DNA of 64,000 nucleotides from Streptomyces sp. NBC_00659 (GTDB taxonomy: Bacteria; Actinomycetota; Actinomycetes; Streptomycetales; Streptomycetaceae), in assembly GCF_036226925.1 (NCBI RefSeq), contig NZ_CP109031.1, positions 3,534,001-3,598,000 of the forward strand. Reading direction: 5' to 3'. Both the position numbers and the translations under genes were made by a program. Numbering within the stretch: the first letter of the stretch is position 1; each line of letters starts with the position of its first letter. Below the pieces are notes generated by a model. That model was not told where the DNA came from. It searched no databases and saw only the letters and a list, made by a program, of their open reading frames with translations. Shown piece after piece: positions 1-64,000 of this stretch.

Positions 1-1457
1 GTGGCTCTCAGCATGGTCGCGGCCATGTAGCCGCCGACGAGCAGCGGGACGAGCATCATCGACTCGACCAGGCCGAAGGGGTCCTTCTTCGCCAGTGGAT
101 GGGGCGCGTACTGCTCGACGTGGAGGGGCTGTCGCAGCTTCTTCGCGGCTTCCTCGAAGTTGCCCGCCAGGTCGAGGGGGGCGACATCGCTGAGGGTGGG
201 GACGACGAGGAGCGTGTTCGATGTCGTTCCGGGGATGATCGCGCCGTAGATCTTGGCCTGGTCGATCGCGTCTTTCACGGCGGTTTCGTCGGGGTACTGG
301 GTGACCTTGAGGGAGAGGTTCTTGCGGGCCGAGTTCAGGATCGGGGACGCTCCGGTGGCACCGATCGGCAGGTCGGTCGCGACGGGCTCATGGGCGGAGC
401 TCATGTAGTTCGCGGTGAACAGGCACTGCATCACCGCGGCGACGGCCAGAGCCGCCAGGACGGCCACGACAGGGCGCCCGGAGGATGCCGCGGGGGTCGA
501 GTCCGCCCGGTGGGAGGGAGCTTTCCCCCCGACCTTCCTGACGGGTCGCCAGCGGCCCAGAAACCCGATGACGACGCCCCCGGCCAGCGCGTACAGACCG
601 AGGACGATGAGCGGCGTGGTGATGTTGTTGCCGTCGAAGTAGAGGACGCTGCGCAGCAGGGTGACGGCTTGCTGGGGCGGGAAGACGGCGCCGATGTGCT
701 GCCAGTAGACGGGCAGCAGGAAGAGCCCGACCCCGCCGGCGGCCGAGCCGCCCACGATGATGAACAGGGTCGCCACCAGGAGGGTGCCCAGCGGTCCGAC
801 CAGACGTTGGAAGGCCGCGGCGGCGAGGGTGACGGAGGCGGCGATCAGGATGAAGCAGGGGAGGAGCGGCCAGAAGTGGCTGTTCTCGTAGGCGCCGATG
901 CCCGGCCCTGCGATCAGGTCGGTCAGTACGGCGCCGACGGTCGAGTAGCCGAGGAGCATCGCCACATGCCAGGGCGCGGCGGCCGTTCTGGTCGCTTTGA
1001 GCACCAGGACCGCGGCGAGATAGCCGCCGATGAGCAGCGGGATCAGGAGCAGTCCGGAGACCCCGCCGAGTCGGTCGCTCTTCGGCAGCGGCTTGACGGT
1101 CTTGACCGTCAGGGGCCTGTGGAGCTTCTTGGCCGCGTCCCCGAAGGCGGCTTCCAGTTCGACGCGGCCGAAGAAGCTCTTGGCCGGGACGACGATCAGC
1201 GTGTCGCTCCGGAGGCCGGGCAGATAGGCGCCGTAGAGCTTGCCCTGGCCGATCGCGTCGAGCACGGCGGACTCGTCCTGGTAGCTGAGCGTCTGGAGGG
1301 AGACCTTCGATGTCACCGCCTTCACGACCAGGGACGGTCCGGTCACGCCGACCGGGGCGTTGCGCAGCACGAGCAGTTGCAGCGAACTGACCAGACAGAG
1401 CGCGAAGAGGCTCTGCAGAACCAGCACGATCCCGAGCCCGGCCAGGATCTTCTTCAT
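1..1457 (-). CDS. Internally duplicated integral membrane protein (ABC-2/YhgE-like), 3' end outside window
   Basis: The reading frame is open from an ATG at 1457 to the window edge, so at least 485 residues are present and the C-terminus is missing. It begins MKKILAGLGIVLVLQSLF, a membrane-anchor segment. A soluble extracytoplasmic stretch follows, then several hydrophobic helices (about residues 150-310). A second copy of the same plan then starts near residue 340. The halves align clearly: YQDESAVLDAIGQGKLYGAY matches YPDETAVKDAIDQAKIYGAI, and SDTLIVVP matches SNTLLVVP. One TM, a soluble domain and then several TMs is the architecture of YhgE/DUF3533-type ABC-2 membrane proteins, but I cannot name a substrate. 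No ATPase gene is adjacent within the window. The ribosome binding site is weak (GGGTGGTG). Confidence 0.75.
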   Translation of the reverse strand, partial: MKKILAGLGIVLVLQSLFALCLVSSLQLLVLRNAPVGVTGPSLVVKAVTSKVSLQTLSYQDESAVLDAIGQGKLYGAYLPGLRSDTLIVVPAKSFFGRVELEAAFGDAAKKLHRPLTVKTVKPLPKSDRLGGVSGLLLIPLLIGGYLAAVLVLKATRTAAAPWHVAMLLGYSTVGAVLTDLIAGPGIGAYENSHFWPLLPCFILIAASVTLAAAAFQRLVGPLGTLLVATLFIIVGGSAAGGVGLFLLPVYWQHIGAVFPPQQAVTLLRSVLYFDGNNITTPLIVLGLYALAGGVVIGFLGRWRPVRKVGGKAPSHRADSTPAASSGRPVVAVLAALAVAAVMQCLFTANYMSSAHEPVATDLPIGATGASPILNSARKNLSLKVTQYPDETAVKDAIDQAKIYGAIIPGTTSNTLLVVPTLSDVAPLDLAGNFEEAAKKLRQPLHVEQYAPHPLAKKDPFGLVESMMLVPLLVGGYMAATMLRA

Positions 1458-1738
1458 CACGGGAACACCACCCGCCCCACGCCGAACGGCCGGCCCGGAC
1501 CGCGCCCAGGTCGGCCGAGCATGCGTCGGACCGGTAGCCCAGGCCTCCGGAAGACGCCACCACTTCCGACCTGACAGCTACGTGTCGCGCTCATACGGGC
1601 ACGCTACGTTCGCCTCGTGCGGTGGGCACTCCACGCGCGGCAGATGAGTGGGCGGGCCGGTACGGGCCTTCTCGCCCGCCCCCGCCACACCCTCGGAGCC
1701 GGCAGGTGTGTGCGACCGGGGGCGGAGGCGGAGGTGCG
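1458..1738 (-). other. Intergenic stretch between gad and the membrane protein gene, with a possible gad terminator
   Basis: There is no gene here. A GC hairpin with arms GGGCGGGC (1650-1657) and GCCCGCCC (1674-1681), about 60 bp past the decarboxylase stop, could terminate that transcript. The rest presumably holds the promoter of the membrane protein gene; I see no convincing -35/-10 pair. Confidence 0.35.
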
Positions 1739-3103
1739 TCAGTAACCGGTGCCGCGCTTGACCTGGCCCCGCTCGATCTCGTGGGTCGCGCCCTTGTCGT
1801 CCAGAGTCCGGCACGCGTCGGCGATGTCCTGGCCCAGGCGGTCGATCTGCTCGCGGCTCAGCGTCTCCTTGACCAGGGCACGCATGATCTTCACCCGCTC
1901 CGCGTTGGGCGGGAGCGTGTACGCCGGCACCATCCAGCCGCGCTCGGCCGAGAGCTGCCAGGCCACGTCGGACTCGTCGTAGGCGTGCTTGCCCGCGAGA
2001 CGGAAAGCGACCAGCGGCAGCTGTTCGAGGTCGCCGCCGATCACTTCGAAGCGACCGCCGCTGCGCAGGTTGTCCGCCAGTGCGTGGGCGTTCTCCTGCA
2101 TCATCTTCATGACGTACGTGTAGCCCTGACGACCGAGCCGGACGAAGTTGTAGTACTGCGCGAGCACCATCGACGCGCCGGTGGAGAAGTTCAGCGTGAA
2201 CGTCGCGTCGGTCTTGCCCAGGTAGTTCTCCTGGAACACGAGGTGCTGGGCGAGGTCGGACTCCTCGCGGAAGACCAGCCAGCCGATGCCGGGGTAGACC
2301 AGGCCGTACTTGTGTCCTGAGACGTTGATCGAGCGGACCTGCTCCAGACGGAAGTCCCACTTGGAGTCCGGGTAGAGGAAAGGCCACACGAACGCGCCGC
2401 TGGCGCCGTCGACGTGGATCGGGATGTCGAGGTCCCGCTTCTTGCGGACGTCCCGCAGGAGCTTGTCGATCCCGACGATGTCGTCCTTGTGGCCGGTGAA
2501 CGTGGTGCCGAGAACGGCGACGACACCGATCGTGTTCTCGTCGAGGTGGGGCTCCACGTCCTCCGGGCCGATGGTGTACTTGTCCTCGGCGAGCGGAATG
2601 ATCCGCGGTTCGACGTCGAAGTAGCGGCAGAACTTCTCCCACACGACATGGACGTCCCCGCCGAAGACCAGGTTGGGCCGGTCGACCGGCAGATTGGCCG
2701 CCTGGCGGCGCTCCCGCCACTTCCACTTCAGCGACAGGGCTCCGAGCATGATCGCTTCGGAGGAGCCCTGGGTCCGGCACCCGGTCGTGTCGCCCGGCGC
2801 GTGGAAGAGGTCGGCGAGCATGCGCACGCAACGCTGCTCGATCTCGGCGGAGATCGGGTACTCCGCGTGGTCGATGAAATTGCGGTGGAGGTTCTCGGCG
2901 ATGATCCGCTGAGCCTCCGGCTCCATCCAGGTGGTCACGAACGTGGCGAGGTTGCGCTGCGGGTCACCCTCCATCGCAAGGTCCGCGTCCAGCAGCCTCA
3001 TTGCGTCCGTCGCGGCCATGCCCTCGTCGGGGAAGGTTTTCGAGGGGGCGGGCGCGGTCAGGAACCGGTTACCGAAAAGGGCCGAATCGTCACGCTTGCT
3101 CAT
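1739..3103 (-). CDS. gadB: Glutamate decarboxylase (PLP-dependent)
   Basis: A 454-aa group II PLP decarboxylase that converts L-glutamate to GABA and CO2, consuming a proton. The Schiff-base lysine lies in SINVSGHKYG (Lys265), and IHVDGASGAF holds the conserved Asp and Ala around the cofactor. The N-terminal segment with NRFLTAP and the motif TGCRTQGSSEAIMLG are typical of GadA/GadB. The frame stays open far upstream, but the ATG at 3103 gives the usual N-terminus MSKRDDSALFGNRF. No Shine-Dalgarno precedes it; a -10-like TTGAAT lies about 7 nt upstream, so the message may be leaderless. The gene follows a permease gene on the same strand, which suggests a glutamate/GABA exchange or GABA-shunt pair. 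Confidence 0.93.
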   Translation of the reverse strand: MSKRDDSALFGNRFLTAPAPSKTFPDEGMAATDAMRLLDADLAMEGDPQRNLATFVTTWMEPEAQRIIAENLHRNFIDHAEYPISAEIEQRCVRMLADLFHAPGDTTGCRTQGSSEAIMLGALSLKWKWRERRQAANLPVDRPNLVFGGDVHVVWEKFCRYFDVEPRIIPLAEDKYTIGPEDVEPHLDENTIGVVAVLGTTFTGHKDDIVGIDKLLRDVRKKRDLDIPIHVDGASGAFVWPFLYPDSKWDFRLEQVRSINVSGHKYGLVYPGIGWLVFREESDLAQHLVFQENYLGKTDATFTLNFSTGASMVLAQYYNFVRLGRQGYTYVMKMMQENAHALADNLRSGGRFEVIGGDLEQLPLVAFRLAGKHAYDESDVAWQLSAERGWMVPAYTLPPNAERVKIMRALVKETLSREQIDRLGQDIADACRTLDDKGATHEIERGQVKRGTGY

Positions 3104-3465
3104 GCTGCGATTCAAACAGCGGCGGAGCCCGCCGCGACGACGGACACGCCGCACCGGTGCGGCCGCGAACCAACTGTCGGCCCCGTTGAAACCTCCGCCA
3201 CCCGGCGGGACGACCGTGGCCCTCCCTGCCCGGCACGACGGACCATCTCGCACGACTGCGCGGACCGGGGTCGTACGTGGCCGCCGTCCAGCGCGTCGAC
3301 CAGCGGTGTCGCGGGACTGGTCCCTGAGGCGCACGTCAGTCGAGTTGCGGATGGCCCTGCGGGGACAGGCCGTGCGACCGGCCCGGACCGGGACCGTAGC
3401 CGTTGGTCGCCCCCACCTGGGGACGGACGCCAACAGGACTGCGTCCACTGCCTCTGTTCGGAAGA
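3104..3465 (-). other. 362-bp spacer between permease and gad
   Basis: There is no gene on either strand that I would support. The gap is too long for a tight operon, so gadB probably has its own promoter. The TTGAAT close to the gadB ATG is the only promoter-like element I see. Confidence 0.4.
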
Positions 3466-4989
3466 TCAATGCTTGAAGGCACTCAGGTCTCCGGGCTCGG
3501 TCTCCAGCACCTCGCGGTCGAATTTCAGCATGAAGAGCAGGAACAGCCCGCCCGCGACGAGCAGGCCGACCACGATCACGACGGAGACGAGCGCTTCCCG
3601 GGGTGCCACCAGCACGAACAGTGCCACGAGCGTCCACACCAGCGCGCAGATCGCGACGGGCAGCTCGAAGCGCCCGAGGTCGAACGCGCCCTTCTTGCGG
3701 TCCAGCCGTTTGCGCACCGCCAAGTAGAGGACGACCGTCGAGCCGTAGGTGACCGCGGGGAGGATCGTCGACGCCGTGATCAGCTCCAGCAGCGCGGCAC
3801 CCGGTAGGGCGACCATCAGGACGACCCCCAGGGCGAAGATCAGGACCGTCGCCGGGATCGGCGTCTGCGTGCGTGGATTGACGCGTCGCATCAGCTGGTG
3901 GGCAGGGAAGCGTGAGTCCCGCGACATCGCGAAAATCATTCGCGAGCACGCGACCATCACGACCATCCCGGCACCGAAGAACGCGAACGTGATCGCGACC
4001 AGCAGCGTCTTCTCCATCACAGGACCGAGCTGATCGCGCATGATCGCCGCGACCGGTGAGCCGTTGGCGGTGACCCGGGGGATGTCGTCGATCGCGACGG
4101 TGAGCGCGATCAGGAACAGCATTCCCAGCAATCCGGCCGCCACCACCGATCCGACGATCGCGCGGGGGACGCTGCGATGGGGATCCTTGGCCTCCTCGGC
4201 CAGGTTCGCCGCGGCGTCGAAGCCGACGAGCGTGGCGAGACCCATGATCATCGCGAGCATCAGCCCGCCACCGACGGCGAAGTAGTCGGGGGCGTTCTCG
4301 GTGACACCGCGCGAGACGAGGTTGCCGGCCGCACCGTCACCCGTGACCGCCACGGCGATGGTGAGCGCGATCGCCACCACCACGACCAGTGCCAGTTCGA
4401 TTCCCACCGCGGCTGTGTTGATCAGGCTGACGATGCGGGTCGAGGCCACCGCGAGCAGGGCCTGGATGAGCAGCACCACGACCGTGATCAGGCGCGCAGT
4501 GCCCTCGTCCGGCTCGATGCCGGCGAGCGGCATGAACGCCTGGCTGGCCAGCGCGTTGTCGACCGCGACCACGCCGATCGCCAGATAGCAGAAGGCGAGC
4601 CAACCGAACCCCCAGCCGATCTTCGGGTTGGTCAACCGTGACGCCCATTGGTAGGAGGAGCCGCTGAGCGGGATGCGGGCGGCGAGCTGCGCGACCACCA
4701 ACGCCACCAGGACCTGCCCCACCGCCGCGATGAGCCAGAGCCAGATCCCGACCGGTCCCGCAGTCTGCAGGACGTCGTCATAGGTCGCGAAGATGCCGAC
4801 GGCCACCGAGATGAAGGCGAACGAGATCGCGAACACCTGAAAGGAGCCGAGCGTCCGTTTCAACTCCTGCTGGTAGCCCCCGAGCTCCACGGAAGTGTCT
4901 GCATGCTCGCCCGCCTGAGTTTCCGTCGGACCTTCGGCCACCTCAGCCACCACACCTTCCATCGGGGCCGCCCGACCATGCCCCTGCAC
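3466..4989 (-). CDS. APC-family amino-acid permease, gad-linked
   Basis: A 507-aa permease with about 12 hydrophobic helices and APC hallmarks: an N-terminal helix FQVFAISFAFISVAVGIF, a 'LVGFDAAANLAEEAKDPHRS' loop (GFD..A..AEE.K.P.R..P), and a C-terminal tail. It resembles the amino-acid/GABA permease (BAT1-like) branch and probably imports or exchanges an amino acid for the decarboxylase downstream; the substrate is not proven. The start is uncertain. The GTG at 4989 follows an in-frame TGA by one codon, whereas the only good Shine-Dalgarno (GGGAGGAG) serves an ATG upstream of that stop. The ATG at 4962 (MEGVVAEVAEG) is an alternative. Confidence 0.85.
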   Translation of the reverse strand: MQGHGRAAPMEGVVAEVAEGPTETQAGEHADTSVELGGYQQELKRTLGSFQVFAISFAFISVAVGIFATYDDVLQTAGPVGIWLWLIAAVGQVLVALVVAQLAARIPLSGSSYQWASRLTNPKIGWGFGWLAFCYLAIGVVAVDNALASQAFMPLAGIEPDEGTARLITVVVLLIQALLAVASTRIVSLINTAAVGIELALVVVVAIALTIAVAVTGDGAAGNLVSRGVTENAPDYFAVGGGLMLAMIMGLATLVGFDAAANLAEEAKDPHRSVPRAIVGSVVAAGLLGMLFLIALTVAIDDIPRVTANGSPVAAIMRDQLGPVMEKTLLVAITFAFFGAGMVVMVACSRMIFAMSRDSRFPAHQLMRRVNPRTQTPIPATVLIFALGVVLMVALPGAALLELITASTILPAVTYGSTVVLYLAVRKRLDRKKGAFDLGRFELPVAICALVWTLVALFVLVAPREALVSVVIVVGLLVAGGLFLLFMLKFDREVLETEPGDLSAFKH

Positions 4990-5409
4990 GTGTCACGGCC
5001 GGTGCCCCATCTTCACCATCCGTGTCACGTCTCCTCCCTGTGCGACACGTCAGGGCAGCTGGTCACCCGCAAGCGGAACACGTATGCCGGGTACGCGTTT
5101 CACGTCCGGCTCAACCTGGTGCCCATGCTGCGCGGCCGGGGCGGAGACAAGAGCCGACGAGCCCCCTCCCGATCAAGGAAGGGGGCTCAATAGGTCTCGG
5201 TCGCACGGCAGCACCCGGGCTGCCCTCAGACCCACTCCATCTCGGACACGATTCCCGCAGTGACTCCAGGGCCCGGCTACGGCCTCCGGGAGGACTCCGC
5301 CGGCGCAAAGGGGCGAGGGCGAAGCGCCGACCGCGGCGAGCGAGCCCCCACCTCGTCCTCACTCGCCCCCGCAAGGGCGTAATTCACCCGCACGAGTGCC
5401 CCGTCGACG
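4990..5409 (-). other. 420-bp intergenic region between the radical SAM gene and the permease
   Basis: On the minus strand a strong SD (GGGAGGAG, near 5031-5038) is followed by ATG GTG AAG ATG and then, eight codons on, an in-frame TGA just before the permease GTG. A terminator-like hairpin is at 5159-5188 and a smaller inverted repeat, GGCAGC/GCTGCC, at 5207-5224. I find no gene in 5190-5409. In Streptomyces, as I remember it, the DUF2344 gene and rne normally follow the TIGR03960 gene directly; they are absent here. Confidence 0.45.
5159..5188 (-). terminator. Hairpin between the radical SAM gene and the permease
   Basis: The arms are GAGCCCCCTCCC and GGAAGGGGGCTC (12 bp, one mismatch) with loop GATCAA. 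It lies about 220 bp beyond the radical SAM stop and upstream of the permease, and has no U-tract, as is usual in streptomycetes. Confidence 0.6.
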
Positions 5410-7374
5410 TCAGTGGCTGTGACCGCTCGGCGCCGGGGCCCCGTTCTTGACCGTCAGCGGCAGCAGCTTCTTGCCCGTCGGGCCGATCTGGATCTGGGTG
5501 TCCATCTGCGGACAGACGCCACAGTCGAAGCACGGAGTCCAGCGGCAGTCCTCGACCTCTGTCTCGTCGAGGGAGTCCTGCCAGTCCTCCCAGAGCCAGT
5601 CCTTGTCGAGGCCCGAGTCGAGGTGGTCCCAGGGCAGGACCTCCTCGTAGGTGCGCTCGCGGGTGGTGTACCAGTCGACGTCGACGCCGAAGGCCGGGAG
5701 GGTCTTGTCGGCGCAGCGCATCCAGCGGGCGTACGAGAAGTGCTCGCGCCAGCCGTCGAAGCGGCCGCCGTCCTCGTAGACGGCGCGGATGACGGAGCCG
5801 ATGCGGCGGTCGCCGCGGGAGAGCAGGCCCTCGACGATGCCCGGCTTGCCGTCGTGGTACCGGAAGCCGATCGAGCGGCCGTACTTCTTGTCGCCGCGGA
5901 TCTTGTCGCGGAGCTTCGTGAGGCGGGCGTCCGTGTCCTCGGCGGAGAGCTGCGGCGCCCACTGGAAGGGGGTGTGGGGCTTGGGGACGAAGCCGCCGAT
6001 GGAGACCGTGCAGCGGATGTCGTTCTGGCCGGAGACCTTGCGGCCCTCGGCGATCACGTTCATCGCCATGTCGGCGATCTGCATGACGTCATCGTCCGTC
6101 TCCGTCGGCAGGCCGCACATGAAGTACAGCTTCACCTGGCGCCAGCCGTTGCCGTAGGCGGTGGAGACGGTCCGGATGAGGTCCTCTTCCGAGACCATCT
6201 TGTTGATGACCTTGCGCATGCGCTCGGAGCCGCCCTCGGGGGCGAAGGTCAGGCCCGAGCGCCGGCCGTTGCGGGTCAGCTCGTTCGCCAGGTCGACGTT
6301 GAAGGCGTCCACGCGGGTGGAGGGGAGGGACAGACCGATCTTGTCCTCCTCGTACCGGTCCGCCAGGCCCTTGGCGATGTCGCCGATCTCCGAGTGGTCG
6401 GCGGAGGACAGCGAGAGCAGGCCGACCTCCTCGAAGCCCGTCGCCTTCAGGCCCTTCTCCACCATCTCGCCGATGCCCGTGATGGAACGCTCGCGCACCG
6501 GGCGGGTGATCATGCCCGCCTGGCAGAAGCGGCAGCCGCGCGTACAGCCGCGGAAGATCTCCACCGACATGCGCTCGTGGACGGTCTCCGCGAGCGGCAC
6601 GAGGGGCTGCTTCGGGTACGGCCACTCGTCGAGGTCCATGACGGTGTGCTTGGACACGCGCCACGGGACGCCCGACTTGTTCGGGACCACGCGGGCGATC
6701 CGGCCGTCGGGGAGGTACTCGACGTCGTAGAAGGCCGGGATGTAGACGCTGCCCGTCTTCGCCAGGCGGAAGAGGACCTCCTCGCGGCCTCCGGGGCGGC
6801 CCTCCGCCTTCCAGGCGCGGATGATCTCCGTCATGTCGAGCACGGCCTGCTCGCCGTCGCCGATGATCGCCGCGTCGATGAAGTCGGCGATCGGCTCGGG
6901 GTTGAAGGCCGCGTGGCCGCCCGCGAGGACGATCGGGTCGTCGAGCGTGCGGTCCTTGGACTCCAGCGGGATGCCCGCCAGGTCGAGGGCGGTCAGCATG
7001 TTCGTGTAGCCCAGCTCCGTGGAGAAGGACAGGCCGAACACGTCGAACGCCTTCACCGGGCGGTGGCTGTCCACCGTGAACTGCGGGACCCGGTGCTCGC
7101 GCATCAGCGCTTCGAGGTCCGGCCAGACGCTGTACGTGCGCTCGGCGAGCACGCCCTCGCGCTCGTTCAGCACCTCGTAGAGGATCATGACGCCCTGGTT
7201 GGGCAGGCCGACCTCGTAGGCGTCGGGGTACATCAGGGCCCAGCGGACGTCACACGACTCCCAGGGCTTGACCGTGGAGTTGAGCTCTCCGCCGACGTAC
7301 TGGATCGGCTTCTGCACATGCGGGAGCAGAGCTTCGAGCTGTGGGAAGACCGACACGGCGGTTTCGGCAGGCAT
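5410..7374 (-). CDS. TIGR03960-family B12-binding-domain radical SAM protein
   Basis: A 654-aa protein with an N-terminal cobalamin-binding-like region (WALMYPDAYEVGLPNQGVMI, about residues 45-190) and a radical SAM core. The 4Fe-4S cluster motif is RGCTRGCRFCQAG, with Cys277, Cys281 and Cys284. A Cys-rich tail (CRWTPCFDCGVC) follows. The family is conserved in bacteria and is usually followed by a TIGR03936/DUF2344 gene; its reaction is unsettled, with tRNA or rRNA modification suspected. That partner is not next to it here. The ATG at 7374 has AAGG upstream and gives the family N-terminus MPAETAVSVFPQLEALLP; the frame extends further but without support. Confidence 0.9.
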   Translation of the reverse strand: MPAETAVSVFPQLEALLPHVQKPIQYVGGELNSTVKPWESCDVRWALMYPDAYEVGLPNQGVMILYEVLNEREGVLAERTYSVWPDLEALMREHRVPQFTVDSHRPVKAFDVFGLSFSTELGYTNMLTALDLAGIPLESKDRTLDDPIVLAGGHAAFNPEPIADFIDAAIIGDGEQAVLDMTEIIRAWKAEGRPGGREEVLFRLAKTGSVYIPAFYDVEYLPDGRIARVVPNKSGVPWRVSKHTVMDLDEWPYPKQPLVPLAETVHERMSVEIFRGCTRGCRFCQAGMITRPVRERSITGIGEMVEKGLKATGFEEVGLLSLSSADHSEIGDIAKGLADRYEEDKIGLSLPSTRVDAFNVDLANELTRNGRRSGLTFAPEGGSERMRKVINKMVSEEDLIRTVSTAYGNGWRQVKLYFMCGLPTETDDDVMQIADMAMNVIAEGRKVSGQNDIRCTVSIGGFVPKPHTPFQWAPQLSAEDTDARLTKLRDKIRGDKKYGRSIGFRYHDGKPGIVEGLLSRGDRRIGSVIRAVYEDGGRFDGWREHFSYARWMRCADKTLPAFGVDVDWYTTRERTYEEVLPWDHLDSGLDKDWLWEDWQDSLDETEVEDCRWTPCFDCGVCPQMDTQIQIGPTGKKLLPLTVKNGAPAPSGHSH

Positions 7375-7508
7375 CTCGCGAACCTTCGTGAGCTGATGGT
7401 GGGGGTGACCATCTAGCGTAACGCGACCGGAGGGACCCGCCGCACCGCCGGACGGCACCGAGCGCCGGCCTTCCCCGCCCGCCCTTGCTCCGACCTGCGG
7501 CGACACCC

Positions 7509-9017
7509 TCAGACCGCCGCCTGTGCCTCGATCTTCTCCCAGGCCCCCGGCAGCGCCGACTCCGCCTCGGCGGCTCGCTGCTCCTCACGGCCGTAGAGCA
7601 CCCCGTACGTGAACGAGCTCTCCCCCGCCGCGTGGGCCAGGGCGGCCAGTTCCCGCAGGGCTTCCCTGGTCATCACGCTGTCCTGGTGGTCGCCGAGGAG
7701 GCTCTGCAGCGACTTCATCGACTTGACCAGGCCGGCGGCCGGTCCGCCCAGGGCCGGGGCCGCGGCCTCGGCGGCGTAGCGGGTGCGCTTGGCCTTCTTG
7801 CGGGCGTCGTGCATCGCGTGGTCGCGGTCGGCGCCCGGCGGCCGGTCGAGGGCCTGCTCGACGAGGTCGGAGACCTTTCCGAAGTCCTTGCGGACGGCCT
7901 TGGCGATCACCTTGGCGGGGTCGCCCCCGGCCGCCTTGAGCAGCGGCGGGTCGGTCACGAGCGCGTCGAGCGCGGTCAGCAGCGCGAGGTAGCGCTTCCC
8001 GTCCAGGACCGCGATCAGGCGGCGCCGGGAGCCGCCGCGGCGGGCTTGCGCCCAGGTGCGCAGCCGGGTGCGGACGGGTCCGGAGAGCAGGGTGCGGGGC
8101 AGCCGGCCGAGGGAATCGGTGAGCCGCTCGGTGAGGACTTCCTGGTCGCGGTCGACGCCGAGCTCGCCGGCCAGCCATTTCAGCTCGTCGCCGATCGGGT
8201 CGGTGACGGCGCGGTCGAGGATCTTGCCGTACGAGCGGAAGGTGCTGCGCATCCGGCGGGTGGCGACGCGCATGCTGTGGACGGAGTCGGGGAGGTCGCG
8301 GCGGACGGCGGGGTCGAGTTCGACGATGGCGTCGTACTGGGCGCGGAGGTAGGTGAGGACGTGGTCGCCCGCGGTGGCGGGGTCTTTCCGGGGGGCGGGC
8401 TTCTTGGCGTGTTTGCCGGTCGTGCTCAGCGCCTTCGCCAGTTTGGAGGACGAGGTGGAGCGGCTCAGGCCGGCCTTGCGGAGTTTCTTCTCGACCTTGT
8501 CGAGGAAGGCGGGGTCGCCGTCGTCCGCGAGTTCCACCTCGAGCTCGGTCCATTCGGCGGTACCTTCGCCGCCGAGCCGGTCCGCGCGGACGCGGTCGAG
8601 GCTGACCTCGGCGAGCAGGGCGCCGGAGTCGTCGACGAGGTGGCGGATGTCGCGGGCGGACCGCAGGCGTACGAGGGGGACGAGTTCGGCGTCGCGGACG
8701 CGGGACCGGACGAGGCCGGTGACGGCGCGGGGCACGGTGTCGGAGAGGGGGGCCTGGATCTCGTCGCGCACGCCCTCGGAGACGGGGAGTTTCAGGTGCC
8801 AGCCGGCGTCGTCGCCGCCGGTGCGGCGGCGCAGGGTGAGGGAGGCGGCGGCGAGTCGCTGGTCGGGGGTGTCGTAGTAGGTGGCGTCGAGTTCGGCGAC
8901 GCCTTTGTCGACGACACGCGCGACGCCGGGGACGCCGCTCAGGTCCGGCATCTCGGTACCACCGTCGGCCGCGGGACCTTCGTACTTGCGCTCGATCTCG
9001 CGCTTCGTGTCCGCCAT
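7509..9017 (-). CDS. CYTH and CHAD domain protein
   Basis: A 502-aa protein. The N-terminal CYTH domain (about 1-205) opens with the metal/phosphate-binding EIERKYE signature (ExExK, Glu7, Glu9, Lys11) in the triphosphate tunnel fold. The C-terminal CHAD domain (about 215-500) has the conserved histidines and basic residues in VHSMRVATRRMRSTFR and in RDHAMHDARKKAKRTRYAAE. CYTH-CHAD proteins are linked to polyphosphate; activity could be triphosphatase or polyphosphate binding. The start is unusual: a -10-like TAGATT (reverse complement of 9024-9029) ends 6 nt before the ATG, so translation is probably leaderless. Confidence 0.92.
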   Translation of the reverse strand: MADTKREIERKYEGPAADGGTEMPDLSGVPGVARVVDKGVAELDATYYDTPDQRLAAASLTLRRRTGGDDAGWHLKLPVSEGVRDEIQAPLSDTVPRAVTGLVRSRVRDAELVPLVRLRSARDIRHLVDDSGALLAEVSLDRVRADRLGGEGTAEWTELEVELADDGDPAFLDKVEKKLRKAGLSRSTSSSKLAKALSTTGKHAKKPAPRKDPATAGDHVLTYLRAQYDAIVELDPAVRRDLPDSVHSMRVATRRMRSTFRSYGKILDRAVTDPIGDELKWLAGELGVDRDQEVLTERLTDSLGRLPRTLLSGPVRTRLRTWAQARRGGSRRRLIAVLDGKRYLALLTALDALVTDPPLLKAAGGDPAKVIAKAVRKDFGKVSDLVEQALDRPPGADRDHAMHDARKKAKRTRYAAEAAAPALGGPAAGLVKSMKSLQSLLGDHQDSVMTREALRELAALAHAAGESSFTYGVLYGREEQRAAEAESALPGAWEKIEAQAAV

Positions 9018-9100
9018 GCACCGAATCTAGACGCGTTTGCGGGCCGTGGGCAGTACCCGATCGGCCCTGGCTTGACCGAAGGCCGTCTTTTCCCGTTGGG

Positions 9101-9137
9101 CCGGGTGTCACCTCGCGTTCCACGAGGCGACACCCGG
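9101..9137 (-). terminator. Terminator after rodA
   Basis: The 15-bp arms CCGGGTGTCACCTCG and CGAGGCGACACCCGG have one mismatch and a 7-nt loop. The hairpin lies 53 bp after the rodA stop and separates the cell-shape cluster from the CYTH/CHAD gene. Confidence 0.75.
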
Positions 9138-9189
9138 GGTCCCGCCGTGGGGCCCGCCGACGCTGCCCGCCGCAGCCGTCGGACAGGCC

Positions 9190-10386
9190 TCAGGCCGACA
9201 TCGGGCGCTGCACTCTGATCGACTGAAGGAGCCCGATCGCGACCCAGACCGCGAACATGGAGGATCCTCCGTAGGACACGAACGGGAGTGGCAGACCGGC
9301 GACCGGCATGATCCCGAGGGTCATGCCGACGTTCTCGAACGACTGGAACGCGAACCAGGCGATGATCCCGGCGGCGACGATCGTGCCGTACAGCTCGGTC
9401 GTCTCGCGGGCGATGCGGCAGGCGCGCCACAGGATGATGCCGAGGAGCAGCAGGATCAGGCCCGCGCCCACGAAGCCCAGTTCCTCGCCCGCGACCGTGA
9501 AGACGAAGTCCGTCTGCTGTTCGGGGACGAACTGACCGGTCGTCTGTGAGCCGTGGCCGAGGCCGGTGCCGAAGAGGCCGCCGGAACCGATGGCGATCCG
9601 GGCCTGGTTGGTGTTGTAGCCGACGCCGGCCGGGTCGAGTTCGGGGTTGGCGAAGGCCGCGAAGCGGTTGATCTGGTACTCGTCGAGGACCTGCAGCCGC
9701 CAGGCGGCGACCGCGCCGAGGGCACCCGCGCCGATGAGGCCGAACACCCAGCGGTTGGAGGCGCCCGAGGAGAGCAGCACGCCGAGCACGATGACGACCG
9801 CGACCATGATCGTGCCGAGGTCGGGCATGAGCAGCACGATCACCATCGGGACGGCCGCGAGACCCAGCGCCTGCAGCACCGTGCGGTGGTCGGGGTACTG
9901 CTTGTCTCCCGCGTCCACCCGTGTGGCCAGCAGCATCGCCATGCCCAGAATGATCGTGATCTTGATGAACTCGGCGGGCTGGAGCGACAGGCCGCCGGCG
10001 ACGAGCCAGTTGCGCTGGCCGTTGATCGTCTCGCCGAGCGGGGTCAGCACCAGCAGGATCATGAAGACCGAGATCCCGTACAGGATCGGTACGGCCGTGC
10101 GCAGGGTGCGGTGGCCGAGCCAGATCGTGCCGATCATCAGGGCGAAGCCGATGCCGGTGTTCATCAGATGGCGGATGAGGAAGAAGTACGGGTCGCCCTG
10201 GTTGATCTCGGTGCGGTTGCGGGTCGCCGAGTAGACGAGGGCCGCGCCGATCACCGAGAGCGCGACGGCCGACAGCAGTATCGGCCAGTCGAGCCTTCGG
10301 GTGATCGAGTCGCGGGCGAACAGCCGTGTCCAGCCCGCGCGCTCGGGTCCGTACCGGGAGACGGAGAAGTTGTTGGCTCCGGTCAT
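9190..10386 (-). CDS. rodA: Rod-shape/sporulation SEDS glycosyltransferase RodA (Sfr)
   Basis: A 398-aa polytopic SEDS protein with about ten TM helices that polymerises lipid II into glycan strands together with its cognate class B PBP, encoded just upstream. Family features include NGQRNWLVAGGLSLQPAEF (the conserved W..G..QP.E loop), MPDLGT and the C-terminal GLPLPFVSYGGSSM. In Streptomyces the mre/rod genes act mainly in spore-wall synthesis. The ATG at 10386 overlaps the stop of a 13-codon micro-ORF (ATGA), so translation is probably coupled to that and to pbp2. A terminator follows. Confidence 0.95.
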   Translation of the reverse strand: MTGANNFSVSRYGPERAGWTRLFARDSITRRLDWPILLSAVALSVIGAALVYSATRNRTEINQGDPYFFLIRHLMNTGIGFALMIGTIWLGHRTLRTAVPILYGISVFMILLVLTPLGETINGQRNWLVAGGLSLQPAEFIKITIILGMAMLLATRVDAGDKQYPDHRTVLQALGLAAVPMVIVLLMPDLGTIMVAVVIVLGVLLSSGASNRWVFGLIGAGALGAVAAWRLQVLDEYQINRFAAFANPELDPAGVGYNTNQARIAIGSGGLFGTGLGHGSQTTGQFVPEQQTDFVFTVAGEELGFVGAGLILLLLGIILWRACRIARETTELYGTIVAAGIIAWFAFQSFENVGMTLGIMPVAGLPLPFVSYGGSSMFAVWVAIGLLQSIRVQRPMSA

Positions 10387-10436
10387 GTCAGGATCCTCAG
10401 TGCCTTGGTCGCCGCCCTCGTCATGTCAGGATCCTC
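10382..10436. repeat. 17-bp direct repeat at the pbp2/rodA junction
   Basis: GTCATGTCAGGATCCTC occurs at 10382-10398 and again at 10420-10436, a 38-bp period. One copy spans the rodA start and the other the pbp2 stop. Confidence 0.9.
10383..10424 (-). CDS. 13-aa micro-ORF bridging pbp2 and rodA
   Basis: The ORF reads MTRAATKALRILT and is linked by 4-bp ATGA overlaps both to the pbp2 stop and to the rodA start. Its last four residues repeat the end of PBP2 (RILT), because the 17-bp junction sequence is duplicated 38 bp apart. I infer that a tandem duplication of an ancestral pbp2/rodA ATGA overlap created it, and that it keeps rodA coupled. Translation itself is not shown. Confidence 0.4.
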   Translation of the reverse strand: MTRAATKALRILT

Positions 10437-12679
10437 TTCCCCCGCCCCTTCGGCGGGCGGGCCGTACGCCGTCGGGTGACGCGGTTGGCGGTGTTGGGCG
10501 AGGCGGTGGTACCGGCGGGCAGGTCCGGGTCCGTGGTGCTGTCCTTGGGGGCCTGGCTGAGCTGCTGGTCCTTGGCCGGGTCCTTGGAGATGGCCGGGGC
10601 CTCGATCGTGCCGTCGGTCTGGATCTTCGGCAGGCCCTTCTGCGGGGTGGGCAGGAGGGCGTTCTTCTTGTCGATGCTGCCGTCGGCGGCGACGCCGTAG
10701 AGCGCGTTGTAGATCTTGCGCACGGCCTCACCGGAGGCTCCCGAACCCGTACCGGCCTGGGAGATCGTCATGATGATCGCGTAGTCCTTGGAGTACGTGG
10801 CGAGCCAGGACGTCGTCTGCTTGCCGTAGACCTCGGCGGTACCGGTCTTGGCGTGCAGCGGGATCTTGTCCTGCGGCCAGCCGCCGAACTTCCAGGCGGC
10901 GGTACCGCGGGTGACGACGCCCGCGAAGGCCTCGTTCATGCCCTTGAGCGTCGCCTTGCTGACCGGCAGCTTGCCGTTGACCTTCGGCTTGATCTCCTGG
11001 ACGGTCTTGCCGTCGGCGCTGACGATCGCCTTGCCGATGGTCGGCGCGTACATGGTGCCGCCGTTGGAGACCGCGGAGTAGATGGCGGCTTCCTGGATGG
11101 GCGTGACGAGGGTGTCACCCTGGCCGATGGAGTAGTTGATCGAGTCGCCCTCGCGCATCTTGTTGCCCTCGAGGCAGTTCTCGTACTCGATCTGCTGGAC
11201 GTAGGTGCCGCCCTTCTTGCCGCTCTTGCACCAGGCGTCCTTGTTCGCCTTCCAGTAGTCCTGCTTCCACTTGCGGTCCGGGACACGGCCGGTGACCTCG
11301 TTGGGGAGGTCGATGCCGGTCTCCTTGCCGAGTCCGAACTGGTGGGCCGTCTTGTAGAAGTAGTCCTTGGGGGTCTTCTTCGGGTTGATGCCGCCGTCCT
11401 TCTTCCACTCGTTGTCGGCGAGTCCGTAGAAGACGGTGTCGCAGGAGACCTCCAGCGCCCGGCCGAGCGAGATCGGGCCGAAGCTCTCTCCCTCGAAGTT
11501 CTTGAAGACCTGGCTGCCGACGGAGTACGAGCTGGTGCACGGGTAGTGCCCGTCGAAGGCGTATCCGGCCTGGACCGCGGCGGCGGTGGAGATCACCTTG
11601 AACGTCGATCCGGGCGCCGACTGACCCTGTATGGCGCGGTTCAGCAGCGGGTAGTTGGACTTCTTGCCGGTGAGCGCCGTGTAGTCCTTGCCGGAGATGC
11701 CGCCGACCCAGGCGTTCGGGTCGTACGTCGGCTGGGAGGCCATGGCGACGACGCGGCCGGTCTTGGCCTCCATGACCACGACCGCGCCGGAGTCGGCCTT
11801 GTAGTTCTCGCCGGTGATCTTGTCGAACTGGGTCCGGGCGACCTTCATCGCGTAGTTCAGCTCGTACTCGGCGACGCGCTGGACGCGGGCGTCGATGCTG
11901 GTGACGAGGTTGGCGCCGGGTTCGGCCTTGTCGGCCTTGGCCTTGCCGATGACCCGGCCGAGGTTGTCGACCTCGTAGCGGGTGACGCCGGCCTTGCCGC
12001 GCAGGGCCTTGTCGTACTCGCGCTCCAGGCCGGAGCGGCCGACCTGGTCGGAGCGGAGGTAGGGCGAGTCGGTGTCCTTGGCCTTGGTGATCTCGTCGTC
12101 GGTGACGGGCGAGAGGTAGCCGAGCACCTGCGCGGTGTTGGCCTTGCCGGGGGCGGCGTAACGGCGCACGGCCTCCGGTTCGGCGGTGATGCCGGGGAAG
12201 TCCTCGGAGCGCTCGCGGATCTGGAGGGCCTGGCGCGCGGTGGCCTTGTCGGTGATGGGGATCGGCTGGTAGGGCGAGCCGTTCCAGCACGGCTGCGGCG
12301 TCTTGGCGTCGCAGAGGCGGACCTTCTGGATGACGTCCTGGGGCTTGAGGCCGAGGACGCCGGCGAGCTTGGTGAGGACGGCCTTGCCGTCGTCCGCCAT
12401 CTTCATCAGGTCGGTGCGCGAGGCGGAGACCACGAGCCGGGTCTCGTTGTCGGCGATCGGGACGCCCCGGGCGTCGAGGATCGAGCCGCGTACGGCGGGC
12501 TGGACGACCTGCTGGACGTGGTTGCCGGAGGCTTCCTTGGCGTATTCGTCGCCGTTGCGGATCTGGAGGAACCAGAGGCGTCCGCCGAGGGTGCCGAGGA
12601 GGGAGAGTACGAGGATCTGGATGACGACGAGGCGGATCTGGACCCGTGGGGTCCGGCCGGTCTCGGGAATGTTGGTCAT
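10421..12679 (-). CDS. mrdA: Penicillin-binding protein 2, class B transpeptidase of the elongasome
   Basis: A 752-aa protein with a short cytoplasmic tail, one TM helix (about 13-35, IRLVVIQILVLSLLGTLGGRL), a PBP dimerisation domain starting around RGSILDARGVPIADNE, and a transpeptidase domain. The nucleophile is Ser358 in SAPGSTFKV (SxxK), the SxN-region motif is SIGQGD, and KTG is HAKTGTAEV (Lys611). It crosslinks peptidoglycan as partner of RodA. A Pro/Ser/Thr-rich tail of about 60 residues ends the protein. The ATG at 12679 has only a weak GGATGGG; a better SD drives a 19-aa micro-ORF whose stop overlaps this ATG, which suggests coupled translation. Confidence 0.95.
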   Translation of the reverse strand: MTNIPETGRTPRVQIRLVVIQILVLSLLGTLGGRLWFLQIRNGDEYAKEASGNHVQQVVQPAVRGSILDARGVPIADNETRLVVSASRTDLMKMADDGKAVLTKLAGVLGLKPQDVIQKVRLCDAKTPQPCWNGSPYQPIPITDKATARQALQIRERSEDFPGITAEPEAVRRYAAPGKANTAQVLGYLSPVTDDEITKAKDTDSPYLRSDQVGRSGLEREYDKALRGKAGVTRYEVDNLGRVIGKAKADKAEPGANLVTSIDARVQRVAEYELNYAMKVARTQFDKITGENYKADSGAVVVMEAKTGRVVAMASQPTYDPNAWVGGISGKDYTALTGKKSNYPLLNRAIQGQSAPGSTFKVISTAAAVQAGYAFDGHYPCTSSYSVGSQVFKNFEGESFGPISLGRALEVSCDTVFYGLADNEWKKDGGINPKKTPKDYFYKTAHQFGLGKETGIDLPNEVTGRVPDRKWKQDYWKANKDAWCKSGKKGGTYVQQIEYENCLEGNKMREGDSINYSIGQGDTLVTPIQEAAIYSAVSNGGTMYAPTIGKAIVSADGKTVQEIKPKVNGKLPVSKATLKGMNEAFAGVVTRGTAAWKFGGWPQDKIPLHAKTGTAEVYGKQTTSWLATYSKDYAIIMTISQAGTGSGASGEAVRKIYNALYGVAADGSIDKKNALLPTPQKGLPKIQTDGTIEAPAISKDPAKDQQLSQAPKDSTTDPDLPAGTTASPNTANRVTRRRTARPPKGRGKRILT

Positions 12680-12735
12680 GGGCGCGGCCCATCCGCTGGA
12701 AGGGTGGTGGTGGGCGACGGGTGGGCGCTGGTCAC
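12676..12735 (-). CDS. 19-aa micro-ORF overlapping the pbp2 start
   Basis: GTG-initiated VTSAHPSPTTTLPADGPRP with a strong SD (GGGGGAGG) about 8 nt upstream; its TGA overlaps the pbp2 ATG as ATGA. The peptide is unlikely to matter. The arrangement suggests ribosomes load here and re-initiate on pbp2. There is no evidence beyond signal placement. Confidence 0.4.
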   Translation of the reverse strand: MTSAHPSPTTTLPADGPRP

Positions 12736-12760
12736 AGCTGCTGCCTCCCCCTCTCAGTGC

Positions 12761-12801
12761 GTGTACGAGTCATACGAGTCATACGAGTCATACGAGTACA
12801 C
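12761..12801. repeat. 9-bp microsatellite between mreD and pbp2
   Basis: TACGAGTCA is repeated three times from 12764 plus a partial TACGAG, bounded by GTGTAC and GTACAC, so the whole block has inverted ends. On the minus strand it encodes a Tyr-Asp-Ser run within a short open frame that stops at 12754. Confidence 0.9.
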
Positions 12802-12893
12802 GGCGAACCTGTGCGCGATGACCTGGCGGCCGGTCACGTCACGTGCCGTCCGGGGCGCTTGGGCTCTTCGCCGGGCGGGGCGCGTCGCTGTCG

Positions 12894-13565
12894 TCACAGT
12901 CGCTTGACCCCCTTGATGCGTCCGGCGCGGGCGACCCGTGCCTTGGCCGCCTTCACGCGCAGTCCGCCGCGCTGGCTGCCGATGCGCAGGCCGGTGCCGG
13001 AGGACAGCCAGCCCGAGGAGACGTCGGCCGACTTGGAGGCCGAACCGCCGTCGGCGAGCGGATCGTTCTCGGCCCGCCGGGCCAGCGCCATCAGTACCGG
13101 CACGACGAAGGGCGCGAGCAGCAGGTCGTAGAGGGCGGCCGTGACGAGCAGGCTGCTGAGTCCGACGTGGCGGGCGGCGGTGTCGCCGACGAGCGCGCCG
13201 ACGCCCGCGTAGAGCACGGTGGAGCCGATCGCGGCGGCGACGACCACGATCATGGGCCCGGTGGCCGACTTGAGCCTGCCGTTCTCGGGCTTGGCGAGGC
13301 CGGCGAGATAGCCGACGACGCAGAGCACGAGGGCGTAGCGTCCGGCGGCGTGGTCGGCGGGCGGGGCGAGGTCGGAGAGCAGGCCCGCGCCGAAGCCGAT
13401 GAGCGCGCCGCCGACATGGCCGTAGACCAGGGCGAGGGCGAGCACGGTCAGCAGCACCAGGTCGGGGACGGCGCCCGGGAGATGGAGTCGGGCGAGGACG
13501 CTCACCTGGATCACCAGGGCGACGACCACCAGGGTGACGGAGAGCAGCATCCGGTTGAAACGCAT
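12894..13565 (-). CDS. mreD: Rod shape-determining protein MreD
   Basis: A 223-aa membrane protein with about five to six TM helices (MRFNRMLLSVTLVVVALVIQ at the start) and the MreD-type segment GALIGFGAGLLSDLAPP. It partners MreC in the elongasome. The hydrophobic part ends near residue 170; a Ser/Gly- and Arg-rich cytoplasmic tail follows (AGRIKGVKRL at the end). It starts 18 bp after the mreC stop with a GGAGGAG ribosome site, so the two are one transcript. Confidence 0.92.
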   Translation of the reverse strand: MRFNRMLLSVTLVVVALVIQVSVLARLHLPGAVPDLVLLTVLALALVYGHVGGALIGFGAGLLSDLAPPADHAAGRYALVLCVVGYLAGLAKPENGRLKSATGPMIVVVAAAIGSTVLYAGVGALVGDTAARHVGLSSLLVTAALYDLLLAPFVVPVLMALARRAENDPLADGGSASKSADVSSGWLSSGTGLRIGSQRGGLRVKAAKARVARAGRIKGVKRL

Positions 13566-13583
13566 GGGATTCGGCTCCTCCTG

Positions 13584-14522
13584 CTACTGCTGCTGGCCGA
13601 GGTCGGTGGCGCTCGCCGAGGGAGTGACCGTCACGGTCACCGTCGGCGTGGGCGTCGGTTTGGGTTTGGGTGGCAGCACGGTGTCGCGCGGGTCGCTCTT
13701 GGGGGCCGCGACGACGACGCCGACGATGTCGAGCTTGGTGAACGAGACGAACGGCGTCACGTAGATCGTGCGGGTCAGGTCGCCGCCGGAGGGGTCGATC
13801 CGGGAGACGACGCCGACCGGGACGCCGGGCACGAACGGCTTGTCGGACTGCGAGCCGAAGGTGACCAGCCGGTCGCCCTTCTTGATCTTCGCCTTGGCGT
13901 TGAGGAGTTCGACGCGCAGCGGGCGGTCGCCCTGCCCCGAGGCGAAGCCGAGTTCGTCGGTCGACTCCATGCGGGTGCCGACGGTGAAGTCGGGGTCGTT
14001 GGCGAGGAGCACGGTCGCGGTGTCGGGGCCGACGGTGGTGACCCGGCCGACCAGTCCGTCGCCGTTCAGGACGGTCATGTCGCGCTGGATGCCGTCGTTG
14101 GCGCCGACGTCGATGGTGACGGTCCAGGAGAAGCCCTGGGCAGCCCCTATGGCGATCACTTCGGCGCCCTTGATGCCGTACTGGCCCTCGCCCGCCACCT
14201 TGATCATCTTGTCGAGCTGCTTGAGGCGGCTGCGGTTGCGTGCGTCGCTGCCGAGCTTCGCCTTCAACTCCGCGTTGTCGTGCTCCAGTTGGGCGACGCG
14301 ATCGTGCCGTTCGCCCGAGTCGCGGACCGCGGAGATCGCGTTGCCGACGGGGTCGACCGCGGACGCCACCCCGTTCTCGATCGGGCCGAAGACCGTCGCG
14401 GCGGCCTGGCGGGCACCGTCGACCGGTGAGTCCTGCCCGCCGCGGATGTCCACCGTGATCAGTGCGAACGCGATGGCGATCAGCAGCACCAGGAGCAGCC
14501 GGCTCTCTCGTGTGTCCCTCAC
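13584..14522 (-). CDS. mreC: Rod shape-determining protein MreC
   Basis: A 312-aa bitopic protein with an N-terminal TM (LLLVLLIAIAFALITVDI, about 8-27), a coiled coil (RHDRVAQLEHDNAELKAKLG), and the periplasmic beta-domain containing VIAIGAAQGFSWTVTIDVGA and GDGLVGRV. It scaffolds MreB/MreD with RodA and PBP2 on the outer face of the membrane. A Pro/Thr/Val-rich tail follows (PPKPKPTPTPTVTVTVTPSA). The start is GTG at 14522 with GGAAGG upstream. It is separated from mreB by a 217-bp gap containing a strong hairpin, so it may have its own promoter. Confidence 0.94.
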   Translation of the reverse strand: MRDTRESRLLLVLLIAIAFALITVDIRGGQDSPVDGARQAAATVFGPIENGVASAVDPVGNAISAVRDSGERHDRVAQLEHDNAELKAKLGSDARNRSRLKQLDKMIKVAGEGQYGIKGAEVIAIGAAQGFSWTVTIDVGANDGIQRDMTVLNGDGLVGRVTTVGPDTATVLLANDPDFTVGTRMESTDELGFASGQGDRPLRVELLNAKAKIKKGDRLVTFGSQSDKPFVPGVPVGVVSRIDPSGGDLTRTIYVTPFVSFTKLDIVGVVVAAPKSDPRDTVLPPKPKPTPTPTVTVTVTPSASATDLGQQQ

Positions 14523-14690
14523 GTGCGGCGGCCGTGCCTTCCTCGTCGTATTGGGTCAACAGGGGCGCGCCCTGGGCGAAAAGGATGCCCACGGGTGCGA
14601 TGAGGCTGGAGCGGGGGGTGTGACGGAGTGGCTGTTATGGGGGAGGTTATGACTCTATGTCACAGGAGTTTATGCCTCCATACCAACGAT

Positions 14691-14724
14691 CCGCCGCACG
14701 AGAAGGGCTGATCTCGTACGGCGG
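14691..14724 (-). terminator. Hairpin after mreB
   Basis: The arms CCGCCGCACGAGA and TCTCGTACGGCGG (13 bp, one mismatch) begin 16 bp past the mreB stop. It probably stops most mreB transcripts or protects their ends, and would lower mreC-rodA expression relative to mreB. Confidence 0.7.
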
Positions 14725-14739
14725 AATCGAAGTGTTACC

Positions 14740-15771
14740 TCATCTGCGGGGCTGGGCGTCCAGGACCTGCTGGAGCGCCTCGAACTCCTCGACACACTTG
14801 CCGGAGCCGAGCGCCACGCTGTCGAGCGGGTCCTCCGCGATGTGGATCGGCATGCCGGTCTCGCGTCGCAGCCGCTCGTCCAGGCCGCGCAGCAAGGCTC
14901 CGCCACCGGTCAGGACGATACCCCGGTCCATCACGTCGCCGGAGAGCTCGGGCGGGCACTTGTCGAGCGTCGTCTTCACGGCGTCGACGATCGCGTTGAC
15001 CGGCTCCTCGATCGCCTTGCGGACCTCCGAGGCCGAGATGACGACCGTCTTGGGCAGTCCGGAGACCAGGTCCCGGCCACGGATCTCGGTGTGCTCCTCG
15101 GTGTCGAGGTCGTACGCCGAACCGATCGTGAGCTTGATCTGCTCGGCCGTCCGCTCACCGAGAAGGAGGCTGTACTCCTTCTTGATGTACTGGATGATCG
15201 CGTTGTCCAGCTCGTCGCCCGCGACGCGGATGGACTGGGCGGTGACGATGCCGCCGAGCGAGATGACCGCGACCTCCGTGGTGCCGCCGCCGATGTCCAC
15301 CACCATGTTGCCCGTGGCCTCGTGGACCGGCAGGCCGGCGCCGATGGCCGCGGCCATGGGCTCCTCGATGATGTGCACCTGGCGGGCGCCGGCCTGGGAC
15401 GACGCCTCGATGACGGCACGGCGCTCGACGCCCGTGATGCCGGAGGGCACACAGACGACGACACGGGGGCGGGCGAGATAGCGCCGCTTGTGGATCTTCA
15501 GGATGAAGTAGCGGAGCATGCGCTCGGTGATCTCGAAGTCGGCGATGACGCCGTCCTTCAGCGGGCGCACGGCAACGATGTTGCCCGGCGTCCGCCCGAT
15601 CATCTTCTTGGCTTCTGCGCCCACCGCGAGGATCCCGCCGGTGTTGGTGTTGATCGCGACGACGGACGGCTCGTTGAGTACGATCCCTCGACCCCTGACG
15701 TACACCAGCGTGTTGGCGGTCCCGAGGTCGACAGCCATGTCACGGCCGATGAACGACATTGAGTTCCCCAT
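14740..15771 (-). CDS. mreB: Actin-like cell-shape protein MreB
   Basis: A 343-aa MreB that forms membrane-associated filaments guiding wall synthesis. It has the actin-type nucleotide sites: phosphate-1 [16 protein letters not shown], phosphate-2 [15 protein letters not shown], and adenosine motif [15 protein letters not shown]. It looks nearly identical to the Streptomyces sporulation MreB as I remember it. The start [11 protein letters not shown] at 15771 is kept; MSFIGRD four codons on is the alternative. It is the promoter-proximal gene of the cluster, with a 428-bp upstream region. Confidence 0.97.
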
Positions 15772-16199
15772 CAGGATTCGTCTGGCCTTCCCAAACGGAG
15801 CTTTGACGGCTTTTTAGGGACGGCGCGAGGTTGGTGCAGCGACGTGAACGCTTCCATCGTAGACGCGCCTGCACGAACACTGCGCGAGGGTCTTGGCCAT
15901 TGTCAGCAGATGGCGGAGCGACTCGCTTGTGGAGACGAGCCATCGGGGTCACGGGTTCCCTCGATCAGCGCGCATATGCCACGGGACGGCCGGATTTTTC
16001 ACGGCCGTCCCAGGTCAGACTGTCGCGGTCGCACTGACGCAGTCTCAGAAAATTCTTTGAAAAATGTACTGCCCGGCGTGCTCCGGAGCTCGCTCGGACG
16101 GCCTCGGCGAGGCCGTCCGTGACCTCCGCGAGGCCGTCCGTACGCGAGACCGTGACCGTCCGTACACGCGGACGCCCCGGGGAGCCGTCGTCCGTACGC
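15772..16199. promoter_or_regulatory. mreB upstream region and ndk terminator
   Basis: A gene-free 428 bp. It contains an AT-rich patch (16047-16066, GAAAATTCTTTGAAAAATGT), unusual for this genome, where mreB promoter elements probably lie, and the ndk terminator at 16096-16118. I could not assign a convincing -35/-10 pair. Confidence 0.5.
16096..16118 (-). terminator. ndk terminator
   Basis: A perfect 10-bp stem, GGACGGCCTC/GAGGCCGTCC, with loop GGC. A further GAGGCCGTCC copy at 16130-16139 offers an alternative, competing arm. Confidence 0.75.
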
Positions 16200-16613
16200 T
16201 CAGGCGCGGCCGGGGAAGAAGATCTTCACCTCGCGCTCGGCGGACTCCTCGGAGTCGGAGGCGTGGATCAGGTTCTCGCGGACGATCACGCCGAAGTCAC
16301 CGCGGATGGAACCGGGGGCGGCGGCGATCGGGTCGGTCGGACCGGCCAGGGCGCGCACGCCCTCGATGACCCGATCGCCCTCGACGATCAGGGCCACGAC
16401 CGGACCGGAGGCCATGAACGCCACCAGCGGCTCGTAGAAGGGCTTGCCCTTGTGCTCGCCGTAGTGCTGCTCCAGCGTGTCCTGGTCCAGGCTCCGCAGC
16501 TCCAGCGCGGTGATCTGCCAGCCGGCCTTGCGCTCGATACGGCTGATGATCTCGCCGGTCAGGCCGCGACGGACGGCGTCGGGCTTGAGGAGGACGAGGG
16601 TGCGCTGGCTCAC
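16200..16613 (-). CDS. ndk: Nucleoside diphosphate kinase
   Basis: A 137-aa enzyme that balances NTP pools by phosphate transfer through a phosphohistidine. The active His117 is in NLIHASDS, and the N-terminus RTLVLLKPDAVRRGLTGEI is the family signature. The start is GTG at 16613 with AAGGAG 8 nt upstream. It lies downstream of the DUF4233 gene with a 303-bp gap and ends in a clear terminator. Confidence 0.97.
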   Translation of the reverse strand: MSQRTLVLLKPDAVRRGLTGEIISRIERKAGWQITALELRSLDQDTLEQHYGEHKGKPFYEPLVAFMASGPVVALIVEGDRVIEGVRALAGPTDPIAAAPGSIRGDFGVIVRENLIHASDSEESAEREVKIFFPGRA

Positions 16614-16916
16614 GGGAAAGCTCCTTCAAGTCACACGGGTGCGGATGACCGAGGCTACAGGGCGTGTCCTGGCGACTGTCACACAGTGTCAGGTGCTACG
16701 GGCCCACGCTTCCGTCCGCCGGTGCCGCGCGCCCGCGCGCCCCACGGCCGGTACCCGCCCCGCGCGGGGGCGGCGCGGGCTCCGTACGCCACCGGTACGG
16801 GCGGGCGCCCGCGAGCCGGTGACGGCGTGACGCTGACGGAGGGGCGGGGACCGCGGGGCGCTGACGGCGTGCCGGTGACGGTCCGCCACCGGCACCCCGC
16901 ACCCGCCCGGGCCCGG
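16614..16916. other. 303-bp gap between the DUF4233 gene and ndk
   Basis: Very GC-rich sequence with no supportable gene on either strand. The part next to ndk should contain its promoter; none is obvious. Confidence 0.4.
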
Positions 16917-17288
16917 CTACGCCGGGTTGCCGCCCGGCTCGCCCTGCGCCGGGCTCTGCGCCTGCGCGGCGAACCGGGCCTTGGCCTCGTCGATCTTCCG
17001 GCCGTAGTGGACCGAGGCCCACCACAGGGCGGCGAAGGCAGCGCCGAGGATGAACATCGAGGGCACGACGAACCCGCCGGCGATCAGCAGGATCTGGAGC
17101 GCCCAGCCGAGCTGGACACCGCCGGGCCGCGTGATCATGCCGCACAGCAGCACGCTCAGCGCCATCAGGATCCCGCAGACCGTCCAGACCGTGGCCGTGG
17201 ACAGATCGGGTTCCTTCATGGCGACGAGGCCGGCGAAGCCGATGACGAAGAACTCGCCGATCAGCGTGGAAGCACAGAGCGTACGCAC
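16917..17288 (-). CDS. Small four-TM membrane protein (DUF4233-like) downstream of folC
   Basis: A 123-aa protein with about four TM helices: TLIGEFFVIGFAGLVAM, TVWTVCGILMALSVLLCGM, GWALQILLIAGGFVVPSMF and ILGAAFAALWWASVHYG. A short polar tail ends in EPGGNPA. It starts 5 bp after the folC stop, so the two are co-transcribed. The position between folC and ndk is conserved in actinobacteria for the DUF4233 family, whose function is unknown. Confidence 0.82.
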   Translation of the reverse strand: MRTLCASTLIGEFFVIGFAGLVAMKEPDLSTATVWTVCGILMALSVLLCGMITRPGGVQLGWALQILLIAGGFVVPSMFILGAAFAALWWASVHYGRKIDEAKARFAAQAQSPAQGEPGGNPA

Positions 17289-17293
17289 GAGAA

Positions 17294-18829
17294 TCAGCCC
17301 CTCCCCAGGAGCAGTCGGACCTCGCCGACCGTGATGACGGATCCGGTGACCAGCACGCCGCCGCCCGCGTACTCGCCCTCTTCCTCGGCGAGCGTGATCG
17401 CGGCCTCCAGCGCGTCGTCGAGCCGCGGTTCGACCTGCACCCGGTCCTCGCCGAAGACCTCGACGGCGATCCCGGCGAGCTCGTCCGCGTCCATCGCGCG
17501 ATGGCTGGAGTTCTGGGTGACGACGACCTCGGCGAAGATCGGCTCGAAGGCTTCGAGCAGCCCCCGTACGTTCTTGTCGCCGCTCGCGCCGACGACGCCG
17601 ATCAGCCGGCTGAAGTCGAAGACCTCGCTCACCGCCTCGGCGGTGGCGCGGGCACCCGCGGGGTTGTGCGCGGCGTCGAGCACCACGGTGGGCGAGCGGC
17701 GCACGATCTCCAGGCGGCCCGGCGAGGTGACCGCGGCGAACGCCTTGCGCACGGTGTCGATGTCGAGCCGCTGGGTGTGCGCCGAACCGACGCCGAAGAA
17801 CGCCTCGACCGCGGCGAGCGCCACGGCCGCGTTGTGCGCCTGGTAGGCGCCGTGCAGCGGCAGGAAGACCTCTTCGTACTCGCCGCCCAGGCCGCGCAGC
17901 GTGAGCAGCTGCCCGCCGACCGCGATCTGCCGCCCCACGACACCGAATTCGAGGCCCTCGCGGGCCACCGTCGCGTCGACCTCGACAGCCTTCTTCAGCA
18001 GCACCTGGGCCGCGTCGACCGGCTGCTGCGCCAGGATGACGGTGGCGTCCTGCTTGACGATGCCCGCCTTCTCGGTGGCGATCTCGCCGGGTGTCTCACC
18101 GAGCCGGTCGGTGTGGTCGAGGTCGATGGGGGTCACCACGGCGACGTCCCCGTCGATGACGTTCGTGGCGTCCCAGCTGCCGCCCATGCCGACCTCGACG
18201 ACGGCGACGTCCACGGGCGCGTCGGCGAAGGCGGCGTACGCCATGCCGGTCAGCACCTCGAAGAACGACAGCCGGTACTCCTGCTGCCCGTCGACCATCT
18301 CGACGTAGGGCTTGATGTCGTTGTACGTCTCGACGAACCGCTCGGCGGGGATCGGCGCCCCGTCCAGGCTGATCCGCTCGGTGATCGACTGCACGTGGGG
18401 ACTGGTGTAGCGGCCGGTGCGCAGGTCGAAGGCGCCGAGCAGCGCCTCGATCATGCGGGCGGTGGAGGTCTTGCCGTTGGTGCCCGTGATGTGGATCGAG
18501 GGGTACGCGCGCTGCGGCTCGCCGAGGATGTCCATCAGCGCCGCGATCCTGCTGACGGAGGGCTCCAGCTTGGTCTCGCCCCAGCGGGTGGCGAGTTCGG
18601 CCTCCACCTCGCGCAGCGCCTTGTCGACCTCGGGGTCGGAGGGTCGCCCGGGTACGTCGGCCTGCGGCTCGCCGCCGCCCTTGGTGCGCAGAGTACGGCT
18701 GCCGGCCGCGATCACCGCGAGGTCGGGGTCGCGTTCGGTCTCGGCCTCGACGATCTCGTCGAAGAGACCGAGCGGATCACGCTCCGAGTCGTCGGACGCG
18801 CTGCTGTCGTGCGGGGGGAGGTCGCTCAC
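17294..18829 (-). CDS. folC: Folylpolyglutamate synthase / dihydrofolate synthase
   Basis: A 511-aa Mur-ligase-fold enzyme that adds glutamate to folates and, in bifunctional forms, makes dihydrofolate from dihydropteroate. The P-loop is GTNGKTS (116-122). Other motifs are VVEVGMGGSWDATNV, DLDHTDRLG and the C-terminal VVLDAAHNPAGARAT. An acidic extension of about 65 residues precedes the catalytic core and is typical of actinobacterial FolC. It starts with GTG at 18829; a -10-like TAGACT ends 6 nt upstream and no SD is present, so a leaderless message is likely. Confidence 0.95.
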   Translation of the reverse strand: MSDLPPHDSSASDDSERDPLGLFDEIVEAETERDPDLAVIAAGSRTLRTKGGGEPQADVPGRPSDPEVDKALREVEAELATRWGETKLEPSVSRIAALMDILGEPQRAYPSIHITGTNGKTSTARMIEALLGAFDLRTGRYTSPHVQSITERISLDGAPIPAERFVETYNDIKPYVEMVDGQQEYRLSFFEVLTGMAYAAFADAPVDVAVVEVGMGGSWDATNVIDGDVAVVTPIDLDHTDRLGETPGEIATEKAGIVKQDATVILAQQPVDAAQVLLKKAVEVDATVAREGLEFGVVGRQIAVGGQLLTLRGLGGEYEEVFLPLHGAYQAHNAAVALAAVEAFFGVGSAHTQRLDIDTVRKAFAAVTSPGRLEIVRRSPTVVLDAAHNPAGARATAEAVSEVFDFSRLIGVVGASGDKNVRGLLEAFEPIFAEVVVTQNSSHRAMDADELAGIAVEVFGEDRVQVEPRLDDALEAAITLAEEEGEYAGGGVLVTGSVITVGEVRLLLGRG

Positions 18830-18953
18830 GGGGCCAGTCTACGGAGGCGGCGGGGTGTGGGGGCGTGTGGGGCCGTGTGGGGTTTTTCGCCCCCTCCGCC
18901 CCTACCCGTCCCGGAACGGGGGCGCAGTCCCCAGGGTCTGGCCGGGTACGGCG

Positions 18954-18987
18954 GAAGGCCCCCGGACCGAACGGTCCGGGGGCCTTC
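18954..18987 (-). terminator. valS terminator
   Basis: A perfect 16-bp stem, GAAGGCCCCCGGACCG/CGGTCCGGGGGCCTTC, with a 2-nt AA loop, 20 bp past the valS stop. It makes folC transcriptionally separate from valS. Confidence 0.85.
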
Positions 18988-19006
18988 GCTCGGGCGGGGC
19001 GAGCCG

Positions 19007-21631
19007 CTACGCCTCGGGCAGGCGCTCCAGCTGCGCCTGGATACGGGCGATGTCCTCGTCCGCCTTGGCGAGCCGTCCGCGGATCTTGTCCACGACGTTG
19101 TCCGGGGCCTTGGCCAGGAACGCCTCGTTGCCGAGCTTGGCGTTGGCCTGGGCCTTCTCCTTCTCGGCGGCGGCGAGGTCCTTGGCCAGACGCTTGCGCT
19201 CCGCGGCGACGTCGATCGTGCCCGACAGGTCGAGCGCGACCGTGGCGCCCGCCACCGGCAGGGTCGCCGTGGCCGAGAAGCTCTCGCCCTCCGGCTGGAG
19301 GCGCAGGAGCTGGCGGATGGCCGCCTCGTGCGGGGCCAGCGCGGTCCCGTCGAGGCTCAGCCGGGCGGGGACCCGCTGGCCCGGCTGGAGGCCCTGGTCG
19401 GCGCGGAAGCGGCGGACCTCCGTGATGACCTGCTGGAGCTTCTCGATCTCCCGCTCGGCGGCCTCGTCCCGGAAGCCACTGTCCTTCGGCCACTCCGCGA
19501 TGACGACCGACTCGCCGCCCGTGAGGGTGGTCCAGAGGGTCTCCGTCACGAACGGGACGATCGGGTGCAGGAGGCGCAGGGTCACGTCCAGGACCTCACC
19601 GAGGACCCGGCCGGAGACCTTCGCGGGCTCGCCGCCCGCCATGAACGTCGTCTTGGACAGCTCGACGTACCAGTCGAAGACCTCGTCCCACGCGAAGTGG
19701 AACAGCGCGTCCGACAGCTTGGCGAACTGGAAGTCGTCGTACAGGGCGTCGACTTCGGCGACCGTGGCGTTCAGCCGGGACAGGATCCAGCGGTCGGTGG
19801 CCGACAGCTCCTCGACGGGCGGGAGGTCGCCCTCGACCGTCGCGCCGTTCATCAGCGCGAAGCGGGTGGCGTTCCAGATCTTGTTGGCGAAGTTGCGCGA
19901 GCCCTGGACCCAGTCCTCGCCGATCGGCACGTCGACACCGGGGTTGGCGCCGCGCGCGAGCGTGAACCGCAGTGCGTCACTGCCGTACTTGTCCATCCAG
20001 TCCAGCGGGTTGACCGCGTTCCCGAAGGACTTGGACATCTTCTTGCCGAACTGGTCGCGGACCATGCCGTGCAGGGCGATGGTGTGGAACGGCGGGGTGC
20101 CGTCCATCGCGTACAGGCCGAACATCATCATCCGGGCGACCCAGAAGAAGAGGATGTCGTAGCCGGTGACCAGGACGGAGTTCGGGTAGAACTTCGCGAG
20201 GCTCTCGGTCTGTTCGGGCCAGCCGAGCGTGGAGAACGGCCACAGGCCGGAGGAGAACCAGGTGTCGAGGACGTCGGTGTCCTGGTGCCAGCCCTCGCCC
20301 GTCGGGGCCTCGTCGTCGGGACCGACGCAGACGATCTCGCCGTTCGGCCCGTACCAGACGGGGATCCGGTGGCCCCACCACAACTGCCGCGAGATGCACC
20401 AGTCGTGGAGGTTGTCGACCCAGTCGAAGTACCGCTTCTCCATCTCCTGCGGGTGGATCTTGACGCGGCCGTCGCGGACGGCGTCGCCCGCGGCCTTCGC
20501 GAGCGGGCCGACCTTGACCCACCACTGCATGGACAGCCGCGGCTCGATCGTGGTCTTGCAGCGCGAGCAGTGGCCGACGGAGTGGCTGTAGGGCCGCTTC
20601 TCGGCGACGATCCGGCCGTCGGCGCGCAGGGCGGCGACGATGGCGGAACGGGCCTCGAGACGGTCCAGGCCCTGGAAGGGGCCGGGGACCGTGATGATCG
20701 CGTGCTCGTCCATGACGGCGATGTTGGGCAGGTTGTGGCGCTGCCCGATCTCGAAGTCGTTCGGGTCATGAGCGGGCGTCACCTTGACGGCGCCGGTGCC
20801 GAACTCGGGGTCGACGTGCTCGTCCGCGACGACGGGGATGGAACGCTCGGTCAGCGGCAGCCTGATGAGCTTGCCGACGAGGTGCTTGTACCGCTCGTCG
20901 CTCGGGTGAACCGCGACGGCGGTGTCACCGAGCATCGTCTCGGCACGGGTGGTGGCGACGACGATGGAGTCGTCCCCCTCCCCGTACTTCATGGAGACGA
21001 GCTCACCCTCGTCGTCCTGGTACTCGACCTCGATGTCGGAGATGGCCGTGAGACAGCGCGGGCACCAGTTGATGATGCGCTCGGCGCGGTAGATCAGCTC
21101 GTCGTCGTAGAGCTTCTTGAAGATGGTCTGGACGGACTGGGACAGCCCCTCGTCCATGGTGAAGCGCTCACGCGACCAGGCGACACCGTCGCCGAGGCGG
21201 CGCATCTGCCCGGAGATCTGCCCGCCGGACTCGGCCTTCCACTGCCAGACGCGCTCGACGAACGCCTCCCGGCCGAGGTCGTGCCGGGACTTGCCCTCCT
21301 TGCCGAGCTCCCGCTCGACGACGTTCTGCGTGGCGATGCCGGCGTGGTCCATGCCGGGCTGCCACAGCGTCTCGAAGCCCTGCATGCGCTTGCGGCGGGT
21401 GAGGGCGTCGATGAGGGTGTGCTCGAAGGCGTGTCCGAGGTGCAGGCTGCCCGTGACGTTCGGCGGCGGAATGACCACCGTGAACGGAGGCTTGTCGCTC
21501 TTCGCGTCGGCCTCGAAGTAGCCGCGCTCCACCCAGCGCTCGTACAGCGGCCGCTCTACATCGGCCGGCGCGTACTGGGTCGGCAGTTCGGTGTTGGGCT
21601 CTGATGGCTGCTGCTGAGCGTTCTCGGTCAC
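19007..21631 (-). CDS. valS: Valyl-tRNA synthetase
   Basis: An 874-aa class I aminoacyl-tRNA synthetase that charges tRNA-Val. The HIGH motif is HLGH (64-67) in [17 protein letters not shown] and KMSKS is at 531-535. The editing domain lies between, and a C-terminal coiled-coil arm ([20 protein letters not shown]) is present, as usual in ValRS. It starts with GTG at 21631; TAAACT ends 6 nt before it and no SD is seen, which implies a leaderless transcript. Confidence 0.97.
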
Positions 21632-21768
21632 GGGATCAGTTTAGGGGCGTCACGCCCGTGTCCCGAAACGGGATTACTTCGTAACGGTGCACCCCCTGCG
21701 GACCTGGGGGCTTGACCTGTGCGTCAGGATGTCAGGAACACATAAGGCCTCTGGAGGGGAACCCAGAA

Positions 21769-22737
21769 ATGAGCTACAACCAGCCGGGCCCGTACGGCGG
21801 GCAGCCCCAGCAGCCCGGACCCTACGGTCAGCCGGGCGGCCAGCCGGGCCCTTACGGCCAGCAGCCGCCGGCTTCCCAGCCCGGCTACGGCTACCCCCAG
21901 CAGGCTCCCCCGGCGCAGCCCGGCTACGGCTACCCGCCGCAGGCGCCCGGTGTGCCGCCGCAGACTCCCCCGTACGGCCAGCCGCCCGCCTACGGGCAGC
22001 AGCCTCCCTACGGCACGGTCCCGATGCCGCCCGAGCCGTCCGGCGGCAAGAAGAAGACGGCTCTGATCATCGGCGGCGCGGCCGTGGTGGCGGCCATCGC
22101 GGTGGGCGCGTACCTCGTGTTCAGCGGCAGCAGCAGCGGCGCCGACGTGGCCGACGACGGCCCGCACAAGCTGACGACGCCCGCGTCCGTCCTCGGTGGC
22201 GAGTACAAGAAGTCCACCAACAGCAGCGACAGTGGCGGTGGCATGACCAAGGACGACCTGAAGGACGCCGAGGGCTGGGGTGTGAAGAGCCCCAAGGACG
22301 TCAACGCGGCCTATCAGTCGGGCGACAAGGCCAACCCGCTGGCGATGAAGCAGATCTCGTTCGGCGGTGTCTGGGGAACCATCGACAACCCGGAGAAGGC
22401 TGTCGACAGCATGTTCGCCGACATGAAGAAGAACCAGGAGAAGGAAGGCACCAAGGACGGCGAGCTCATCGGCAGCCCGAAGGCGTACACGCCGGGCGCG
22501 CTCGACGGTGCCGTCCTCAAGTGCCAGGAGATCAAGGTCAAGAACGACTCGTCGAGCACCGGTGCCGCCGGGCCGAAGGAGTTCACGATGCCGGTCTGCA
22601 TCTGGGGCGACCACAGCACGCTGGGGTTCGTGATGCCGATCGACTTCGCGAGCATGATGGCCGGCAAGGGCAGCACGCCCGAGTCCGCGGCCGAGATCGC
22701 CGCGAAGCTCCGCAAGGACGTGCGACAGAAGGTCTGA
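21769..22737 (+). CDS. Single-pass membrane protein with a Pro/Gly/Gln/Tyr-rich cytoplasmic head
   Basis: A 322-aa protein. Residues 1-100 are low complexity (repeats such as PGPYGQ, QPGYGYP, PPYGQ), followed by a lysine pair and one TM (ALIIGGAAVVAAIAVGAYLV, about 105-125). A predicted extracellular domain of about 190 residues contains CQEIKV and CIWGDHSTLGFV. Such heads are common in actinobacterial envelope proteins; the outer domain I do not recognise. The start at 21769 has GGAGGGGA upstream, and the frame extends 19 codons further without support. It is divergent from valS and ends in a strong bidirectional terminator. Confidence 0.85.
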   Translation: MSYNQPGPYGGQPQQPGPYGQPGGQPGPYGQQPPASQPGYGYPQQAPPAQPGYGYPPQAPGVPPQTPPYGQPPAYGQQPPYGTVPMPPEPSGGKKKTALIIGGAAVVAAIAVGAYLVFSGSSSGADVADDGPHKLTTPASVLGGEYKKSTNSSDSGGGMTKDDLKDAEGWGVKSPKDVNAAYQSGDKANPLAMKQISFGGVWGTIDNPEKAVDSMFADMKKNQEKEGTKDGELIGSPKAYTPGALDGAVLKCQEIKVKNDSSSTGAAGPKEFTMPVCIWGDHSTLGFVMPIDFASMMAGKGSTPESAAEIAAKLRKDVRQKV

Positions 22738-22829
22738 CGTCACCCGCGGCAGGGCTCGACTCGTGGGGCGCGGCCATCGGGCCGGGCCCCACGCGGGCGT
22801 CGTACCGCTCCGGGTGAGACACCCGGACG

Positions 22830-22879
22830 GACGAAAGAGGGGCGCCCGGCGATGATTCGCCGGGCGCCCCTCTTTCGTC
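22830..22879. terminator. Bidirectional terminator between the Pro/Gly-rich protein gene and clpX
   Basis: A perfect 23-bp stem (22830-22852 with 22857-22879, loop TGAT) sits between convergent genes. The outer part reads GACGAAAGAGGGG/CCCCTCTTTCGTC, so each direction ends with a short T-rich run. Confidence 0.92.
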
Positions 22880-22892
22880 TTCGGTGCGTCGT

Positions 22893-24179
22893 CTAGGCCG
22901 TCTTCTGCTCGCCGGGGCCGCCGCGGCGGGCGTCCCTCGGGATCAGGGTCGGGTTGACGTTGCGCAGGACCACGTCGGCGGTGATGACGACGCGGGCCAC
23001 GTCCTTGCGGGACGGGACTTCGTACATCACGGCCTGGAGGACTTCCTCCATGATGGCGCGCAGGCCTCGGGCGCCGGTCTGGCGCAGGATGGCCTGGTCG
23101 GCGATGGCTTCCAGGGCCTCACGCTCGAAGTCCAGCTCCACGCCGTCGAGTTCGAAGAGGCGCTGGTACTGCTTCACCAGGGCGTTGCGCGGCTCGACCA
23201 GGATCTGGAGGAGGGCCTCGCGGTCCAGGTTGTGGACCGAGGTGATGACCGGGAGACGGCCGATGAACTCGGGGATCATGCCGAACTTGACCAGGTCCTC
23301 CGGCATGACGGCCTCGAACTGGTCCTTGGACTCCAGCTCGCGCTTCGAGCGGATCGTCGCGCCGAAGCCGATGCCCTTCGCGCCGGCCCGGGACTCGATG
23401 AGCTTCTCCAGGCCCGCGAAAGCCCCGCCCACGATGAACAGGACGTTCGTCGTGTCGATCTGAATGAACTCCTGGTGCGGGTGCTTGCGTCCGCCCTGCG
23501 GCGGCACCGAGGCCGTCGTGCCCTCGAGGATCTTGAGCAGGGCCTGCTGCACACCCTCACCCGACACATCGCGCGTGATCGACGGGTTTTCGCTCTTACG
23601 GGCGACCTTGTCGATCTCGTCGATGTAGATGATCCCGGTCTCGGCCTTCTTGACGTCGTAGTCGGCGGCCTGGATCAGCTTCAGCAGGATGTTCTCGACG
23701 TCCTCGCCGACGTATCCCGCCTCCGTCAGCGCCGTCGCGTCGGCGATGGCGAACGGAACGTTCAGCATGCGCGCGAGGGTCTGGGCGAGGAGCGTCTTGC
23801 CGGAGCCCGTGGGGCCCAGCAGGAGGATGTTGGACTTCGCCAACTCGATGGCGTCCTCGCGGTTCTGGCCCGTGCTGTTCTCGCCGGCCTGGACGCGCTT
23901 GTAGTGGTTGTACACCGCGACGGAGAGGGCCTTCTTCGCCGACTCCTGCCCGACCACATACCCCTCGAGGAACTCGTAGATCTCGCGGGGCTTGGGGAGT
24001 TCCTCCCAGCGCACCTCGCTCGTCTCCGCGAGTTCTTCCTCGATGATCTCGTTGCAGAGATCGATGCACTCGTCGCAGATGTACACACCGGGGCCTGCGA
24101 TGAGCTTCTTGACCTGCTTCTGGCTCTTGCCACAGAACGAGCACTTGAGCAGATCGCCGCCGTCACCGATGCGTGCCAC
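22893..24179 (-). CDS. clpX: ATP-dependent Clp protease ATPase subunit ClpX
   Basis: A 428-aa AAA+ unfoldase that feeds substrates to ClpP. The N-terminal zinc-binding domain has Cys13, Cys16, Cys35 and Cys38 (CSFCGKS and CDEC). Walker A is GPTGSGKT, Walker B is IIYIDEIDK, and the IGF loop that docks on ClpP is seen as KGIGFGA. The start is GTG at 24179, giving [13 protein letters not shown]; the longer open frame upstream runs through a hairpin and is not used. It lies downstream of clpP1-clpP2 after a 160-bp gap containing a hairpin. Confidence 0.97.
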
Positions 24180-24277
24180 GGTGTGCTTCCCCTTCGCCTG
24201 GGAGCCGCCTGGATCCAGCGGCTCCTGGTGCTGCCTTATGTCCGACGGTACCTTGCCGAGCCCCTCGTTCGGGCCCC

Positions 24278-24315
24278 CCTTGGCGCGGTTCACTTTGTCG
24301 TGAACCGCGCCAAGG
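24278..24315 (-). terminator. Intercistronic hairpin clpP2-clpX
   Basis: A perfect 16-bp stem, CCTTGGCGCGGTTCAC/GTGAACCGCGCCAAGG, with loop TTTGTC, 25 bp after the clpP2 stop. It probably terminates most clpP1-clpP2 transcripts and separates clpX expression. Confidence 0.8.
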
Positions 24316-24339
24316 AGCGGCAGACGATACAGCGATACG

Positions 24340-25020
24340 TCACACGACTGCGGAGTTGTTCATCTTCCGGGTGGAGATGATCTGGTCGATCAGGCCGTAG
24401 GCCAGTGCGTCCTCGGCCGTGAGGATCTTGTCGCGCTCGATGTCCTCGCGGATCTTCTCGATCGGGGTCGTCGAGTGCTTGGCCAGCATGTCTTCCAGCT
24501 GCGCACGCATCCGGAGGATCTCGTTCGCGGCGATCTCGAGGTCCGAGACCTGCCCGCGGCCGGTCTCGCTGTAGGGCTGGTGGATCAGCACACGGGCGTT
24601 CGGAAGTGCCATGCGCTTGCCAGGCGTACCGGCTGCGAGAAGGATCGCGGCGGCCGAGGCGGCCTGGCCCATGCAGACCGTCTGGACGTCCGGCTTCACG
24701 AACTGCATGGTGTCGTAAATGGCCGTGAGGGCCGTGAACGAGCCACCGGGGCTGTTGATGTAGACCGAGATGTCACGGTCGGGGTCCATCGACTCCAGGC
24801 ACAGCAGCTGCGCCATGACGTCGTTGGCGGAGGCGTCGTCGATCTGCACGCCGAGGAAGATCACGCGCTCCTCGAACAGTTTCGCGTACGGGTCGTACTC
24901 ACGCACGCCCTGCGAGGTGCGCTCGACGAAGCGCGGGATGACGTAGCGGGACTCCGCGCGAGGACCGGTGTACTCGGCCTGCGTGCGGGCGAAGAGGCCG
25001 CTGCCGGGGAAGTCGTTCAC
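24340..25020 (-). CDS. clpP2: ATP-dependent Clp protease proteolytic subunit ClpP2
   Basis: A 226-aa ClpP. The catalytic Ser122 is in GQAASAAA, His147 in LIHQPY, and the Asp in the REDIERD segment (about 193). The longer N-terminus before YVIPRFVE and the MNDFPG start match the second ClpP of the actinobacterial clpP1P2 pair, which forms a mixed tetradecamer with ClpP1. It starts 117 bp after clpP1 in the same direction and is probably co-transcribed. Confidence 0.95.
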
Positions 25021-25137
25021 TGTGTCTCCTGAAAAGCCTGAAAAGGGCTGAGCGGTCGGCTGAGGGCGCGCTGGGGGCCCCGGGCCGCCCGGGAGCGGGA
25101 AAGGGTCCTGCGCCGCCCTCGGGGGCGCTGGAGGGGC

Positions 25138-25797
25138 TTACGCCGCCCCGGTGCCGCCGCCGCCCGGCATACCGGCAGCGGTGGGCATGATGTCGTCGAT
25201 GAGGCCGTACTCCTTGGCCTCGATCGGGTCGAACCAGCGGTCGCGGTCCGAGTCACGAGTGATCTGCTCGACGGTCTGACCGGTGTGGAAGGAGGTCAGC
25301 TCCGCCATCCGCTTCTTGGTGTGCAGCAGCCGCTCGGCGTGGATCTTGATGTCCGACGCGGAGCCCGCGAGACCCGCGGAGGGCTGGTGGATCAGGATCT
25401 CGGCGTTCGGCAGGGCGAAGCGCTTGCCGGGCGTACCGGCGCTGAGCAGGAACTGGCCCATCGAGGCCGCCATGCCCATGGCGATCGTCACCACGTCGTT
25501 CTTGATGTACTGCATGGTGTCGTAGATCGCCATGCCGGCCGTGATCGATCCGCCGGGGCTGTTGATGTAGAGGTAGATGTCCTTGTCCGGGTCGGAGGCA
25601 AGGAGCAGCAGCTGTGCCGTGATCTTGTTGGCGATGTCGTCGTCGACCGCCTGGCCGAGGAAGATGATCCGCTCGCCGAGCAGTCGGTTGTAGACCTGGT
25701 CGCCGAGGCCACCACCGATAGGGTCGCCGGCAGCTGTGGGCATCAGATTCGTCACGTATCCACCTGCTCGTCTTGCGACGGCGCCGGGCCGTCTCAC
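25138..25797 (-). CDS. clpP1: ATP-dependent Clp protease proteolytic subunit ClpP1
   Basis: A 219-aa ClpP. The catalytic Ser112 is in GMAASMGQ, His137 in LIHQPSAG and Asp182 in TRDSDRD. It closely matches Streptomyces ClpP1, including the [20 protein letters not shown] start; MPTAAGDP at residue 19 is an alternative or processed start. It is first gene of the clpP1P2 operon. Its upstream region has a ClgR-type box, matching the known activation of clpP1P2 by ClgR in streptomycetes. Confidence 0.96.
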
Positions 25798-25879
25798 GTC
25801 TTCTGCAGGGGCCTGGGACCCCGGGTTCCGCGCCGCCTCCCGACGGCGTCCGGAGACTCCCCTGCCCTCGTATTCATGG

Positions 25880-25937
25880 ACCCTAACGCGCGGGTCCCCC
25901 CGGGGAATCCCGCAGAGGGAACTGTTCGCTGTGAGCG
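25880..25937 (-). promoter_or_regulatory. clpP1 promoter with ClgR-type operator
   Basis: On the plus strand GTTCGC-TGTGA-GCG at 25924-25937 fits the reported ClgR motif GTTCGC-N5-GCG. A -10-like TAGGGT on the minus strand (25880-25885) would place the box near -57 from the inferred start site, suitable for activation. No experimental data are implied. Confidence 0.65.
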
Positions 25938-26147
25938 CATGCGCTGCGCTGAGCCGACCGGGCTCCCGGGGCCGCCCCTGGAGGGGCTGGGGGCCTCTGT
26001 GCCGGGCCTGCCGGAGCCGGTCGCGTTCACCGGCGCGGGGTCGGCCACGCGCCCCCTATGGCCGCACCCGTGGGGCACCGGGGCTCATGAACGCGGCTGC
26101 GGCCGGGTGGGGGTTTCCCGCGCCGTTCCTCGCGCCCCCGAAAAGCC

Positions 26148-26186
26148 CGATGGGCCCCGGGGGACAAAGCGCCCCGGGGCCCATCG
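26148..26186 (-). terminator. tig terminator
   Basis: A perfect 15-bp stem, CGATGGGCCCCGGGG/CCCCGGGGCCCATCG, 26 bp past the trigger factor stop. The rest of the 414-bp tig-clpP1 gap holds the clpP1 promoter region and no gene. Confidence 0.85.
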
Positions 26187-26211
26187 ACGTACTTGCTCAC
26201 ACGCGAGGCGG

Positions 26212-27600
26212 TCAGGCCTCGGTGTTCTCCTCGGCCTCGGCCTCGGTGGCCGCCTCGGTGGCCTCGACGGTCTCGGCCGTCTCGTCCTCCTCGTCGTCCA
26301 GGTCGACGATCTCGCCGTTGGTGTCCTTGACCGTGGAGGCCTCGACGACGACCGCGAGGGCCTTGCCGCGGGCGACCTCGCCGACGAGCATCGGGACCTG
26401 GCCACCCTCGACGACGGCCTGGGCGAACTGGTCGGGGGACATGCCGGAGGAGGCCGCGCGACGCATGAGGTGCTCGGTGAGCTCCTCCTGGTTGACGTTC
26501 AGCTTCTCCTTGTTGACGAGCTCGTCGAGGACGAACTGCGTCTTGATGCCCTTGACCGCGGCTTCCTTGGTCTCGGCGTCGAACTCTTCCTCGGTCTTGC
26601 CCTGGATCTCCAGGTACTTCGCGAGGTCGAGACCCATCTGGCCGAGCTGGTGGTGCTCGAGGTTGTGCTTACGGGTGTTGATCTCGTCCTCGAGCAGCTT
26701 CTCGGGGACCGGCACCTCGACGAGCTCCAGCAGCTTCTCCAGGACGCGCTCCTGGGCCTGCGTGGCCTGGTCGAACTGCTTCATGTTCTCGAGGCGCTTG
26801 CGGCTGTCCGCCTTGAGCTCGTCGAGGGTGTCGAACTCGGAGGCGAGCTGCGCGAACTCGTCGTCCAGCTCGGGCAGCTCACGCGCGGCCACCTGGGTGA
26901 CCTTGACGGTGACCTCGGCCTCCTTGCCGGTGGCGGAGCCGCCCTTGAGCTCGGAGGTGAAGGTGGCCTCGCCACCGGCCTCCAGGCCCTTCACGGCGTC
27001 GTCGATGCCCTCGAGCAGCTCGCCGGAGCCGATGGTGTACGAGACACCGCTGGCGACACCGTCCTCCAGGACCTCGCCGTCGACCTTGGCCTCGAGGTCG
27101 AGGGTGACGACGTCCTCGTCCTGGGCGGCGCGCTCGACCGGGGAGGTCGAGGCGAAGCGCTCGCGCAGTTCGGAGACGGCCTTCTCGACGTCCTCGTCGC
27201 TGACCTCGATGGCGTCGACCTCGACCTCGATGCCGGAGTAGTCCGGGATCTCGATGGTCGGGCGGACGTCGACCTCCGCGGTGAAGTTCAGCGTCTCGCC
27301 GTCCTTCAGCTCGGTGATGTCGACCTCGGGCTGGCCGAGGACGTTCAGCTCAGCCTCGTTGACCGCTTCGGTGTAGAACTTCGGGAGCGCGTCGTTGACG
27401 GCCTCTTCGAGCACGGCGCCGCGACCGAACCGCTGGTCGATGACGCGCGCCGGGATCTTGCCCTTCCGGAACCCCTTCACCGTGACCTGCTGGTTGATCT
27501 TCTTGTACGCCGCGTCGAGGCTGTCCTTGAGCTCCTCGAAGGGCACCTCGACAGTGAGCCGAACCCGGGTCGGGTTCAGGGTCTCCACGGCGCTCTTCAC
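26212..27600 (-). CDS. tig: Trigger factor, ribosome-associated chaperone/PPIase
   Basis: A 462-aa protein. The ribosome-binding N-domain carries the [16 protein letters not shown] signature (G-F-R-x-G-K-x-P), followed by an FKBP-like PPIase domain (about 155-245) and the helical C-domain. A very acidic tail (residues 425-462, Glu/Thr/Ala-rich) is typical of actinobacterial trigger factors. The start is GTG at 27600 ([20 protein letters not shown]) with GGAG upstream; the longer frame lacks support. A -10-like TACTAT lies on the minus strand at 27731-27736. Confidence 0.96.
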
Positions 27601-27804
27601 GGTTCGGTCTCCTTGTGGCTGACTTCTTGGGGGTTCTGCTGCGTGCTGTTGCCGGCCAGGCAGAGCCCTGGGCGGATTCCGCGGCCCTTGAGAGACGCAC
27701 ACACTGCAGACATACGGGCACGCAGCTTGCATAGTAACCGCAGGCAGTACACGCCCCAAAAGGTGATCTTGTCCGGGCGGATCCTTCGCGGGTCCTGCCG
27801 GTGG

Positions 27805-27878
27805 TCGGGGTGGCGGGATTTGAACCCACGGCCTTCCGCTCCCAAAGCGGACGCGCTACCAAGCTGCGCCACACCCCG
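27805..27878 (-). tRNA. tRNA-Pro (anticodon TGG)
   Basis: A 74-nt cloverleaf: acceptor CGGGGTG/CACCCCG with discriminator A, D-arm GCGC-AGCTTGGTA-GCGC, anticodon loop TTTGGGA (TGG) and T-loop GGTTCAAATCC. CCA is not encoded. A -10-like TACCCT (minus strand, 27893-27898) is about 15 nt upstream of the mature 5' end. Confidence 0.97.
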
Positions 27879-28029
27879 TCGGTGCGACACGTAGGGTACA
27901 TGCCCGCAGACAGTGCGGCTGCCGCATTTCGCGAGCTCCGACGCGGACGGGAACGGGGTGTGCATAGCGGGCCGTCGACCCGCTACGATGCATTCTGTGC
28001 CGGGGTCGCTGACCTGCGGCGCGCGCTGT

Positions 28030-28100
28030 GCGGGCGTAGCTCAATGGTAGAGCACTAGTCTTCCAAACTAGCTACGCGGGTTCGATTCCCGTCGCCCGCT
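28030..28100 (+). tRNA. tRNA-Gly (anticodon TCC)
   Basis: A 71-nt cloverleaf: acceptor GCGGGCG/CGCCCGC with discriminator T, anticodon loop CTTCCAA (TCC) and T-arm GGGTTCGATTCCC. The CCA end is encoded directly after it (28101-28103). An upstream TACGAT at 27984-27989 is a plausible -10. Confidence 0.97.
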
Positions 28101-28111
28101 CCAAAAGACGT

Positions 28112-28148
28112 AGAGCCAGGCCGGAGGATGGATTCCCCGCCTGGCTCT
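28112..28148 (+). terminator. tRNA-Gly terminator
   Basis: The 10-bp arms AGAGCCAGGC and GCCTGGCTCT begin 12 nt after the tRNA, with a 17-nt loop. It also faces the end of the small membrane protein gene on the other strand. Confidence 0.75.
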
Positions 28149-28349
28149 CGTCGTTTCCGGGGGCTGTTCCTGTCCGCCGTGTTTCCCTCGCGGCCCGTGG
28201 CTTCCGGCCTCGAGGGCGCGGATTCCCGGGCGTGGGAGTTTCGGGCGCGGAGATGTCCGCGGCCGGCGCGCACGGTCGGTGGCGCGCCCGGCGTGGGCCG
28301 CGCCGGGCGTGTCCGCACTCCGGCGTCGGGCGCTTTCGACGCGCCCCGT

Positions 28350-28544
28350 TCAGAAACTGATCGAGTTGATGGTCTCCGCTATCGAGTCGAGGAACCGGTT
28401 GATGGACGGAGCCATTCCGGTCGACGCGAGGAAGAAGCCGAAGAGCACCGCGACGATGGCGGGTCCCGGCTTGATGGATCCCCCTCGGATCAGCACCACG
28501 AGGATGATCGCCAACAGCAGCACCACTGACAGCGAAATGGCCAC
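28350..28544 (-). CDS. Small (64-aa) two-TM membrane protein
   Basis: The N-terminal helix is MAISLSVVLLLAIILVVLIR, then RGGSIKPGP, a second helix IVAVLFGFFLASTGMA, and a polar, probably amphipathic C-terminus (PSINRFLDSIAETINSISF). It is clearly protein-like and I believe it is conserved next to the tRNA-Gly gene in streptomycetes. Its function is unknown. Confidence 0.75.
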   Translation of the reverse strand: MAISLSVVLLLAIILVVLIRGGSIKPGPAIVAVLFGFFLASTGMAPSINRFLDSIAETINSISF

Positions 28545-29190
28545 AACTGATCACACCCTACGGTCGGTCGCTCTCCCGGCCCGGGGGTGCAGCCCCGCAC
28601 ACCCCCGCCAGAACCATCGTGCCACCAACCGGCCACTCGTATGCGGCAGGTGACGCATCGTTGGCCAGGCATGGACCCCGGGGCAAGCCGGTGTCCCACC
28701 GGTGCGACCCCGTCCCGCGCCGCCCGCGCCGCACCGGGAGACAGCCGGGACACGGCCTCGCGCCGCAATTCGAAGGCGCGCCGCAGCGGCGAATTCCCGA
28801 CGACCGTTGCCGTGTCCACACATCCTGTTCGCAGGTAATTCGAATTGTTGCCACAGGCACACCGCGAGCGTGACATGAGGGTACCTAAAAGCACGCGAAC
28901 CGGACATATAACCAGAGTCGCCCGCGGGTGTTATGCACCGCTTAGTCGGCATGAATCAGGACAGAACGACCTTCAGTGGTAAGCGAATCGATATACGGAA
29001 CCACTTGCGGATCGACAGGCACACATCTCCGAATCCTGGGTACGCGCAGACGATAAGCAGAAATGACATCGGGCGTTTTACTAGAACGCACAGACGACGC
29101 TAGGGTGCCTCAAATGTTCCACGCCGCCATGCCCCCCGTTCGCGCAGCGAGGTCCGGAAACGTCCCCCTGAATTCTTGGCGGGCGGGCCT
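28545..29190. other. 646-bp gene-free region upstream of the acyltransferase
   Basis: I find no supportable ORF. The segment from about 28870 to 29110 is less GC-rich than the surroundings and probably holds divergent promoters. TAGGGT at 29101-29106 is a possible -10 for the acyltransferase gene. Confidence 0.4.
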
Positions 29191-30375
29191 GTGACCGACT
29201 CGCTCCGGCCCCACGGCCACCACAGATCACCGCTCCCCCCGGCCCAGCGGCCGGCGGACGGGGTGCCGAGCCCGCGTTCGTCGCGGACGTCCGCGACGGC
29301 GCTCGCCGCGAAGGGCACCACACCGGGCGCCGAGCCCGCGAAACAGCGCGACGCCTTCTTCGACAACGCCAAGTACCTGGCGATCGTGCTCGTGGCCATG
29401 GGTCACGCGTGGGAGCCGCTGAAGGGCGGGAGCCGCGTCCTGGAAACGCTGTACACGGTTGTGTACACCTTCCACATGCCGGCCTTCATCATCATCTCCG
29501 GCTACTTCTCGCGCAGCTTCGACATGCGCCCCGACCGCCTGAAGCGGCTGGTCACCGGAGTGGCCGTGCCGTACGTCCTGTTCGAGACGGCGTACTCGCT
29601 CTTCGCCCGCTTCGCCTGGGGTGCCCCGGACCAGGCGATCAGCCTGCTCGACCCCTGGTACCTCACCTGGTTCCTGGCCGCGCTGTTCGTCTGGCGGCTG
29701 ACGACCCCCCTGTGGAAGCTGGTCCGCCGGCCGATTCCGCTGGCGGTGTGCCTCGCCCTGCTCGCGTCCGTCTCACCCGAGATCGGTGACGACCTGGACC
29801 TTCAGCGGGTACTGCAGTTCCTGCCGTTCTTCGTCCTCGGTCTGTTCATGAAGCCCGAGCACTTCCAGCTGGTGCGCCGCCGCGAGGTGCGCGTCCTGTC
29901 GGTGCCGGTCATCGCCGCGGCCCTGCTCGCGGGCTACTGGGCGGTTCCCCGGATGAACACCGCCTGGTTCTTCCACCGCAACAGCGCGCAGGAGCTGGGT
30001 GCCCCCTGGTGGGTTGGTGTCGTCATGACGCTCGCGCTCTACGGCTGCTCGCTGGTGCTCACCGTGTGCTTCTTCGCCTGGGTACCGCGGCGCACGCTCT
30101 GGTTCACGGCGCTCGGCGCGGGCACGCTGTACGGCTATCTGCTGCACGGTTTCGTCCTCAAGGCGTCCGCGTACTGGGGCTGGTTCGACCACGGGTGGCT
30201 GCACAAGCCGCTCGGCGAGCTGCTCGTGACGGTGTTCGCGGCCGCGCTCGTCACCGCCCTGTGCACCCGGCCCGTCCAGCGGATCTTCCGGTTCTCGATG
30301 GAGCCGAAGATGGCCTGGGCGTTCAAGCAGGACCCGGCGGAAGCCGCCCGGGAGCGGGCCAAGGCCGGCGTGTAG
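29191..30375 (+). CDS. Acyltransferase-3 family membrane protein
   Basis: A 394-aa polytopic protein with about ten TM helices. The acyltransferase-3 signature is at the start of the fold: FFDNAKYLAIVLVAMGHAWEPL (the conserved D..K...I..V...H), then YTFHMPAFIIISGYFSR. These enzymes transfer acyl groups to sugars, lipids or antibiotics across the membrane; the substrate is unknown. The soluble head of about 50 residues is low complexity. I chose GTG at 29191 (VTDSLRPHG); a TTG at 29176 is possible. A bidirectional terminator follows. Confidence 0.85.
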   Translation: MTDSLRPHGHHRSPLPPAQRPADGVPSPRSSRTSATALAAKGTTPGAEPAKQRDAFFDNAKYLAIVLVAMGHAWEPLKGGSRVLETLYTVVYTFHMPAFIIISGYFSRSFDMRPDRLKRLVTGVAVPYVLFETAYSLFARFAWGAPDQAISLLDPWYLTWFLAALFVWRLTTPLWKLVRRPIPLAVCLALLASVSPEIGDDLDLQRVLQFLPFFVLGLFMKPEHFQLVRRREVRVLSVPVIAAALLAGYWAVPRMNTAWFFHRNSAQELGAPWWVGVVMTLALYGCSLVLTVCFFAWVPRRTLWFTALGAGTLYGYLLHGFVLKASAYWGWFDHGWLHKPLGELLVTVFAAALVTALCTRPVQRIFRFSMEPKMAWAFKQDPAEAARERAKAGV

Positions 30376-30430
30376 CCGCCGGGGCGTGGCCGGCCGGCGA
30401 CCGCGTGGCCGGCCGGCGGACGAGACACCT

Positions 30431-30475
30431 ACGAAAAGGGCGGGCCCGGATACCGCGGGCCCGCCCTTCTTCGTG
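30431..30475. terminator. Bidirectional terminator, acyltransferase / HD protein
   Basis: A 13-bp core stem AAGGGCGGGCCCG/CGGGCCCGCCCTT (30436-30448 and 30456-30468), extended by ACGAA and TTCGT, between convergent genes. Confidence 0.88.
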
Positions 30476-30481
30476 TCGCGC

Positions 30482-30937
30482 TCAGCCCGGCGGCAGCCCC
30501 AGCAGGGTCCGCATCGTCGCGTACTTCCTCGTCAGACGGGCCCGGGTGTGCTCGTCGAGGACCGCGAGCCGGCGCGGGTCGGAGTTGTGCGCCAGGTCGG
30601 ACGCCTTGACGAGCAGGGCGCCCCGGGTGCCGCGGATGCGTCGCGCGTACGACTCCGGGGGCTCGCCGTCCACCCTGGTGAGCGCCCGCACGATGTCCTT
30701 CGTACCCGGGCTCAGCGCGGCTTCGTCCAGCCAGTCCTCGGTGAGGGCGTCGTCCTCGACGGCGTCGTGCAGCCAGGCCGCCGCGATCTGGTCGTCGTCG
30801 CCCCCGCGCTCACGGACACCGTCCGCCACGGCCTGGAGGTGCTCGGCGTACGGCCGGCCGGCCTTGTCCGTCTGGGCCGCGTGCGCCGCGCGGGCGAGCG
30901 CTTCGACTTCGGCCAGGGTCAGGAGAGGTCGGGTCAC
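30482..30937 (-). CDS. HD-domain phosphohydrolase (RelA/SpoT hydrolase-like)
   Basis: A 151-aa stand-alone HD domain. The metal-binding pattern is H (AEHLQAV), HD (AWLHDAVEDD) and D (VKASDLAHNSDP), which resembles the (p)ppGpp hydrolase half of Rel enzymes and small alarmone hydrolases such as Mesh1. Hydrolysis of ppGpp or another nucleotide is plausible but not proven. GTG start at 30937. Confidence 0.82.
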   Translation of the reverse strand: MTRPLLTLAEVEALARAAHAAQTDKAGRPYAEHLQAVADGVRERGGDDDQIAAAWLHDAVEDDALTEDWLDEAALSPGTKDIVRALTRVDGEPPESYARRIRGTRGALLVKASDLAHNSDPRRLAVLDEHTRARLTRKYATMRTLLGLPPG

Positions 30938-30996
30938 GCGATCAGTGTCTCCTCGGTACGGGCCGCCGCTTCCGGAGCGGGAATCGGCGGGGGCGG

Positions 30997-32169
30997 TCAG
31001 CGTACCGGGGCCAGAGCGTCGCGGCAGATGAGAAGGAGGGCCCGGTCGTCGTTGACGTCCCTGGCCACCGCCTCGATGAGGTGCCAGGCGGCGCCGTGGA
31101 AGCCGCCGGCGACATAGCGGTCGGCCTCCCCGGTGAGCCGGTCGATGCCCTCGACGATGTCCCGGTCGGCGGTCTCGACCAGACCGTCCGTGAACAGCAT
31201 GAGCACGTCACCGGATCGGAGCGAGCCCTTCACCGGGTCGAACTGGGCGCCGTCGTACACCCCCAGCAGGGGGCCTTCCGCCACCTTCTCCTCCCAGCGA
31301 CCGCTGCCCGCGCTGAGCTGAAGGCCCGGCGGGTGTCCGGCCGAGAAGAGCTCGTAGTCGCCCGAGTCGAGGTCGAGCACCAGATGGATCGAGGTCGCGA
31401 AGCCCTCGTCCCAGTCCTGGCGCAGCAGATAGCCGTTCGCGGCGGGCAGGAAGGCGTGCGGCGGCAGGGAGCCGAGGAGGCCGCCGAAGGCCCCGGACAG
31501 CAGCAGGGCGCGTGAGCCCGCGTCCATTCCCTTGCCGGAGACGTCGGTCAGGACGACTTCGAGGGTCCGGCCGCCGTTCGTCCGGGCGGCCACGACGAAG
31601 TCCCCGGAGAAGGACTGGCCGCCCGCCGGGCGCAGCGCCATCTCGCGGTGCCAGCCCACCGGCAGCTTCGGCAGCTTGCTCTGCACGCGGATGCGTTCGC
31701 GCAGGTCGAAGAGCATGGTGCCGCCGCGCCGCCAGGGCACACCCACGCGGCTGCGGAACTGTGCGATCAGCAGTCCGAAGAAGCCGCAGGCCGCGACCAC
31801 CAGGACCACTCCGGGCGTCACCCGGGAGGGGCCCTCCGTGTACGGCCCGAGCTTCACGGACTCCACTATCAGCGCGGTGGCGGCGGCCGCGTACAGCCCG
31901 AGCAGGCTGGCGGGCCGCAGCAGCAGTCCGCCGGCCACGATCGGCAGGACCAGGGCGGCGGGTGAGCACCACACCGAGTTGACCAGGGTCGTGGAGGCGA
32001 TCACCGGGATCATGATCAGCAGACCGGCCAGCGCGATCCAGTCGGAGCCGTCCCCGCGGAAGTAGTCGACGGCGGATCTGCGCAGCCCTGTGCGGGCCCG
32101 GTGCCATTGCATCTTCAACCGGGCCGTGAACGTATCGGCTTCAGCGCGCCGCGCTCGTCCTGCTGCCAT
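30997..32169 (-). CDS. Membrane-anchored PP2C-type (SpoIIE/RsbU-like) phosphatase
   Basis: A 390-aa protein. Three to four N-terminal TM helices (about 45-150: IALAGLLIMIPVIASTTLV, ALVLPIVAGGLLL, VVLVVAACGFFGLLI) precede a cytosolic PPM domain. The metal-binding acidic residues are in SGDFVVAAR, VLTDVSGKGMDAG and LMLFTDGLVE. In streptomycetes such phosphatases act on anti-anti-sigma factors in partner-switching modules; no such partner gene is in this window. A -10-like TAGGGT lies about 9 nt before the ATG. Confidence 0.88.
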   Translation of the reverse strand: MAAGRARRAEADTFTARLKMQWHRARTGLRRSAVDYFRGDGSDWIALAGLLIMIPVIASTTLVNSVWCSPAALVLPIVAGGLLLRPASLLGLYAAAATALIVESVKLGPYTEGPSRVTPGVVLVVAACGFFGLLIAQFRSRVGVPWRRGGTMLFDLRERIRVQSKLPKLPVGWHREMALRPAGGQSFSGDFVVAARTNGGRTLEVVLTDVSGKGMDAGSRALLLSGAFGGLLGSLPPHAFLPAANGYLLRQDWDEGFATSIHLVLDLDSGDYELFSAGHPPGLQLSAGSGRWEEKVAEGPLLGVYDGAQFDPVKGSLRSGDVLMLFTDGLVETADRDIVEGIDRLTGEADRYVAGGFHGAAWHLIEAVARDVNDDRALLLICRDALAPVR

Positions 32170-32340
32170 TAGTTCGGGACCCTATCCATCGGACCAGGCG
32201 CTTGGCACGGGAGGTCCCACTTGTCCCCCCTCCTAGCGCTCAACTTCACAGAGAACTGCACCGGAGCATTCCGGTCGGGGGCCGTCGCGGCCCGGCGAAA
32301 TTGCCTCGCTCGTACCGCATTGCCCTGGTAGGCATGGGCT

Positions 32341-33570
32341 ATGACGACTGACGTTCGGGTGCTGCGGCAGGCCGACTGGGGCGAATGGTACGAGAACCTG
32401 ATCCGCGCGTTCGGAGGTGTGGCGGAGTCGTCCGAGGAGCGCGAACTGTGGAACGCGCTCACAGAGTACGACCGTTCGCTGGGCGTGTGGGACGGGAAGA
32501 ACTGTGTGGGTACGGCGGGGGCGTTCTCCTTCCGTGTCACGGTCCCGGGCGGCGCCTCGGTTCCGGCGGCCGGCGTCACGATGGTGAGCGTCGCCGCCAC
32601 GCACCGGCGGCGCGGGGTGCTCACCGCGATGATGCGGCGCCAGCTGGACGACGTGCGGGCCGCGGGTGAGGCGCTCGCCGTCCTGGTCGCGTCGGAGCCG
32701 ATGATCTACGGACGGTTCGGCTACGGCATCGCGACCTCGTCGATGAGCGCCGAGATCGACACCGCCCGCGTACGACTGTCCGTACCGCCCGGGACGGACG
32801 ACGTACGGCTGCGCTACACGGCGCCCGAGGATGCGCTGGAGGCGTGCGAGGCGGTGTACGCGCGGATCGTGCCGCGGCGGCCCGGGATGCTGGCCCGCCG
32901 GCCCGGCTGGCAGCGGCTCATGGTCCTCGACCCGGCGAGCGAGCGGAACGGCGCCTCGCCGTTGCAGTGCGTGGTGGCCGAGCGGGACGGTGAGGTGGTG
33001 GGGTACACGCGCTTCCGGGTCAAGCCGGAGTGGGGCCCGGCCGGGCACAACGGCGCGGTGACGATGGCGGATCTGGAGGGACTGGACCCGGCGGCGCGGG
33101 CCGCGCTGTGGCGGTTCCTCTTCGACATCGACCTGACGTCGACGCTGCGGACCCGGGGCCGCCCGGTGGACGAGGCCTGGCAGCACCTGGTCTCCGACAT
33201 CCGCCGCTGCCAGCTGCGGGTGAAGGACTCGCTGCATGTGCGGCTCGTCGAGGTGGGGGCCGCGCTGGAGGCGCGGACCTATCAGGCCCCGGTGGACGTG
33301 GTGTTCGAGGTCGAGGACTCCTTCTGCCCCTGGAACGAGGGGCGTTGGCGGCTCACCGGCGACGTCAAGGGCGCGGTGTGCGCGCGGACCGAGGACGCCC
33401 CGGATCTCGCCCTGTCCGTGCGGGAGTTGGGGGCCGCCTATCTGGGCGGTGTGTCGCTGGCCTCGCTCGCGGCCGCCGGCCTGGTGCGTGAACTGCGGCA
33501 GGGGGCGCTGGCCGAGGCGTCGACGGCGTTCGCCTCGGTGGTCGCCCCCTGGCTGCCGCACGGTTTCTAG
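32341..33570 (+). CDS. Eis-like GNAT N-acetyltransferase
   Basis: A 409-aa, three-part protein. The N-terminal GNAT domain has the acetyl-CoA loop VAATHRRRGVLTAMM (V..THR.RG..T.M). The second GNAT-like domain begins about residue 150, and a SCP2-like C-terminal domain ends with ...ASVVAPWLPHGF, placing the C-terminal carboxylate as in Eis. Eis enzymes acetylate lysines and aminoglycosides at several amines. TAGGCA ends 6 nt before the ATG with no SD, which suggests a leaderless message. Confidence 0.88.
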   Translation: MTTDVRVLRQADWGEWYENLIRAFGGVAESSEERELWNALTEYDRSLGVWDGKNCVGTAGAFSFRVTVPGGASVPAAGVTMVSVAATHRRRGVLTAMMRRQLDDVRAAGEALAVLVASEPMIYGRFGYGIATSSMSAEIDTARVRLSVPPGTDDVRLRYTAPEDALEACEAVYARIVPRRPGMLARRPGWQRLMVLDPASERNGASPLQCVVAERDGEVVGYTRFRVKPEWGPAGHNGAVTMADLEGLDPAARAALWRFLFDIDLTSTLRTRGRPVDEAWQHLVSDIRRCQLRVKDSLHVRLVEVGAALEARTYQAPVDVVFEVEDSFCPWNEGRWRLTGDVKGAVCARTEDAPDLALSVRELGAAYLGGVSLASLAAAGLVRELRQGALAEASTAFASVVAPWLPHGF

Positions 33571-33642
33571 GACCCGGCACCCTTCGACGGCGACCCCGGC
33601 GCGTCCGGCCCGGGGCGGTCCGTCTGCCTCTGTCCGGGCCGC

Positions 33643-33706
33643 TCCGGTCCAGTGCGCTTCGGTCCAGGTCCAGTCCCGACGGTCCAGTACGGTCCGGTCC
33701 GTCGGG
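33643..33706. terminator. GGTCC-repeat spacer with terminator between GNAT and nei
   Basis: Six closely spaced GGTCC motifs, several as GGTCCAGT, fill 33646-33700. The end forms a hairpin, CCCGACGG (33675-33682)/CCGTCGGG (33699-33706), just after the glycosylase stop; the genes are convergent. Confidence 0.6.
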
Positions 33707-33708
33707 AT

Positions 33709-34518
33709 TCAGGCTTTCTGGCAGGCCGGGCACCAGAAGAGATTGCGGGCGGCGAGATCGGCGGTGCTGATCTCGCCGCCACAGATGTGGCAGGGCATGC
33801 GGGCCCTGCGGTACACGTAGACCTCGCCGCCGTGGTCGTCCACGCGCGGCGGGCGGCCCATGGCCTCGGGGGTGTGCTCCGGACGAACCGTGTCGATGCG
33901 GTTGTTGCGGACGCCCTCGCGCATGAGGTCCACGAGGTCGGCCCAGATCGCGTCCCACTCCGTGGTGCCGAGGTCCTTCCCCGCGCGGTACGGGTCGATG
34001 CCGTGCCGGAAGAGGACCTCCGCGCGGTAGACGTTGCCCACACCCGCGATGACCTTCTGGTCCATCAGCAGCGCGGCGATCGTCGTACGGCTGCGGACGA
34101 CCCGGCGGTAGGCCGCCGCGGGATCGGCGTCCGGGCGCAACGGGTCCGGGCCGAGGCGGGCGTGTATCGCGTGTTTCTCGTCGTCCGTGATCAGTGCGCA
34201 GGTGGTGGGTCCGCGCAGATCGACGTACGCGGTCTCGTTCACGAGACGCAGGCGGACGGTGTCCGTGGGCGGCGGGGCGGGTGTGCCGCCGAATCCGACC
34301 TTGCCGAAGAGACCGAGGTGGATGTGGATCCACCGCTCCGGACCGAACCCGAGGAAAAGGTGCTTGCCGTGGGCCTGCGTCGCGGTCAGGACCGATCCGT
34401 CGAGGAGGGCCGCGGCGTCACCGAACCTGCCCTGGGGGCTGGTGACGCGGACACCGCGGCCACCGAACGCGGCGAGGTAGTCCTCCGCGAGCCGGTGAAT
34501 GGTGTGCCCCTCGGGCAC
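33709..34518 (-). CDS. nei: Fpg/Nei family DNA glycosylase (endonuclease VIII type)
   Basis: A 269-aa base-excision repair enzyme. The catalytic N-terminus is PEGH (Pro2 and Glu3 after Met removal), the Nei variant rather than Fpg PELPE. The helix-two-turn-helix motif is MDQKVIAGVGNVYRAEVLF. The C-terminal zinc finger is CHICGGEI....CPAC. It removes oxidised pyrimidines and nicks by beta/delta elimination. GTG start at 34518 with GGAGGA upstream. Confidence 0.94.
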   Translation of the reverse strand: MPEGHTIHRLAEDYLAAFGGRGVRVTSPQGRFGDAAALLDGSVLTATQAHGKHLFLGFGPERWIHIHLGLFGKVGFGGTPAPPPTDTVRLRLVNETAYVDLRGPTTCALITDDEKHAIHARLGPDPLRPDADPAAAYRRVVRSRTTIAALLMDQKVIAGVGNVYRAEVLFRHGIDPYRAGKDLGTTEWDAIWADLVDLMREGVRNNRIDTVRPEHTPEAMGRPPRVDDHGGEVYVYRRARMPCHICGGEISTADLAARNLFWCPACQKA

Positions 34519-34631
34519 CGTTCCTCCTGCTGTCTCTCTCGTACGACGGACAGGCGAACCGACAGCCCGACAGCCCGGCGGCTCGCCGACCCCTCGGACT
34601 TACAGACCTGCCGACCGGCGGCCCGTCGGTG

Positions 34632-35126
34632 CTACGTCTGCGGCTGCTGCGGGTGGTGGGCCGGGATCGGCGGGAGTTCCCGGGTCGTCTCGTAGTCCGC
34701 GAGCATCTCGATGCGGCGGACGTGGCGCTCCTCGCCGGTAAAAGGTGTGTTGAGGAAGGTCTCGACGAACTTCGTCGCCTCCTCCTCGGTGTGCATACGG
34801 GCGCCGACGGAGATGACGTTCGCGTTGTTGTGCTCGCGGCCCAGCGCGGCGGTCTCCGCACTCCAGGCGAGGACGGCCCGTACGCCGGCCACCTTGTTCG
34901 CGGCGATCTGCTCGCCGTTGCCGGAGCCGCCGATGACGACACCGAGGGAACCCGGGTCGGCCACGGTGCGCTCCGCCGCACGGAGGCAGAACGGCGGGTA
35001 GTCGTCCTGGGCGTCGTAGATGTGGGGCCCACAGTCGACGGGCTCGTGGCCGGCGGCCTTGAGCCACTCGACGAGGTGGTTCTTCAGTTCGAGACCGGCA
35101 TGGTCGGATCCGAGATACACGCGCAT
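34632..35126 (-). CDS. rpiB: Ribose-5-phosphate isomerase B
   Basis: A 164-aa RpiB/LacAB-family isomerase of the pentose phosphate pathway. It has the MRVYLGSDHAGLELKN start, the anion loop IGGSGNGEQIAANKVAGVRA (Ser where enterobacterial RpiB has the catalytic Cys, as in mycobacterial RpiB), and REHNNANVISVGAR. The tail ends in a Pro/His/Gln-rich stretch. The gene lies just upstream of nei on the same strand. Confidence 0.94.
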   Translation of the reverse strand: MRVYLGSDHAGLELKNHLVEWLKAAGHEPVDCGPHIYDAQDDYPPFCLRAAERTVADPGSLGVVIGGSGNGEQIAANKVAGVRAVLAWSAETAALGREHNNANVISVGARMHTEEEATKFVETFLNTPFTGEERHVRRIEMLADYETTRELPPIPAHHPQQPQT

Positions 35127-35385
35127 GGTCCGAGTGTGACACGGCCGTTTCGGGTCGGCCGAGCCGGGTCCCGCCTCGCAAAACTGCGACTCAGCCTACA
35201 GAACCTCAAGGAAACCTCAAGTAACGATCTGGATTCAAAGGTTCACGAATTCGATTGCCTCCGTTTCACTGGACCAACTTGTACGCCGGTCCTCACAACG
35301 GACCGGTGAGCGCTCCGTACACCGCTCGTACGGGTTGGGCGCTCTGTACGGGAATCTGCTCATCCGGCGCAAAGGAATCCCCCTC
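35127..35385. promoter_or_regulatory. Divergent promoter region rpiB / permease with 11-bp direct repeats
   Basis: AACCTCAAG occurs at 35202-35210 and again at 35213-35221, i.e. with an 11-bp period (one helical turn), in a locally AT-richer stretch. On the minus strand it reads CTTGAGG twice. Heptamers with 11-bp spacing are the layout used by SARP/AfsR-type activators. Which gene it serves is unclear. Confidence 0.4.
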
Positions 35386-36882
35386 ATGACCTCGCAGCCG
35401 ACCCCCACGAAGGCCGCACAGGCCCCCGGAGGCCCCGGAGAACCCGGCAACGGCCTCCAGGCCGGACTCAAGAACCGCCATCTGTCGATGATCGCCATCG
35501 GTGGCGTCATCGGCGCAGGACTCTTCGTCGGCTCCAAGGCCGGCATCGCCACCGCGGGCCCCGGCATCCTTCTCTCGTACGCCCTCGTCGGCACGCTCGT
35601 GGTGCTGGTGATGCGGATGCTCGGTGAGATGTCCGCCGCCAACCCGACCTCGGGCTCGTTCTCCGCGCACGCCGACCGCGCGCTCGGCCGCTGGGCCGGC
35701 TTCTCCATCGGCTGGCTGTACTGGTTCTTCTGGGTCGTGGTGCTGGCCGTGGAGGCCACCGCCGGCGCGGACATCCTCGAAGGATGGATTCCCGCCGTAC
35801 CCCAGTGGGGCTGGGCGCTCATCGTGATGGTGGTGCTGACGGCCACCAACCTGGTCTCCGTCGGCTCGTACGGCGAGTTCGAGTTCTGGTTCGCCGGGAT
35901 CAAGGTCGTGGCGATCGGCGCGTTCATCGTCGTCGGCGGCCTCGCGATCTTCGGTGTGCTGCCCGGTGTCGACGCCGAGAAGGCCGGGTTCGGGAATCTG
36001 ACCGACCACGGCGGATTCCTTCCGCACGGCCCCGGCTCGATCCTCACCGGCGTTCTGCTGGTCGTCTTCTCCTTCATGGGCAGCGAGATCGCGACCCTCG
36101 CCGCCGGTGAGTCCGAGGACCCGCAGCGGGCCGTCACCAAGTCGACGAACAGCATCATCTGGCGTATCGCCGTCTTCTACCTGGGCTCGATCCTCGTGGT
36201 CATCGCCCTGCTGCCGTGGAACGACCCGTCGATCGCGGACAAGGGCTCGTACGTCGCCGCCCTGGACTCCCTCGGTATCGACCACGCCGGTCAGATCATG
36301 AACTTCATCGTGCTGACGTCGGTGCTGTCCTGTCTCAACTCCGGCCTCTACACCGCCTCCCGCATGGCCTTCTCGCTCGGCCAGCGCGGGGACGCGCCGA
36401 AGGCGTTCGCCAGGACCACGCGGCGCGGTGTGCCGATGACCGCCATCGTCGTCTCGGTCGTGTTCGGCTTCGTCGCCGTCTTCTTCAACTACAAGTTCCC
36501 GGACTCGGTCTTCCTCTTCCTGGTCAACTCCTCCGGTGCGGTGGCCCTGTTCGTGTGGCTCGTCATCTGCTTCTCGCAGCTGCGGATGCGGAAGATCATC
36601 CAGCGCGAGGCGCCGGAGAAGCTCGTCGTGCGGATGTGGCTCTACCCGTACCTGACCTGGGCGACGGCCGCGATGATCGTCTTCGTGCTCGGCTACATGC
36701 TGACCGACACCGAACACGACGGCCGGGAGACCGTGCTGCTGTCGCTGCTCGTCGCGGCGATCGTGCTGGTCATCGCGTTCGTCCGGCAGAAGACCGGTGC
36801 GGCTGCCCGTACTTCCGCGCAGCCGGTCGCCGGCGAGTCCAGCGACTCCAGCGATGAGACCCGGGCCGGGGTCGGCGCCTGA
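35386..36882 (+). CDS. Amino-acid permease, GABA/aromatic-type APC family
   Basis: A 498-aa permease with twelve predicted TM helices. It starts with the AAT-subfamily signature LKNRHLSMIAIGGVIGAGLFVGS and has PAVPQWGWALIVMVVL and FSFMGSEIATLAAGESEDPQRAV, as in GabP/CycA/AnsP-type transporters. Specificity (GABA, proline, serine/glycine) cannot be read from sequence. The ATG at 35386 has AAAGGA upstream, which decides against the longer frame. A 14-bp terminator follows. Confidence 0.9.
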   Translation: MTSQPTPTKAAQAPGGPGEPGNGLQAGLKNRHLSMIAIGGVIGAGLFVGSKAGIATAGPGILLSYALVGTLVVLVMRMLGEMSAANPTSGSFSAHADRALGRWAGFSIGWLYWFFWVVVLAVEATAGADILEGWIPAVPQWGWALIVMVVLTATNLVSVGSYGEFEFWFAGIKVVAIGAFIVVGGLAIFGVLPGVDAEKAGFGNLTDHGGFLPHGPGSILTGVLLVVFSFMGSEIATLAAGESEDPQRAVTKSTNSIIWRIAVFYLGSILVVIALLPWNDPSIADKGSYVAALDSLGIDHAGQIMNFIVLTSVLSCLNSGLYTASRMAFSLGQRGDAPKAFARTTRRGVPMTAIVVSVVFGFVAVFFNYKFPDSVFLFLVNSSGAVALFVWLVICFSQLRMRKIIQREAPEKLVVRMWLYPYLTWATAAMIVFVLGYMLTDTEHDGRETVLLSLLVAAIVLVIAFVRQKTGAAARTSAQPVAGESSDSSDETRAGVGA

Positions 36883-36904
36883 CCCGCCACCGAAGCCCGA
36901 GTGA

Positions 36905-36939
36905 GGAGGGGCCCGCGGCCGACCGCCGCGGGCCCCTCC
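36905..36939 (+). terminator. Terminator after the permease
   Basis: A perfect 14-bp stem, GGAGGGGCCCGCGG/CCGCGGGCCCCTCC, with a 7-nt loop, about 22 bp past the stop. It also faces the kinase gene from the other side. Confidence 0.85.
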
Positions 36940-37032
36940 CGCCTTCTCCCGCACGCTTGCCTCCGCCTTTCACCCCGCCTTCTTCTCCACCTTCTTCTCC
37001 GTCCTTCCGCAGGGCCGTCGCTGCGGAGGCGC

Positions 37033-39108
37033 TCACAGCACGGTGAAGCTGGTCTTGACCCGGTCGTAGACCGTGAGGGCCCGGTCCTCGATGTCCTGGT
37101 GGTACCAGGTGTTGATCTGGTACGACTTCCCGTCGGCGTCGAAGCCGAGCAGCCGCGCGTGCCAGCTCACGCCCTCGAGCGTGAAGGTGTACTCCCAGAC
37201 GACCGCGGTCCGGCCGCGGAACGTCGTCTGCGCCAGCCGGATCTTCCGGTAGTCCCGCCCCTGGCGGGCGTTCCGCTCGGAGGTCGTCCAGGTGTCCAGG
37301 AGATTCCCCTTGGCGATGGACGACTTGGCCGCCAGTTCCTGGGTGCCGTCGGGCGAGGTGTAGTGCACCTCTGAACCGGTCTGCGGATCGCGCCGCCAGC
37401 CCTTGGGCGTCGCCCAGGCGTAGCCGCCGGCTTCGCGGTGCGCTCCCGGCGGAAGACTGGGCGGGCGTGAGGTGCCCTCGACCGTGGGGGCCGGGGACGA
37501 GGGGCCTCCGGTGCCGGAGGCAGTCGACGCGGACGAGCCCGTCGCGGCACCCGTGCCGCCGGGCGATCCGCCGGTCATGCCCACGACCGCCCAGGCGAGG
37601 GCTCCCGCCGCGACGACCCCGGCGGCGGCGAATCCGATGCGACGCCGGACACGGAACCTGCTCCGATCCCGATCCCGGTCCCGGTCCTGGTCTTGGTCTT
37701 GGTCCCGGTCCTGGCCCTGATCGCGGCTCCGGCTCGGGCCCTGGCTCTCGCCCTGCCCCTGCCTCTGTCCCTGGTCAGGACTCCGGCTCCGGGTGCCCGC
37801 GGAACCGGACGGTACGGCGGGATCCGGGAGTTCGTCCGGCGCCCGCACCACGGGCACGGGTGTCGTGGGCCGTCGGGAGGGAACGCCCGAGCCGGGCTCC
37901 GCGCGCGGTCCGGAGGCGACTTCGGTGGAGGCATTGGCGGCAGCCGGTGGACCGGGGTCCCGGGCGGCGGCTTCCCTTCCGGGGCGGGACCCTCGTCCGG
38001 GTTCGGATCCTGGTCCTTGGGCTGGTCCTTGGGCTGGCCCGAGTCGCGGGTCCGATCCGGGTCGCGGGTCCGGGGTGGATACGGCGGCGGGGTCCGTGAC
38101 GGTCGTGGGTTCGCGGCGGCGCAGGTCGCTCGTCTCGTCGCGCCGTTCGTGCGCGGTCCCGTGCCCGGAGGTGGCGGCCACCTCGTGCTCGGGCGACACG
38201 ACTGTCGGTGGTCCGGCAGGGCTCGGAGTGCTCGTGCCCCGTGGGCCGACCAACTCCGCGAGTGCCGCCTCCAGTTCCTCCAGACCGGGCCGCGCGGTCG
38301 GGTCCTTCTCCAGAAGGGCGGCCAGGATCTCCCGCAACCCGGCTGCCCCGGAGGGGAGTTCGGGCTCCTCGTAGAGAACGGCGTGCAGCGTCGCGAGGGT
38401 CGTGGAACGGGAGAACGGGGAGCGCCCGCCGAGGGCCGCACAGAGCGTGGCCCCGAGGGACCACACGTCGGAGGGCGGGCCCTGCGGGCGGCCGGAGATC
38501 CGCTCGGGCGCCATGTAGTCGGGGGAACCGACCAGCATGCCGGCCATGGTGAGCGCCTCGGCGTCCTGAAGCGCGGCGATGCCGAAGTCGGTGAGGACGA
38601 CACGGTTCCGTCCGGTGCCCTCGATCAGTACGTTGCCCGGCTTGATGTCGCGGTGCAGCACACCCTGGGCGTGCACCTGCCGCAGTGCCCCGACCAGTTC
38701 GAGGCCGACGCGGGCCGCCTCGCGCGTGTCCAGCGGCCCGCCCTCGACCACCATTCGTTCAAGTGAGCGGCCGGCGACGAGTTCCATGACGATCCACAGC
38801 CGCTCGCCCGCGTCCACGACGTCATAGACGCGGACGACGCCCGGGTGGTCGATCCGGGCCGTCGCCCTCGCTTCGCGCAGGGTGCGTTCCCGGCGGGTTC
38901 GGGTGTCCTCCGGATCAAGTCCGTCTATGCGCATTTCCTTGACCGCGACCTGCCGGTCGAGCATTTCGTCGGCGGCTCGCCACACCCGCCCCATTCCCCC
39001 CTGCCCAATACTCTCGACCAGCCGATAACGTCCGGTCACCAATAATCCCGGAACACCACCCTGGACATTCGCCGACAATCCCTGCACCCCCTCAACAGCA
39101 ATCACCAT
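37033..39108 (-). CDS. PASTA-less receptor-type Ser/Thr protein kinase
   Basis: A 691-aa Hanks-type kinase. The kinase domain spans about residues 27-290, with glycine loop GQGGMG, Lys57 (VAVKEM), HRDIKPGN (Asp154) and DFG (174-176). A Pro/Arg-rich linker of about 160 residues follows, with a Gln/Asp/Arg repeat tract (about 454-481), then one TM (about 490-510). The extracellular domain of about 170 residues (YAWATPKGWRRDPQTGSEVH.., FTLEGVSWHARLLGFDADGK) resembles no domain I can name. It probably senses an external or wall signal. It is divergent from the LPKTG-protein gene 117 bp away. Confidence 0.92.
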   Translation of the reverse strand: MVIAVEGVQGLSANVQGGVPGLLVTGRYRLVESIGQGGMGRVWRAADEMLDRQVAVKEMRIDGLDPEDTRTRRERTLREARATARIDHPGVVRVYDVVDAGERLWIVMELVAGRSLERMVVEGGPLDTREAARVGLELVGALRQVHAQGVLHRDIKPGNVLIEGTGRNRVVLTDFGIAALQDAEALTMAGMLVGSPDYMAPERISGRPQGPPSDVWSLGATLCAALGGRSPFSRSTTLATLHAVLYEEPELPSGAAGLREILAALLEKDPTARPGLEELEAALAELVGPRGTSTPSPAGPPTVVSPEHEVAATSGHGTAHERRDETSDLRRREPTTVTDPAAVSTPDPRPGSDPRLGPAQGPAQGPGSEPGRGSRPGREAAARDPGPPAAANASTEVASGPRAEPGSGVPSRRPTTPVPVVRAPDELPDPAVPSGSAGTRSRSPDQGQRQGQGESQGPSRSRDQGQDRDQDQDQDRDRDRDRSRFRVRRRIGFAAAGVVAAGALAWAVVGMTGGSPGGTGAATGSSASTASGTGGPSSPAPTVEGTSRPPSLPPGAHREAGGYAWATPKGWRRDPQTGSEVHYTSPDGTQELAAKSSIAKGNLLDTWTTSERNARQGRDYRKIRLAQTTFRGRTAVVWEYTFTLEGVSWHARLLGFDADGKSYQINTWYHQDIEDRALTVYDRVKTSFTVL

Positions 39109-39225
39109 CGCCCGTCACAACGGAACCACAATGGTCACACTTCGGGCCGTACCAGCATAGTGCGGAGAAATCTTGTGGTACCTCTTCAAGTACTGCGAAT
39201 TCAGGCGCAGCCAAGGGGGGCGAAC

Positions 39226-39945
39226 ATGAGTTCTCGTCGGACGGCCACCATTACGGGATCCCTGCTCACGGCATGCTTCTCGACCGTGATGATTCTTTCC
39301 TACTCCGCCACGGCGGACGACGGGGGACCGGGGAGCGGCAAGGGCGGAAAGGCGGTGGACGAAGCTCCTGCGGGCGTGAAGGTGACCACGCTGCTGCCGG
39401 AGAAGATCTCGGTCGACAACAGTACTCAAAAGACGGCTGTCACCGCCACGGTGAAGAACGAGGGAACCGAGGAGAGCGGCGATATCAGGCTACTGGTGGT
39501 CGGATTCGAAGGCCTGAAGGTCAAGAACGTCAAAGGCTGCACCGCCATGACCGAAAAGAATCTCCCGAAGGGGTCGAACAGCGGTTTCATCTGTTCCACG
39601 GGGAATCTCGCGGCGGGTGAATCGAAATCGTACGACGTCGAGGCGACGTTCGATCTGAGCAGGACCGGCAGGATCTGTCTCCCGGTCCAGACGGGCGACG
39701 GGAAGAAGACGTACTGGCAGCAGGGCCCGGTCCCGTTCGGTACGACGAATCCGTCCCCGAACGCCCCGGCGACCCCGCTGTTGCTGGGCACCGACAACAA
39801 GCCGGTGGCACCGGGTGGCGACCGGCTGCCGAAGACCGGTCCCGGAACCGAGGCCGTGCCGCTCGGCATGGCGGGCGCGGCGCTGATGTCGGCCGGAGCG
39901 GCGGGGCTGTGGTGGGCCGGCCGCAGGCCGCGGCGGGAAGACTGA
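39226..39945 (+). CDS. Secreted LPKTG cell-surface protein
   Basis: A 239-aa protein with an N-terminal signal peptide (SSRRTATITGSLLTACFSTV). A predicted beta-sandwich domain with two cysteines follows (VKGCTAMTEKNLPKGSNSGF..CSTG; DLSRTGRICLPVQTG). It ends in a sortase signal: LPKTG at 201-205, a hydrophobic helix and a basic tail GRRPRRED. The domain reads like the Ig-like/DUF11 folds of surface proteins. It should be attached to peptidoglycan or a pilin; no sortase gene is nearby. ATG at 39226 with AAGGGGGG upstream. Confidence 0.85.
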   Translation: MSSRRTATITGSLLTACFSTVMILSYSATADDGGPGSGKGGKAVDEAPAGVKVTTLLPEKISVDNSTQKTAVTATVKNEGTEESGDIRLLVVGFEGLKVKNVKGCTAMTEKNLPKGSNSGFICSTGNLAAGESKSYDVEATFDLSRTGRICLPVQTGDGKKTYWQQGPVPFGTTNPSPNAPATPLLLGTDNKPVAPGGDRLPKTGPGTEAVPLGMAGAALMSAGAAGLWWAGRRPRRED

Positions 39946-39977
39946 CCTCCGGGCGCGGTACGCGCCGGAACGCGCGA

Positions 39978-40017
39978 AGGCCCGTCGGGTCCGGTCGGAA
40001 ACCGGCCCGGCGGGCCT
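39978..40017 (+). terminator. Terminator after the LPKTG gene
   Basis: The long imperfect arms AGGCCCGTCGGGTCCGGT and ACCGGCCCGGCGGGCCT pair with few mismatches around a 5-nt loop, 33 bp past the stop. Confidence 0.75.
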
Positions 40018-40061
40018 CGTACGCGCGGCCGCCGCGTCTCGGACGCCAGCGTCGGGCGGGC

Positions 40062-40120
40062 GGTGACGTCAGCCGACGGGCGGGTGACGTCATGGCCGGT
40101 GAGGGCGTCGCCTCACCGGC
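40062..40120 (-). terminator. bioY terminator and TGACGTCA repeats
   Basis: The stem GCCGGTGAGG (40095-40104)/CCTCACCGGC (40111-40120) lies 8 bp past the bioY stop. Beyond it GGTGACGTCA occurs twice (40062-40071 and 40083-40092); its TGACGTCA core is palindromic. Confidence 0.7.
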
Positions 40121-40127
40121 GTGGACG

Positions 40128-40712
40128 TCACTTCTTGTCGACGAGCTTCCACGCGGCGGGCAGGATGCCCATCGCCAGGGCGGCCTTGAGGGCGTCGCCG
40201 ATCAGGAACGGGGTGAGGCCCGCCGCGAGGGCCGCGCTCGCCGACATGCCGGTGGCCATGCCCAGGTAGGGGACACCGACCACGTAGATGATCGCCTCGC
40301 CGAGCAGCATCGTGCCCGCCATGCGCAGCACGGAGCGGTCGGCGCCGCGGCGCGCCAGGGCACCCACGACGGTCGACGCGAGCAGCATGCCGAGGATGTA
40401 GCCGAAGGACGGCGCCGAGGCACCGGAGCTGCCCTGCGCGAACCACGGGACGCCGGCCATGCCCACGAGCGCGTACATCGCGAGCGAGAGGAAGCCGCGG
40501 CGCGCGCCGAGCGCCGTGCCGACGAGCAGCGCGGCGAAGGTCTGGCCGGTCACCGGCACCGGGGAACCGGGGACGGGCAGCGAGATCTGGGCGGCGAGCC
40601 CGGTGAGTGCGGCACCGCCGAGCACGAGGGCGGCGTCACGGACGCGGGAGGCCGGAAGAAGGTCGGCGAGGACCTCGCCGGGTCGGGAGGGCGTGGCGAC
40701 AGCGGTGCTCAT
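40128..40712 (-). CDS. bioY: Biotin transporter substrate-binding component BioY
   Basis: A 194-aa membrane protein with about six TM helices and the BioY signature ISLPVPGSPVPVTGQTFAALLVG near its start, plus TALGARRGFLSLAMYALVGMAGVPWFAQG. It binds biotin as the S-component of an ECF transporter; no bioM/bioN genes are adjacent, so it may work alone or with a shared ECF module. ATG at 40712 with GGAG upstream. No biotin repressor site was recognised. Confidence 0.94.
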   Translation of the reverse strand: MSTAVATPSRPGEVLADLLPASRVRDAALVLGGAALTGLAAQISLPVPGSPVPVTGQTFAALLVGTALGARRGFLSLAMYALVGMAGVPWFAQGSSGASAPSFGYILGMLLASTVVGALARRGADRSVLRMAGTMLLGEAIIYVVGVPYLGMATGMSASAALAAGLTPFLIGDALKAALAMGILPAAWKLVDKK

Positions 40713-41060
40713 GAGGACTCCGGCGAACAGGGGTTACCCCCTCGGCCCATGGAGAGCCCGGGGGGAGGACGGGTGGGAACACGGCGACGCTATCCCAGGG
40801 GCTCACGGGTGATCACCGTCAGCGATCGACAAAGCGCGGATCCGGGGCTTGGTGGGCTCCTTACAAAGAGTGCCCGGTACACCTGCCCGAAGGTGATGCT
40901 GGTCACTGAGGTGAAGTCGTTTTCGCTACGGAGCTGTTCGGGGCGGGGACTGTGGAGACTCACCAAAGGCCGCAGCGAGCGTCACGTCGTCGGGCGGGCG
41001 GAGTGTCCGGTCCTTGGGCGTTCCTGGCGGGTCCCCCGGCCGACCCCTACCCTTCACCCC
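40713..41060. other. 348-bp divergent promoter region bioY / leader peptide 1
   Basis: No gene. On the minus strand a -10-like TAGCGT (40787-40792) could serve bioY. On the plus strand TACCCT at 41048-41053 lies 7 nt before the ATG of the first leader ORF, which fits a leaderless transcript. Confidence 0.45.
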
Positions 41061-41147
41061 ATGGTTCCCCAGGCCCTGAACTTCGCGTCGCGTCGCTATG
41101 TCGACCTGCGACGCCAGGGCACTGCCACCTGTCGCCGCCCCTCCTGA
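41061..41147 (+). CDS. Leader peptide 1 (28 aa, VDL-x-R...C type) upstream of the ROK regulator
   Basis: ATG at 41061, TGA at 41145-41147. The peptide contains RRYVDLRRQGTATCRR, which fits the 'putative leader peptide' pattern found before sulfur-metabolism genes in actinobacteria (x-VDL-x-R, small residues, then Cys). No SD is present, and a -10-like TACCCT sits 7 nt upstream, so the mRNA is probably leaderless, as described for mycobacterial cysteine leader ORFs. A GGCGGG/CCCGCC hairpin starts right after the stop codon. I infer attenuation of the downstream regulator by cysteine supply. Confidence 0.65.
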   Translation: MVPQALNFASRRYVDLRRQGTATCRRPS

Positions 41148-41174
41148 GGCGGGACGGAGCCGATCCGGCCCGCC
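41148..41174 (+). promoter_or_regulatory. Candidate attenuator hairpin after leader peptide 1
   Basis: The arms GGCGGG (41148-41153) and CCCGCC (41169-41174) have an inner GGA/TCC pair and directly follow the leader TGA. A ribosome stalled at the Cys codon 15 nt before the stop would overlap this structure. Confidence 0.45.
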
Positions 41175-41275
41175 GGGACGAGACCACAGCGGACCACACC
41201 AGGCGCATGCCGCACCCGTTGCGGCGTGGCGTACGTGACGGCGCTCGGCCGGACCAGCTCCCGAGGAAGAACTCC

Positions 41276-42502
41276 ATGGCCAGTACGGTGGCACCTCCTT
41301 CCACATTCACTCCCTCTCCCTCCCCTTCCCCCTCCCCCGTCCTCGACCGGCGCCGGGCGAGCGCCAGCGTGATCCTGCGGTCGGTGCTGGAGCACGGGCC
41401 GATCGCGCGCAGCACCATCTCCCGGCTGACCGGGCTCTCCCCGGCGTCGGTGACCGACTACTGCGCCCGGTTCACCGAGCGGGGCCTGATCCGGGAGGCC
41501 GCCGCACCCCGGCGGTCGGGCGGGGTCGGGCGGCCGCATCTCCCGGTCGACCTGGACCACTCCCGTTTCGTGGTCGGCGGGGTGCACGTGGCCGTGCCGT
41601 ACACGACCGTCGCGCTGCTCGACCTGCGCGGACGGGTTCTCGCCGAGAGGCGTCTGCGGCACGACCGCACCGAGCCGGGCCTCGTTCTCGCGAACGCCGC
41701 CGCCGCCATCACCTCTCTCCTCGCCGGTGTCCCCGGCCGTTCCGCCCTCGGCATCGGGGTGGCGGCCGGGGGCTGGGTGGACCCGGACTCGGGGACGATC
41801 GTGGAGCACCCGCTGCTGGGCTGGCGTGACGTGGCCGTCCGGGAGGCCGTCGGCGCGCTCACGGGGCTTCCGGTCCATGTGGACGGCCACGCGCGGGCGT
41901 TGGTCAACGGGGAGCGGCTGTTCGGGCGGGCCAGGGGCAGCCGGAGCGTGCTGCATCTCTTCGTCGGCAACGTGGTGGACGCCGCCTTCGCCACCCACGA
42001 CCAGGTGCACTACGGACCTCGCTCGCAGGCCGGCTCGATCGCCCATCTGCCCCTGACGGGCGGGTCGGAGCGATGCGACTGCGGCCGGACGGGGTGCCTC
42101 CAGGCCGAGCTGAGCGAACGGACGCTGTGCCGGCGGGCCCGGGAGCTCGGTGTCACGGACGGCTCGAATCCGATGCACGTGGTCGCCGCGGCGGCCTCCG
42201 GCGATCCGCTGGCCGTGGGACTGCTGACGGAGCGGTCCCGGATGGTCGGGCGGGCGGCGGGGCTGCTGCTCGACGTCCTCAATCCGGAGACGGTCGTCGT
42301 CACCGAGATAGGGGCCATGCACCGGGAGGACTGCCTCGGCGCGCTGCGCGAGGCGGTGGGACCGGAGCGGGCGTCCGCGGTCGTCCCCACCAGCTTCCCC
42401 GATTCGGTGCTCGCCGTGGCGGGCGGGTCGGTCGTTCTCGACGTCCTGTACCGCGATCCGCTGGGCTCTCCGGACTTCTCCGGGCCGCTCACCGGGCGTT
42501 AA
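41276..42502 (+). CDS. ROK-family transcriptional regulator of the sulfonate locus
   Basis: A 408-aa protein. A Ser/Pro-rich start is followed by a winged helix-turn-helix (about 28-85: ARSTISRLTGLSPASVTDYCARFTERGLIRE) and a ROK sugar-kinase fold with the zinc motif CDCGRTGCLQAE. ROK repressors usually respond to sugars. Here the neighbours are organosulfur genes, so the ligand is open and the fold may be reused. ATG at 41276 with AGGAAG upstream; the frame runs further upstream but begins outside the leader region without support. Confidence 0.88.
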   Translation: MASTVAPPSTFTPSPSPSPSPVLDRRRASASVILRSVLEHGPIARSTISRLTGLSPASVTDYCARFTERGLIREAAAPRRSGGVGRPHLPVDLDHSRFVVGGVHVAVPYTTVALLDLRGRVLAERRLRHDRTEPGLVLANAAAAITSLLAGVPGRSALGIGVAAGGWVDPDSGTIVEHPLLGWRDVAVREAVGALTGLPVHVDGHARALVNGERLFGRARGSRSVLHLFVGNVVDAAFATHDQVHYGPRSQAGSIAHLPLTGGSERCDCGRTGCLQAELSERTLCRRARELGVTDGSNPMHVVAAAASGDPLAVGLLTERSRMVGRAAGLLLDVLNPETVVVTEIGAMHREDCLGALREAVGPERASAVVPTSFPDSVLAVAGGSVVLDVLYRDPLGSPDFSGPLTGR

Positions 42503-42554
42503 TTAATTCAGAAAGTCGCAAAGTTGACAGGGCTCGTTCCGGGACAGGAGCATC

Positions 42555-42644
42555 ATGGGCATGAGCAGCGCGCGGGTGCAGGTTCCGCTCACCAAGTGCC
42601 GTGTGGTCGACCTGATGCGGGTCGCACGCACACGTTGTTGCTGA
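42555..42644 (+). CDS. Leader peptide 2 (29 aa, ends Cys-Cys) upstream of the sulfonate transport operon
   Basis: ATG at 42555 with SD GGAG 4 nt upstream (a second in-frame ATG at 42561 has better spacing), TGA at 42642-42644. The C-terminal part reads KCRVVDLMRVARTRCC: a VDL-x-R-V core and two consecutive Cys codons (TGT TGC) right before the stop. This is the hallmark of cysteine-sensing leader peptides ahead of sulfur assimilation genes in actinobacteria. A 407-nt gene-free stretch separates it from the lipoprotein gene, enough room for alternative RNA structures. It is too short for normal gene calling. Confidence 0.72.
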   Translation: MGMSSARVQVPLTKCRVVDLMRVARTRCC

Positions 42645-43051
42645 CCCCTTGTCGCTGACCGGTCGCCGCTGACGCTTCGTCACCGGCATCGTGGTCACCG
42701 ATCCTCCGAGACGCCGATCCGCTGACGCGCTGATCCGTCGACCGGCCGGTCCCTTCTCCGGCTGACCTCTTCTCCGACTGGTCCGCCGCAGCGCCCGGGT
42801 GTGCTCCGCGGCCTTCGACCCGAGGGTCTCCCGGCCGTCGTCACGCGTTCACGCGTCACACCGCCCCGCCAAGGGCCGGCCGGCCGACATCCTCCGTCGC
42901 GCGGGCCGTCCGGCCGTCGTCGCCTCGGTCACCCGTCTCCTCCACCACGCCACCGGCGTGTGTCCTTTCGGCGCGCCTGCATCCCTTCCGGCTTCGCCCT
43001 GCCCGGAACTTCGCGCGCTCTCCCGTCACCTGGAATCTCCGGAGTCCTTCC
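42645..43051 (+). promoter_or_regulatory. 407-nt leader region between leader peptide 2 and the transport operon
   Basis: No gene supported. Inverted elements include the palindrome GACCGGCCGGTC (42740-42751) and several G/C-rich complementary runs, but I cannot single out one terminator/antiterminator pair by eye. It ends with GGAG ahead of the lipoprotein ATG at 43052. Confidence 0.4.
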
Positions 43052-44152
43052 ATGCCACCACTGTCCGCACGGTCAACGCGCCCCTCCTCGCCCCTGTCCG
43101 CGTCCGGTGTCGACCGGCGCGTGTTCCTGTCCTCCCTCATCGGTGTCGCGGCGGCGGCCGGACTGAGCGGATGCGCCGGTGCCAGTGCGGCCGGCAGCCG
43201 GTCCCAGGGGGACCTGTCGGCGCCCCTGTCCGACAAGGTGCCGCGGGGCACCAAGCTCTCGATCGCCTCGTACCAAGGCGTCCAGGAACTCCAGTTCAAG
43301 CTGGCGGGGTTGGCCGATCTGCCGTTCGCCGTCTCCGACTGGGTGAACATCGGCGCCGGACCCGATGTCATCAACGCCTTCCGCTCCAAGTCCCTGGACA
43401 TCGGCAACAACGCGGGCATCCCGCCGATCCAGGCGCACTTCCAGGGTTTCGACGCGAAGATCGTCGCGATCAACATCACCCGCAAGCCCAACTACCTGTT
43501 CGCCACCAAGCCCGGCAGCGACATCCGGGACGTGCGCGGGTTCAAGGGGAAGAAGCTCGCCTTCTCCCAGGGCCAGGCGCAGGGAGTCGTGCTGCTGCGC
43601 GCCCTGAAGCAGGCCGGCCTCGCCTACGACGACGTGAACCTCGTACCGCTGACCAGCAACCAGTTCCTCACCGCGCTCCAGGCGGGCCAGGTGGACATCG
43701 CCCCGCTCGCCAACAGCCAGGTGCCGGCCTATCTCAAGCAGTACGGGTCCAAGGGCGCCCACACCATCGCCACCGACGTGGTGGACCTGCTCAACCTGCT
43801 CTGGGCGCCGTCGTCGGTGCTGGCCGACCACGCGAAGGCGGCCGCGGTCGCCGCGTACATCCCGCGCTGGGCCAAGGGCCAGGTGTGGACGTACGAGCAC
43901 CCCGACGCCTGGAACGAGGAGTTCTACGTCAAGACGCAGAACCTGACGCTCGCCCAGGCCCAGTCGATCACCGAGCTCGCCAACAAGCCGTTGTTCCCGC
44001 CGAGTTGGGACGAGGCCGTCAAGTGGGAGCAGGAGACCGCCGATCTGCTGGCGGAGGGCGGCTTCGTGAAGGGGTTCAAGGTCGACTCGCTCTTCGACCG
44101 GCGCTTCGAGGACATCGCGGCCAAGGCCGTGACCGCGGAATACCGGAGGTGA
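43052..44152 (+). CDS. ssuA: ABC transporter substrate-binding lipoprotein, sulfonate/taurine type (SsuA-like)
   Basis: A 366-aa protein. A twin-arginine-like start (DRRVFLSSLIGVAAAAGLSGC) carries a lipobox LSGC with the lipidated Cys41. The NMT1/SsuA-type fold shows GPDVINAFRSKSLDIGNNAGIPP, the loop characteristic of aliphatic sulfonate, nitrate and taurine binders. First gene of an operon with its permease (5-bp gap), ATPase, monooxygenase and dioxygenase. The exact ligand is unknown, most likely an organosulfonate. Confidence 0.88.
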   Translation: MPPLSARSTRPSSPLSASGVDRRVFLSSLIGVAAAAGLSGCAGASAAGSRSQGDLSAPLSDKVPRGTKLSIASYQGVQELQFKLAGLADLPFAVSDWVNIGAGPDVINAFRSKSLDIGNNAGIPPIQAHFQGFDAKIVAINITRKPNYLFATKPGSDIRDVRGFKGKKLAFSQGQAQGVVLLRALKQAGLAYDDVNLVPLTSNQFLTALQAGQVDIAPLANSQVPAYLKQYGSKGAHTIATDVVDLLNLLWAPSSVLADHAKAAAVAAYIPRWAKGQVWTYEHPDAWNEEFYVKTQNLTLAQAQSITELANKPLFPPSWDEAVKWEQETADLLAEGGFVKGFKVDSLFDRRFEDIAAKAVTAEYRR

Positions 44153-44157
44153 CGGCC

Positions 44158-45186
44158 ATGACGACCAGAATCACGACCACGGACCGGACCTCGACCGGGG
44201 CCCCACATCCCTCACCGCCGACCGGGACCACCCTCCCCTCAGCTCCGACCGCGGTCACGGACGACCCCGCGACCGACGCCGGAACCGGCACCGGATCGCC
44301 GCCGGCCACCGCTTCGGCCGTACCGGACAGGACGGAGGCGGTCGAGGCGAACGCCGTCGACGGGGCCGTAACCGGCGGTCGCCGGTTCCGGCGGGCTCCC
44401 CGTGCCCGGCGCCGCGGTCTCGCGCCCGGCAAGCGGCTGCCGGCCTCCCGGCTCATCGGTCCGGCGCTGTTCCTCGCCCTGTGGGCCGTGGCGTCCGCCG
44501 CGGGACAACTGGATCCCGGCGCGATCCCCGCGCCCTGGACGGTGCTGAAGACCACCGGTCATCTGTGGACCGACGGCACGCTGCCCACCGACGTGCTGAC
44601 GTCCCTGGAGCGCGCGGGATACGGCTTCGCGTTCGGCCTGACCGCCGGCGTCCTGCTCGCCCTCGCGTCCGGGCTCAGCCGGGTCGGCGAGGCGCTGATC
44701 GACGGGACCGTGCAGCTCAACCGGGCGATCCCGACCCTCGGTCTGATCCCGCTGTTCATCCTCTGGCTGGGCATCGGCGAGACCTTCAAGATCGCGATCA
44801 TCGCCATCGTCGTCTACATCCCGATCTATCTGAACCTGCACTCCGCCCTGTCGGGCATCGATCACCGGTTCGTGGAACTCGCGGAGGTCCAGGGGCTGTC
44901 GCGGCTCCGTTTCGTCCGGGAGATCGTGATCCCCGGCGCGCTGCCCGGCTTCTTCGTCGGGCTGCGGCTCGGCGTGACCGGCTCCTGGCTCTCCCTGGTC
45001 GTCCTGGAGCAGATCAACGCCACCAGCGGCCTCGGCTACATGATGTTCCAGGCCCAGAACTACGGCCGGACCGACATCATCCTCGTCGGCCTGCTGATCT
45101 ACGGCATCTTCGGTCTCATCTCCGACAGCGCGGTTCGTATCGTCGAACGAAAGGTGCTGTCGTGGCGACGCACACTCAGCAGCTGA
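44158..45186 (+). CDS. ssuC: ABC transporter permease, sulfonate type (SsuC-like)
   Basis: A 342-aa protein. A Thr/Pro/Ala-rich cytoplasmic extension of about 100 residues precedes a six-TM BPD permease domain. The ATPase-docking EAA loop reads EVQGLSRLRFVREIVIPGALPG. ATG at 44158, its GGAGG overlapping the end of the lipoprotein gene. The last 25 bp overlap the ATPase gene. The extended low-complexity N-terminus is unusual for SsuC, and a later start cannot be excluded. Confidence 0.88.
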   Translation: MTTRITTTDRTSTGAPHPSPPTGTTLPSAPTAVTDDPATDAGTGTGSPPATASAVPDRTEAVEANAVDGAVTGGRRFRRAPRARRRGLAPGKRLPASRLIGPALFLALWAVASAAGQLDPGAIPAPWTVLKTTGHLWTDGTLPTDVLTSLERAGYGFAFGLTAGVLLALASGLSRVGEALIDGTVQLNRAIPTLGLIPLFILWLGIGETFKIAIIAIVVYIPIYLNLHSALSGIDHRFVELAEVQGLSRLRFVREIVIPGALPGFFVGLRLGVTGSWLSLVVLEQINATSGLGYMMFQAQNYGRTDIILVGLLIYGIFGLISDSAVRIVERKVLSWRRTLSS

Positions 45187-46019
45187 CCCGCTCCCACACG
45201 GTCCGGCTGCGCGGGCTCACCCGGTCGTTCGAGGGCCGCACGGTGCTCGACCACGTCGACCTCGACCTCCCGGCGGGCCAGTTCACCGCCCTGCTGGGCC
45301 ACAGCGGCTCCGGCAAGAGCACGCTGCTGCGCGCCATCGCCGGCCTCGACCACGGCGTGGCCGGGAGCGGGGAACTCACCGCCCCGGAGCGGGTGTCCGT
45401 CGTCTTCCAGGACTCCCGGCTGCTGCCGTGGCGCCGCGTCCTCGACAACGTCCTGCTGGGCGCGGACGGCCGGGAGGCCGCGGACAAGGGCCGCTCCGCC
45501 CTCGCCGAGGTGGGACTCGCGGGGCGCGAACGGGCCTGGCCCAACGAGCTCTCCGGCGGCGAGGCCCAGCGCGCCGCCCTGGCCCGCTCGCTCGTCCGGG
45601 AACCCGAACTGCTGCTGGCCGACGAGCCGTTCGGGGCGCTGGACGCGCTCACCCGGATCCGTATGCATGTGCTGCTGCGCGAACTGTGGGAGCGACACCG
45701 GCCCTCCGTGCTGCTCGTCACGCACGACGTGGACGAGGCGATCGTGCTGGCCGACCGGGTGCTCGTGCTCGACCACGGCCGCATCGGCGTCGACCTGTCC
45801 ATCGACCGCCCGCACCCCCGCTCGTACCGCGATCCGCTGCTCGGCGCCTACCGCGAGCGGCTGCTGAACGCCCTCGGGGTCACCGAGGACGTGACAGGGA
45901 CCGCGGCGAGGACGGAACCCGGGGCGGCGGCGGCACACACCGCGGCCGAACCGGAAACGACGGCGGACGGCGGCGGCGGGCACGGCGTGTCCGCGCACCA
46001 GAAGGAGAAGCACCTGTGA
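45162..46019 (+). CDS. ssuB: ABC transporter ATP-binding protein, sulfonate type (SsuB-like)
   Basis: A 285-aa ATPase with Walker A GHSGSGKST, Q-loop VVFQDSRLLPW, signature LSGGEAQR, Walker B LLLADEPFGALD and switch His in LLVTHDVDEA. The core ends near residue 230; an Ala/Glu/Thr-rich tail follows. GTG at 45162 with AAGG upstream, inside the permease 3' end, and its TGA overlaps the next GTG (GTGA), so the genes are translationally coupled. Confidence 0.92.
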   Translation: MATHTQQLTRSHTVRLRGLTRSFEGRTVLDHVDLDLPAGQFTALLGHSGSGKSTLLRAIAGLDHGVAGSGELTAPERVSVVFQDSRLLPWRRVLDNVLLGADGREAADKGRSALAEVGLAGRERAWPNELSGGEAQRAALARSLVREPELLLADEPFGALDALTRIRMHVLLRELWERHRPSVLLVTHDVDEAIVLADRVLVLDHGRIGVDLSIDRPHPRSYRDPLLGAYRERLLNALGVTEDVTGTAARTEPGAAAAHTAAEPETTADGGGGHGVSAHQKEKHL

Positions 46020-47398
46020 CCAGCCCTCGCCGGCTCCATCTCAACGCCTTCCTGATGAACACCGGCCATCACGAGGCCTCCTGGCGGCTCCCGGAGAGCG
46101 ACCCGTACGCCCATGTCGAGACGGCCCACTACGTGCGTCTCGCGCGGATCGCCGAACGCGGCACCTTCGACTCCCTCTTCCTCGCCGACGGCCCGGTCCT
46201 CTTCAACAGCGTGGGCCAGCGCCCGTCCGGGGCGCTCGAACCCATCACCCTGCTCACCGCGCTGGCCACCGCGACCGAGCACATCGGCCTGATCGCCACC
46301 GCCTCCACGTCCTACAACTCCCCCTACAACCTGGCCCGCAGACTCGCCTCCCTCGATCACATCAGCGGTGGCCGAGCGGGCTGGAACATCGTGACCACGG
46401 CGGGCGCGGAGGCCGCCCGCAACTTCGGTCTCGACGACGAGCCCGCGCACGCCACCCGCTACGAGCGCGCCGCCGAGTTCCTGGACGTGGCGCTCAAGCT
46501 CTGGGACAGCTGGGAGGACGACCTCGTCGTCGCCGACAAGACGGCGGGAGTCTGGGGCGACCCCGGCAAGATCCATCCCGCGCGGCACAAGGGGACGTAC
46601 TTCAGTGTGGAGGGCGCCCTCAACGTGCCCCGCACACCGCAGGGTCACCCGCTTCTCGTGCAGGCGGGCTCCTCGGAGAACGGCAAACGGTTCGCGGCCC
46701 GGTACGCGGAAGCGGTGTTCACCGCCCAGCAGACCCTCGCGGACGCCCAGGACTTCTACGCCGACCTCAAGTCCCGTACCGAGCGGGCCGGCCGGAACCC
46801 GGACCACCTCAAGGTTCTGCCCGGCATCGTCCCGGTCATCGGCTCGACCGAGGCGGAGGCGCTCGCCCACGAGCGGGTCCTGGAGGACCACATCGTGTAC
46901 GAGCACGGGGTGAACCGTCTGGAGCACCTGCTCCACCTGGAGCCGGGGACCCTCCGTCTCGACGCGCGACTGCCCGCCGACCTGCCGCCGGAGAGCGCGA
47001 TCGAGGGGGCCAAGAGCCGCTACACCCTCGTCGTGGAGCTCGCCCGGCGCGAGCGGCTCACCGTCCGCGAACTGATCGGCCGGCTCGGCGGCGGGCGGGG
47101 CCATCTGACCTTCGCCGGCACACCCGAGCAGGTCGCCGACGCGATCGAGGAGTGGTTCCGCGGCGGCGCCGCCGACGGATTCAACATCATGCCGGCCGTA
47201 CTGCCGTCGGGGCTCGACCTCTTCGTGGACCACGTGGTGCCGATCCTGCGCGACCGGGGTCTGCTCCGCCGGGAGTACGGGCCCCGGCAGACCCTGCGGG
47301 AACGCTACGGGCTTCCGCGCCCTGCCAACCGGTACGCGACACCGACCACGACGGCGACGGCGGCCACGCTCCCCGCACCCGCGATCGCCCTCGCCTGA
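46016..47398 (+). CDS. FMN-dependent monooxygenase, NtaA/SnaA/DszA family
   Basis: A 460-aa luciferase-fold enzyme. The start LHLNAFLMNTGHHEASWRLP and the segments FDSLFLADGPVLFN, TASTSYNSPYNLARRLASLDH and GRAGWNIVTTAGAEAARNFG are characteristic of the NtaA/DszA subgroup, which oxidise C-N or C-S bonds with FMNH2 from a separate reductase. In this operon it probably cleaves a sulfonate or sulfone to release sulfite. GTG at 46016 overlaps the ATPase stop by 4 bp, with AAGGAG upstream. No flavin reductase gene is adjacent. Confidence 0.9.
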   Translation: MTSPRRLHLNAFLMNTGHHEASWRLPESDPYAHVETAHYVRLARIAERGTFDSLFLADGPVLFNSVGQRPSGALEPITLLTALATATEHIGLIATASTSYNSPYNLARRLASLDHISGGRAGWNIVTTAGAEAARNFGLDDEPAHATRYERAAEFLDVALKLWDSWEDDLVVADKTAGVWGDPGKIHPARHKGTYFSVEGALNVPRTPQGHPLLVQAGSSENGKRFAARYAEAVFTAQQTLADAQDFYADLKSRTERAGRNPDHLKVLPGIVPVIGSTEAEALAHERVLEDHIVYEHGVNRLEHLLHLEPGTLRLDARLPADLPPESAIEGAKSRYTLVVELARRERLTVRELIGRLGGGRGHLTFAGTPEQVADAIEEWFRGGAADGFNIMPAVLPSGLDLFVDHVVPILRDRGLLRREYGPRQTLRERYGLPRPANRYATPTTTATAATLPAPAIALA

Positions 47399-47445
47399 CC
47401 CCGCTCACACCTGCCCGAACCGCCGAACCGAGAGGACCCGTACCC

Positions 47446-48339
47446 ATGTCCGACATCGAGATCCAGAAGGTCACCGCACACATCGGTGCCCGTGTCCTGG
47501 GCGTCGACATCTCCAAGCCCCTGGACGACATCACCGCCGCCGCCCTGCGCACCGCCCTCAACGAGCACAAGGCGCTGGTCTTCGACGACGTCGACCTGGA
47601 CGACGAGGGCCAGCAGGCCTTCGCCCGCCACTTCGGCGACCTCACCACCGCGCACCCCACCGTGCCCGCCGTCGACGGCGCCCCGAACGTGCTGCCCGTC
47701 GACAGCGAGCGGGGCCGCGCCAATCACTGGCACACCGACGTGACCTTCGTCCTCAACCCGCCGCAGGCCAGCACCCTGCGCAGCATCACCGTCCCGCCGT
47801 ACGGAGGCGAGACGCTCATCGCCAACTCCGCGGCTGCCTACCGCGATCTGCCCGAACCGCTCCGCGCCTTCGCCGACACCCTGTGGGCCGAGCACACCAA
47901 CGACTACGACTACGCGGTGCCGGACGAGAACATCGACGAGGAACAGGCCGCGCAGCGCGCCCAGTTCACGTCCATCAAGTTCCGCACCGTGCACCCGGTC
48001 GTCCGGGTGCACCCGCTGACCGGTGAACGCGGCCTGTTCATCGGCGGGTTCGCGCAGCGGATCGCCGGGCTGTCGGTGGGCGAGTCCCGCAAGATCCTCG
48101 ACCTGCTCCAGGCGTACGTCACCCGGCCCGAGAACGTCCTGCGCTGGCGCTGGTCCCCGAACCAGCTCGTCCTGTTCGACAACCGGATCACCCAGCACTA
48201 CGCGATCGACAACTACGACAACCTGCCGCGCCGTCTGCACCGAGTGACGGTCGCCGGTGACGTGCCGGTCGGCATCGAGGGCAAGGAGAGCCACTCGATC
48301 ACGGGCGATGCCTCGCACTACACATCGGTGGCCGGGTGA
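47446..48339 (+). CDS. TauD/TfdA-family Fe(II)/2-oxoglutarate dioxygenase
   Basis: A 297-aa enzyme. The iron ligands are His96 and Asp98 (NHWHTDVTF) and His265 (PRRLHRVTV), with WSPNQLVLFDNRITQHYA near the 2-oxoglutarate site. TauD enzymes hydroxylate the carbon next to a sulfonate or sulfate ester, releasing sulfite or sulfate. Last gene of the operon, 47 bp after the monooxygenase, with AGAGGA upstream, and followed by a strong terminator. Confidence 0.92.
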   Translation: MSDIEIQKVTAHIGARVLGVDISKPLDDITAAALRTALNEHKALVFDDVDLDDEGQQAFARHFGDLTTAHPTVPAVDGAPNVLPVDSERGRANHWHTDVTFVLNPPQASTLRSITVPPYGGETLIANSAAAYRDLPEPLRAFADTLWAEHTNDYDYAVPDENIDEEQAAQRAQFTSIKFRTVHPVVRVHPLTGERGLFIGGFAQRIAGLSVGESRKILDLLQAYVTRPENVLRWRWSPNQLVLFDNRITQHYAIDNYDNLPRRLHRVTVAGDVPVGIEGKESHSITGDASHYTSVAG

Positions 48340-48367
48340 CGCCGTCCCGGCTCATGTGACGGGCGAC

Positions 48368-48404
48368 GACGGCCCCCGCGCGAATCCCTCGCGCGGGGGC
48401 CGTC
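48368..48404. terminator. Bidirectional terminator, sulfonate operon / histidine phosphatase
   Basis: A perfect 16-bp stem, GACGGCCCCCGCGCGA/TCGCGCGGGGGCCGTC, with 5-nt loop ATCCC, between convergent genes. Confidence 0.9.
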
Positions 48405-48407
48405 CCG

Positions 48408-49034
48408 TCAGATCCCGCACGGCACGTTGAACGAGAGCAGGGCGGCCGACCCGTCCTCCACCCGGAGTTCGGTGACCGCCGCGTTGCGCAGGCTCGGCAG
48501 GACGCGGCGGTACTCGCCCAGCGGGATGGACAGCGCGGTGCACAGCACCAGGCGCAGCAGGCTGTTGTGGGCGACGACCAGCACGCGTTCGCCGGGGTGG
48601 ATCTCGGCGATGCGGCGCAGAGCGCGGGTGCCCCGGGCCGCCGCCGCGCGCGGATCCTCCGCCTCGGGAAACGGGTAGGACACCGGATCGGCGCGGTACG
48701 CCTTGGCCCGGACGGGGTTCTCCAGCTCGAACTCGGCGAACGTGCGGCCCTCCAGGACCCCGAAGTCGCATTCGCGCAGGCCCGGTTCACGCCGGGGGGC
48801 CAGCCCGAGGGCTTGGCACGCGGGCTCGGCGGTGGCGACGGCACGGGACATGGTCGAGGTCCAGATCGCGTCGACGGGGTGCGCGGCGGCCCAGCGGCCG
48901 AGGGCCTCCGCCTGGGCGCGGCCCTCCTCGGTGAGGCCGACGTCGCTCACTCCGGCGTAGCGTTTTTCCGCGTTCCAGACGGTCTGCCCGTGCCGGGCCA
49001 GGAGGAGGGTCGTACTGCGGCTCGTTGTACTCAT
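48408..49034 (-). CDS. Histidine phosphatase superfamily protein (phosphoglycerate-mutase-like)
   Basis: A 208-aa protein. The phosphate pocket is RHG at residues 14-16 (LLLARHGQTVWN), with the acid/base Glu in RECDFGVLEG and the second His in VLVVAHNSLLR. The family includes broad phosphatases, cobC and acid phosphatases; the substrate is unknown. The ATG at 49034 gives the normal N-terminus; GATACT lies 8 nt upstream without SD, again suggesting leaderless translation. Confidence 0.88.
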   Translation of the reverse strand: MSTTSRSTTLLLARHGQTVWNAEKRYAGVSDVGLTEEGRAQAEALGRWAAAHPVDAIWTSTMSRAVATAEPACQALGLAPRREPGLRECDFGVLEGRTFAEFELENPVRAKAYRADPVSYPFPEAEDPRAAAARGTRALRRIAEIHPGERVLVVAHNSLLRLVLCTALSIPLGEYRRVLPSLRNAAVTELRVEDGSAALLSFNVPCGI

Positions 49035-49087
49035 GAGGCCGCAGTATCCAGGTCGGGCCGGGCCCCGGGGGTGCGCCACGGAAAGTC

Positions 49088-49132
49088 CCGGGCCCGGTGA
49101 CGGGACACGACGCGTCCCGTCACCGGGCCCGG
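49088..49132 (-). terminator. Terminator after the DsbA-like gene
   Basis: A perfect 19-bp stem (49088-49106 with 49114-49132, core GGGCCCGGTGACGGGAC) with a 7-nt loop, about 60 bp past the stop. Confidence 0.88.
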
Positions 49133-49193
49133 TCCGCGCGGGACCGGGCCGGACCCGGGGTCCGGCCCTGCCCGGGCGCGGTGTCGGCGGTGC

Positions 49194-49862
49194 CTACAGG
49201 TTGCTGAAGTCCGGTCCCGCCGTACGGGTGCGCTTGATCTCGTAGAAGCCCGGTACCGAGGCGACCATGAGCGTGCCGTCCCAGAGCTTGGCGGCGTCCT
49301 CGCCCTTGGGGGTCGGGGTGACGACCGGGCCGAAGAAGGCGAGCTGCTCGCCGTCGGAGCCGGGGACGGCGATGACCGGGGTACCGACGTCCTGGCCGAC
49401 CTTCTCGATGCCCTCCTTGTGGGAGGCGCGCAGCTCGGCGTCGAACTCGAAGTCCGCCTGGTCGGCGTAGTCGATCAGGTCGGCGGGAAGTCCGACCTCC
49501 TCGAGGGCGCCGGCTATGGCCTCCTTGGTCGGGCCCGTGCCGTCGTTGTGGAAGCGGGTGCCGAGCGCGGTGTACAGCGGGCCGAGGACGTCGTCGCCGT
49601 GCTTCTGCCAGGCGGCGGTGACCACCCGGACCGACTCCCACGCCGTGGTCGTGAGCATCTCGCGGTACTGGTCGGGAAGCTCGTCGAGCTTGGGCTCGTT
49701 CAGTACCGCGAGGCTCATGATGTGCCAGCGGACCTCGATGTCGCGGACCTTCTCCACTTCCAGCACCCAGCGCGAGGTCATCCAGGCCCAGGGGCACAGC
49801 GGGTCGAACCAGAAGTCGACGGGGGTCTTGCCGGTACTGGTCTGAGCGGTCTGCTCGGGCAT
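49194..49862 (-). CDS. DsbA-family protein, mycothiol-dependent nitroreductase (Rv2466c)-like
   Basis: A 222-aa thioredoxin-fold protein with the start VDFWFDPLCPWAWMTSRWV. The active-site motif is CPWA, i.e. one cysteine instead of a CxxC pair. The cis-Pro region is DVGTPVIAVPG. Mycobacterial Rv2466c acts with mycothiol; streptomycetes also make mycothiol, so a related mycothiol-linked reductase or isomerase role is plausible. ATG at 49862 (MPEQTAQTSTG). It is divergent from pepN. Confidence 0.85.
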   Translation of the reverse strand: MPEQTAQTSTGKTPVDFWFDPLCPWAWMTSRWVLEVEKVRDIEVRWHIMSLAVLNEPKLDELPDQYREMLTTTAWESVRVVTAAWQKHGDDVLGPLYTALGTRFHNDGTGPTKEAIAGALEEVGLPADLIDYADQADFEFDAELRASHKEGIEKVGQDVGTPVIAVPGSDGEQLAFFGPVVTPTPKGEDAAKLWDGTLMVASVPGFYEIKRTRTAGPDFSNL

Positions 49863-50054
49863 GGCTCTCCTCGGAATGCGGTGTTTCCCTTGGCAACACC
49901 GGCACTCGCCCACCCCATTCCCGCGTGTCTGTGCGATTCCGACGGGTCCTAGGGATTCCCCTGTGTCTGCGCCGTCGCAGCGTCCGCCGTAAGGAGCACA
50001 TGGCAGGATCGGCCCTGTTCGCACATGTCTATGACGCCATGAGGGAGTGCAGTC

Positions 50055-52649
50055 GTGCCCGGAGAGAATCTGTCCCGCGACGAGGCCCAGGAGCGGGCGG
50101 CACTGCTGTCCGTCGACAGCTACGACGTCTTCCTCGACCTGCGCTCGGCCGTCGGGGAGCCGGAGCCCGGCGCGGCGGCCGGCGAGCCCCGCACCTTCCG
50201 CTCGGTCACCACGCTCCGCTTCCGCTGCGTCGAGCCGGGCGCGGCGAGCTTCGCGGACCTGATCGCGCCGAGTGTGACGGCCGTCTCGCTCAACGGCAGG
50301 GACCTCGACCCCGGTGAGGTGTTCGACGGCTCCCGGATCCGGCTGGAGGACCTCGCCGCCGAGAACGAGCTCGTCGTGGACGCGCAGTGCGCCTACTCCC
50401 GCACCGGCGAGGGCATGCACCGCTTCGTCGACCCCGAGGACGGCGAGGTGTACCTGTACACGCAGTACGAGCCCGCCGACTCGCGGCGCGTCTTCGCCAA
50501 CTTCGAGCAGCCCGACCTCAAGGCGCCGTTCCGTTTCGAGGTGCGGGCCCCCGAGGGCTGGACGGTCTGGAGCAACGGCGTCGGCGAACTCACGGACGGC
50601 GTGTGGAAGTTCGCCGAGACGAAGCCGATCTCCACGTACATCACGGCGGTCGTGGCGGGCCCGTACCACTATGTGACGGACTCCTACTCCCGCACCTTCG
50701 ACGACGGTACGACGCTGGAGATCCCCCTCGGCGCGATGTGCCGCAAGGGCCTGGCCCCCCACTTCGACGCCGACGACGTGTTCCTGGTGACCAAGCAGGG
50801 GCTGGACTTCTTCCACGACCACTTCGACTACCCGTACCCGTTCGGGAAGTACGACCAGGCGTTCGTGCCCGAGTACAACCTCGGCGCGATGGAGAACCCG
50901 GGTCTCGTCACCTTCCGCGAGGAGTACATCTTCCGCGGCAAGGTGACGCAGACGTCGTACGAGGCCCGGGCGAACGTCATCCTGCACGAGATGGCGCACA
51001 TGTGGTTCGGCGACCTGGTCACCATGGTCTGGTGGGACGACCTGTGGCTGAAGGAGTCCTTCGCCGACTTCATGGGGACGTTCGCGAACGTCGGCGCGAC
51101 CCGTTTCACCGACGCCTGGATCACGTTCGCCAACCGCCGCAAGGCCTGGGCCTACCGCGCGGACCAACTGCCCTCCACCCACCCGATCACGGCCGACATC
51201 CGCGACCTGCAGGACGCCAAGCTGAACTTCGACGGCATCACCTACGCCAAGGGCGCCTCGGTCCTGAAGCAGCTGGTGGCGTACGTCGGGCAGGACGCCT
51301 TCCTGGAGGGCGCCCGCCGCTACTTCAAGCGGAACGCGTACGGGAACACCCGCCTCGGCGATCTGCTGTCGGCCCTGGAGGAGACGAGCGGACGGGACAT
51401 GGCCGCCTGGTCCCGGTCCTGGCTCCAGACCGCGGGCGTCAACTCCCTGACCCCGCAGGTGCTCCTGGACGCGGAGGGACGCGTCGCCGAGCTGGCGGTG
51501 CTCCAGGAGGCGCCCGAGTCGCACCCCGAACTGCGCCCGCACCGCGTGGCCGTGGGCCTGTACCGCCGCGAGGACGGCGATGGTCCGCTCGTGCGGTACG
51601 CGCGCGCCGAGGTGGACGTCGACGGGCCGCGCACGGTCGTCGCCGAGCTGGCGGGCGCGGAAGCCCCGGCGCTCGTCCTCGTCAACGACGACGACCTCAC
51701 GTACTGCAAGATCCGCTTCGACGAGGGCTCGCTCGCCACGCTGCGCGACGCGCTCGGCGAGATCACGGACCCGCTCGCGCGGGCGCTGTGCTGGTCGGCG
51801 CTGTGGAACCTCACGCGCGACGCGATCGTGCCCGCCAGGGACTTCATCGCCCTGGTGCTGCGGTTCGCGGGCCGCGAGTCCGACATCGGCGTCCTGCAGA
51901 TGCTGCACGCCTGGGCGAACTCCGCGCTCGTCAACTACGCGGCGCCCGACTGGCGCGAGCAGGGCGAGGCGCTGCTCGCCGAGGGCGCGCTGAAGGAGCT
52001 GCGGCTGGCCGAGCCGGGCGGCCAGCACCAGCTCGCCTGGGCCCGTTTCTTCGCCGCCGTCGCATCGAGCGAGACCGATCTCCAGCTGCTCCAGGGCCTG
52101 CTGGAGGGGACGGCGAAGATCGACGGCCTCGAGGTCGACCAGGAGCTGCGCTGGGCGTTCCTGGAGCCGCTGGCCGCGCGGGGCGTGGCCGACGAGTCCG
52201 TCCTCGCCGCCGAACTCGCCCGTGACGACACGGCGTCCGGCAAGCGGCACCAGGTCCGCTGCCTGGCCGCCCGGCCCTCCGCGGCGGTCAAGGCCCAGGC
52301 CTGGGCGGCCGTCGTGGAATCCGACGCGTTGTCCAACGCCCTCGTCGAGGCGACCATCTCCGGCTTCGCCCGGCCGTCCCGGCGGGACCTGCTGGCGCCG
52401 TACGCCGCCAAGTACTTCGCCGCCATCGACCGCGTCTGGGCGGAGCGCTCCATCCAGATCGGCATGGACGTGGTCAGGGGCCTGTTCCCCGCGCTCCAGG
52501 ACTCCCCGGAGACCCTGGCGGAGACGGACGCCTGGCTCGCGGCGCACGAGGACGCGCCGCCGGCGCTGCGCCGGCTGGTGCTGGAGTCCCGGGACGATCT
52601 GGCGCGGGCACTGCGGGGGCAGGCCTGCGACATCGCCGCCGCGGGCTGA
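50055..52649 (+). CDS. pepN: Aminopeptidase N (M1 metallopeptidase)
   Basis: An 864-aa, probably cytosolic zinc aminopeptidase. The exopeptidase motif GAMEN is at 277-281. Zinc ligands are His311, Glu312 (catalytic) and His315 in HEMAHMWFGDLV, with the third ligand Glu in WLKESFADFMG. The C-terminal ERAP1-like helical domain is present, so the length is complete. GTG at 50055 with GAGGGAG upstream. It degrades N-terminal residues of peptides, downstream of Clp or the proteasome. Confidence 0.95.
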   Translation: MPGENLSRDEAQERAALLSVDSYDVFLDLRSAVGEPEPGAAAGEPRTFRSVTTLRFRCVEPGAASFADLIAPSVTAVSLNGRDLDPGEVFDGSRIRLEDLAAENELVVDAQCAYSRTGEGMHRFVDPEDGEVYLYTQYEPADSRRVFANFEQPDLKAPFRFEVRAPEGWTVWSNGVGELTDGVWKFAETKPISTYITAVVAGPYHYVTDSYSRTFDDGTTLEIPLGAMCRKGLAPHFDADDVFLVTKQGLDFFHDHFDYPYPFGKYDQAFVPEYNLGAMENPGLVTFREEYIFRGKVTQTSYEARANVILHEMAHMWFGDLVTMVWWDDLWLKESFADFMGTFANVGATRFTDAWITFANRRKAWAYRADQLPSTHPITADIRDLQDAKLNFDGITYAKGASVLKQLVAYVGQDAFLEGARRYFKRNAYGNTRLGDLLSALEETSGRDMAAWSRSWLQTAGVNSLTPQVLLDAEGRVAELAVLQEAPESHPELRPHRVAVGLYRREDGDGPLVRYARAEVDVDGPRTVVAELAGAEAPALVLVNDDDLTYCKIRFDEGSLATLRDALGEITDPLARALCWSALWNLTRDAIVPARDFIALVLRFAGRESDIGVLQMLHAWANSALVNYAAPDWREQGEALLAEGALKELRLAEPGGQHQLAWARFFAAVASSETDLQLLQGLLEGTAKIDGLEVDQELRWAFLEPLAARGVADESVLAAELARDDTASGKRHQVRCLAARPSAAVKAQAWAAVVESDALSNALVEATISGFARPSRRDLLAPYAAKYFAAIDRVWAERSIQIGMDVVRGLFPALQDSPETLAETDAWLAAHEDAPPALRRLVLESRDDLARALRGQACDIAAAG

Positions 52650-53015
52650 TCACCCGCACCACGCGGACCACACCGCGGAGGTCGCCGGCGCCACGGCGTC
52701 CGGTGCCCTCCGCGGTGGCATGTTTGGTGCTCTCCGCGGTGGCATGTCCGGCGCCCTCCGCCGTGGGCACGTCCGGCATCCTTCGCGGTGGGCACGTCCG
52801 GTGCTCTTCGCGGTGGGCGGTGGGCAGTGGGCTGATCCGATGCGCACACTGGTTACGAAATGCATGTATTCAGACCCGTGACCCGTACTGATCCGCCTCC
52901 GGACCAGCGCCTTTCGGCAGTCGAACATCCGCACCAGAAGGCGCATTTGTCCCGATTCGTCGACGAGCGGGTAACAGCGGTTAGAAGACGGCTCCCCGGC
53001 GGAAGACCCCGGACC
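52650..53015. other. Repeat-containing spacer after pepN
   Basis: 366 bp without a supportable gene. The first half is the 5-copy repeat (52698-52819). The second half is less GC-rich (ACTGGTTACGAAATGCATG) and probably carries the promoter of the next gene. Confidence 0.5.
52698..52819. repeat. Five-copy 24/25-bp tandem repeat
   Basis: The units start at 52698, 52722, 52746, 52771 and 52796. The consensus is GTCCGGTGCTCTCCGCGGTG followed by GCAT or GGCAC. The copies diverge at a few positions and two have one extra base, so the repeat is not phased for coding. Confidence 0.9.
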
Positions 53016-54071
53016 ATGAGCCACCGCACCCCCGACTCCCCCCGCACCCTGCGCCACTCGTCCCCCGTACGGCACCGGATCCTGACCACCGCCCAGTTAC
53101 GCGACCGCCAGGTGACGGCCGCGGACGTCAACGAGCGGTGCCGGCCCGGCGGCCCCTGGCAGCGGATCCTTCCCGGCGTCTTCCTTCTGCGTCCCGGCCC
53201 TCCCACGCCCGAGGAGCGGCTGCACGCGGCGCTGCTCTACACCGCGCGTCCCCCCTCCGCCCGCACGGCACCCCGCGTCCCCGTCCAGCCGGGCTCCGAG
53301 GAACCGCGCGACGACCGGCCCTGGGCGGACGCGCTGATCACCGGTCTGGCGGCGCTGGCCCTGCACGGCTTCTCCTGTGTCCCGCCGTTGCCCTCCCTCG
53401 GCACGATCGACGTGCTCGTCCCCCGGCTGCGCCGGGTGCGCTCGACCGGCTGCGTCAGCATCGTGCGCACCACCGTGCTGCCGACGCCCACGTTCGTGGC
53501 CGGGGTCCCGGTCGCCGCCGTGCCCCGCGCGCTGGCCGACGCGGTCGCGGAGCTGACCGACGCGGAGGCCGTGCGCGAGCTGCTGGCGGAGGCGGTGCGC
53601 CGCGGCTACTGCGAACCGCGTTCGGTCGTGGAGGAACTGACGGCGGCCCGGCTGCTGGACCGCCCGCACGTGGTGGACGCCGTGGACTCACTGGTGGCGG
53701 AGGGCAGGGCGATCGCGGAGCACCGTCTGTACCGGATGGTCTTCGAGCACGGACTGCCCGACCCGGTCTGGAACGTCGACCTGCGGCTGCCCGGAGGCCC
53801 CCACCTCGGTGGCCTCGACGCGTACTGGCCCGAGCAGGCGGTGGCGGTCGAGCTGGTCACCCGGACCCCGCTCCAGGACGCGGACGCCCAGGGATCCGAG
53901 CAGGCCCGCAGGCGCGAGCACCTGGAGCGGCTGGGCATCACCGTCGTCCACGTCACTCCGCGGAAGCTCAGGGACGCGATGGAACAGCAGGCCACGATCG
54001 TACGGACCGCGCTCATGGCCGCGGACGACCGCGATCCGGCCGCGCATGTCGTGGTGCTGCCCCGGTCGTGA
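53016..54071 (+). CDS. AbiEi-like winged-helix protein with DUF559/Vsr-like C-terminal domain
   Basis: A 351-aa protein. The N-terminal region (RHRILTTAQLRDRQVTAADVNERCRPGGPWQRILPGVFLL) has the winged-helix pattern of AbiEi antitoxins. The middle region (ALITGLAALALHGF..TIDVLVPRLRRVRSTGCVSIVRTT) matches the AbiEi/DUF4095-like domain. The C-terminus (GGLDAYWPEQAVAVELVTR..., HLERLGITVVHVTP) resembles the PD-(D/E)XK fold of DUF559/Vsr proteins: an Asp, an E after a beta-strand, and a conserved Arg/Glu helix. No toxin partner gene follows. Its function is unknown; actinobacteria carry many such genes. Confidence 0.65.
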   Translation: MSHRTPDSPRTLRHSSPVRHRILTTAQLRDRQVTAADVNERCRPGGPWQRILPGVFLLRPGPPTPEERLHAALLYTARPPSARTAPRVPVQPGSEEPRDDRPWADALITGLAALALHGFSCVPPLPSLGTIDVLVPRLRRVRSTGCVSIVRTTVLPTPTFVAGVPVAAVPRALADAVAELTDAEAVRELLAEAVRRGYCEPRSVVEELTAARLLDRPHVVDAVDSLVAEGRAIAEHRLYRMVFEHGLPDPVWNVDLRLPGGPHLGGLDAYWPEQAVAVELVTRTPLQDADAQGSEQARRREHLERLGITVVHVTPRKLRDAMEQQATIVRTALMAADDRDPAAHVVVLPRS

Positions 54072-54101
54072 CGGACAGGGCCGCGCCCGGAGGTGACGAA
54101 C

Positions 54102-54139
54102 GAGGCCACGTGCCGTTCGGGAGGCCCACGTGCCGTTCG
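54102..54139. repeat. 19-bp tandem duplication upstream of the isochorismatase
   Basis: GAGGCCACGTGCCGTTCG (54102-54119) is repeated as GAGGCCCACGTGCCGTTCG (54121-54139). Both contain the palindrome CACGTG. It lies 120-160 bp before the next gene. Confidence 0.75.
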
Positions 54140-54260
54140 CGCGGGCCCGCTCCCGCGTTCCGGCGGCGTTGTCAGTGCCCCGATCTACTGTGGGGCGGGC
54201 AGGAGTTCCCCGTCCGGACACACCTGCCCTGACGAGCCGGACCAACGACAGGAGAGCGTG

Positions 54261-54827
54261 ATGACGACCCTGCCCGAGCGCCCGAAGACAGCGCTGCTGG
54301 TGATCGACATGCAGCACGGAGCCGTGAACGGCACCCACGATCTCGAGGCCGTGATCGCGAACATCGGCACGCTCGTCGCCCGGGCCCGCGCCGAGGCGGT
54401 GCCGGTGATCTGGGTGCAGCACTCCGACGATCAGATGAAGTACGGCAGCGAGTCCTGGCAGTACGTGCCGGAGCTGGTCCGCGAGGACACGGAGCCCGTC
54501 GTCCACAAGAACTACGGCGACTCCTTCGAGGCCACCGATCTGGAGGACCTGCTCGCCGAGCGTGCGGTCGGCCATGTCGTGATCACCGGCGCCCAGACCG
54601 ACATGTGCGTCCGCTCCACACTCCACAGCGCCTTCACCCGTGGGTACGACGTCACGCTGGTGGGCGACGCCCACACCACGGAGGACCTCACCGCGTACGG
54701 CGCCCCCACCCCGGCCGAGGTCGTCGCCCACACCAACCTGTACTGGAAGGAGCAGCGCGCGCCCGGCCGGCGCGGGGACACCGTCGAGACGGCGAAGGTG
54801 AGCTTCGCCGCCCGAGCCGCCGGCTAG
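54261..54827 (+). CDS. Isochorismatase-family cysteine hydrolase
   Basis: A 188-aa protein. The catalytic triad is visible: Asp16 in LVIDMQ, Lys83 in VHKNYGDSF and Cys116 in GAQTDMCVRST. Members hydrolyse isochorismate, nicotinamide, N-carbamoyl compounds or biuret; with no siderophore genes nearby an amidase role is equally possible. ATG at 54261 with AGGAGA upstream. Its TAG lies in a CTAG that is also the stop of the convergent gene. Confidence 0.9.
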   Translation: MTTLPERPKTALLVIDMQHGAVNGTHDLEAVIANIGTLVARARAEAVPVIWVQHSDDQMKYGSESWQYVPELVREDTEPVVHKNYGDSFEATDLEDLLAERAVGHVVITGAQTDMCVRSTLHSAFTRGYDVTLVGDAHTTEDLTAYGAPTPAEVVAHTNLYWKEQRAPGRRGDTVETAKVSFAARAAG

Positions 54828-56041
54828 AGCCGGTCGGACAGACCCTGGGACAGGCCCTGGGACGGGCTCCCGAACCGGTCCGGGGACGGGCTGGTCGCGG
54901 GCGGCCGCTTCCCGCAGAACTCCGCCTCGACGACGGCTTCGGCGTCGCCCGCCCAGTCGCCGTTGAGGTTGAAGGCGAGGGAATGGCGGCCGTCCGCGGT
55001 GGTGAGGGCCACGCTGGACGAGCCGTGGATGCCGCCGTCATGGCCCCAGAAACGGACGCCGCAGCTCAGTTCGCCCTCCAGGAGGCCGAGGCCGTAGCGC
55101 ATGCCCGGGACGCCGTCGACGGCGACCGTCGTCCGCATCTCCCTGAGCTGCTCGCGCGGCAGGAGCCTGCCGCGCAGGAGTGCGGTGTAGAAGCGGTTCA
55201 GGTCGGAGCTGTCGGAGATCATCTCCCCCGCGGAGGAAGCCCAGGAGGGGTTCAGCGCGGTGACGTCGTAGGTCGGTCCCGTCGTGGTCTCGGCCAGTTT
55301 GGAGTACCCCCTGCTGCTGGGCGAAGGGAGCGTGACCCGGGTGCCCGGCAGCGAAGTGGCGTGCAGGCCGAGGGGCTTGATGATCCGGTCGCGGATCTGC
55401 GAGGCGTAGGAACGGCCGGTGACCTTCTCGATCACCATGCCGGCCAGGACGTAGTTGGTGTTGGAGTAGTTCCAGGACGTGCCCGGCGCGAAGTCCGGCT
55501 TGTGGGACAGGGCGACGGCGACGAGCTGTCCGGGGGGCAGTGTGTCGTAGCGGTGCCGGAGGAATCCGTCCCTGGTGAAATACGTGGCGCCGAAGCCGTC
55601 GTCGGCCGTGTAGTTGAAGATCCCGCTGGTGTGGTTGAGGAGTTGGCGGACGGTGATCCCGGTGCCGTCGTTGCCGTTGCCGCGCACCACGCCGGGCAGC
55701 CAGGTGTCCACGGTGTCGTCCAGGGACAGCCGTCCCTCGGCCTCGAGCTGGAGCAGGACGGTGGAGATGAACGTCTTGGTGATGCTGCCCACGCGGTAGC
55801 GGTCGGCCGTGGACCGCGGTGCACCGGTCCTCAGATCTCCGACGCCCGCGGTGGCCGACCAGGTGCCGTGCCGGTCCACGGCCGTCGCCGTCACCCCCGG
55901 CACACCGTCGTGCACGGCCGCTTCCAGTGCCTGCCGTGTCGGCGCGTGGCCGTCCTTCGTGGGCGCCGCCGCAGCGATGCCCGCCTGCGTCACCGCGATC
56001 CCCGCGGCGATCGCCCCCACCAGTGCCGTACGAACCCTCAT
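54824..56041 (-). CDS. Secreted serine hydrolase (beta-lactamase/D-Ala-D-Ala carboxypeptidase fold)
   Basis: A 405-aa protein with an N-terminal signal peptide (RTALVGAIAAGIAVTQAGIAAAA). The nucleophile Ser86 and Lys89 form SITK; the YxN motif is YSNTNYV, and the third motif is WGHDGGIHGSSS (HxG). Members include DD-peptidases and esterases (class C-like beta-lactamase family); the substrate cannot be read. It converges on the isochorismatase gene with 4 bp of overlap. Confidence 0.9.
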   Translation of the reverse strand: MRVRTALVGAIAAGIAVTQAGIAAAAPTKDGHAPTRQALEAAVHDGVPGVTATAVDRHGTWSATAGVGDLRTGAPRSTADRYRVGSITKTFISTVLLQLEAEGRLSLDDTVDTWLPGVVRGNGNDGTGITVRQLLNHTSGIFNYTADDGFGATYFTRDGFLRHRYDTLPPGQLVAVALSHKPDFAPGTSWNYSNTNYVLAGMVIEKVTGRSYASQIRDRIIKPLGLHATSLPGTRVTLPSPSSRGYSKLAETTTGPTYDVTALNPSWASSAGEMISDSSDLNRFYTALLRGRLLPREQLREMRTTVAVDGVPGMRYGLGLLEGELSCGVRFWGHDGGIHGSSSVALTTADGRHSLAFNLNGDWAGDAEAVVEAEFCGKRPPATSPSPDRFGSPSQGLSQGLSDRL

Positions 56042-56132
56042 GTCTTCCCCGTCTCGCTGTGGGACTCGGTCGACGGGAGGGACCCGAGGGCACGGCCGGC
56101 AGGTTGCCCGGGCCGCGCGGGTTGATCCCTTT

Positions 56133-57917
56133 TCAGCCCTTCTTCAGGATCAGCTCGGTGTTGCGGTCGCGTGAGGTGCCCGACAGGTCGGTGCGGGCGC
56201 CGGGGGCGTTGAAGGAGAGTTCGCGGTACAGCGCCGCGAGGCCCGTCTGGGTGAGGTCGGAGAAGTCCGTGGCGTGCGGGGCCGCGGACTCGATGAGGGT
56301 GGTGAACAGCGAGAGCGTGCCGTCCTTGTTGTCCACCAGCTCGATGACGCGGGCGAGCTGGGGGAAGTCGACGTGGGAGGCGGTGCCGATCTCCCAGAAG
56401 GAACGGTTGCCGGCGGCGGCGTGCGGGATGATCTCGTTCCTGTGGGTGTGGCCGTTCACCCAGGCCAGCGTGTTGCTGAAGCGGGCGAGCAGGGAGACGA
56501 CCTCGCTGCCGCCGTGCCGCGCCTCGGCCGGGTGGGCGGGGTCGGCGTGGGTGTTGTGCATGCTCTTGCTGGTGTGATGGCTGAAGACGATGACGTACGA
56601 GTCCGCGTTGTCGCGCAGCGTCTTCTCCAGCCAGCGCAGCTGAGCCGTGCCGATGGAGCCCTGGTAGTGGCCGCCGGGGTCGGTGGTGTCCAGGCTGACG
56701 CCGATGACGTCCTCGGCGATCCGGAACGTGTAGTACTGGGTGCCCGCGGAGAGGTTCGCGGACGAGTAGCCGTGGCCGAACGGGCCCGGCCCGGTGTACG
56801 CCGGGTCGAGGTGCGCCTTGATGTACTCGGCGGGGGTGAACGGGGCGCGCTTCTCGTCGGGCGTGACCGAGCGCATCTCGCGGGCGTGCGCCCTGAGCAG
56901 GTCGTGGAACGCGGCGCCCTTGGGGCTGCTGCCGTTCTTGATGCTCTTGGCCAGCGTGGTGGCCTCCGCCGAGCCCAGTGACATCAGCTTCCTGCCGCCG
57001 ACGGCGAACTCGGTGAGGTAGGAGTCGCCGCGTGATCCGTAGCAGCCGAGCGGGAGCGCGTCATGGTTGCCGACGGTGGAGTACCAGGGCAGCTTCAGGC
57101 CGGGGCTGCGCAGTTCGCGGATGGCCGCCTCCAGGAAGCCCTGGAGGCGCGGGAAGCCGAGCTGCTTGTCGGCGTCGCGCAGGGCGGCGTCGGGCTGCCA
57201 GTAGGTCTTCAGACCGCTGGCCTGGACGCCCTCGTAGTGCCGCGGGTCACCGCTGTTGGGGGTGATGCGGCCGCCGCTCATGACCTTCAGGAACCACTCC
57301 AGCTCCGTCTTGGAGTTGTTGTCGGTGTTGTCCCCGGTGGTCATGACGAAGCCCAGCGGGGTTCCGGTGGCGGGAGCTCCGTGCAGCGAGTTGACCCGCT
57401 CGATCAGGGAGACCGCGCCCGCGACGGTCAGCGCCTCCTGCGGGCGCCACGAGCTCTTGTTCTGGGAGCGCAGGTACTCCAGGCGCAGCGGGTGCTGGGC
57501 GTCGACCAGGTGCAGGTCGGTGAGCTGCACGAACGCGGCGAGCGCGGTGCGCCGGTCGGCTCGGCCCGTCTTGGCCGTGGCCAGTTCGTCGCGCACGACC
57601 CGCTTCCAGCCGGCGCCGTCACCGAGCCTGCGGTACCCGGTGGAGCCGGAGCGCGGGGTGGCGACGGAGCCCAGGGTCGTGCCGCGGGTGTACGGGGCGA
57701 GCGCGGCAGGTCCCTTCGGGCCGGTGGTGGCCGACCGGCCCTCGGCGTGGGCGCCGGAGCCGGCGGCGGGCGCCTGGGCGGCCGTCGCCGCCTGCGCCGG
57801 GGACTGGGGGCGCAGGGCCAGACCGATCCCCGCGGAGAGGGACACCGCTCCGGTGGCGGCCAGCAGGGTGCGGCGGTTGAGGGCGGGTACGGTGGCGACA
57901 GAGCGTATGCGCGGCAT
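56133..57917 (-). CDS. Tat-exported metallophosphoesterase, TIGR03767 family
   Basis: A 594-aa protein. A Tat signal (NRRTLLAATGAVSLSAGIGL) is followed by a low-complexity Ala-rich stretch and a calcineurin-like fold: metal motifs FVQLTDLHLVDAQ, TTGDNTDNN, VGNHD, FSHHTS and NGHTHRNEI. This is the actinobacterial TIGR03767 group; substrate unknown, probably a phosphoester in the envelope. A candidate PHO box lies 89-121 bp upstream of the ATG at 57917, which suggests phosphate-starvation control. Confidence 0.9.
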   Translation of the reverse strand: MPRIRSVATVPALNRRTLLAATGAVSLSAGIGLALRPQSPAQAATAAQAPAAGSGAHAEGRSATTGPKGPAALAPYTRGTTLGSVATPRSGSTGYRRLGDGAGWKRVVRDELATAKTGRADRRTALAAFVQLTDLHLVDAQHPLRLEYLRSQNKSSWRPQEALTVAGAVSLIERVNSLHGAPATGTPLGFVMTTGDNTDNNSKTELEWFLKVMSGGRITPNSGDPRHYEGVQASGLKTYWQPDAALRDADKQLGFPRLQGFLEAAIRELRSPGLKLPWYSTVGNHDALPLGCYGSRGDSYLTEFAVGGRKLMSLGSAEATTLAKSIKNGSSPKGAAFHDLLRAHAREMRSVTPDEKRAPFTPAEYIKAHLDPAYTGPGPFGHGYSSANLSAGTQYYTFRIAEDVIGVSLDTTDPGGHYQGSIGTAQLRWLEKTLRDNADSYVIVFSHHTSKSMHNTHADPAHPAEARHGGSEVVSLLARFSNTLAWVNGHTHRNEIIPHAAAGNRSFWEIGTASHVDFPQLARVIELVDNKDGTLSLFTTLIESAAPHATDFSDLTQTGLAALYRELSFNAPGARTDLSGTSRDRNTELILKKG

Positions 57918-58005
57918 GGCGCGGTCTCCCCGAGTGCGAACGCGTCGGCAGTGGCAGCGGGGCGCTCGACCGGCGAACTCCCCGCTTGTACTGGATCGTT
58001 GGCAC

Positions 58006-58038
58006 TGGGGATGACCTGCGCGTTAACTGGACGGCAAC
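58006..58038 (-). promoter_or_regulatory. Candidate PHO box for the metallophosphoesterase gene
   Basis: On the minus strand three contiguous 11-nt units read GTTGCCGTCCA, GTTAACGCGCA and GGTCATCCCCA. They match the Streptomyces PhoP direct-repeat consensus GTTCACC-N4 at 4/7, 5/7 and 5/7 positions and keep the 11-nt phase. A possible -10 (TACAAG, 57985-57990) lies 15 nt downstream. Confidence 0.45.
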
Positions 58039-58162
58039 GGGCGACGCCGATCACCGTACGTCGATCTTCGCGCACCCTGGGCATCCATGGAGTCCTGTCC
58101 GAACGGCCGGTGGACGGTCACTCCGCGTTCATCTTGCGGGGTAGGGGAGGTGGATCCGGGGG

Positions 58163-58202
58163 CGACGCACGCCCGTTCACGGCGACGCCTGCCCGTTCAC
58201 GG
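58163..58202. repeat. 20-bp tandem duplication across the PPOX gene stop
   Basis: CGACGCACGCCCGTTCACGG (58163-58182) and CGACGCCTGCCCGTTCACGG (58183-58202) are consecutive. The second copy contains the stop codon of the minus-strand gene. Confidence 0.85.
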
Positions 58203-59105
58203 ATTCGCCGGTGAGTACGCGGGCGGGGACCAGCGCAGCGGGCTGGCGGCGGACGTCTCGACGGCTTCGGCGAGGGTGAAGCGGACGGTCCGTTCGCCGT
58301 CGGGGGTGAACTCCGTGCGGGCCGTACCGGTGAGCTGGAGCGCCGTTCCCGATGTCCAGTCCAGGAAGAGCAGACCGGCACGCGGATCGGCCGCGAGGTT
58401 GCCGAGGGTCAGGAACATGGAGTTCCCGGGGTAGTCGGGCCAGCTCAGTTCGCCGGGTGTGTCGACATGCACGAAGCCGGGGTTGCCGCCGCGGTGGCTC
58501 GCGTCGGCGCCGTGCGCGTGGACCGTGGCGAGAAAGAAGGTGTCGGCGGCCTCGACGAACTCCCGCTGGAAGGGGGTGAGTTCACTGCCACGCCGGGCAA
58601 CGCCCGCCGTGCGGCCGGTCACCGTCTCGTACATCTGCCTCTTCTGGAGGTACTTGGGGCAGTTGGCGAAGACCTGGTCGGCCTCGACGGCGAAGCCGCG
58701 CGGAGTGGGCCGGACCCGGCCGTTGAGGCGCATACGGCGACGGGTGCGCGGGTCGAGTGCGATGGTGCCGACAGCGGTGCCCGGGGTGGTGAGCGCGGCG
58801 GTGAGCGGATCACCCGCCGCGAGGCCGCCCGCGACCGAGATCTGCCGGGCGCCGGTGGCCCGCACGAATCCCGGCTCCCCGGTGAGCAGCGAGGCCCACA
58901 CCCCGCCACCGGCCGTCCCGGGGTCGCGGTCCCCTTCCGTCCCGCCCTCGGGGACCGCCGCGCCGACGACCAGCATGGGCTGGAGTTCGAGGAACGCGGC
59001 GACCACCGGGCGGATGCCCTGGCCGACGGACCGGCCCACATGGTCGGCGAGGTCCCGGACGCCGACACGGTCCTGGATCGCCCGCGAGCCGGAGTGATAC
59101 GTCAT
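58197..59105 (-). CDS. Pyridoxamine-5'-phosphate-oxidase-like FMN protein
   Basis: A 302-aa split-barrel protein. It has an N-terminal half about 1-150 (MTYHSGSRAIQDRVGVRDLADHVG.., ASLLTGEPGFVRAT) and a second PPOX-type unit about 175-290 (FVEAADTFFLATVHAHGADASHRGG..PGFVHV, NSMFLTLGNLAADPRAGLLFLDW). This matches the 'pyridoxamine 5'-phosphate oxidase family' proteins that bind FMN or F420. The reaction is unknown. It is divergent from the CGNR regulator, with an inverted repeat between them, suggesting it is the target of that regulator. Confidence 0.82.
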   Translation of the reverse strand: MTYHSGSRAIQDRVGVRDLADHVGRSVGQGIRPVVAAFLELQPMLVVGAAVPEGGTEGDRDPGTAGGGVWASLLTGEPGFVRATGARQISVAGGLAAGDPLTAALTTPGTAVGTIALDPRTRRRMRLNGRVRPTPRGFAVEADQVFANCPKYLQKRQMYETVTGRTAGVARRGSELTPFQREFVEAADTFFLATVHAHGADASHRGGNPGFVHVDTPGELSWPDYPGNSMFLTLGNLAADPRAGLLFLDWTSGTALQLTGTARTEFTPDGERTVRFTLAEAVETSAASPLRWSPPAYSPANP

Positions 59106-59126
59106 GACGCCTCCAGGTGCGAGAGG

Positions 59127-59197
59127 CTAACCTTTGTCATCGATATTAGAGGTTAGAGTCGAGAGCGTCAACCGGTGACCTACCCTTGAGGGGTTAG
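59127..59197. promoter_or_regulatory. Inverted-repeat operator between PPOX and CGNR genes
   Basis: CTAACCT (59127-59133) and AGGTTAG (59150-59156) form a perfect 7-bp inverted repeat, centre spacing 16 nt. A partial second copy, CTACCC...GGGTTAG, lies at 59180-59197 next to the CGNR start. The stretch is AT-rich for this genome. Confidence 0.6.
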
Positions 59198-59214
59198 TCG
59201 CGAAGGGAGACCCC

Positions 59215-59784
59215 ATGTCCACCAGCCCCGACCCCCGCCCCCTCACCGGCGAGCCGGTCTCGCTCGACCTGCTCAACACCCGCTGGGTCCACGAGGGCGC
59301 GGTACGGGACCTGCTGGCCGACACCGAGGGCCTCGCGGTGTGGCTGGCGGGCAACGGGCTCGGCTTCCCGGCCGACGACACCGTCCTGCGGCACACGCTC
59401 GAAGCCCGCGACGCCCTGCGCGCCGCGGTCGACGCCCCCCACGGCGAGGCCGCCCGGCCAGGCTCCCGGTTTCCGGCACAGGCCGCCGCCCGCGTCGACG
59501 CCGTCCTCGCGCACGGACGCGTCCGCCTGACGCTGACCGATCAAGGGCCGGGCGGAACACCGGAGTTCGACGACCCCGCCTGGGGCCCGGCCTGGCTCGC
59601 CGCGCGCGACTATCTGGAACTGCTCCAGGCCGCTCCGGACCGCATCCGCCGCTGCGCCCACGAGGCGTGCGTCCTGCACTTCTTCGACACCTCACGGAAC
59701 GGCACCCGCCGCTGGTGCTCGATGGCGGCCTGCGGTAACCGCGCGAAGGCGTCCCGCCACTACGCGCGCACAAAAGAGAGCTGA
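59215..59784 (+). CDS. CGNR zinc-finger/ABATE-domain transcriptional regulator
   Basis: A 189-aa protein. An ABATE (stress-sensor) domain (about 10-140; the start EPVSLDLLNTRWVHEG is typical) precedes the CGNR zinc finger (C-x..-WCSMAACGNRAKASRHYAR, with the first Cys residues in RRCAHEACVLHF). It probably autoregulates and controls the divergent PPOX-like gene through the inverted repeats. Its ligand is unknown. Confidence 0.88.
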   Translation: MSTSPDPRPLTGEPVSLDLLNTRWVHEGAVRDLLADTEGLAVWLAGNGLGFPADDTVLRHTLEARDALRAAVDAPHGEAARPGSRFPAQAAARVDAVLAHGRVRLTLTDQGPGGTPEFDDPAWGPAWLAARDYLELLQAAPDRIRRCAHEACVLHFFDTSRNGTRRWCSMAACGNRAKASRHYARTKES

Positions 59785-59851
59785 ATCGACAAAGCGAGAC
59801 ATCCACCCCGCCCTGGATATCCACCTATAGCGCACGATCCTCGACGTGACG

Positions 59852-59871
59852 CATGGCGGAAGTACGCCATG
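59852..59871. promoter_or_regulatory. Inverted repeat upstream of the S8 protease
   Basis: CATGGCG (59852-59858) and CGCCATG (59865-59871) are perfect 7-bp arms with a 6-nt spacer. They lie 158 bp before the protease ATG in the 244-bp gap, so this may be an operator or a 5'-UTR hairpin. Confidence 0.4.
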
Positions 59872-60028
59872 GCTGTATCCCGCCACGGTCAACTCTCCCC
59901 AAACAACTGTCCCTTGGGTAAAGCTGAGCGGTCATCCGGGTTCACATTCCGGACTGATGCGACCGGTCCCGCTGGAACCACCGGAACCGGCCGTTCCACG
60001 CTCGTTCCTTTACCTCCAAGGGATGCAG

Positions 60029-63000
60029 ATGACCTCCGACCCTCAGCGCGCCCCGATATCCGGCGCGAGACGCGTGGCCCGCCTGGCCATGGCAGCGGGC
60101 CTGGTGGCCGCGCTCTCCGCGGCCGGGCCGATACCCATGGCCTTCTCCGCGGACACGGACGCGCCCACGGCCGACCCGGGCACCAAGTCCGCCGCCGCCA
60201 AGCTCGGTTCGGCCGACGCCGACCTCCTGACCGAGGCCAAGGCCAACGGCGACAAGAACGTCACGATGATGATCGCGACGGCTCCCGGCCAGACCGAGCA
60301 GGTCGCCGAGGAGCTCGACGCGGTCAAGGGCGGCTCGGTGGGCCGCACCTACGACAAGCTCGGCTACGTCCGGGCGACCGTCCCGACGGGCAAGGCGGAC
60401 TCGGCCATCGCCGCCGCCGCGAAGCTCTCCTCGGTGCACGGGATCGACCTGCGCCAGGAGATCGCGCTGGACGACCCGACCCCGAGCGCCGACACGGCCA
60501 AGCACGGCAGCAACGCCTCCACGGCCGCCACCTACCCGGGTCCCGGCAAGAAGACCCCCGCCGAGAACCCGTACAACCCGTCCTTCGAGACGGGCGCCGT
60601 GGACTTCGTGCAGGACCACCCGAAGGCGGACGGCCGGGGCGTCACCATCGGCATCCTGGACTCGGGCGTCGACCTGGGCCACCCCGCCCTGCAGAAGACC
60701 ACCACCGGCGAGCGCAAGATCGTCGACTGGGTCACCTCGACCGACCCGATCCTCGACAGCGACGGCACCTGGCGTCGGATGACCAACCCGGTCAGCGGTC
60801 CGTCGTTCTCCTACGGCGGCGTCAGCTGGAAGGCACCCGCGGGCGACTACCAGGTCAACCTGTTCCGTGAGTCCGCGACGGCCGGAGGGGACGCCGCGGG
60901 CGACGCCAACCGGGACGGCGACACCACCGACGCCTGGGGCATCCTCTACGATCCGGCCGCCGGTACCGTCCGCGTCGACCTGAACAACAACTTCGACTTC
61001 ACCGACGACACGCCGATGAAGCCGTACAAGGACGGTTTCCAGGTCGGCTACTTCGGTACCGACAACCCGGCGACGGACGTCGTCGAGCGGCAGCCGTTCG
61101 TCGTGGAGATCCGCAAGGACGTGCCCACCGACCCGTACGGCGGCGACTGGGTCGGCAAGAAGGCCGACTTCGTCAACATCGGCGTCATCGAGTCCGAGCA
61201 CGGTACGCACGTCGCGGGCATCACCTCCGCCAACGGCCTGTTCGGCGGGAAGATGAGCGGCGCCGCGCCCGGCGCGAAGATCGTCTCCTCGCGTGCCTGC
61301 ACCTGGACCGGCGGCTGCACCAACGTCGCGCTCACCGAGGGCATGATCGACCTCGTCGCCAACCGCGGCGTGGACATCGTCAACATGTCCATCGGCGGTC
61401 TGCCCGCGCTCAACGACGGCAACAACGCGCGCTCCGAGCTCTACACGCGTCTCATCGACACCTACGGCGTCCAGCTCGTGATCTCCGCGGGCAACTCCGG
61501 CCCCGGCGCGAACACGATCGGTGACCCGGGCCTGGCCGACAAGGTCATCTCGGTCGGCGCGACCATCTCCAAGGAGACCTGGGCCGCCAACTACGGCTCG
61601 CAGGTGGAGAAGAAGTACGCGATGCTGCCCTTCTCCTCGCGCGGCCCGCGTGAGGACGGCGGCTTCACGCCGACGCTGAGCGCGCCCGGCGCCTCCATCA
61701 ACTCCACCCAGACCTGGCTGCCGGGCTCCCCGGTCGCCGAGGCGGGCTACACCCTTCCGGCCGGCTACTCGATGCTCCAGGGCACCTCGATGGCGTCCCC
61801 GCAGGCCGCGGGCGCCTCGGCGCTGCTGCTGAGCGCGGCGAAGCAGAAGGGCATCAGCCTCACCCCGGCCACCCTGCGCACCGCGCTGACCTCGACCGCC
61901 GACCACATCAAGGGCGTTCAGGCGTACGCGGAGGGTGCGGGTCTCATCAACATCGGTGACGCCTGGGACTCCATCAAGGACGGCGCCACCGCCCACGACT
62001 ACACCGTCAAGGCCCCGGTCGACACCGCGATCGACTTCGCGCTGAAGACCCCGGGCTTCGGTACCGGTCTGTACGACCGCGAGGGCGGCCTCAAGGCGGG
62101 CCAGCGCAAGACGTACGACATCACCGTCACGCGTACGTCGGGCTCGGACCGGCCGGTCCGGCACGAGCTCTCCTTCGAGAACAACGCCGGCGGCACCTTC
62201 CGGATCCTCGGCAAGGACGAGGTGTACCTCCCGCTGAACCAGCCGGTGACCGTCAAGGTCCAGGCGGCGCCGGAGTCGGCCGGGCTCAAGAGCGCGATCC
62301 TGGAGGTCGACGACCCGCGCACCGAGGGCGTCGACAAGCAGATCCTCTCGACCGTCGTCGTCTCCTCGCCGCTGAAGTACACCTACAGCGCGTCGAGTTC
62401 GGTGCAGCGCAACAGCACCACCTCGTACTTCGTGACGGTCCCCGAGGGCGCCAAGTCCCTGGAGGCCGCGATCGGCGGGCTGAAGGACAAGAGCCAGACC
62501 CGGTTCATCGCGATCCACCCGTACGGCGTTCCGGTCGACAACACCAGCACCCCGTACTGCTACAACAACTACCTCGACGGCAACGGCTGCAAGCCCGACG
62601 TGCGTTCGTACGCGGACCCGCAGCCCGGCGTCTGGGAGATCGAGGTCGAGGCGCGCCGCACCTCGCCGCTGCTCGACAACCCGTACAAGCTGGATGTCGC
62701 CGTGCTCGGCGCGGCCTTCGACCCGGCCGTCGTGACCGTCCCCGAGGCCAAGGTCGGCACCCCGGCCACCGCCTCCTGGAAGGTGACGAACAACTTCGCC
62801 GCGATCGACGGCAAGCTGAAGGGCGGTCCGCTCGGTTCCTCCAAGAACGCGCGGCCGACCATCGCCGACGGCGCGACGCAGACCACCACGGTCGAGGTGC
62901 CCGCGGGCGCCGCGTCGCTCGACGTGGTCATCGGCAACGTCTCCGACAACGCCGCCGACCTCGACCTGACGGTGTACAACGCCGCCGGGGCCGTCGTCGG

Positions 63001-63337
63001 GCAGTCCGCGGACGGTGACTCGGAGGAGGCCGTCTCCATCGCCTCCCCCGCCGCCGGTACGTACACCATCGAGGTCGCGGGCTATTCGGTCCCGTCGGGT
63101 TCGACGGCGTACGACTACCAGGACGTGTTCTTCTCCAGCGCGCTCGGCACGGTCACGGTCGACGACTCCACCCCGGTGAAGCTCGCCACCGGCGCGTCGG
63201 CCACGGTGTCCGGCTCGGTCACCGCCGCCGCGGCGGCACCCGAGGGACGCGAGTTCTTCGGTCAGGTCCAGCTGGTGAACGCGCGCGGCACGGTCGCGGG
63301 CCTCGGCAGCGTGAAGATCGAGAAGGTCACGCCGTAG
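60029..63337 (+). CDS. Large secreted subtilisin-family (S8) serine protease
   Basis: A 1102-aa protein. The signal peptide (VARLAMAAGLVAALSAAGPIPMAFSA) is followed by a prodomain of about 150 residues. The S8 domain triad is Asp211 (GILDSGVDLGHP), His391 (EHGTHVAG) and Ser587 (GTSMASPQAAG), with the oxyanion Asn in SAGNSGPGA. A long insert of about 180 residues lies between Asp and His. The C-terminal part (about 640-1102) has beta-sandwich and pre-peptidase-C-like modules. ATG at 60029 has AAGGG 6 nt upstream; the ATG at 60023 is too close to it. Confidence 0.92.
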   Translation: MTSDPQRAPISGARRVARLAMAAGLVAALSAAGPIPMAFSADTDAPTADPGTKSAAAKLGSADADLLTEAKANGDKNVTMMIATAPGQTEQVAEELDAVKGGSVGRTYDKLGYVRATVPTGKADSAIAAAAKLSSVHGIDLRQEIALDDPTPSADTAKHGSNASTAATYPGPGKKTPAENPYNPSFETGAVDFVQDHPKADGRGVTIGILDSGVDLGHPALQKTTTGERKIVDWVTSTDPILDSDGTWRRMTNPVSGPSFSYGGVSWKAPAGDYQVNLFRESATAGGDAAGDANRDGDTTDAWGILYDPAAGTVRVDLNNNFDFTDDTPMKPYKDGFQVGYFGTDNPATDVVERQPFVVEIRKDVPTDPYGGDWVGKKADFVNIGVIESEHGTHVAGITSANGLFGGKMSGAAPGAKIVSSRACTWTGGCTNVALTEGMIDLVANRGVDIVNMSIGGLPALNDGNNARSELYTRLIDTYGVQLVISAGNSGPGANTIGDPGLADKVISVGATISKETWAANYGSQVEKKYAMLPFSSRGPREDGGFTPTLSAPGASINSTQTWLPGSPVAEAGYTLPAGYSMLQGTSMASPQAAGASALLLSAAKQKGISLTPATLRTALTSTADHIKGVQAYAEGAGLINIGDAWDSIKDGATAHDYTVKAPVDTAIDFALKTPGFGTGLYDREGGLKAGQRKTYDITVTRTSGSDRPVRHELSFENNAGGTFRILGKDEVYLPLNQPVTVKVQAAPESAGLKSAILEVDDPRTEGVDKQILSTVVVSSPLKYTYSASSSVQRNSTTSYFVTVPEGAKSLEAAIGGLKDKSQTRFIAIHPYGVPVDNTSTPYCYNNYLDGNGCKPDVRSYADPQPGVWEIEVEARRTSPLLDNPYKLDVAVLGAAFDPAVVTVPEAKVGTPATASWKVTNNFAAIDGKLKGGPLGSSKNARPTIADGATQTTTVEVPAGAASLDVVIGNVSDNAADLDLTVYNAAGAVVGQSADGDSEEAVSIASPAAGTYTIEVAGYSVPSGSTAYDYQDVFFSSALGTVTVDDSTPVKLATGASATVSGSVTAAAAAPEGREFFGQVQLVNARGTVAGLGSVKIEKVTP

Positions 63338-63376
63338 CGGTGTGACGCCCGGCCGCGCGAGCGGCCCGGGGACCTG

Positions 63377-63406
63377 GGGCGGGCGTCCGGAAACGGACGC
63401 CCGCCC
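63377..63406 (+). terminator. S8 protease terminator
   Basis: A perfect 13-bp stem, GGGCGGGCGTCCG/CGGACGCCCGCCC, with GAAA loop, followed by TTTC; 40 bp after the stop. The following 100 bp up to the next stop codon hold no gene. Confidence 0.88.
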
Positions 63407-63514
63407 TTTCGCGTGCCTCCCGCCCGCGGACCGTCCTGCCCCGTGCCCGGACAGCCCTTCCCGTGCCCCCGCCGGGCCGCCGTCCCTTCCGGGCCGCCCG
63501 GCCCCGACCGCGGG

Positions 63515-64000
63515 TCACCGCTCGTCGGTGGCGCACCTCATCCCCCGGGACTCGGGCAGCGCCTTGACGATCCAGGACCGGTCGCGGGCGATCTGCTGCT
63601 CCCCCGTGGTCCAGATGTCGGGCGTCGAGGTGTGCCGCTGGATGCCGATCAGGACCTCGTCGCCCCGGTGCAGCCGCGGGTCGACGGCCTGGTCCATCAG
63701 GAAGGTGACCTCCTTCTCGCCCCTGGCCGGCTTGTAGTAGTGAAAGACGTCCAGGGTGATCCGGTCCTGTGCGGTGCCGGGGACCGCGGCCACCTTGGTG
63801 ACCGTGCCCTCCACGATGAGCCGGGAGCAGGCGATGTAGCCGGGGGCGCTGAGCGAGCCCGAGTCGCCGCTGTCCTGCACCTTGTCGTCGGAGGCGGCCG
63901 AGTTGCTGCTCGTCACGTCCGACCCGCCTGTCGCGGCCAGCCAGCCCATCCCGACCACCAGCGTGGCCACCGCGGCCGCCGCCAGCGTGCCGACGACCGC
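63515..64000 (-). CDS. Hypothetical membrane-anchored or secreted protein, 5' end outside window
   Basis: The frame is open to the window edge. The C-terminal 161 residues visible begin with a hydrophobic segment (AVVGTLAAAAVATLVVGMGWLAATGG), then a Ser/Asp-rich linker (about 20 residues) and a domain with YIACSRLIVEGTVTKV.., DRITLDVFHYYKPARGEKEV, FLMDQAVDP and a Cys near the end (MRCATDER). One TM plus an extracellular domain of about 120 residues is likely, with the two cysteines perhaps disulfide-bonded. I do not recognise the family. It faces the S8 protease terminator. Confidence 0.75.
   Translation of the reverse strand, partial: AVVGTLAAAAVATLVVGMGWLAATGGSDVTSSNSAASDDKVQDSGDSGSLSAPGYIACSRLIVEGTVTKVAAVPGTAQDRITLDVFHYYKPARGEKEVTFLMDQAVDPRLHRGDEVLIGIQRHTSTPDIWTTGEQQIARDRSWIVKALPESRGMRCATDER

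What the first reader, a model, noticed from the sequence alone, without database searches (positions are those of the whole stretch)
42555..43051. Second leader peptide ending Cys-Cys ahead of the sulfonate operon
The 29-codon ORF ends RVARTRCC, with adjacent TGT TGC codons directly before TGA, a good SD, and a 407-nt gene-free region down to the lipoprotein gene. Stalling at two Cys codons next to the stop is the textbook arrangement for a cysteine-sensing attenuator or terminator-access switch. Two different leader peptides in one 1.6-kb regulatory interval, one probably leaderless and one with an SD, is the part I have not seen described.
Basis: partly seen in the sequence, partly recalled or inferred. 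Interest (0 to 1): 0.78.

Follow-up and report, generated by a model that had tools for sequence, protein, structure and literature searches.

The report
Leaderless Cys-Cys-stop leader, sulfonate operon
In front of a Streptomyces sulfonate-scavenging operon sits a tiny gene that ends in two cysteine codons, probably a built-in gauge of cysteine supply; it belongs to a known kind of switch, but here it comes as one of a conserved pair, and the copies examined use the rarer cysteine codon at the key place.

Summary
The ORF is real and strongly conserved. Reading it as a cysteine-sensing leader peptide is well supported by comparison, but nothing has been measured. (1) It is probably leaderless, starting at 42561, not Shine-Dalgarno-led from 42555: in 29 of 29 close loci an ATG lies 36-37 nt after the start of a TTGACA box, though the peptides have 8 to 27 codons. 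(2) The two leaders are one class, not two: both share (R/C)RxVDLxRxxxxxC, both score below the NCBIfam cut-offs, and they flank a ROK regulator across Streptomyces. In 41 of 53 loci on the tree the core is gone, leaving M..CRTx(C/R) variants. The sensing Cys codon is TGT in 69/69 leader 1, 29/29 and 25/25 leader 2 and 39/39 family leaders (overlapping sets; one family member has no Cys), against 15 of 109 in genes. Cysteine-responsive leaderless leaders are known in mycobacteria. New here: the pair around the regulator, the core-less 8-codon form and the invariant UGU. For the output step I favour Rho on a C-rich tract; RBS masking and an intrinsic terminator found no support.

The parts
41048..41053 (+). 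-10-like hexamer TACCCT of leader 1
   Evidence: TANNNT ending 6-7 nt before the ATG in 68 of 69 leader-1-type ORFs
41061..41147 (+). leader 1, 28 aa MVPQALNFASRRYVDLRRQGTATCRRPS, probably leaderless; sensing Cys codon TGT at 41130-41132
   Evidence: NF042934 'putative leader peptide' 18.7 bits, E 9.7e-4, cut-off 27; leader-1-type ORF in 69 of 74 loci, Cys codon TGT 69 of 69
41276..42502 (+). ROK-family transcriptional regulator (SsuR/CysR-like by context)
   Evidence: Pfam ROK PF00480 E 5.9e-30, HTH_24
42503..42523 (+). putative operator TTAATTCAGAAAGTCGCAAAG directly before the -35
   Evidence: TTAATTCAGAAA once in the window at up to 2 mismatches (0.08 expected); TTAATTC (TAAATTC in L091) before TTGAC in 42 of 42 loci with an upstream ROK gene
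42524..42529 (+). -35 box TTGACA
   Evidence: ATG 37 nt after its first base in 28 of 29 loci, 36 in 1
42548..42553 (+). -10-like hexamer GAGCAT
   Evidence: aligned with GAACAT/GAGCAT of relatives; A2 and T6 in 28 of 29; too weak for the sigma-70 scan, which found no promoter here
42561..42644 (+). leader 2 as reinterpreted: MSSARVQVPLTKCRVVDLMRVARTRCC, leaderless
   Evidence: conserved start and ending; NF042933 leader_Ms5788A 14.4 bits, E 0.022, cut-off 45
42636..42641 (+). TGT TGC sensing codons before the TGA stop (42642-42644)
   Evidence: penultimate codon TGT in 29 of 29 and 25 of 25
42645..43037 (+). C-rich, G-poor untranslated tract, candidate Rho-loading region
   Evidence: C-G 0.165 over 393 nt, reached by 0.5% of same-size stretches of the window on either strand; C>G in 29 of 29 orthologous tracts
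43041..43044 (+). SD (GGAG) of the binding-protein gene
   Evidence: sequence; aligned in relatives
43052..44152 (+). SsuA-like sulfonate-binding lipoprotein
   Evidence: TIGR01728 E 2.3e-32 (112.4 bits, below cut-off 163.5), Pfam NMT1
44158..45186 (+). SsuC-like ABC permease
   Evidence: PRK11365 E 1.4e-51, below cut-off
45162..46019 (+). SsuB-like ABC ATPase
   Evidence: PRK11247 E 1.3e-74, below cut-off
46016..47398 (+). NtaA/DmoA-family FMN-dependent monooxygenase
   Evidence: TIGR03860 542.7 bits, over cut-off
47446..48339 (+). TauD-like dioxygenase
   Evidence: Pfam TauD E 7.3e-63

Best explanation
The ORF is a leaderless, cysteine-sensing leader peptide that controls the sulfonate uptake and desulfonation operon. 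SHOWN by comparison: a fixed promoter geometry (operator, TTGACA, -10-like hexamer) places the 5' end at or next to the ATG at 42561; the frame, the Cys-(Cys/Arg)-stop ending and the TGT codon are conserved; a second leader of the same class precedes the ROK regulator gene between them. INFERRED: with enough Cys-tRNA the ribosome reads through TGT TGC, releases at UGA and leaves a long untranslated C-rich RNA on which Rho ends transcription before the binding-protein gene. When Cys-tRNA is scarce the ribosome waits at the UGU codon at the leader's end, covers the start of that tract and lets RNA polymerase reach the operon. Leader 1 does the same for the ROK regulator, so regulator and operon rise together: a feed-forward arrangement in which both steps read cysteine. 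Cysteine sensing I hold at about 0.8; the Rho step alone at about 0.45.
For: Start and promoter: ATG 37 nt (28 loci) or 36 nt (1) after the start of TTGACA in 29 of 29 although leaders are 8-27 codons long; 24 at 37 and 1 at 36 in 25 of 25 named loci, leaders 8-52 codons. Operator, promoter and Cys-containing leader in 42 of 42 loci with an upstream ROK gene (gap 35-37) and in 0 of 7 without one (L081 of the 7 keeps a leader but not the operator; L104 and L107 are cut by contig ends). TGT as sensing codon: leader 2 29/29 and 25/25, leader 1 type 69/69, family leaders 39/39, in this genome 16 of the 16 members that have the Cys (sets overlap) versus 15 of 109 in genes (those ORFs were picked for high GC3, which favours TGC; ten hand-picked genes gave 2 of 15) and 4 of 29 for other Cys codons inside the same cores. 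Nucleotide-level conservation. Class members elsewhere in this genome before genes whose sequences I read as sulfite reductase, sulfurtransferase, cysteine synthase, TauD, OAH sulfhydrylase and others (by resemblance, no family scan). C>G tract in 29 of 29.
Against: No expression, ribosome-profiling or 3'-end data. Leader 2 is far below the NF042933 cut-off (14.4 of 45 bits) and gave no NF042934 hit at E<=1. The sigma-70 scan found no promoter, and a purine stretch about 10 nt before the ATG could be a weak SD. One class member over the cut-off, L006, ends SSAY-stop without any Cys in the core, so not every class member can sense cysteine this way. The tract after the leader varies from 108 to 407 nt and I found no strong common sequence, so the Rho step rests on composition alone; only 9 of 316 78-nt stretches of the window's tract exceed the window's 99th percentile for C minus G. 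How a ribosome stalled at the leader end would protect up to 407 nt is unexplained. An S. lividans RNA-seq study lists eight attenuators, none assigned to cysteine (PMC8079986, passages).
Confidence: 0.7

Rival explanations
1. Translational attenuation as reported for M. smegmatis: structure around the leader end sequesters the RBS of the binding-protein gene, and a ribosome stalled at Cys codons opens it.
For: Named as the mechanism of M. smegmatis cysteine genes in a passage of PMC13236596 (primary paper not held, its detail recalled). The SD is locally structured: about 8 kcal/mol to open on average, with a possible GGGA/UCCC hairpin.
Against: Masking the leader end changes the cost of opening the SD from 8.1 to 7.9 kcal/mol on average over 29 loci, and from 5.3 to 5.3 in the window; single loci move either way, L066 and L077 falling by about 2.
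Confidence: 0.25
2. Classical attenuation with mutually exclusive hairpins just after the leader stop.
For: In 12 compact relatives (11 distinct) a 4-bp helix right after the stop pairs in 90.9% of cells, with two-sided changes at 3 of 4 pairs; a second, crossing helix is possible.
Against: Shuffles reach that covariation score in 33 of 500; the second helix has no two-sided change. Mean z of the best post-stop hairpin is -0.8 over 29 loci. Only one weak terminator-like site in the window. The 12 rows are gap-free ones I chose out of 29.
Confidence: 0.15
3. The nascent peptide itself (the VDLMR core) arrests the ribosome and the Cys codons are incidental.
For: The core is conserved beyond the Cys in the long forms, in leader 1 and in other members of this genome; L006 keeps a core without Cys.
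Against: 41 of 53 loci on the tree have a core-less leader, as short as 8 codons, too short to reach far into the exit tunnel, yet the Cys ending stays. Selection is on the TGT nucleotide, not only on the residue.
Confidence: 0.07
4. SD-led leader: from 42555, or from 42561 with a distant SD.
For: AGGAG 4 nt before ATG 42555; GGGAA, AGGAA or AGGAG about 10 nt before the conserved ATG in most of the 29 loci.
Against: An in-frame ATG at the 42555 place occurs in 2 of 29 loci (window and L062). The conserved ATG keeps a fixed 36-37 nt from TTGACA, and the purine stretch coincides with the -10-like hexamer. No GGAG, GAGG or AGGA within -13..-4 in 29 loci.
Confidence: 0.15

Closest known systems
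Polycysteine leaderless short ORFs of mycobacteria (Canestrari et al. 2020; NCBIfam NF042933 leader_Ms5788A)
   Same: Leaderless, Cys codons near the end, in front of sulfur genes; related core; TGT as first Cys of the run in 7 of 7 leaders of an unnamed family (f6) that I take for mycobacterial
   Different: Here one Cys pair directly before the stop, often without the core, and as one of two leaders around a ROK regulator; no sign of the RBS-masking fold. Primary paper not held: known from passages in PMC13236596, PMC9094748 and PMC9031893, otherwise recalled
NCBIfam NF042934 cis_reg_atten 'putative leader peptide'
   Same: Leader 1 matches at E 9.7e-4; core RRxVDLxRxxxxxC
   Different: Leader 1 below cut-off (18.7 of 27 bits); leader 2 gives no hit
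cys-operon leader peptides of Mycobacterium and P. acnes, and cbs of B. longum (Seliverstov et al. 2005, PMC1262725, passages)
   Same: Cys runs near the stop, no conserved terminator, pyrimidine motifs, Rho proposed
   Different: No Streptomyces cysteine example and no sulfonate operon in the passages seen
uORFC-8-2 in front of cysS, Rhodobacterales (PMC8632094, passages)
   Same: Two tandem Cys codons in a uORF
   Different: UGC dominates there; two stems and an intrinsic terminator
C. glutamicum SsuR/CysR, ROK-type regulators of sulphonate and sulphur genes (PMC2580772, passages)
   Same: ROK regulator of sulfonate genes; inverted-repeat site; A/T-rich operator near the promoter here
   Different: There the repressor McbR supplies an upper tier; here Cys leaders sit at both steps. 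Orthology not tested
TnaC of E. coli (recalled)
   Same: Event at the leader's last codons governs Rho access just after the stop
   Different: TnaC is a nascent-chain arrest sensing tryptophan

Membership tests
NF042933 leader_Ms5788A | score over curated cut-off 45 | tested here: not met
   leader 2: 14.4 bits, E 0.022
NF042934 cis_reg_atten | score over curated cut-off 27 | tested here: not met
   leader 1: 18.7 bits, E 9.7e-4; leader 2 no hit at E<=1
leaderless Cys-responsive leader (works like) | start codon at the 5' end of the transcript | tested here: inconclusive
   promoter geometry favours it: 36-37 nt in 29 of 29; no TSS data; sigma-70 scan silent
leaderless Cys-responsive leader (works like) | conserved Cys codons close to the stop | tested here: met
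   28 of 29 end CC, 1 ends CR (the loci were picked by a pattern allowing both); 24 of 25 named end CC, 1 CR
leaderless Cys-responsive leader (works like) | sulfur-assimilation genes downstream | tested here: met
   SsuA/B/C-like, FMN monooxygenase, TauD
leaderless Cys-responsive leader (works like) | expression responds to cysteine | not testable with these tools
   needs a reporter
mycobacterial RBS-masking attenuation | stalled ribosome frees the downstream RBS | tested here: not met
   8.1 against 7.9 kcal/mol (folding model only)
classical transcription attenuator | intrinsic terminator between leader and gene | tested here: not met
   one weak site, 0.3 expected
Rho-dependent attenuator | C-rich, G-poor untranslated tract | tested here: met
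   C>G in 29 of 29; window tract in the top 0.5% at its length
Rho-dependent attenuator | termination depends on Rho | not testable with these tools
   needs 3'-end sequencing with Rho inhibited

The most novel reading that the evidence does not exclude
Across the actinobacterial cysteine-leader class the ribosome's sensing position is specifically UGU, not cysteine in general: a slowly read wobble codon serving as a tuned gauge of Cys-tRNA. The sulfonate locus shows the minimal sensor, an 8-codon leaderless MSCRTLCC, after natural loss of the peptide core, and pairs two such sensors, on the regulator and on its target, into one cysteine-gated feed-forward circuit.
Probability: 0.35. Interest if true: 0.7.

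Novelty: new variant of a known kind. Interest (0 to 1): 0.52.

Why it matters
It carries a mycobacterial type of cysteine switch into Streptomyces sulfonate scavenging and suggests that it acts at two steps of one circuit. The natural size series (50-52, 27, 8-13 codons) and the invariant UGU make a clear test possible between codon sensing and peptide arrest, and of synonymous-codon tuning where, by general knowledge, one tRNA reads both cysteine codons.

Tried and rejected
SD-led start from 42555 judged unlikely. RBS masking by a stalled ribosome: no consistent effect in folding. Intrinsic terminator: one weak site. Post-stop hairpins: best hairpin per locus, mean z -0.8 over 29 with 12 shuffles each; helix A weakly supported, helix B not. 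RNAalifold of 20 short forms and of 19 post-stop stretches gave no convincing structure. Rfam: only two tRNAs in the window. The pattern TGYCGNACNNNNTGYTGYTGA over 394 genomes (209 with a match) was too loose: many listed matches do not look like this leader and I did not sort them, so no count is drawn from it. Leader-1 counts: searches returned zero because my pattern was wrong; one search gave 72, of which 3 proved to be leader 2 of L090-L092; one search gives the corrected 69. For the TGT count I took only leaders whose DNA I held and whose match reached the last model position; L006 (no Cys) and matches ending earlier were left out, and about half of the rows had no locus. In one search one weak match of another family (L155, E 0.003) has TGC first in its run and was set aside as doubtful. 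Papers: Canestrari 2020 and D'Halluin 2023 are not held. Searches for prior art; no listed title or abstract start, and no passage I read, describes a Streptomyces sulfonate Cys leader or a UGU rule, but most subscription papers are outside that library.

Full report
WHAT IS THERE. The window is part of a 9.66-Mb single-contig genome (G000:C1:3534001-3598000) whose nearest named relatives at this locus are Streptomyces. The ORF 42555-42644 reads as described and ends TGT TGC TGA. Around it lie leader 1 (41061-41147), a ROK regulator (41276-42502), leader 2 (this finding), an SsuA-like lipoprotein (43052-44152), an SsuC-like permease, an SsuB-like ATPase, an NtaA/DmoA-type FMN monooxygenase and a TauD-like dioxygenase: a sulfonate scavenging operon. 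Ms5788A (leader 2) and 'putative leader peptide' (leader 1) are the only NCBIfam names the leaders draw, both below cut-off.

CONSERVATION. The binding protein has homologues (E<=1e-60) in 49 of 199 genomes searched. I fetched the upstream DNA of the other 48 (several cut by contig ends). Of 49 loci, window included, 42 have an upstream ROK gene; all 42 have the element TTAATTC (TAAATTC in L091), a TTGAC box and a Cys-containing short ORF whose ATG lies 35-37 nt after the start of that box. The 7 without a detected ROK gene (L075, L081, L103-L107) lack the operator; L081 keeps both leaders in series without operator or ROK, and L075 keeps only a leader-1 type. A leader-1-type ORF starting with ATG was found in 69 of 74 loci (49 plus 25): upstream of the ROK gene in 38 of the 42, in all 7 without ROK, and in 24 of the 25 named. 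Of the other five loci, L063, L093 and L218 are cut off by contig ends, L092 has the core without an ATG in my pattern, and L090 gave none.

START SITE. In the 29 close loci the ATG is 37 nt from the start of TTGACA in 28 and 36 in one, whether the peptide has 8 or 27 codons. The -10-like hexamer (GAACAT in 16, GAGCAT in 8) has A and T at the two key positions in 28 of 29, and no GGAG, GAGG or AGGA lies at -13..-4. A GGGAA/AGGAA/AGGAG stretch about 10 nt before the ATG could be a distant SD, and the sigma-70 scan finds no promoter; I still prefer leaderless because of the fixed distance. Leader 1 has TANNNT ending 6 or 7 nt before its ATG in 68 of 69. Both leaders look leaderless, and the window's start is more likely 42561 than 42555.

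THREE SIZES OF ONE LEADER. The window and its nearest kin carry MSSARVQVPLTKCRVVDLMRVARTRCC (one or two residues differ in L064 and L202). Another group (L196-L200) has 50-52 residues with a like end, as QVPLTKCRFIDLMRIGRTLCC in L197. Most others have MS-xxx-SCRTLCC or just MSCRTLCC. Another genus (L090-L092) has MDRH(H/L)VNLVKRRVIDLMRVGRSSC(R/C)R, so the core form is probably ancestral. On a tree of 53 binding proteins (55 less the two repeats; 41 short, 11 long, 1 without) the labels need 3 changes (shuffled mean 11.1), with three short forms nested among long ones at modest support, 80/72. I infer at least two losses of the VDLMR core, each leaving the Cys ending.

THE UGU CODON. The first Cys of the pair is TGT in 29 of 29 and 25 of 25; the sensing Cys of leader-1 types is TGT in 69 of 69; in 39 of 39 NF042934-type leaders for which I held DNA and whose match reaches the last model position (13 from this genome, leader 1 included) it is TGT, while other Cys codons inside those cores are 25 TGC and 4 TGT. 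Counting the weak matches L012, L016 and L019, this genome has 17 class members; 16 have the Cys, all TGT (in L016 it lies one codon beyond my frame mark), and L006 has none. These sets overlap and share descent, so they are not independent trials; but the 16 lie at different loci, and their Asp codon varies (5 of 16 GAT by my count). Background in 36 ORFs of the window is 15 TGT of 109 (chosen by high GC3, which lowers TGT). In seven leaders of a family I take for mycobacterial the first Cys of the run is likewise TGT; a doubtful weak match elsewhere, L155, is not. By general knowledge one tRNA-Cys (anticodon GCA) reads both codons, UGU by wobble; I did not check the tRNA set. A codon chosen for slow reading is my explanation, not a shown one; an RNA-level reason is not excluded.

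HOW IT PROBABLY WORKS. Cysteine sensing at the end of the leader is the core claim. For the output step I tested three ideas. RBS masking: forcing the leader end single-stranded did not ease opening of the SD on average (8.1 to 7.9 kcal/mol, 29 loci). Intrinsic termination: one weak site and no consistent hairpin. Rho: the tract after the stop has more C than G in all 29 (mean C 0.40, G 0.24), and the window's tract is in the top 0.5% for C minus G at its length, though only 9 of its 316 78-nt stretches pass the window's 99th percentile. Seliverstov et al. suggested Rho for mycobacterial cys leaders on similar grounds and called the evidence weak (PMC1262725, passages). I prefer Rho, at moderate confidence.

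PLACE IN A CIRCUIT. In C. glutamicum the ROK proteins SsuR and CysR govern sulphonate and sulphur genes and bind inverted repeats; CysR's has a TGAAtnnAAt half (PMC2580772, passages). Here TTTAATTCAGAAACTCGGAATRTTGACA, the relatives' consensus by eye, has ATTC and GAAT half-sites just before the -35, where an activator could sit. Regulator and target would each carry their own cysteine gauge. This is inference; orthology to SsuR was not tested.

NOVELTY. Cysteine leaders are a known kind: mycobacterial leaderless polycysteine ORFs (seen through passages in PMC13236596, PMC9094748 and PMC9031893; primary paper not held), and NCBIfam already names two models. The word 'ribulon', recalled from the primary abstract, is in no held paper. 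I found no held paper on the paired arrangement, the core-less form or the UGU rule (searches listed under Tried and rejected), which is not proof that none exists.

Noticed in passing
G000, loci L001-L016 and L019: Seventeen leader-class members in this genome (leader 1 included), before genes resembling sulfite reductase, sulfurtransferase, cysteine synthase, sulfonate-binding protein, cysteine dioxygenase, TauD, OAH sulfhydrylase, sulfite oxidase and peptide-binding proteins: a candidate cysteine-leader regulon.
   Followed up: partly
L006 (G000:C1:769254-769298): A class member over the cut-off that ends ...RVSSAY-stop with no Cys in the core; matches of the same span and score are listed in G087 and G095 (not read).
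   Followed up: partly
L065-L088 (short forms): CTGCGTGA 33-35 nt after the leader stop in 11 of 29 loci, with near variants in others, and GGAATTCC further down in many; no function assigned.
   Followed up: partly
window 43036-43054 and relatives: GGGAGnCCTCCCATG-like: the SD of the binding-protein gene can pair with the bases just before its start codon; seen with variants.
   Followed up: partly
L062, L063, L077, L084: Tandem repeats of GCTGAC/GTTGAC or of TGTTGCTGACAC units just after the leader stop, suggesting slippage there.
   Followed up: no
L093-L102: Distant loci have a longer leader (such as MTSRQRN...RRSCCRPCPGNR in L094) behind the same operator, and other DNA (a flavin-reductase-like gene in L093) between leader and binding protein.
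   Followed up: partly
L103-L107: Loci without a detected ROK gene have an RRxxDLMRxxxAxC-type leader in front of the binding protein, 63-170 nt before the match in the three measured (L104-L106).
   Followed up: no
S. lividans metL in PMC8079986 (passage): The peptide listed there as a methionine leader before metNIQ also holds three Cys near its end; it may deserve a second look as a cysteine leader.
   Followed up: no
window 40128-40712 (-): BioY-like biotin transporter gene divergent from the sulfonate locus, by sequence resemblance only.
   Followed up: no
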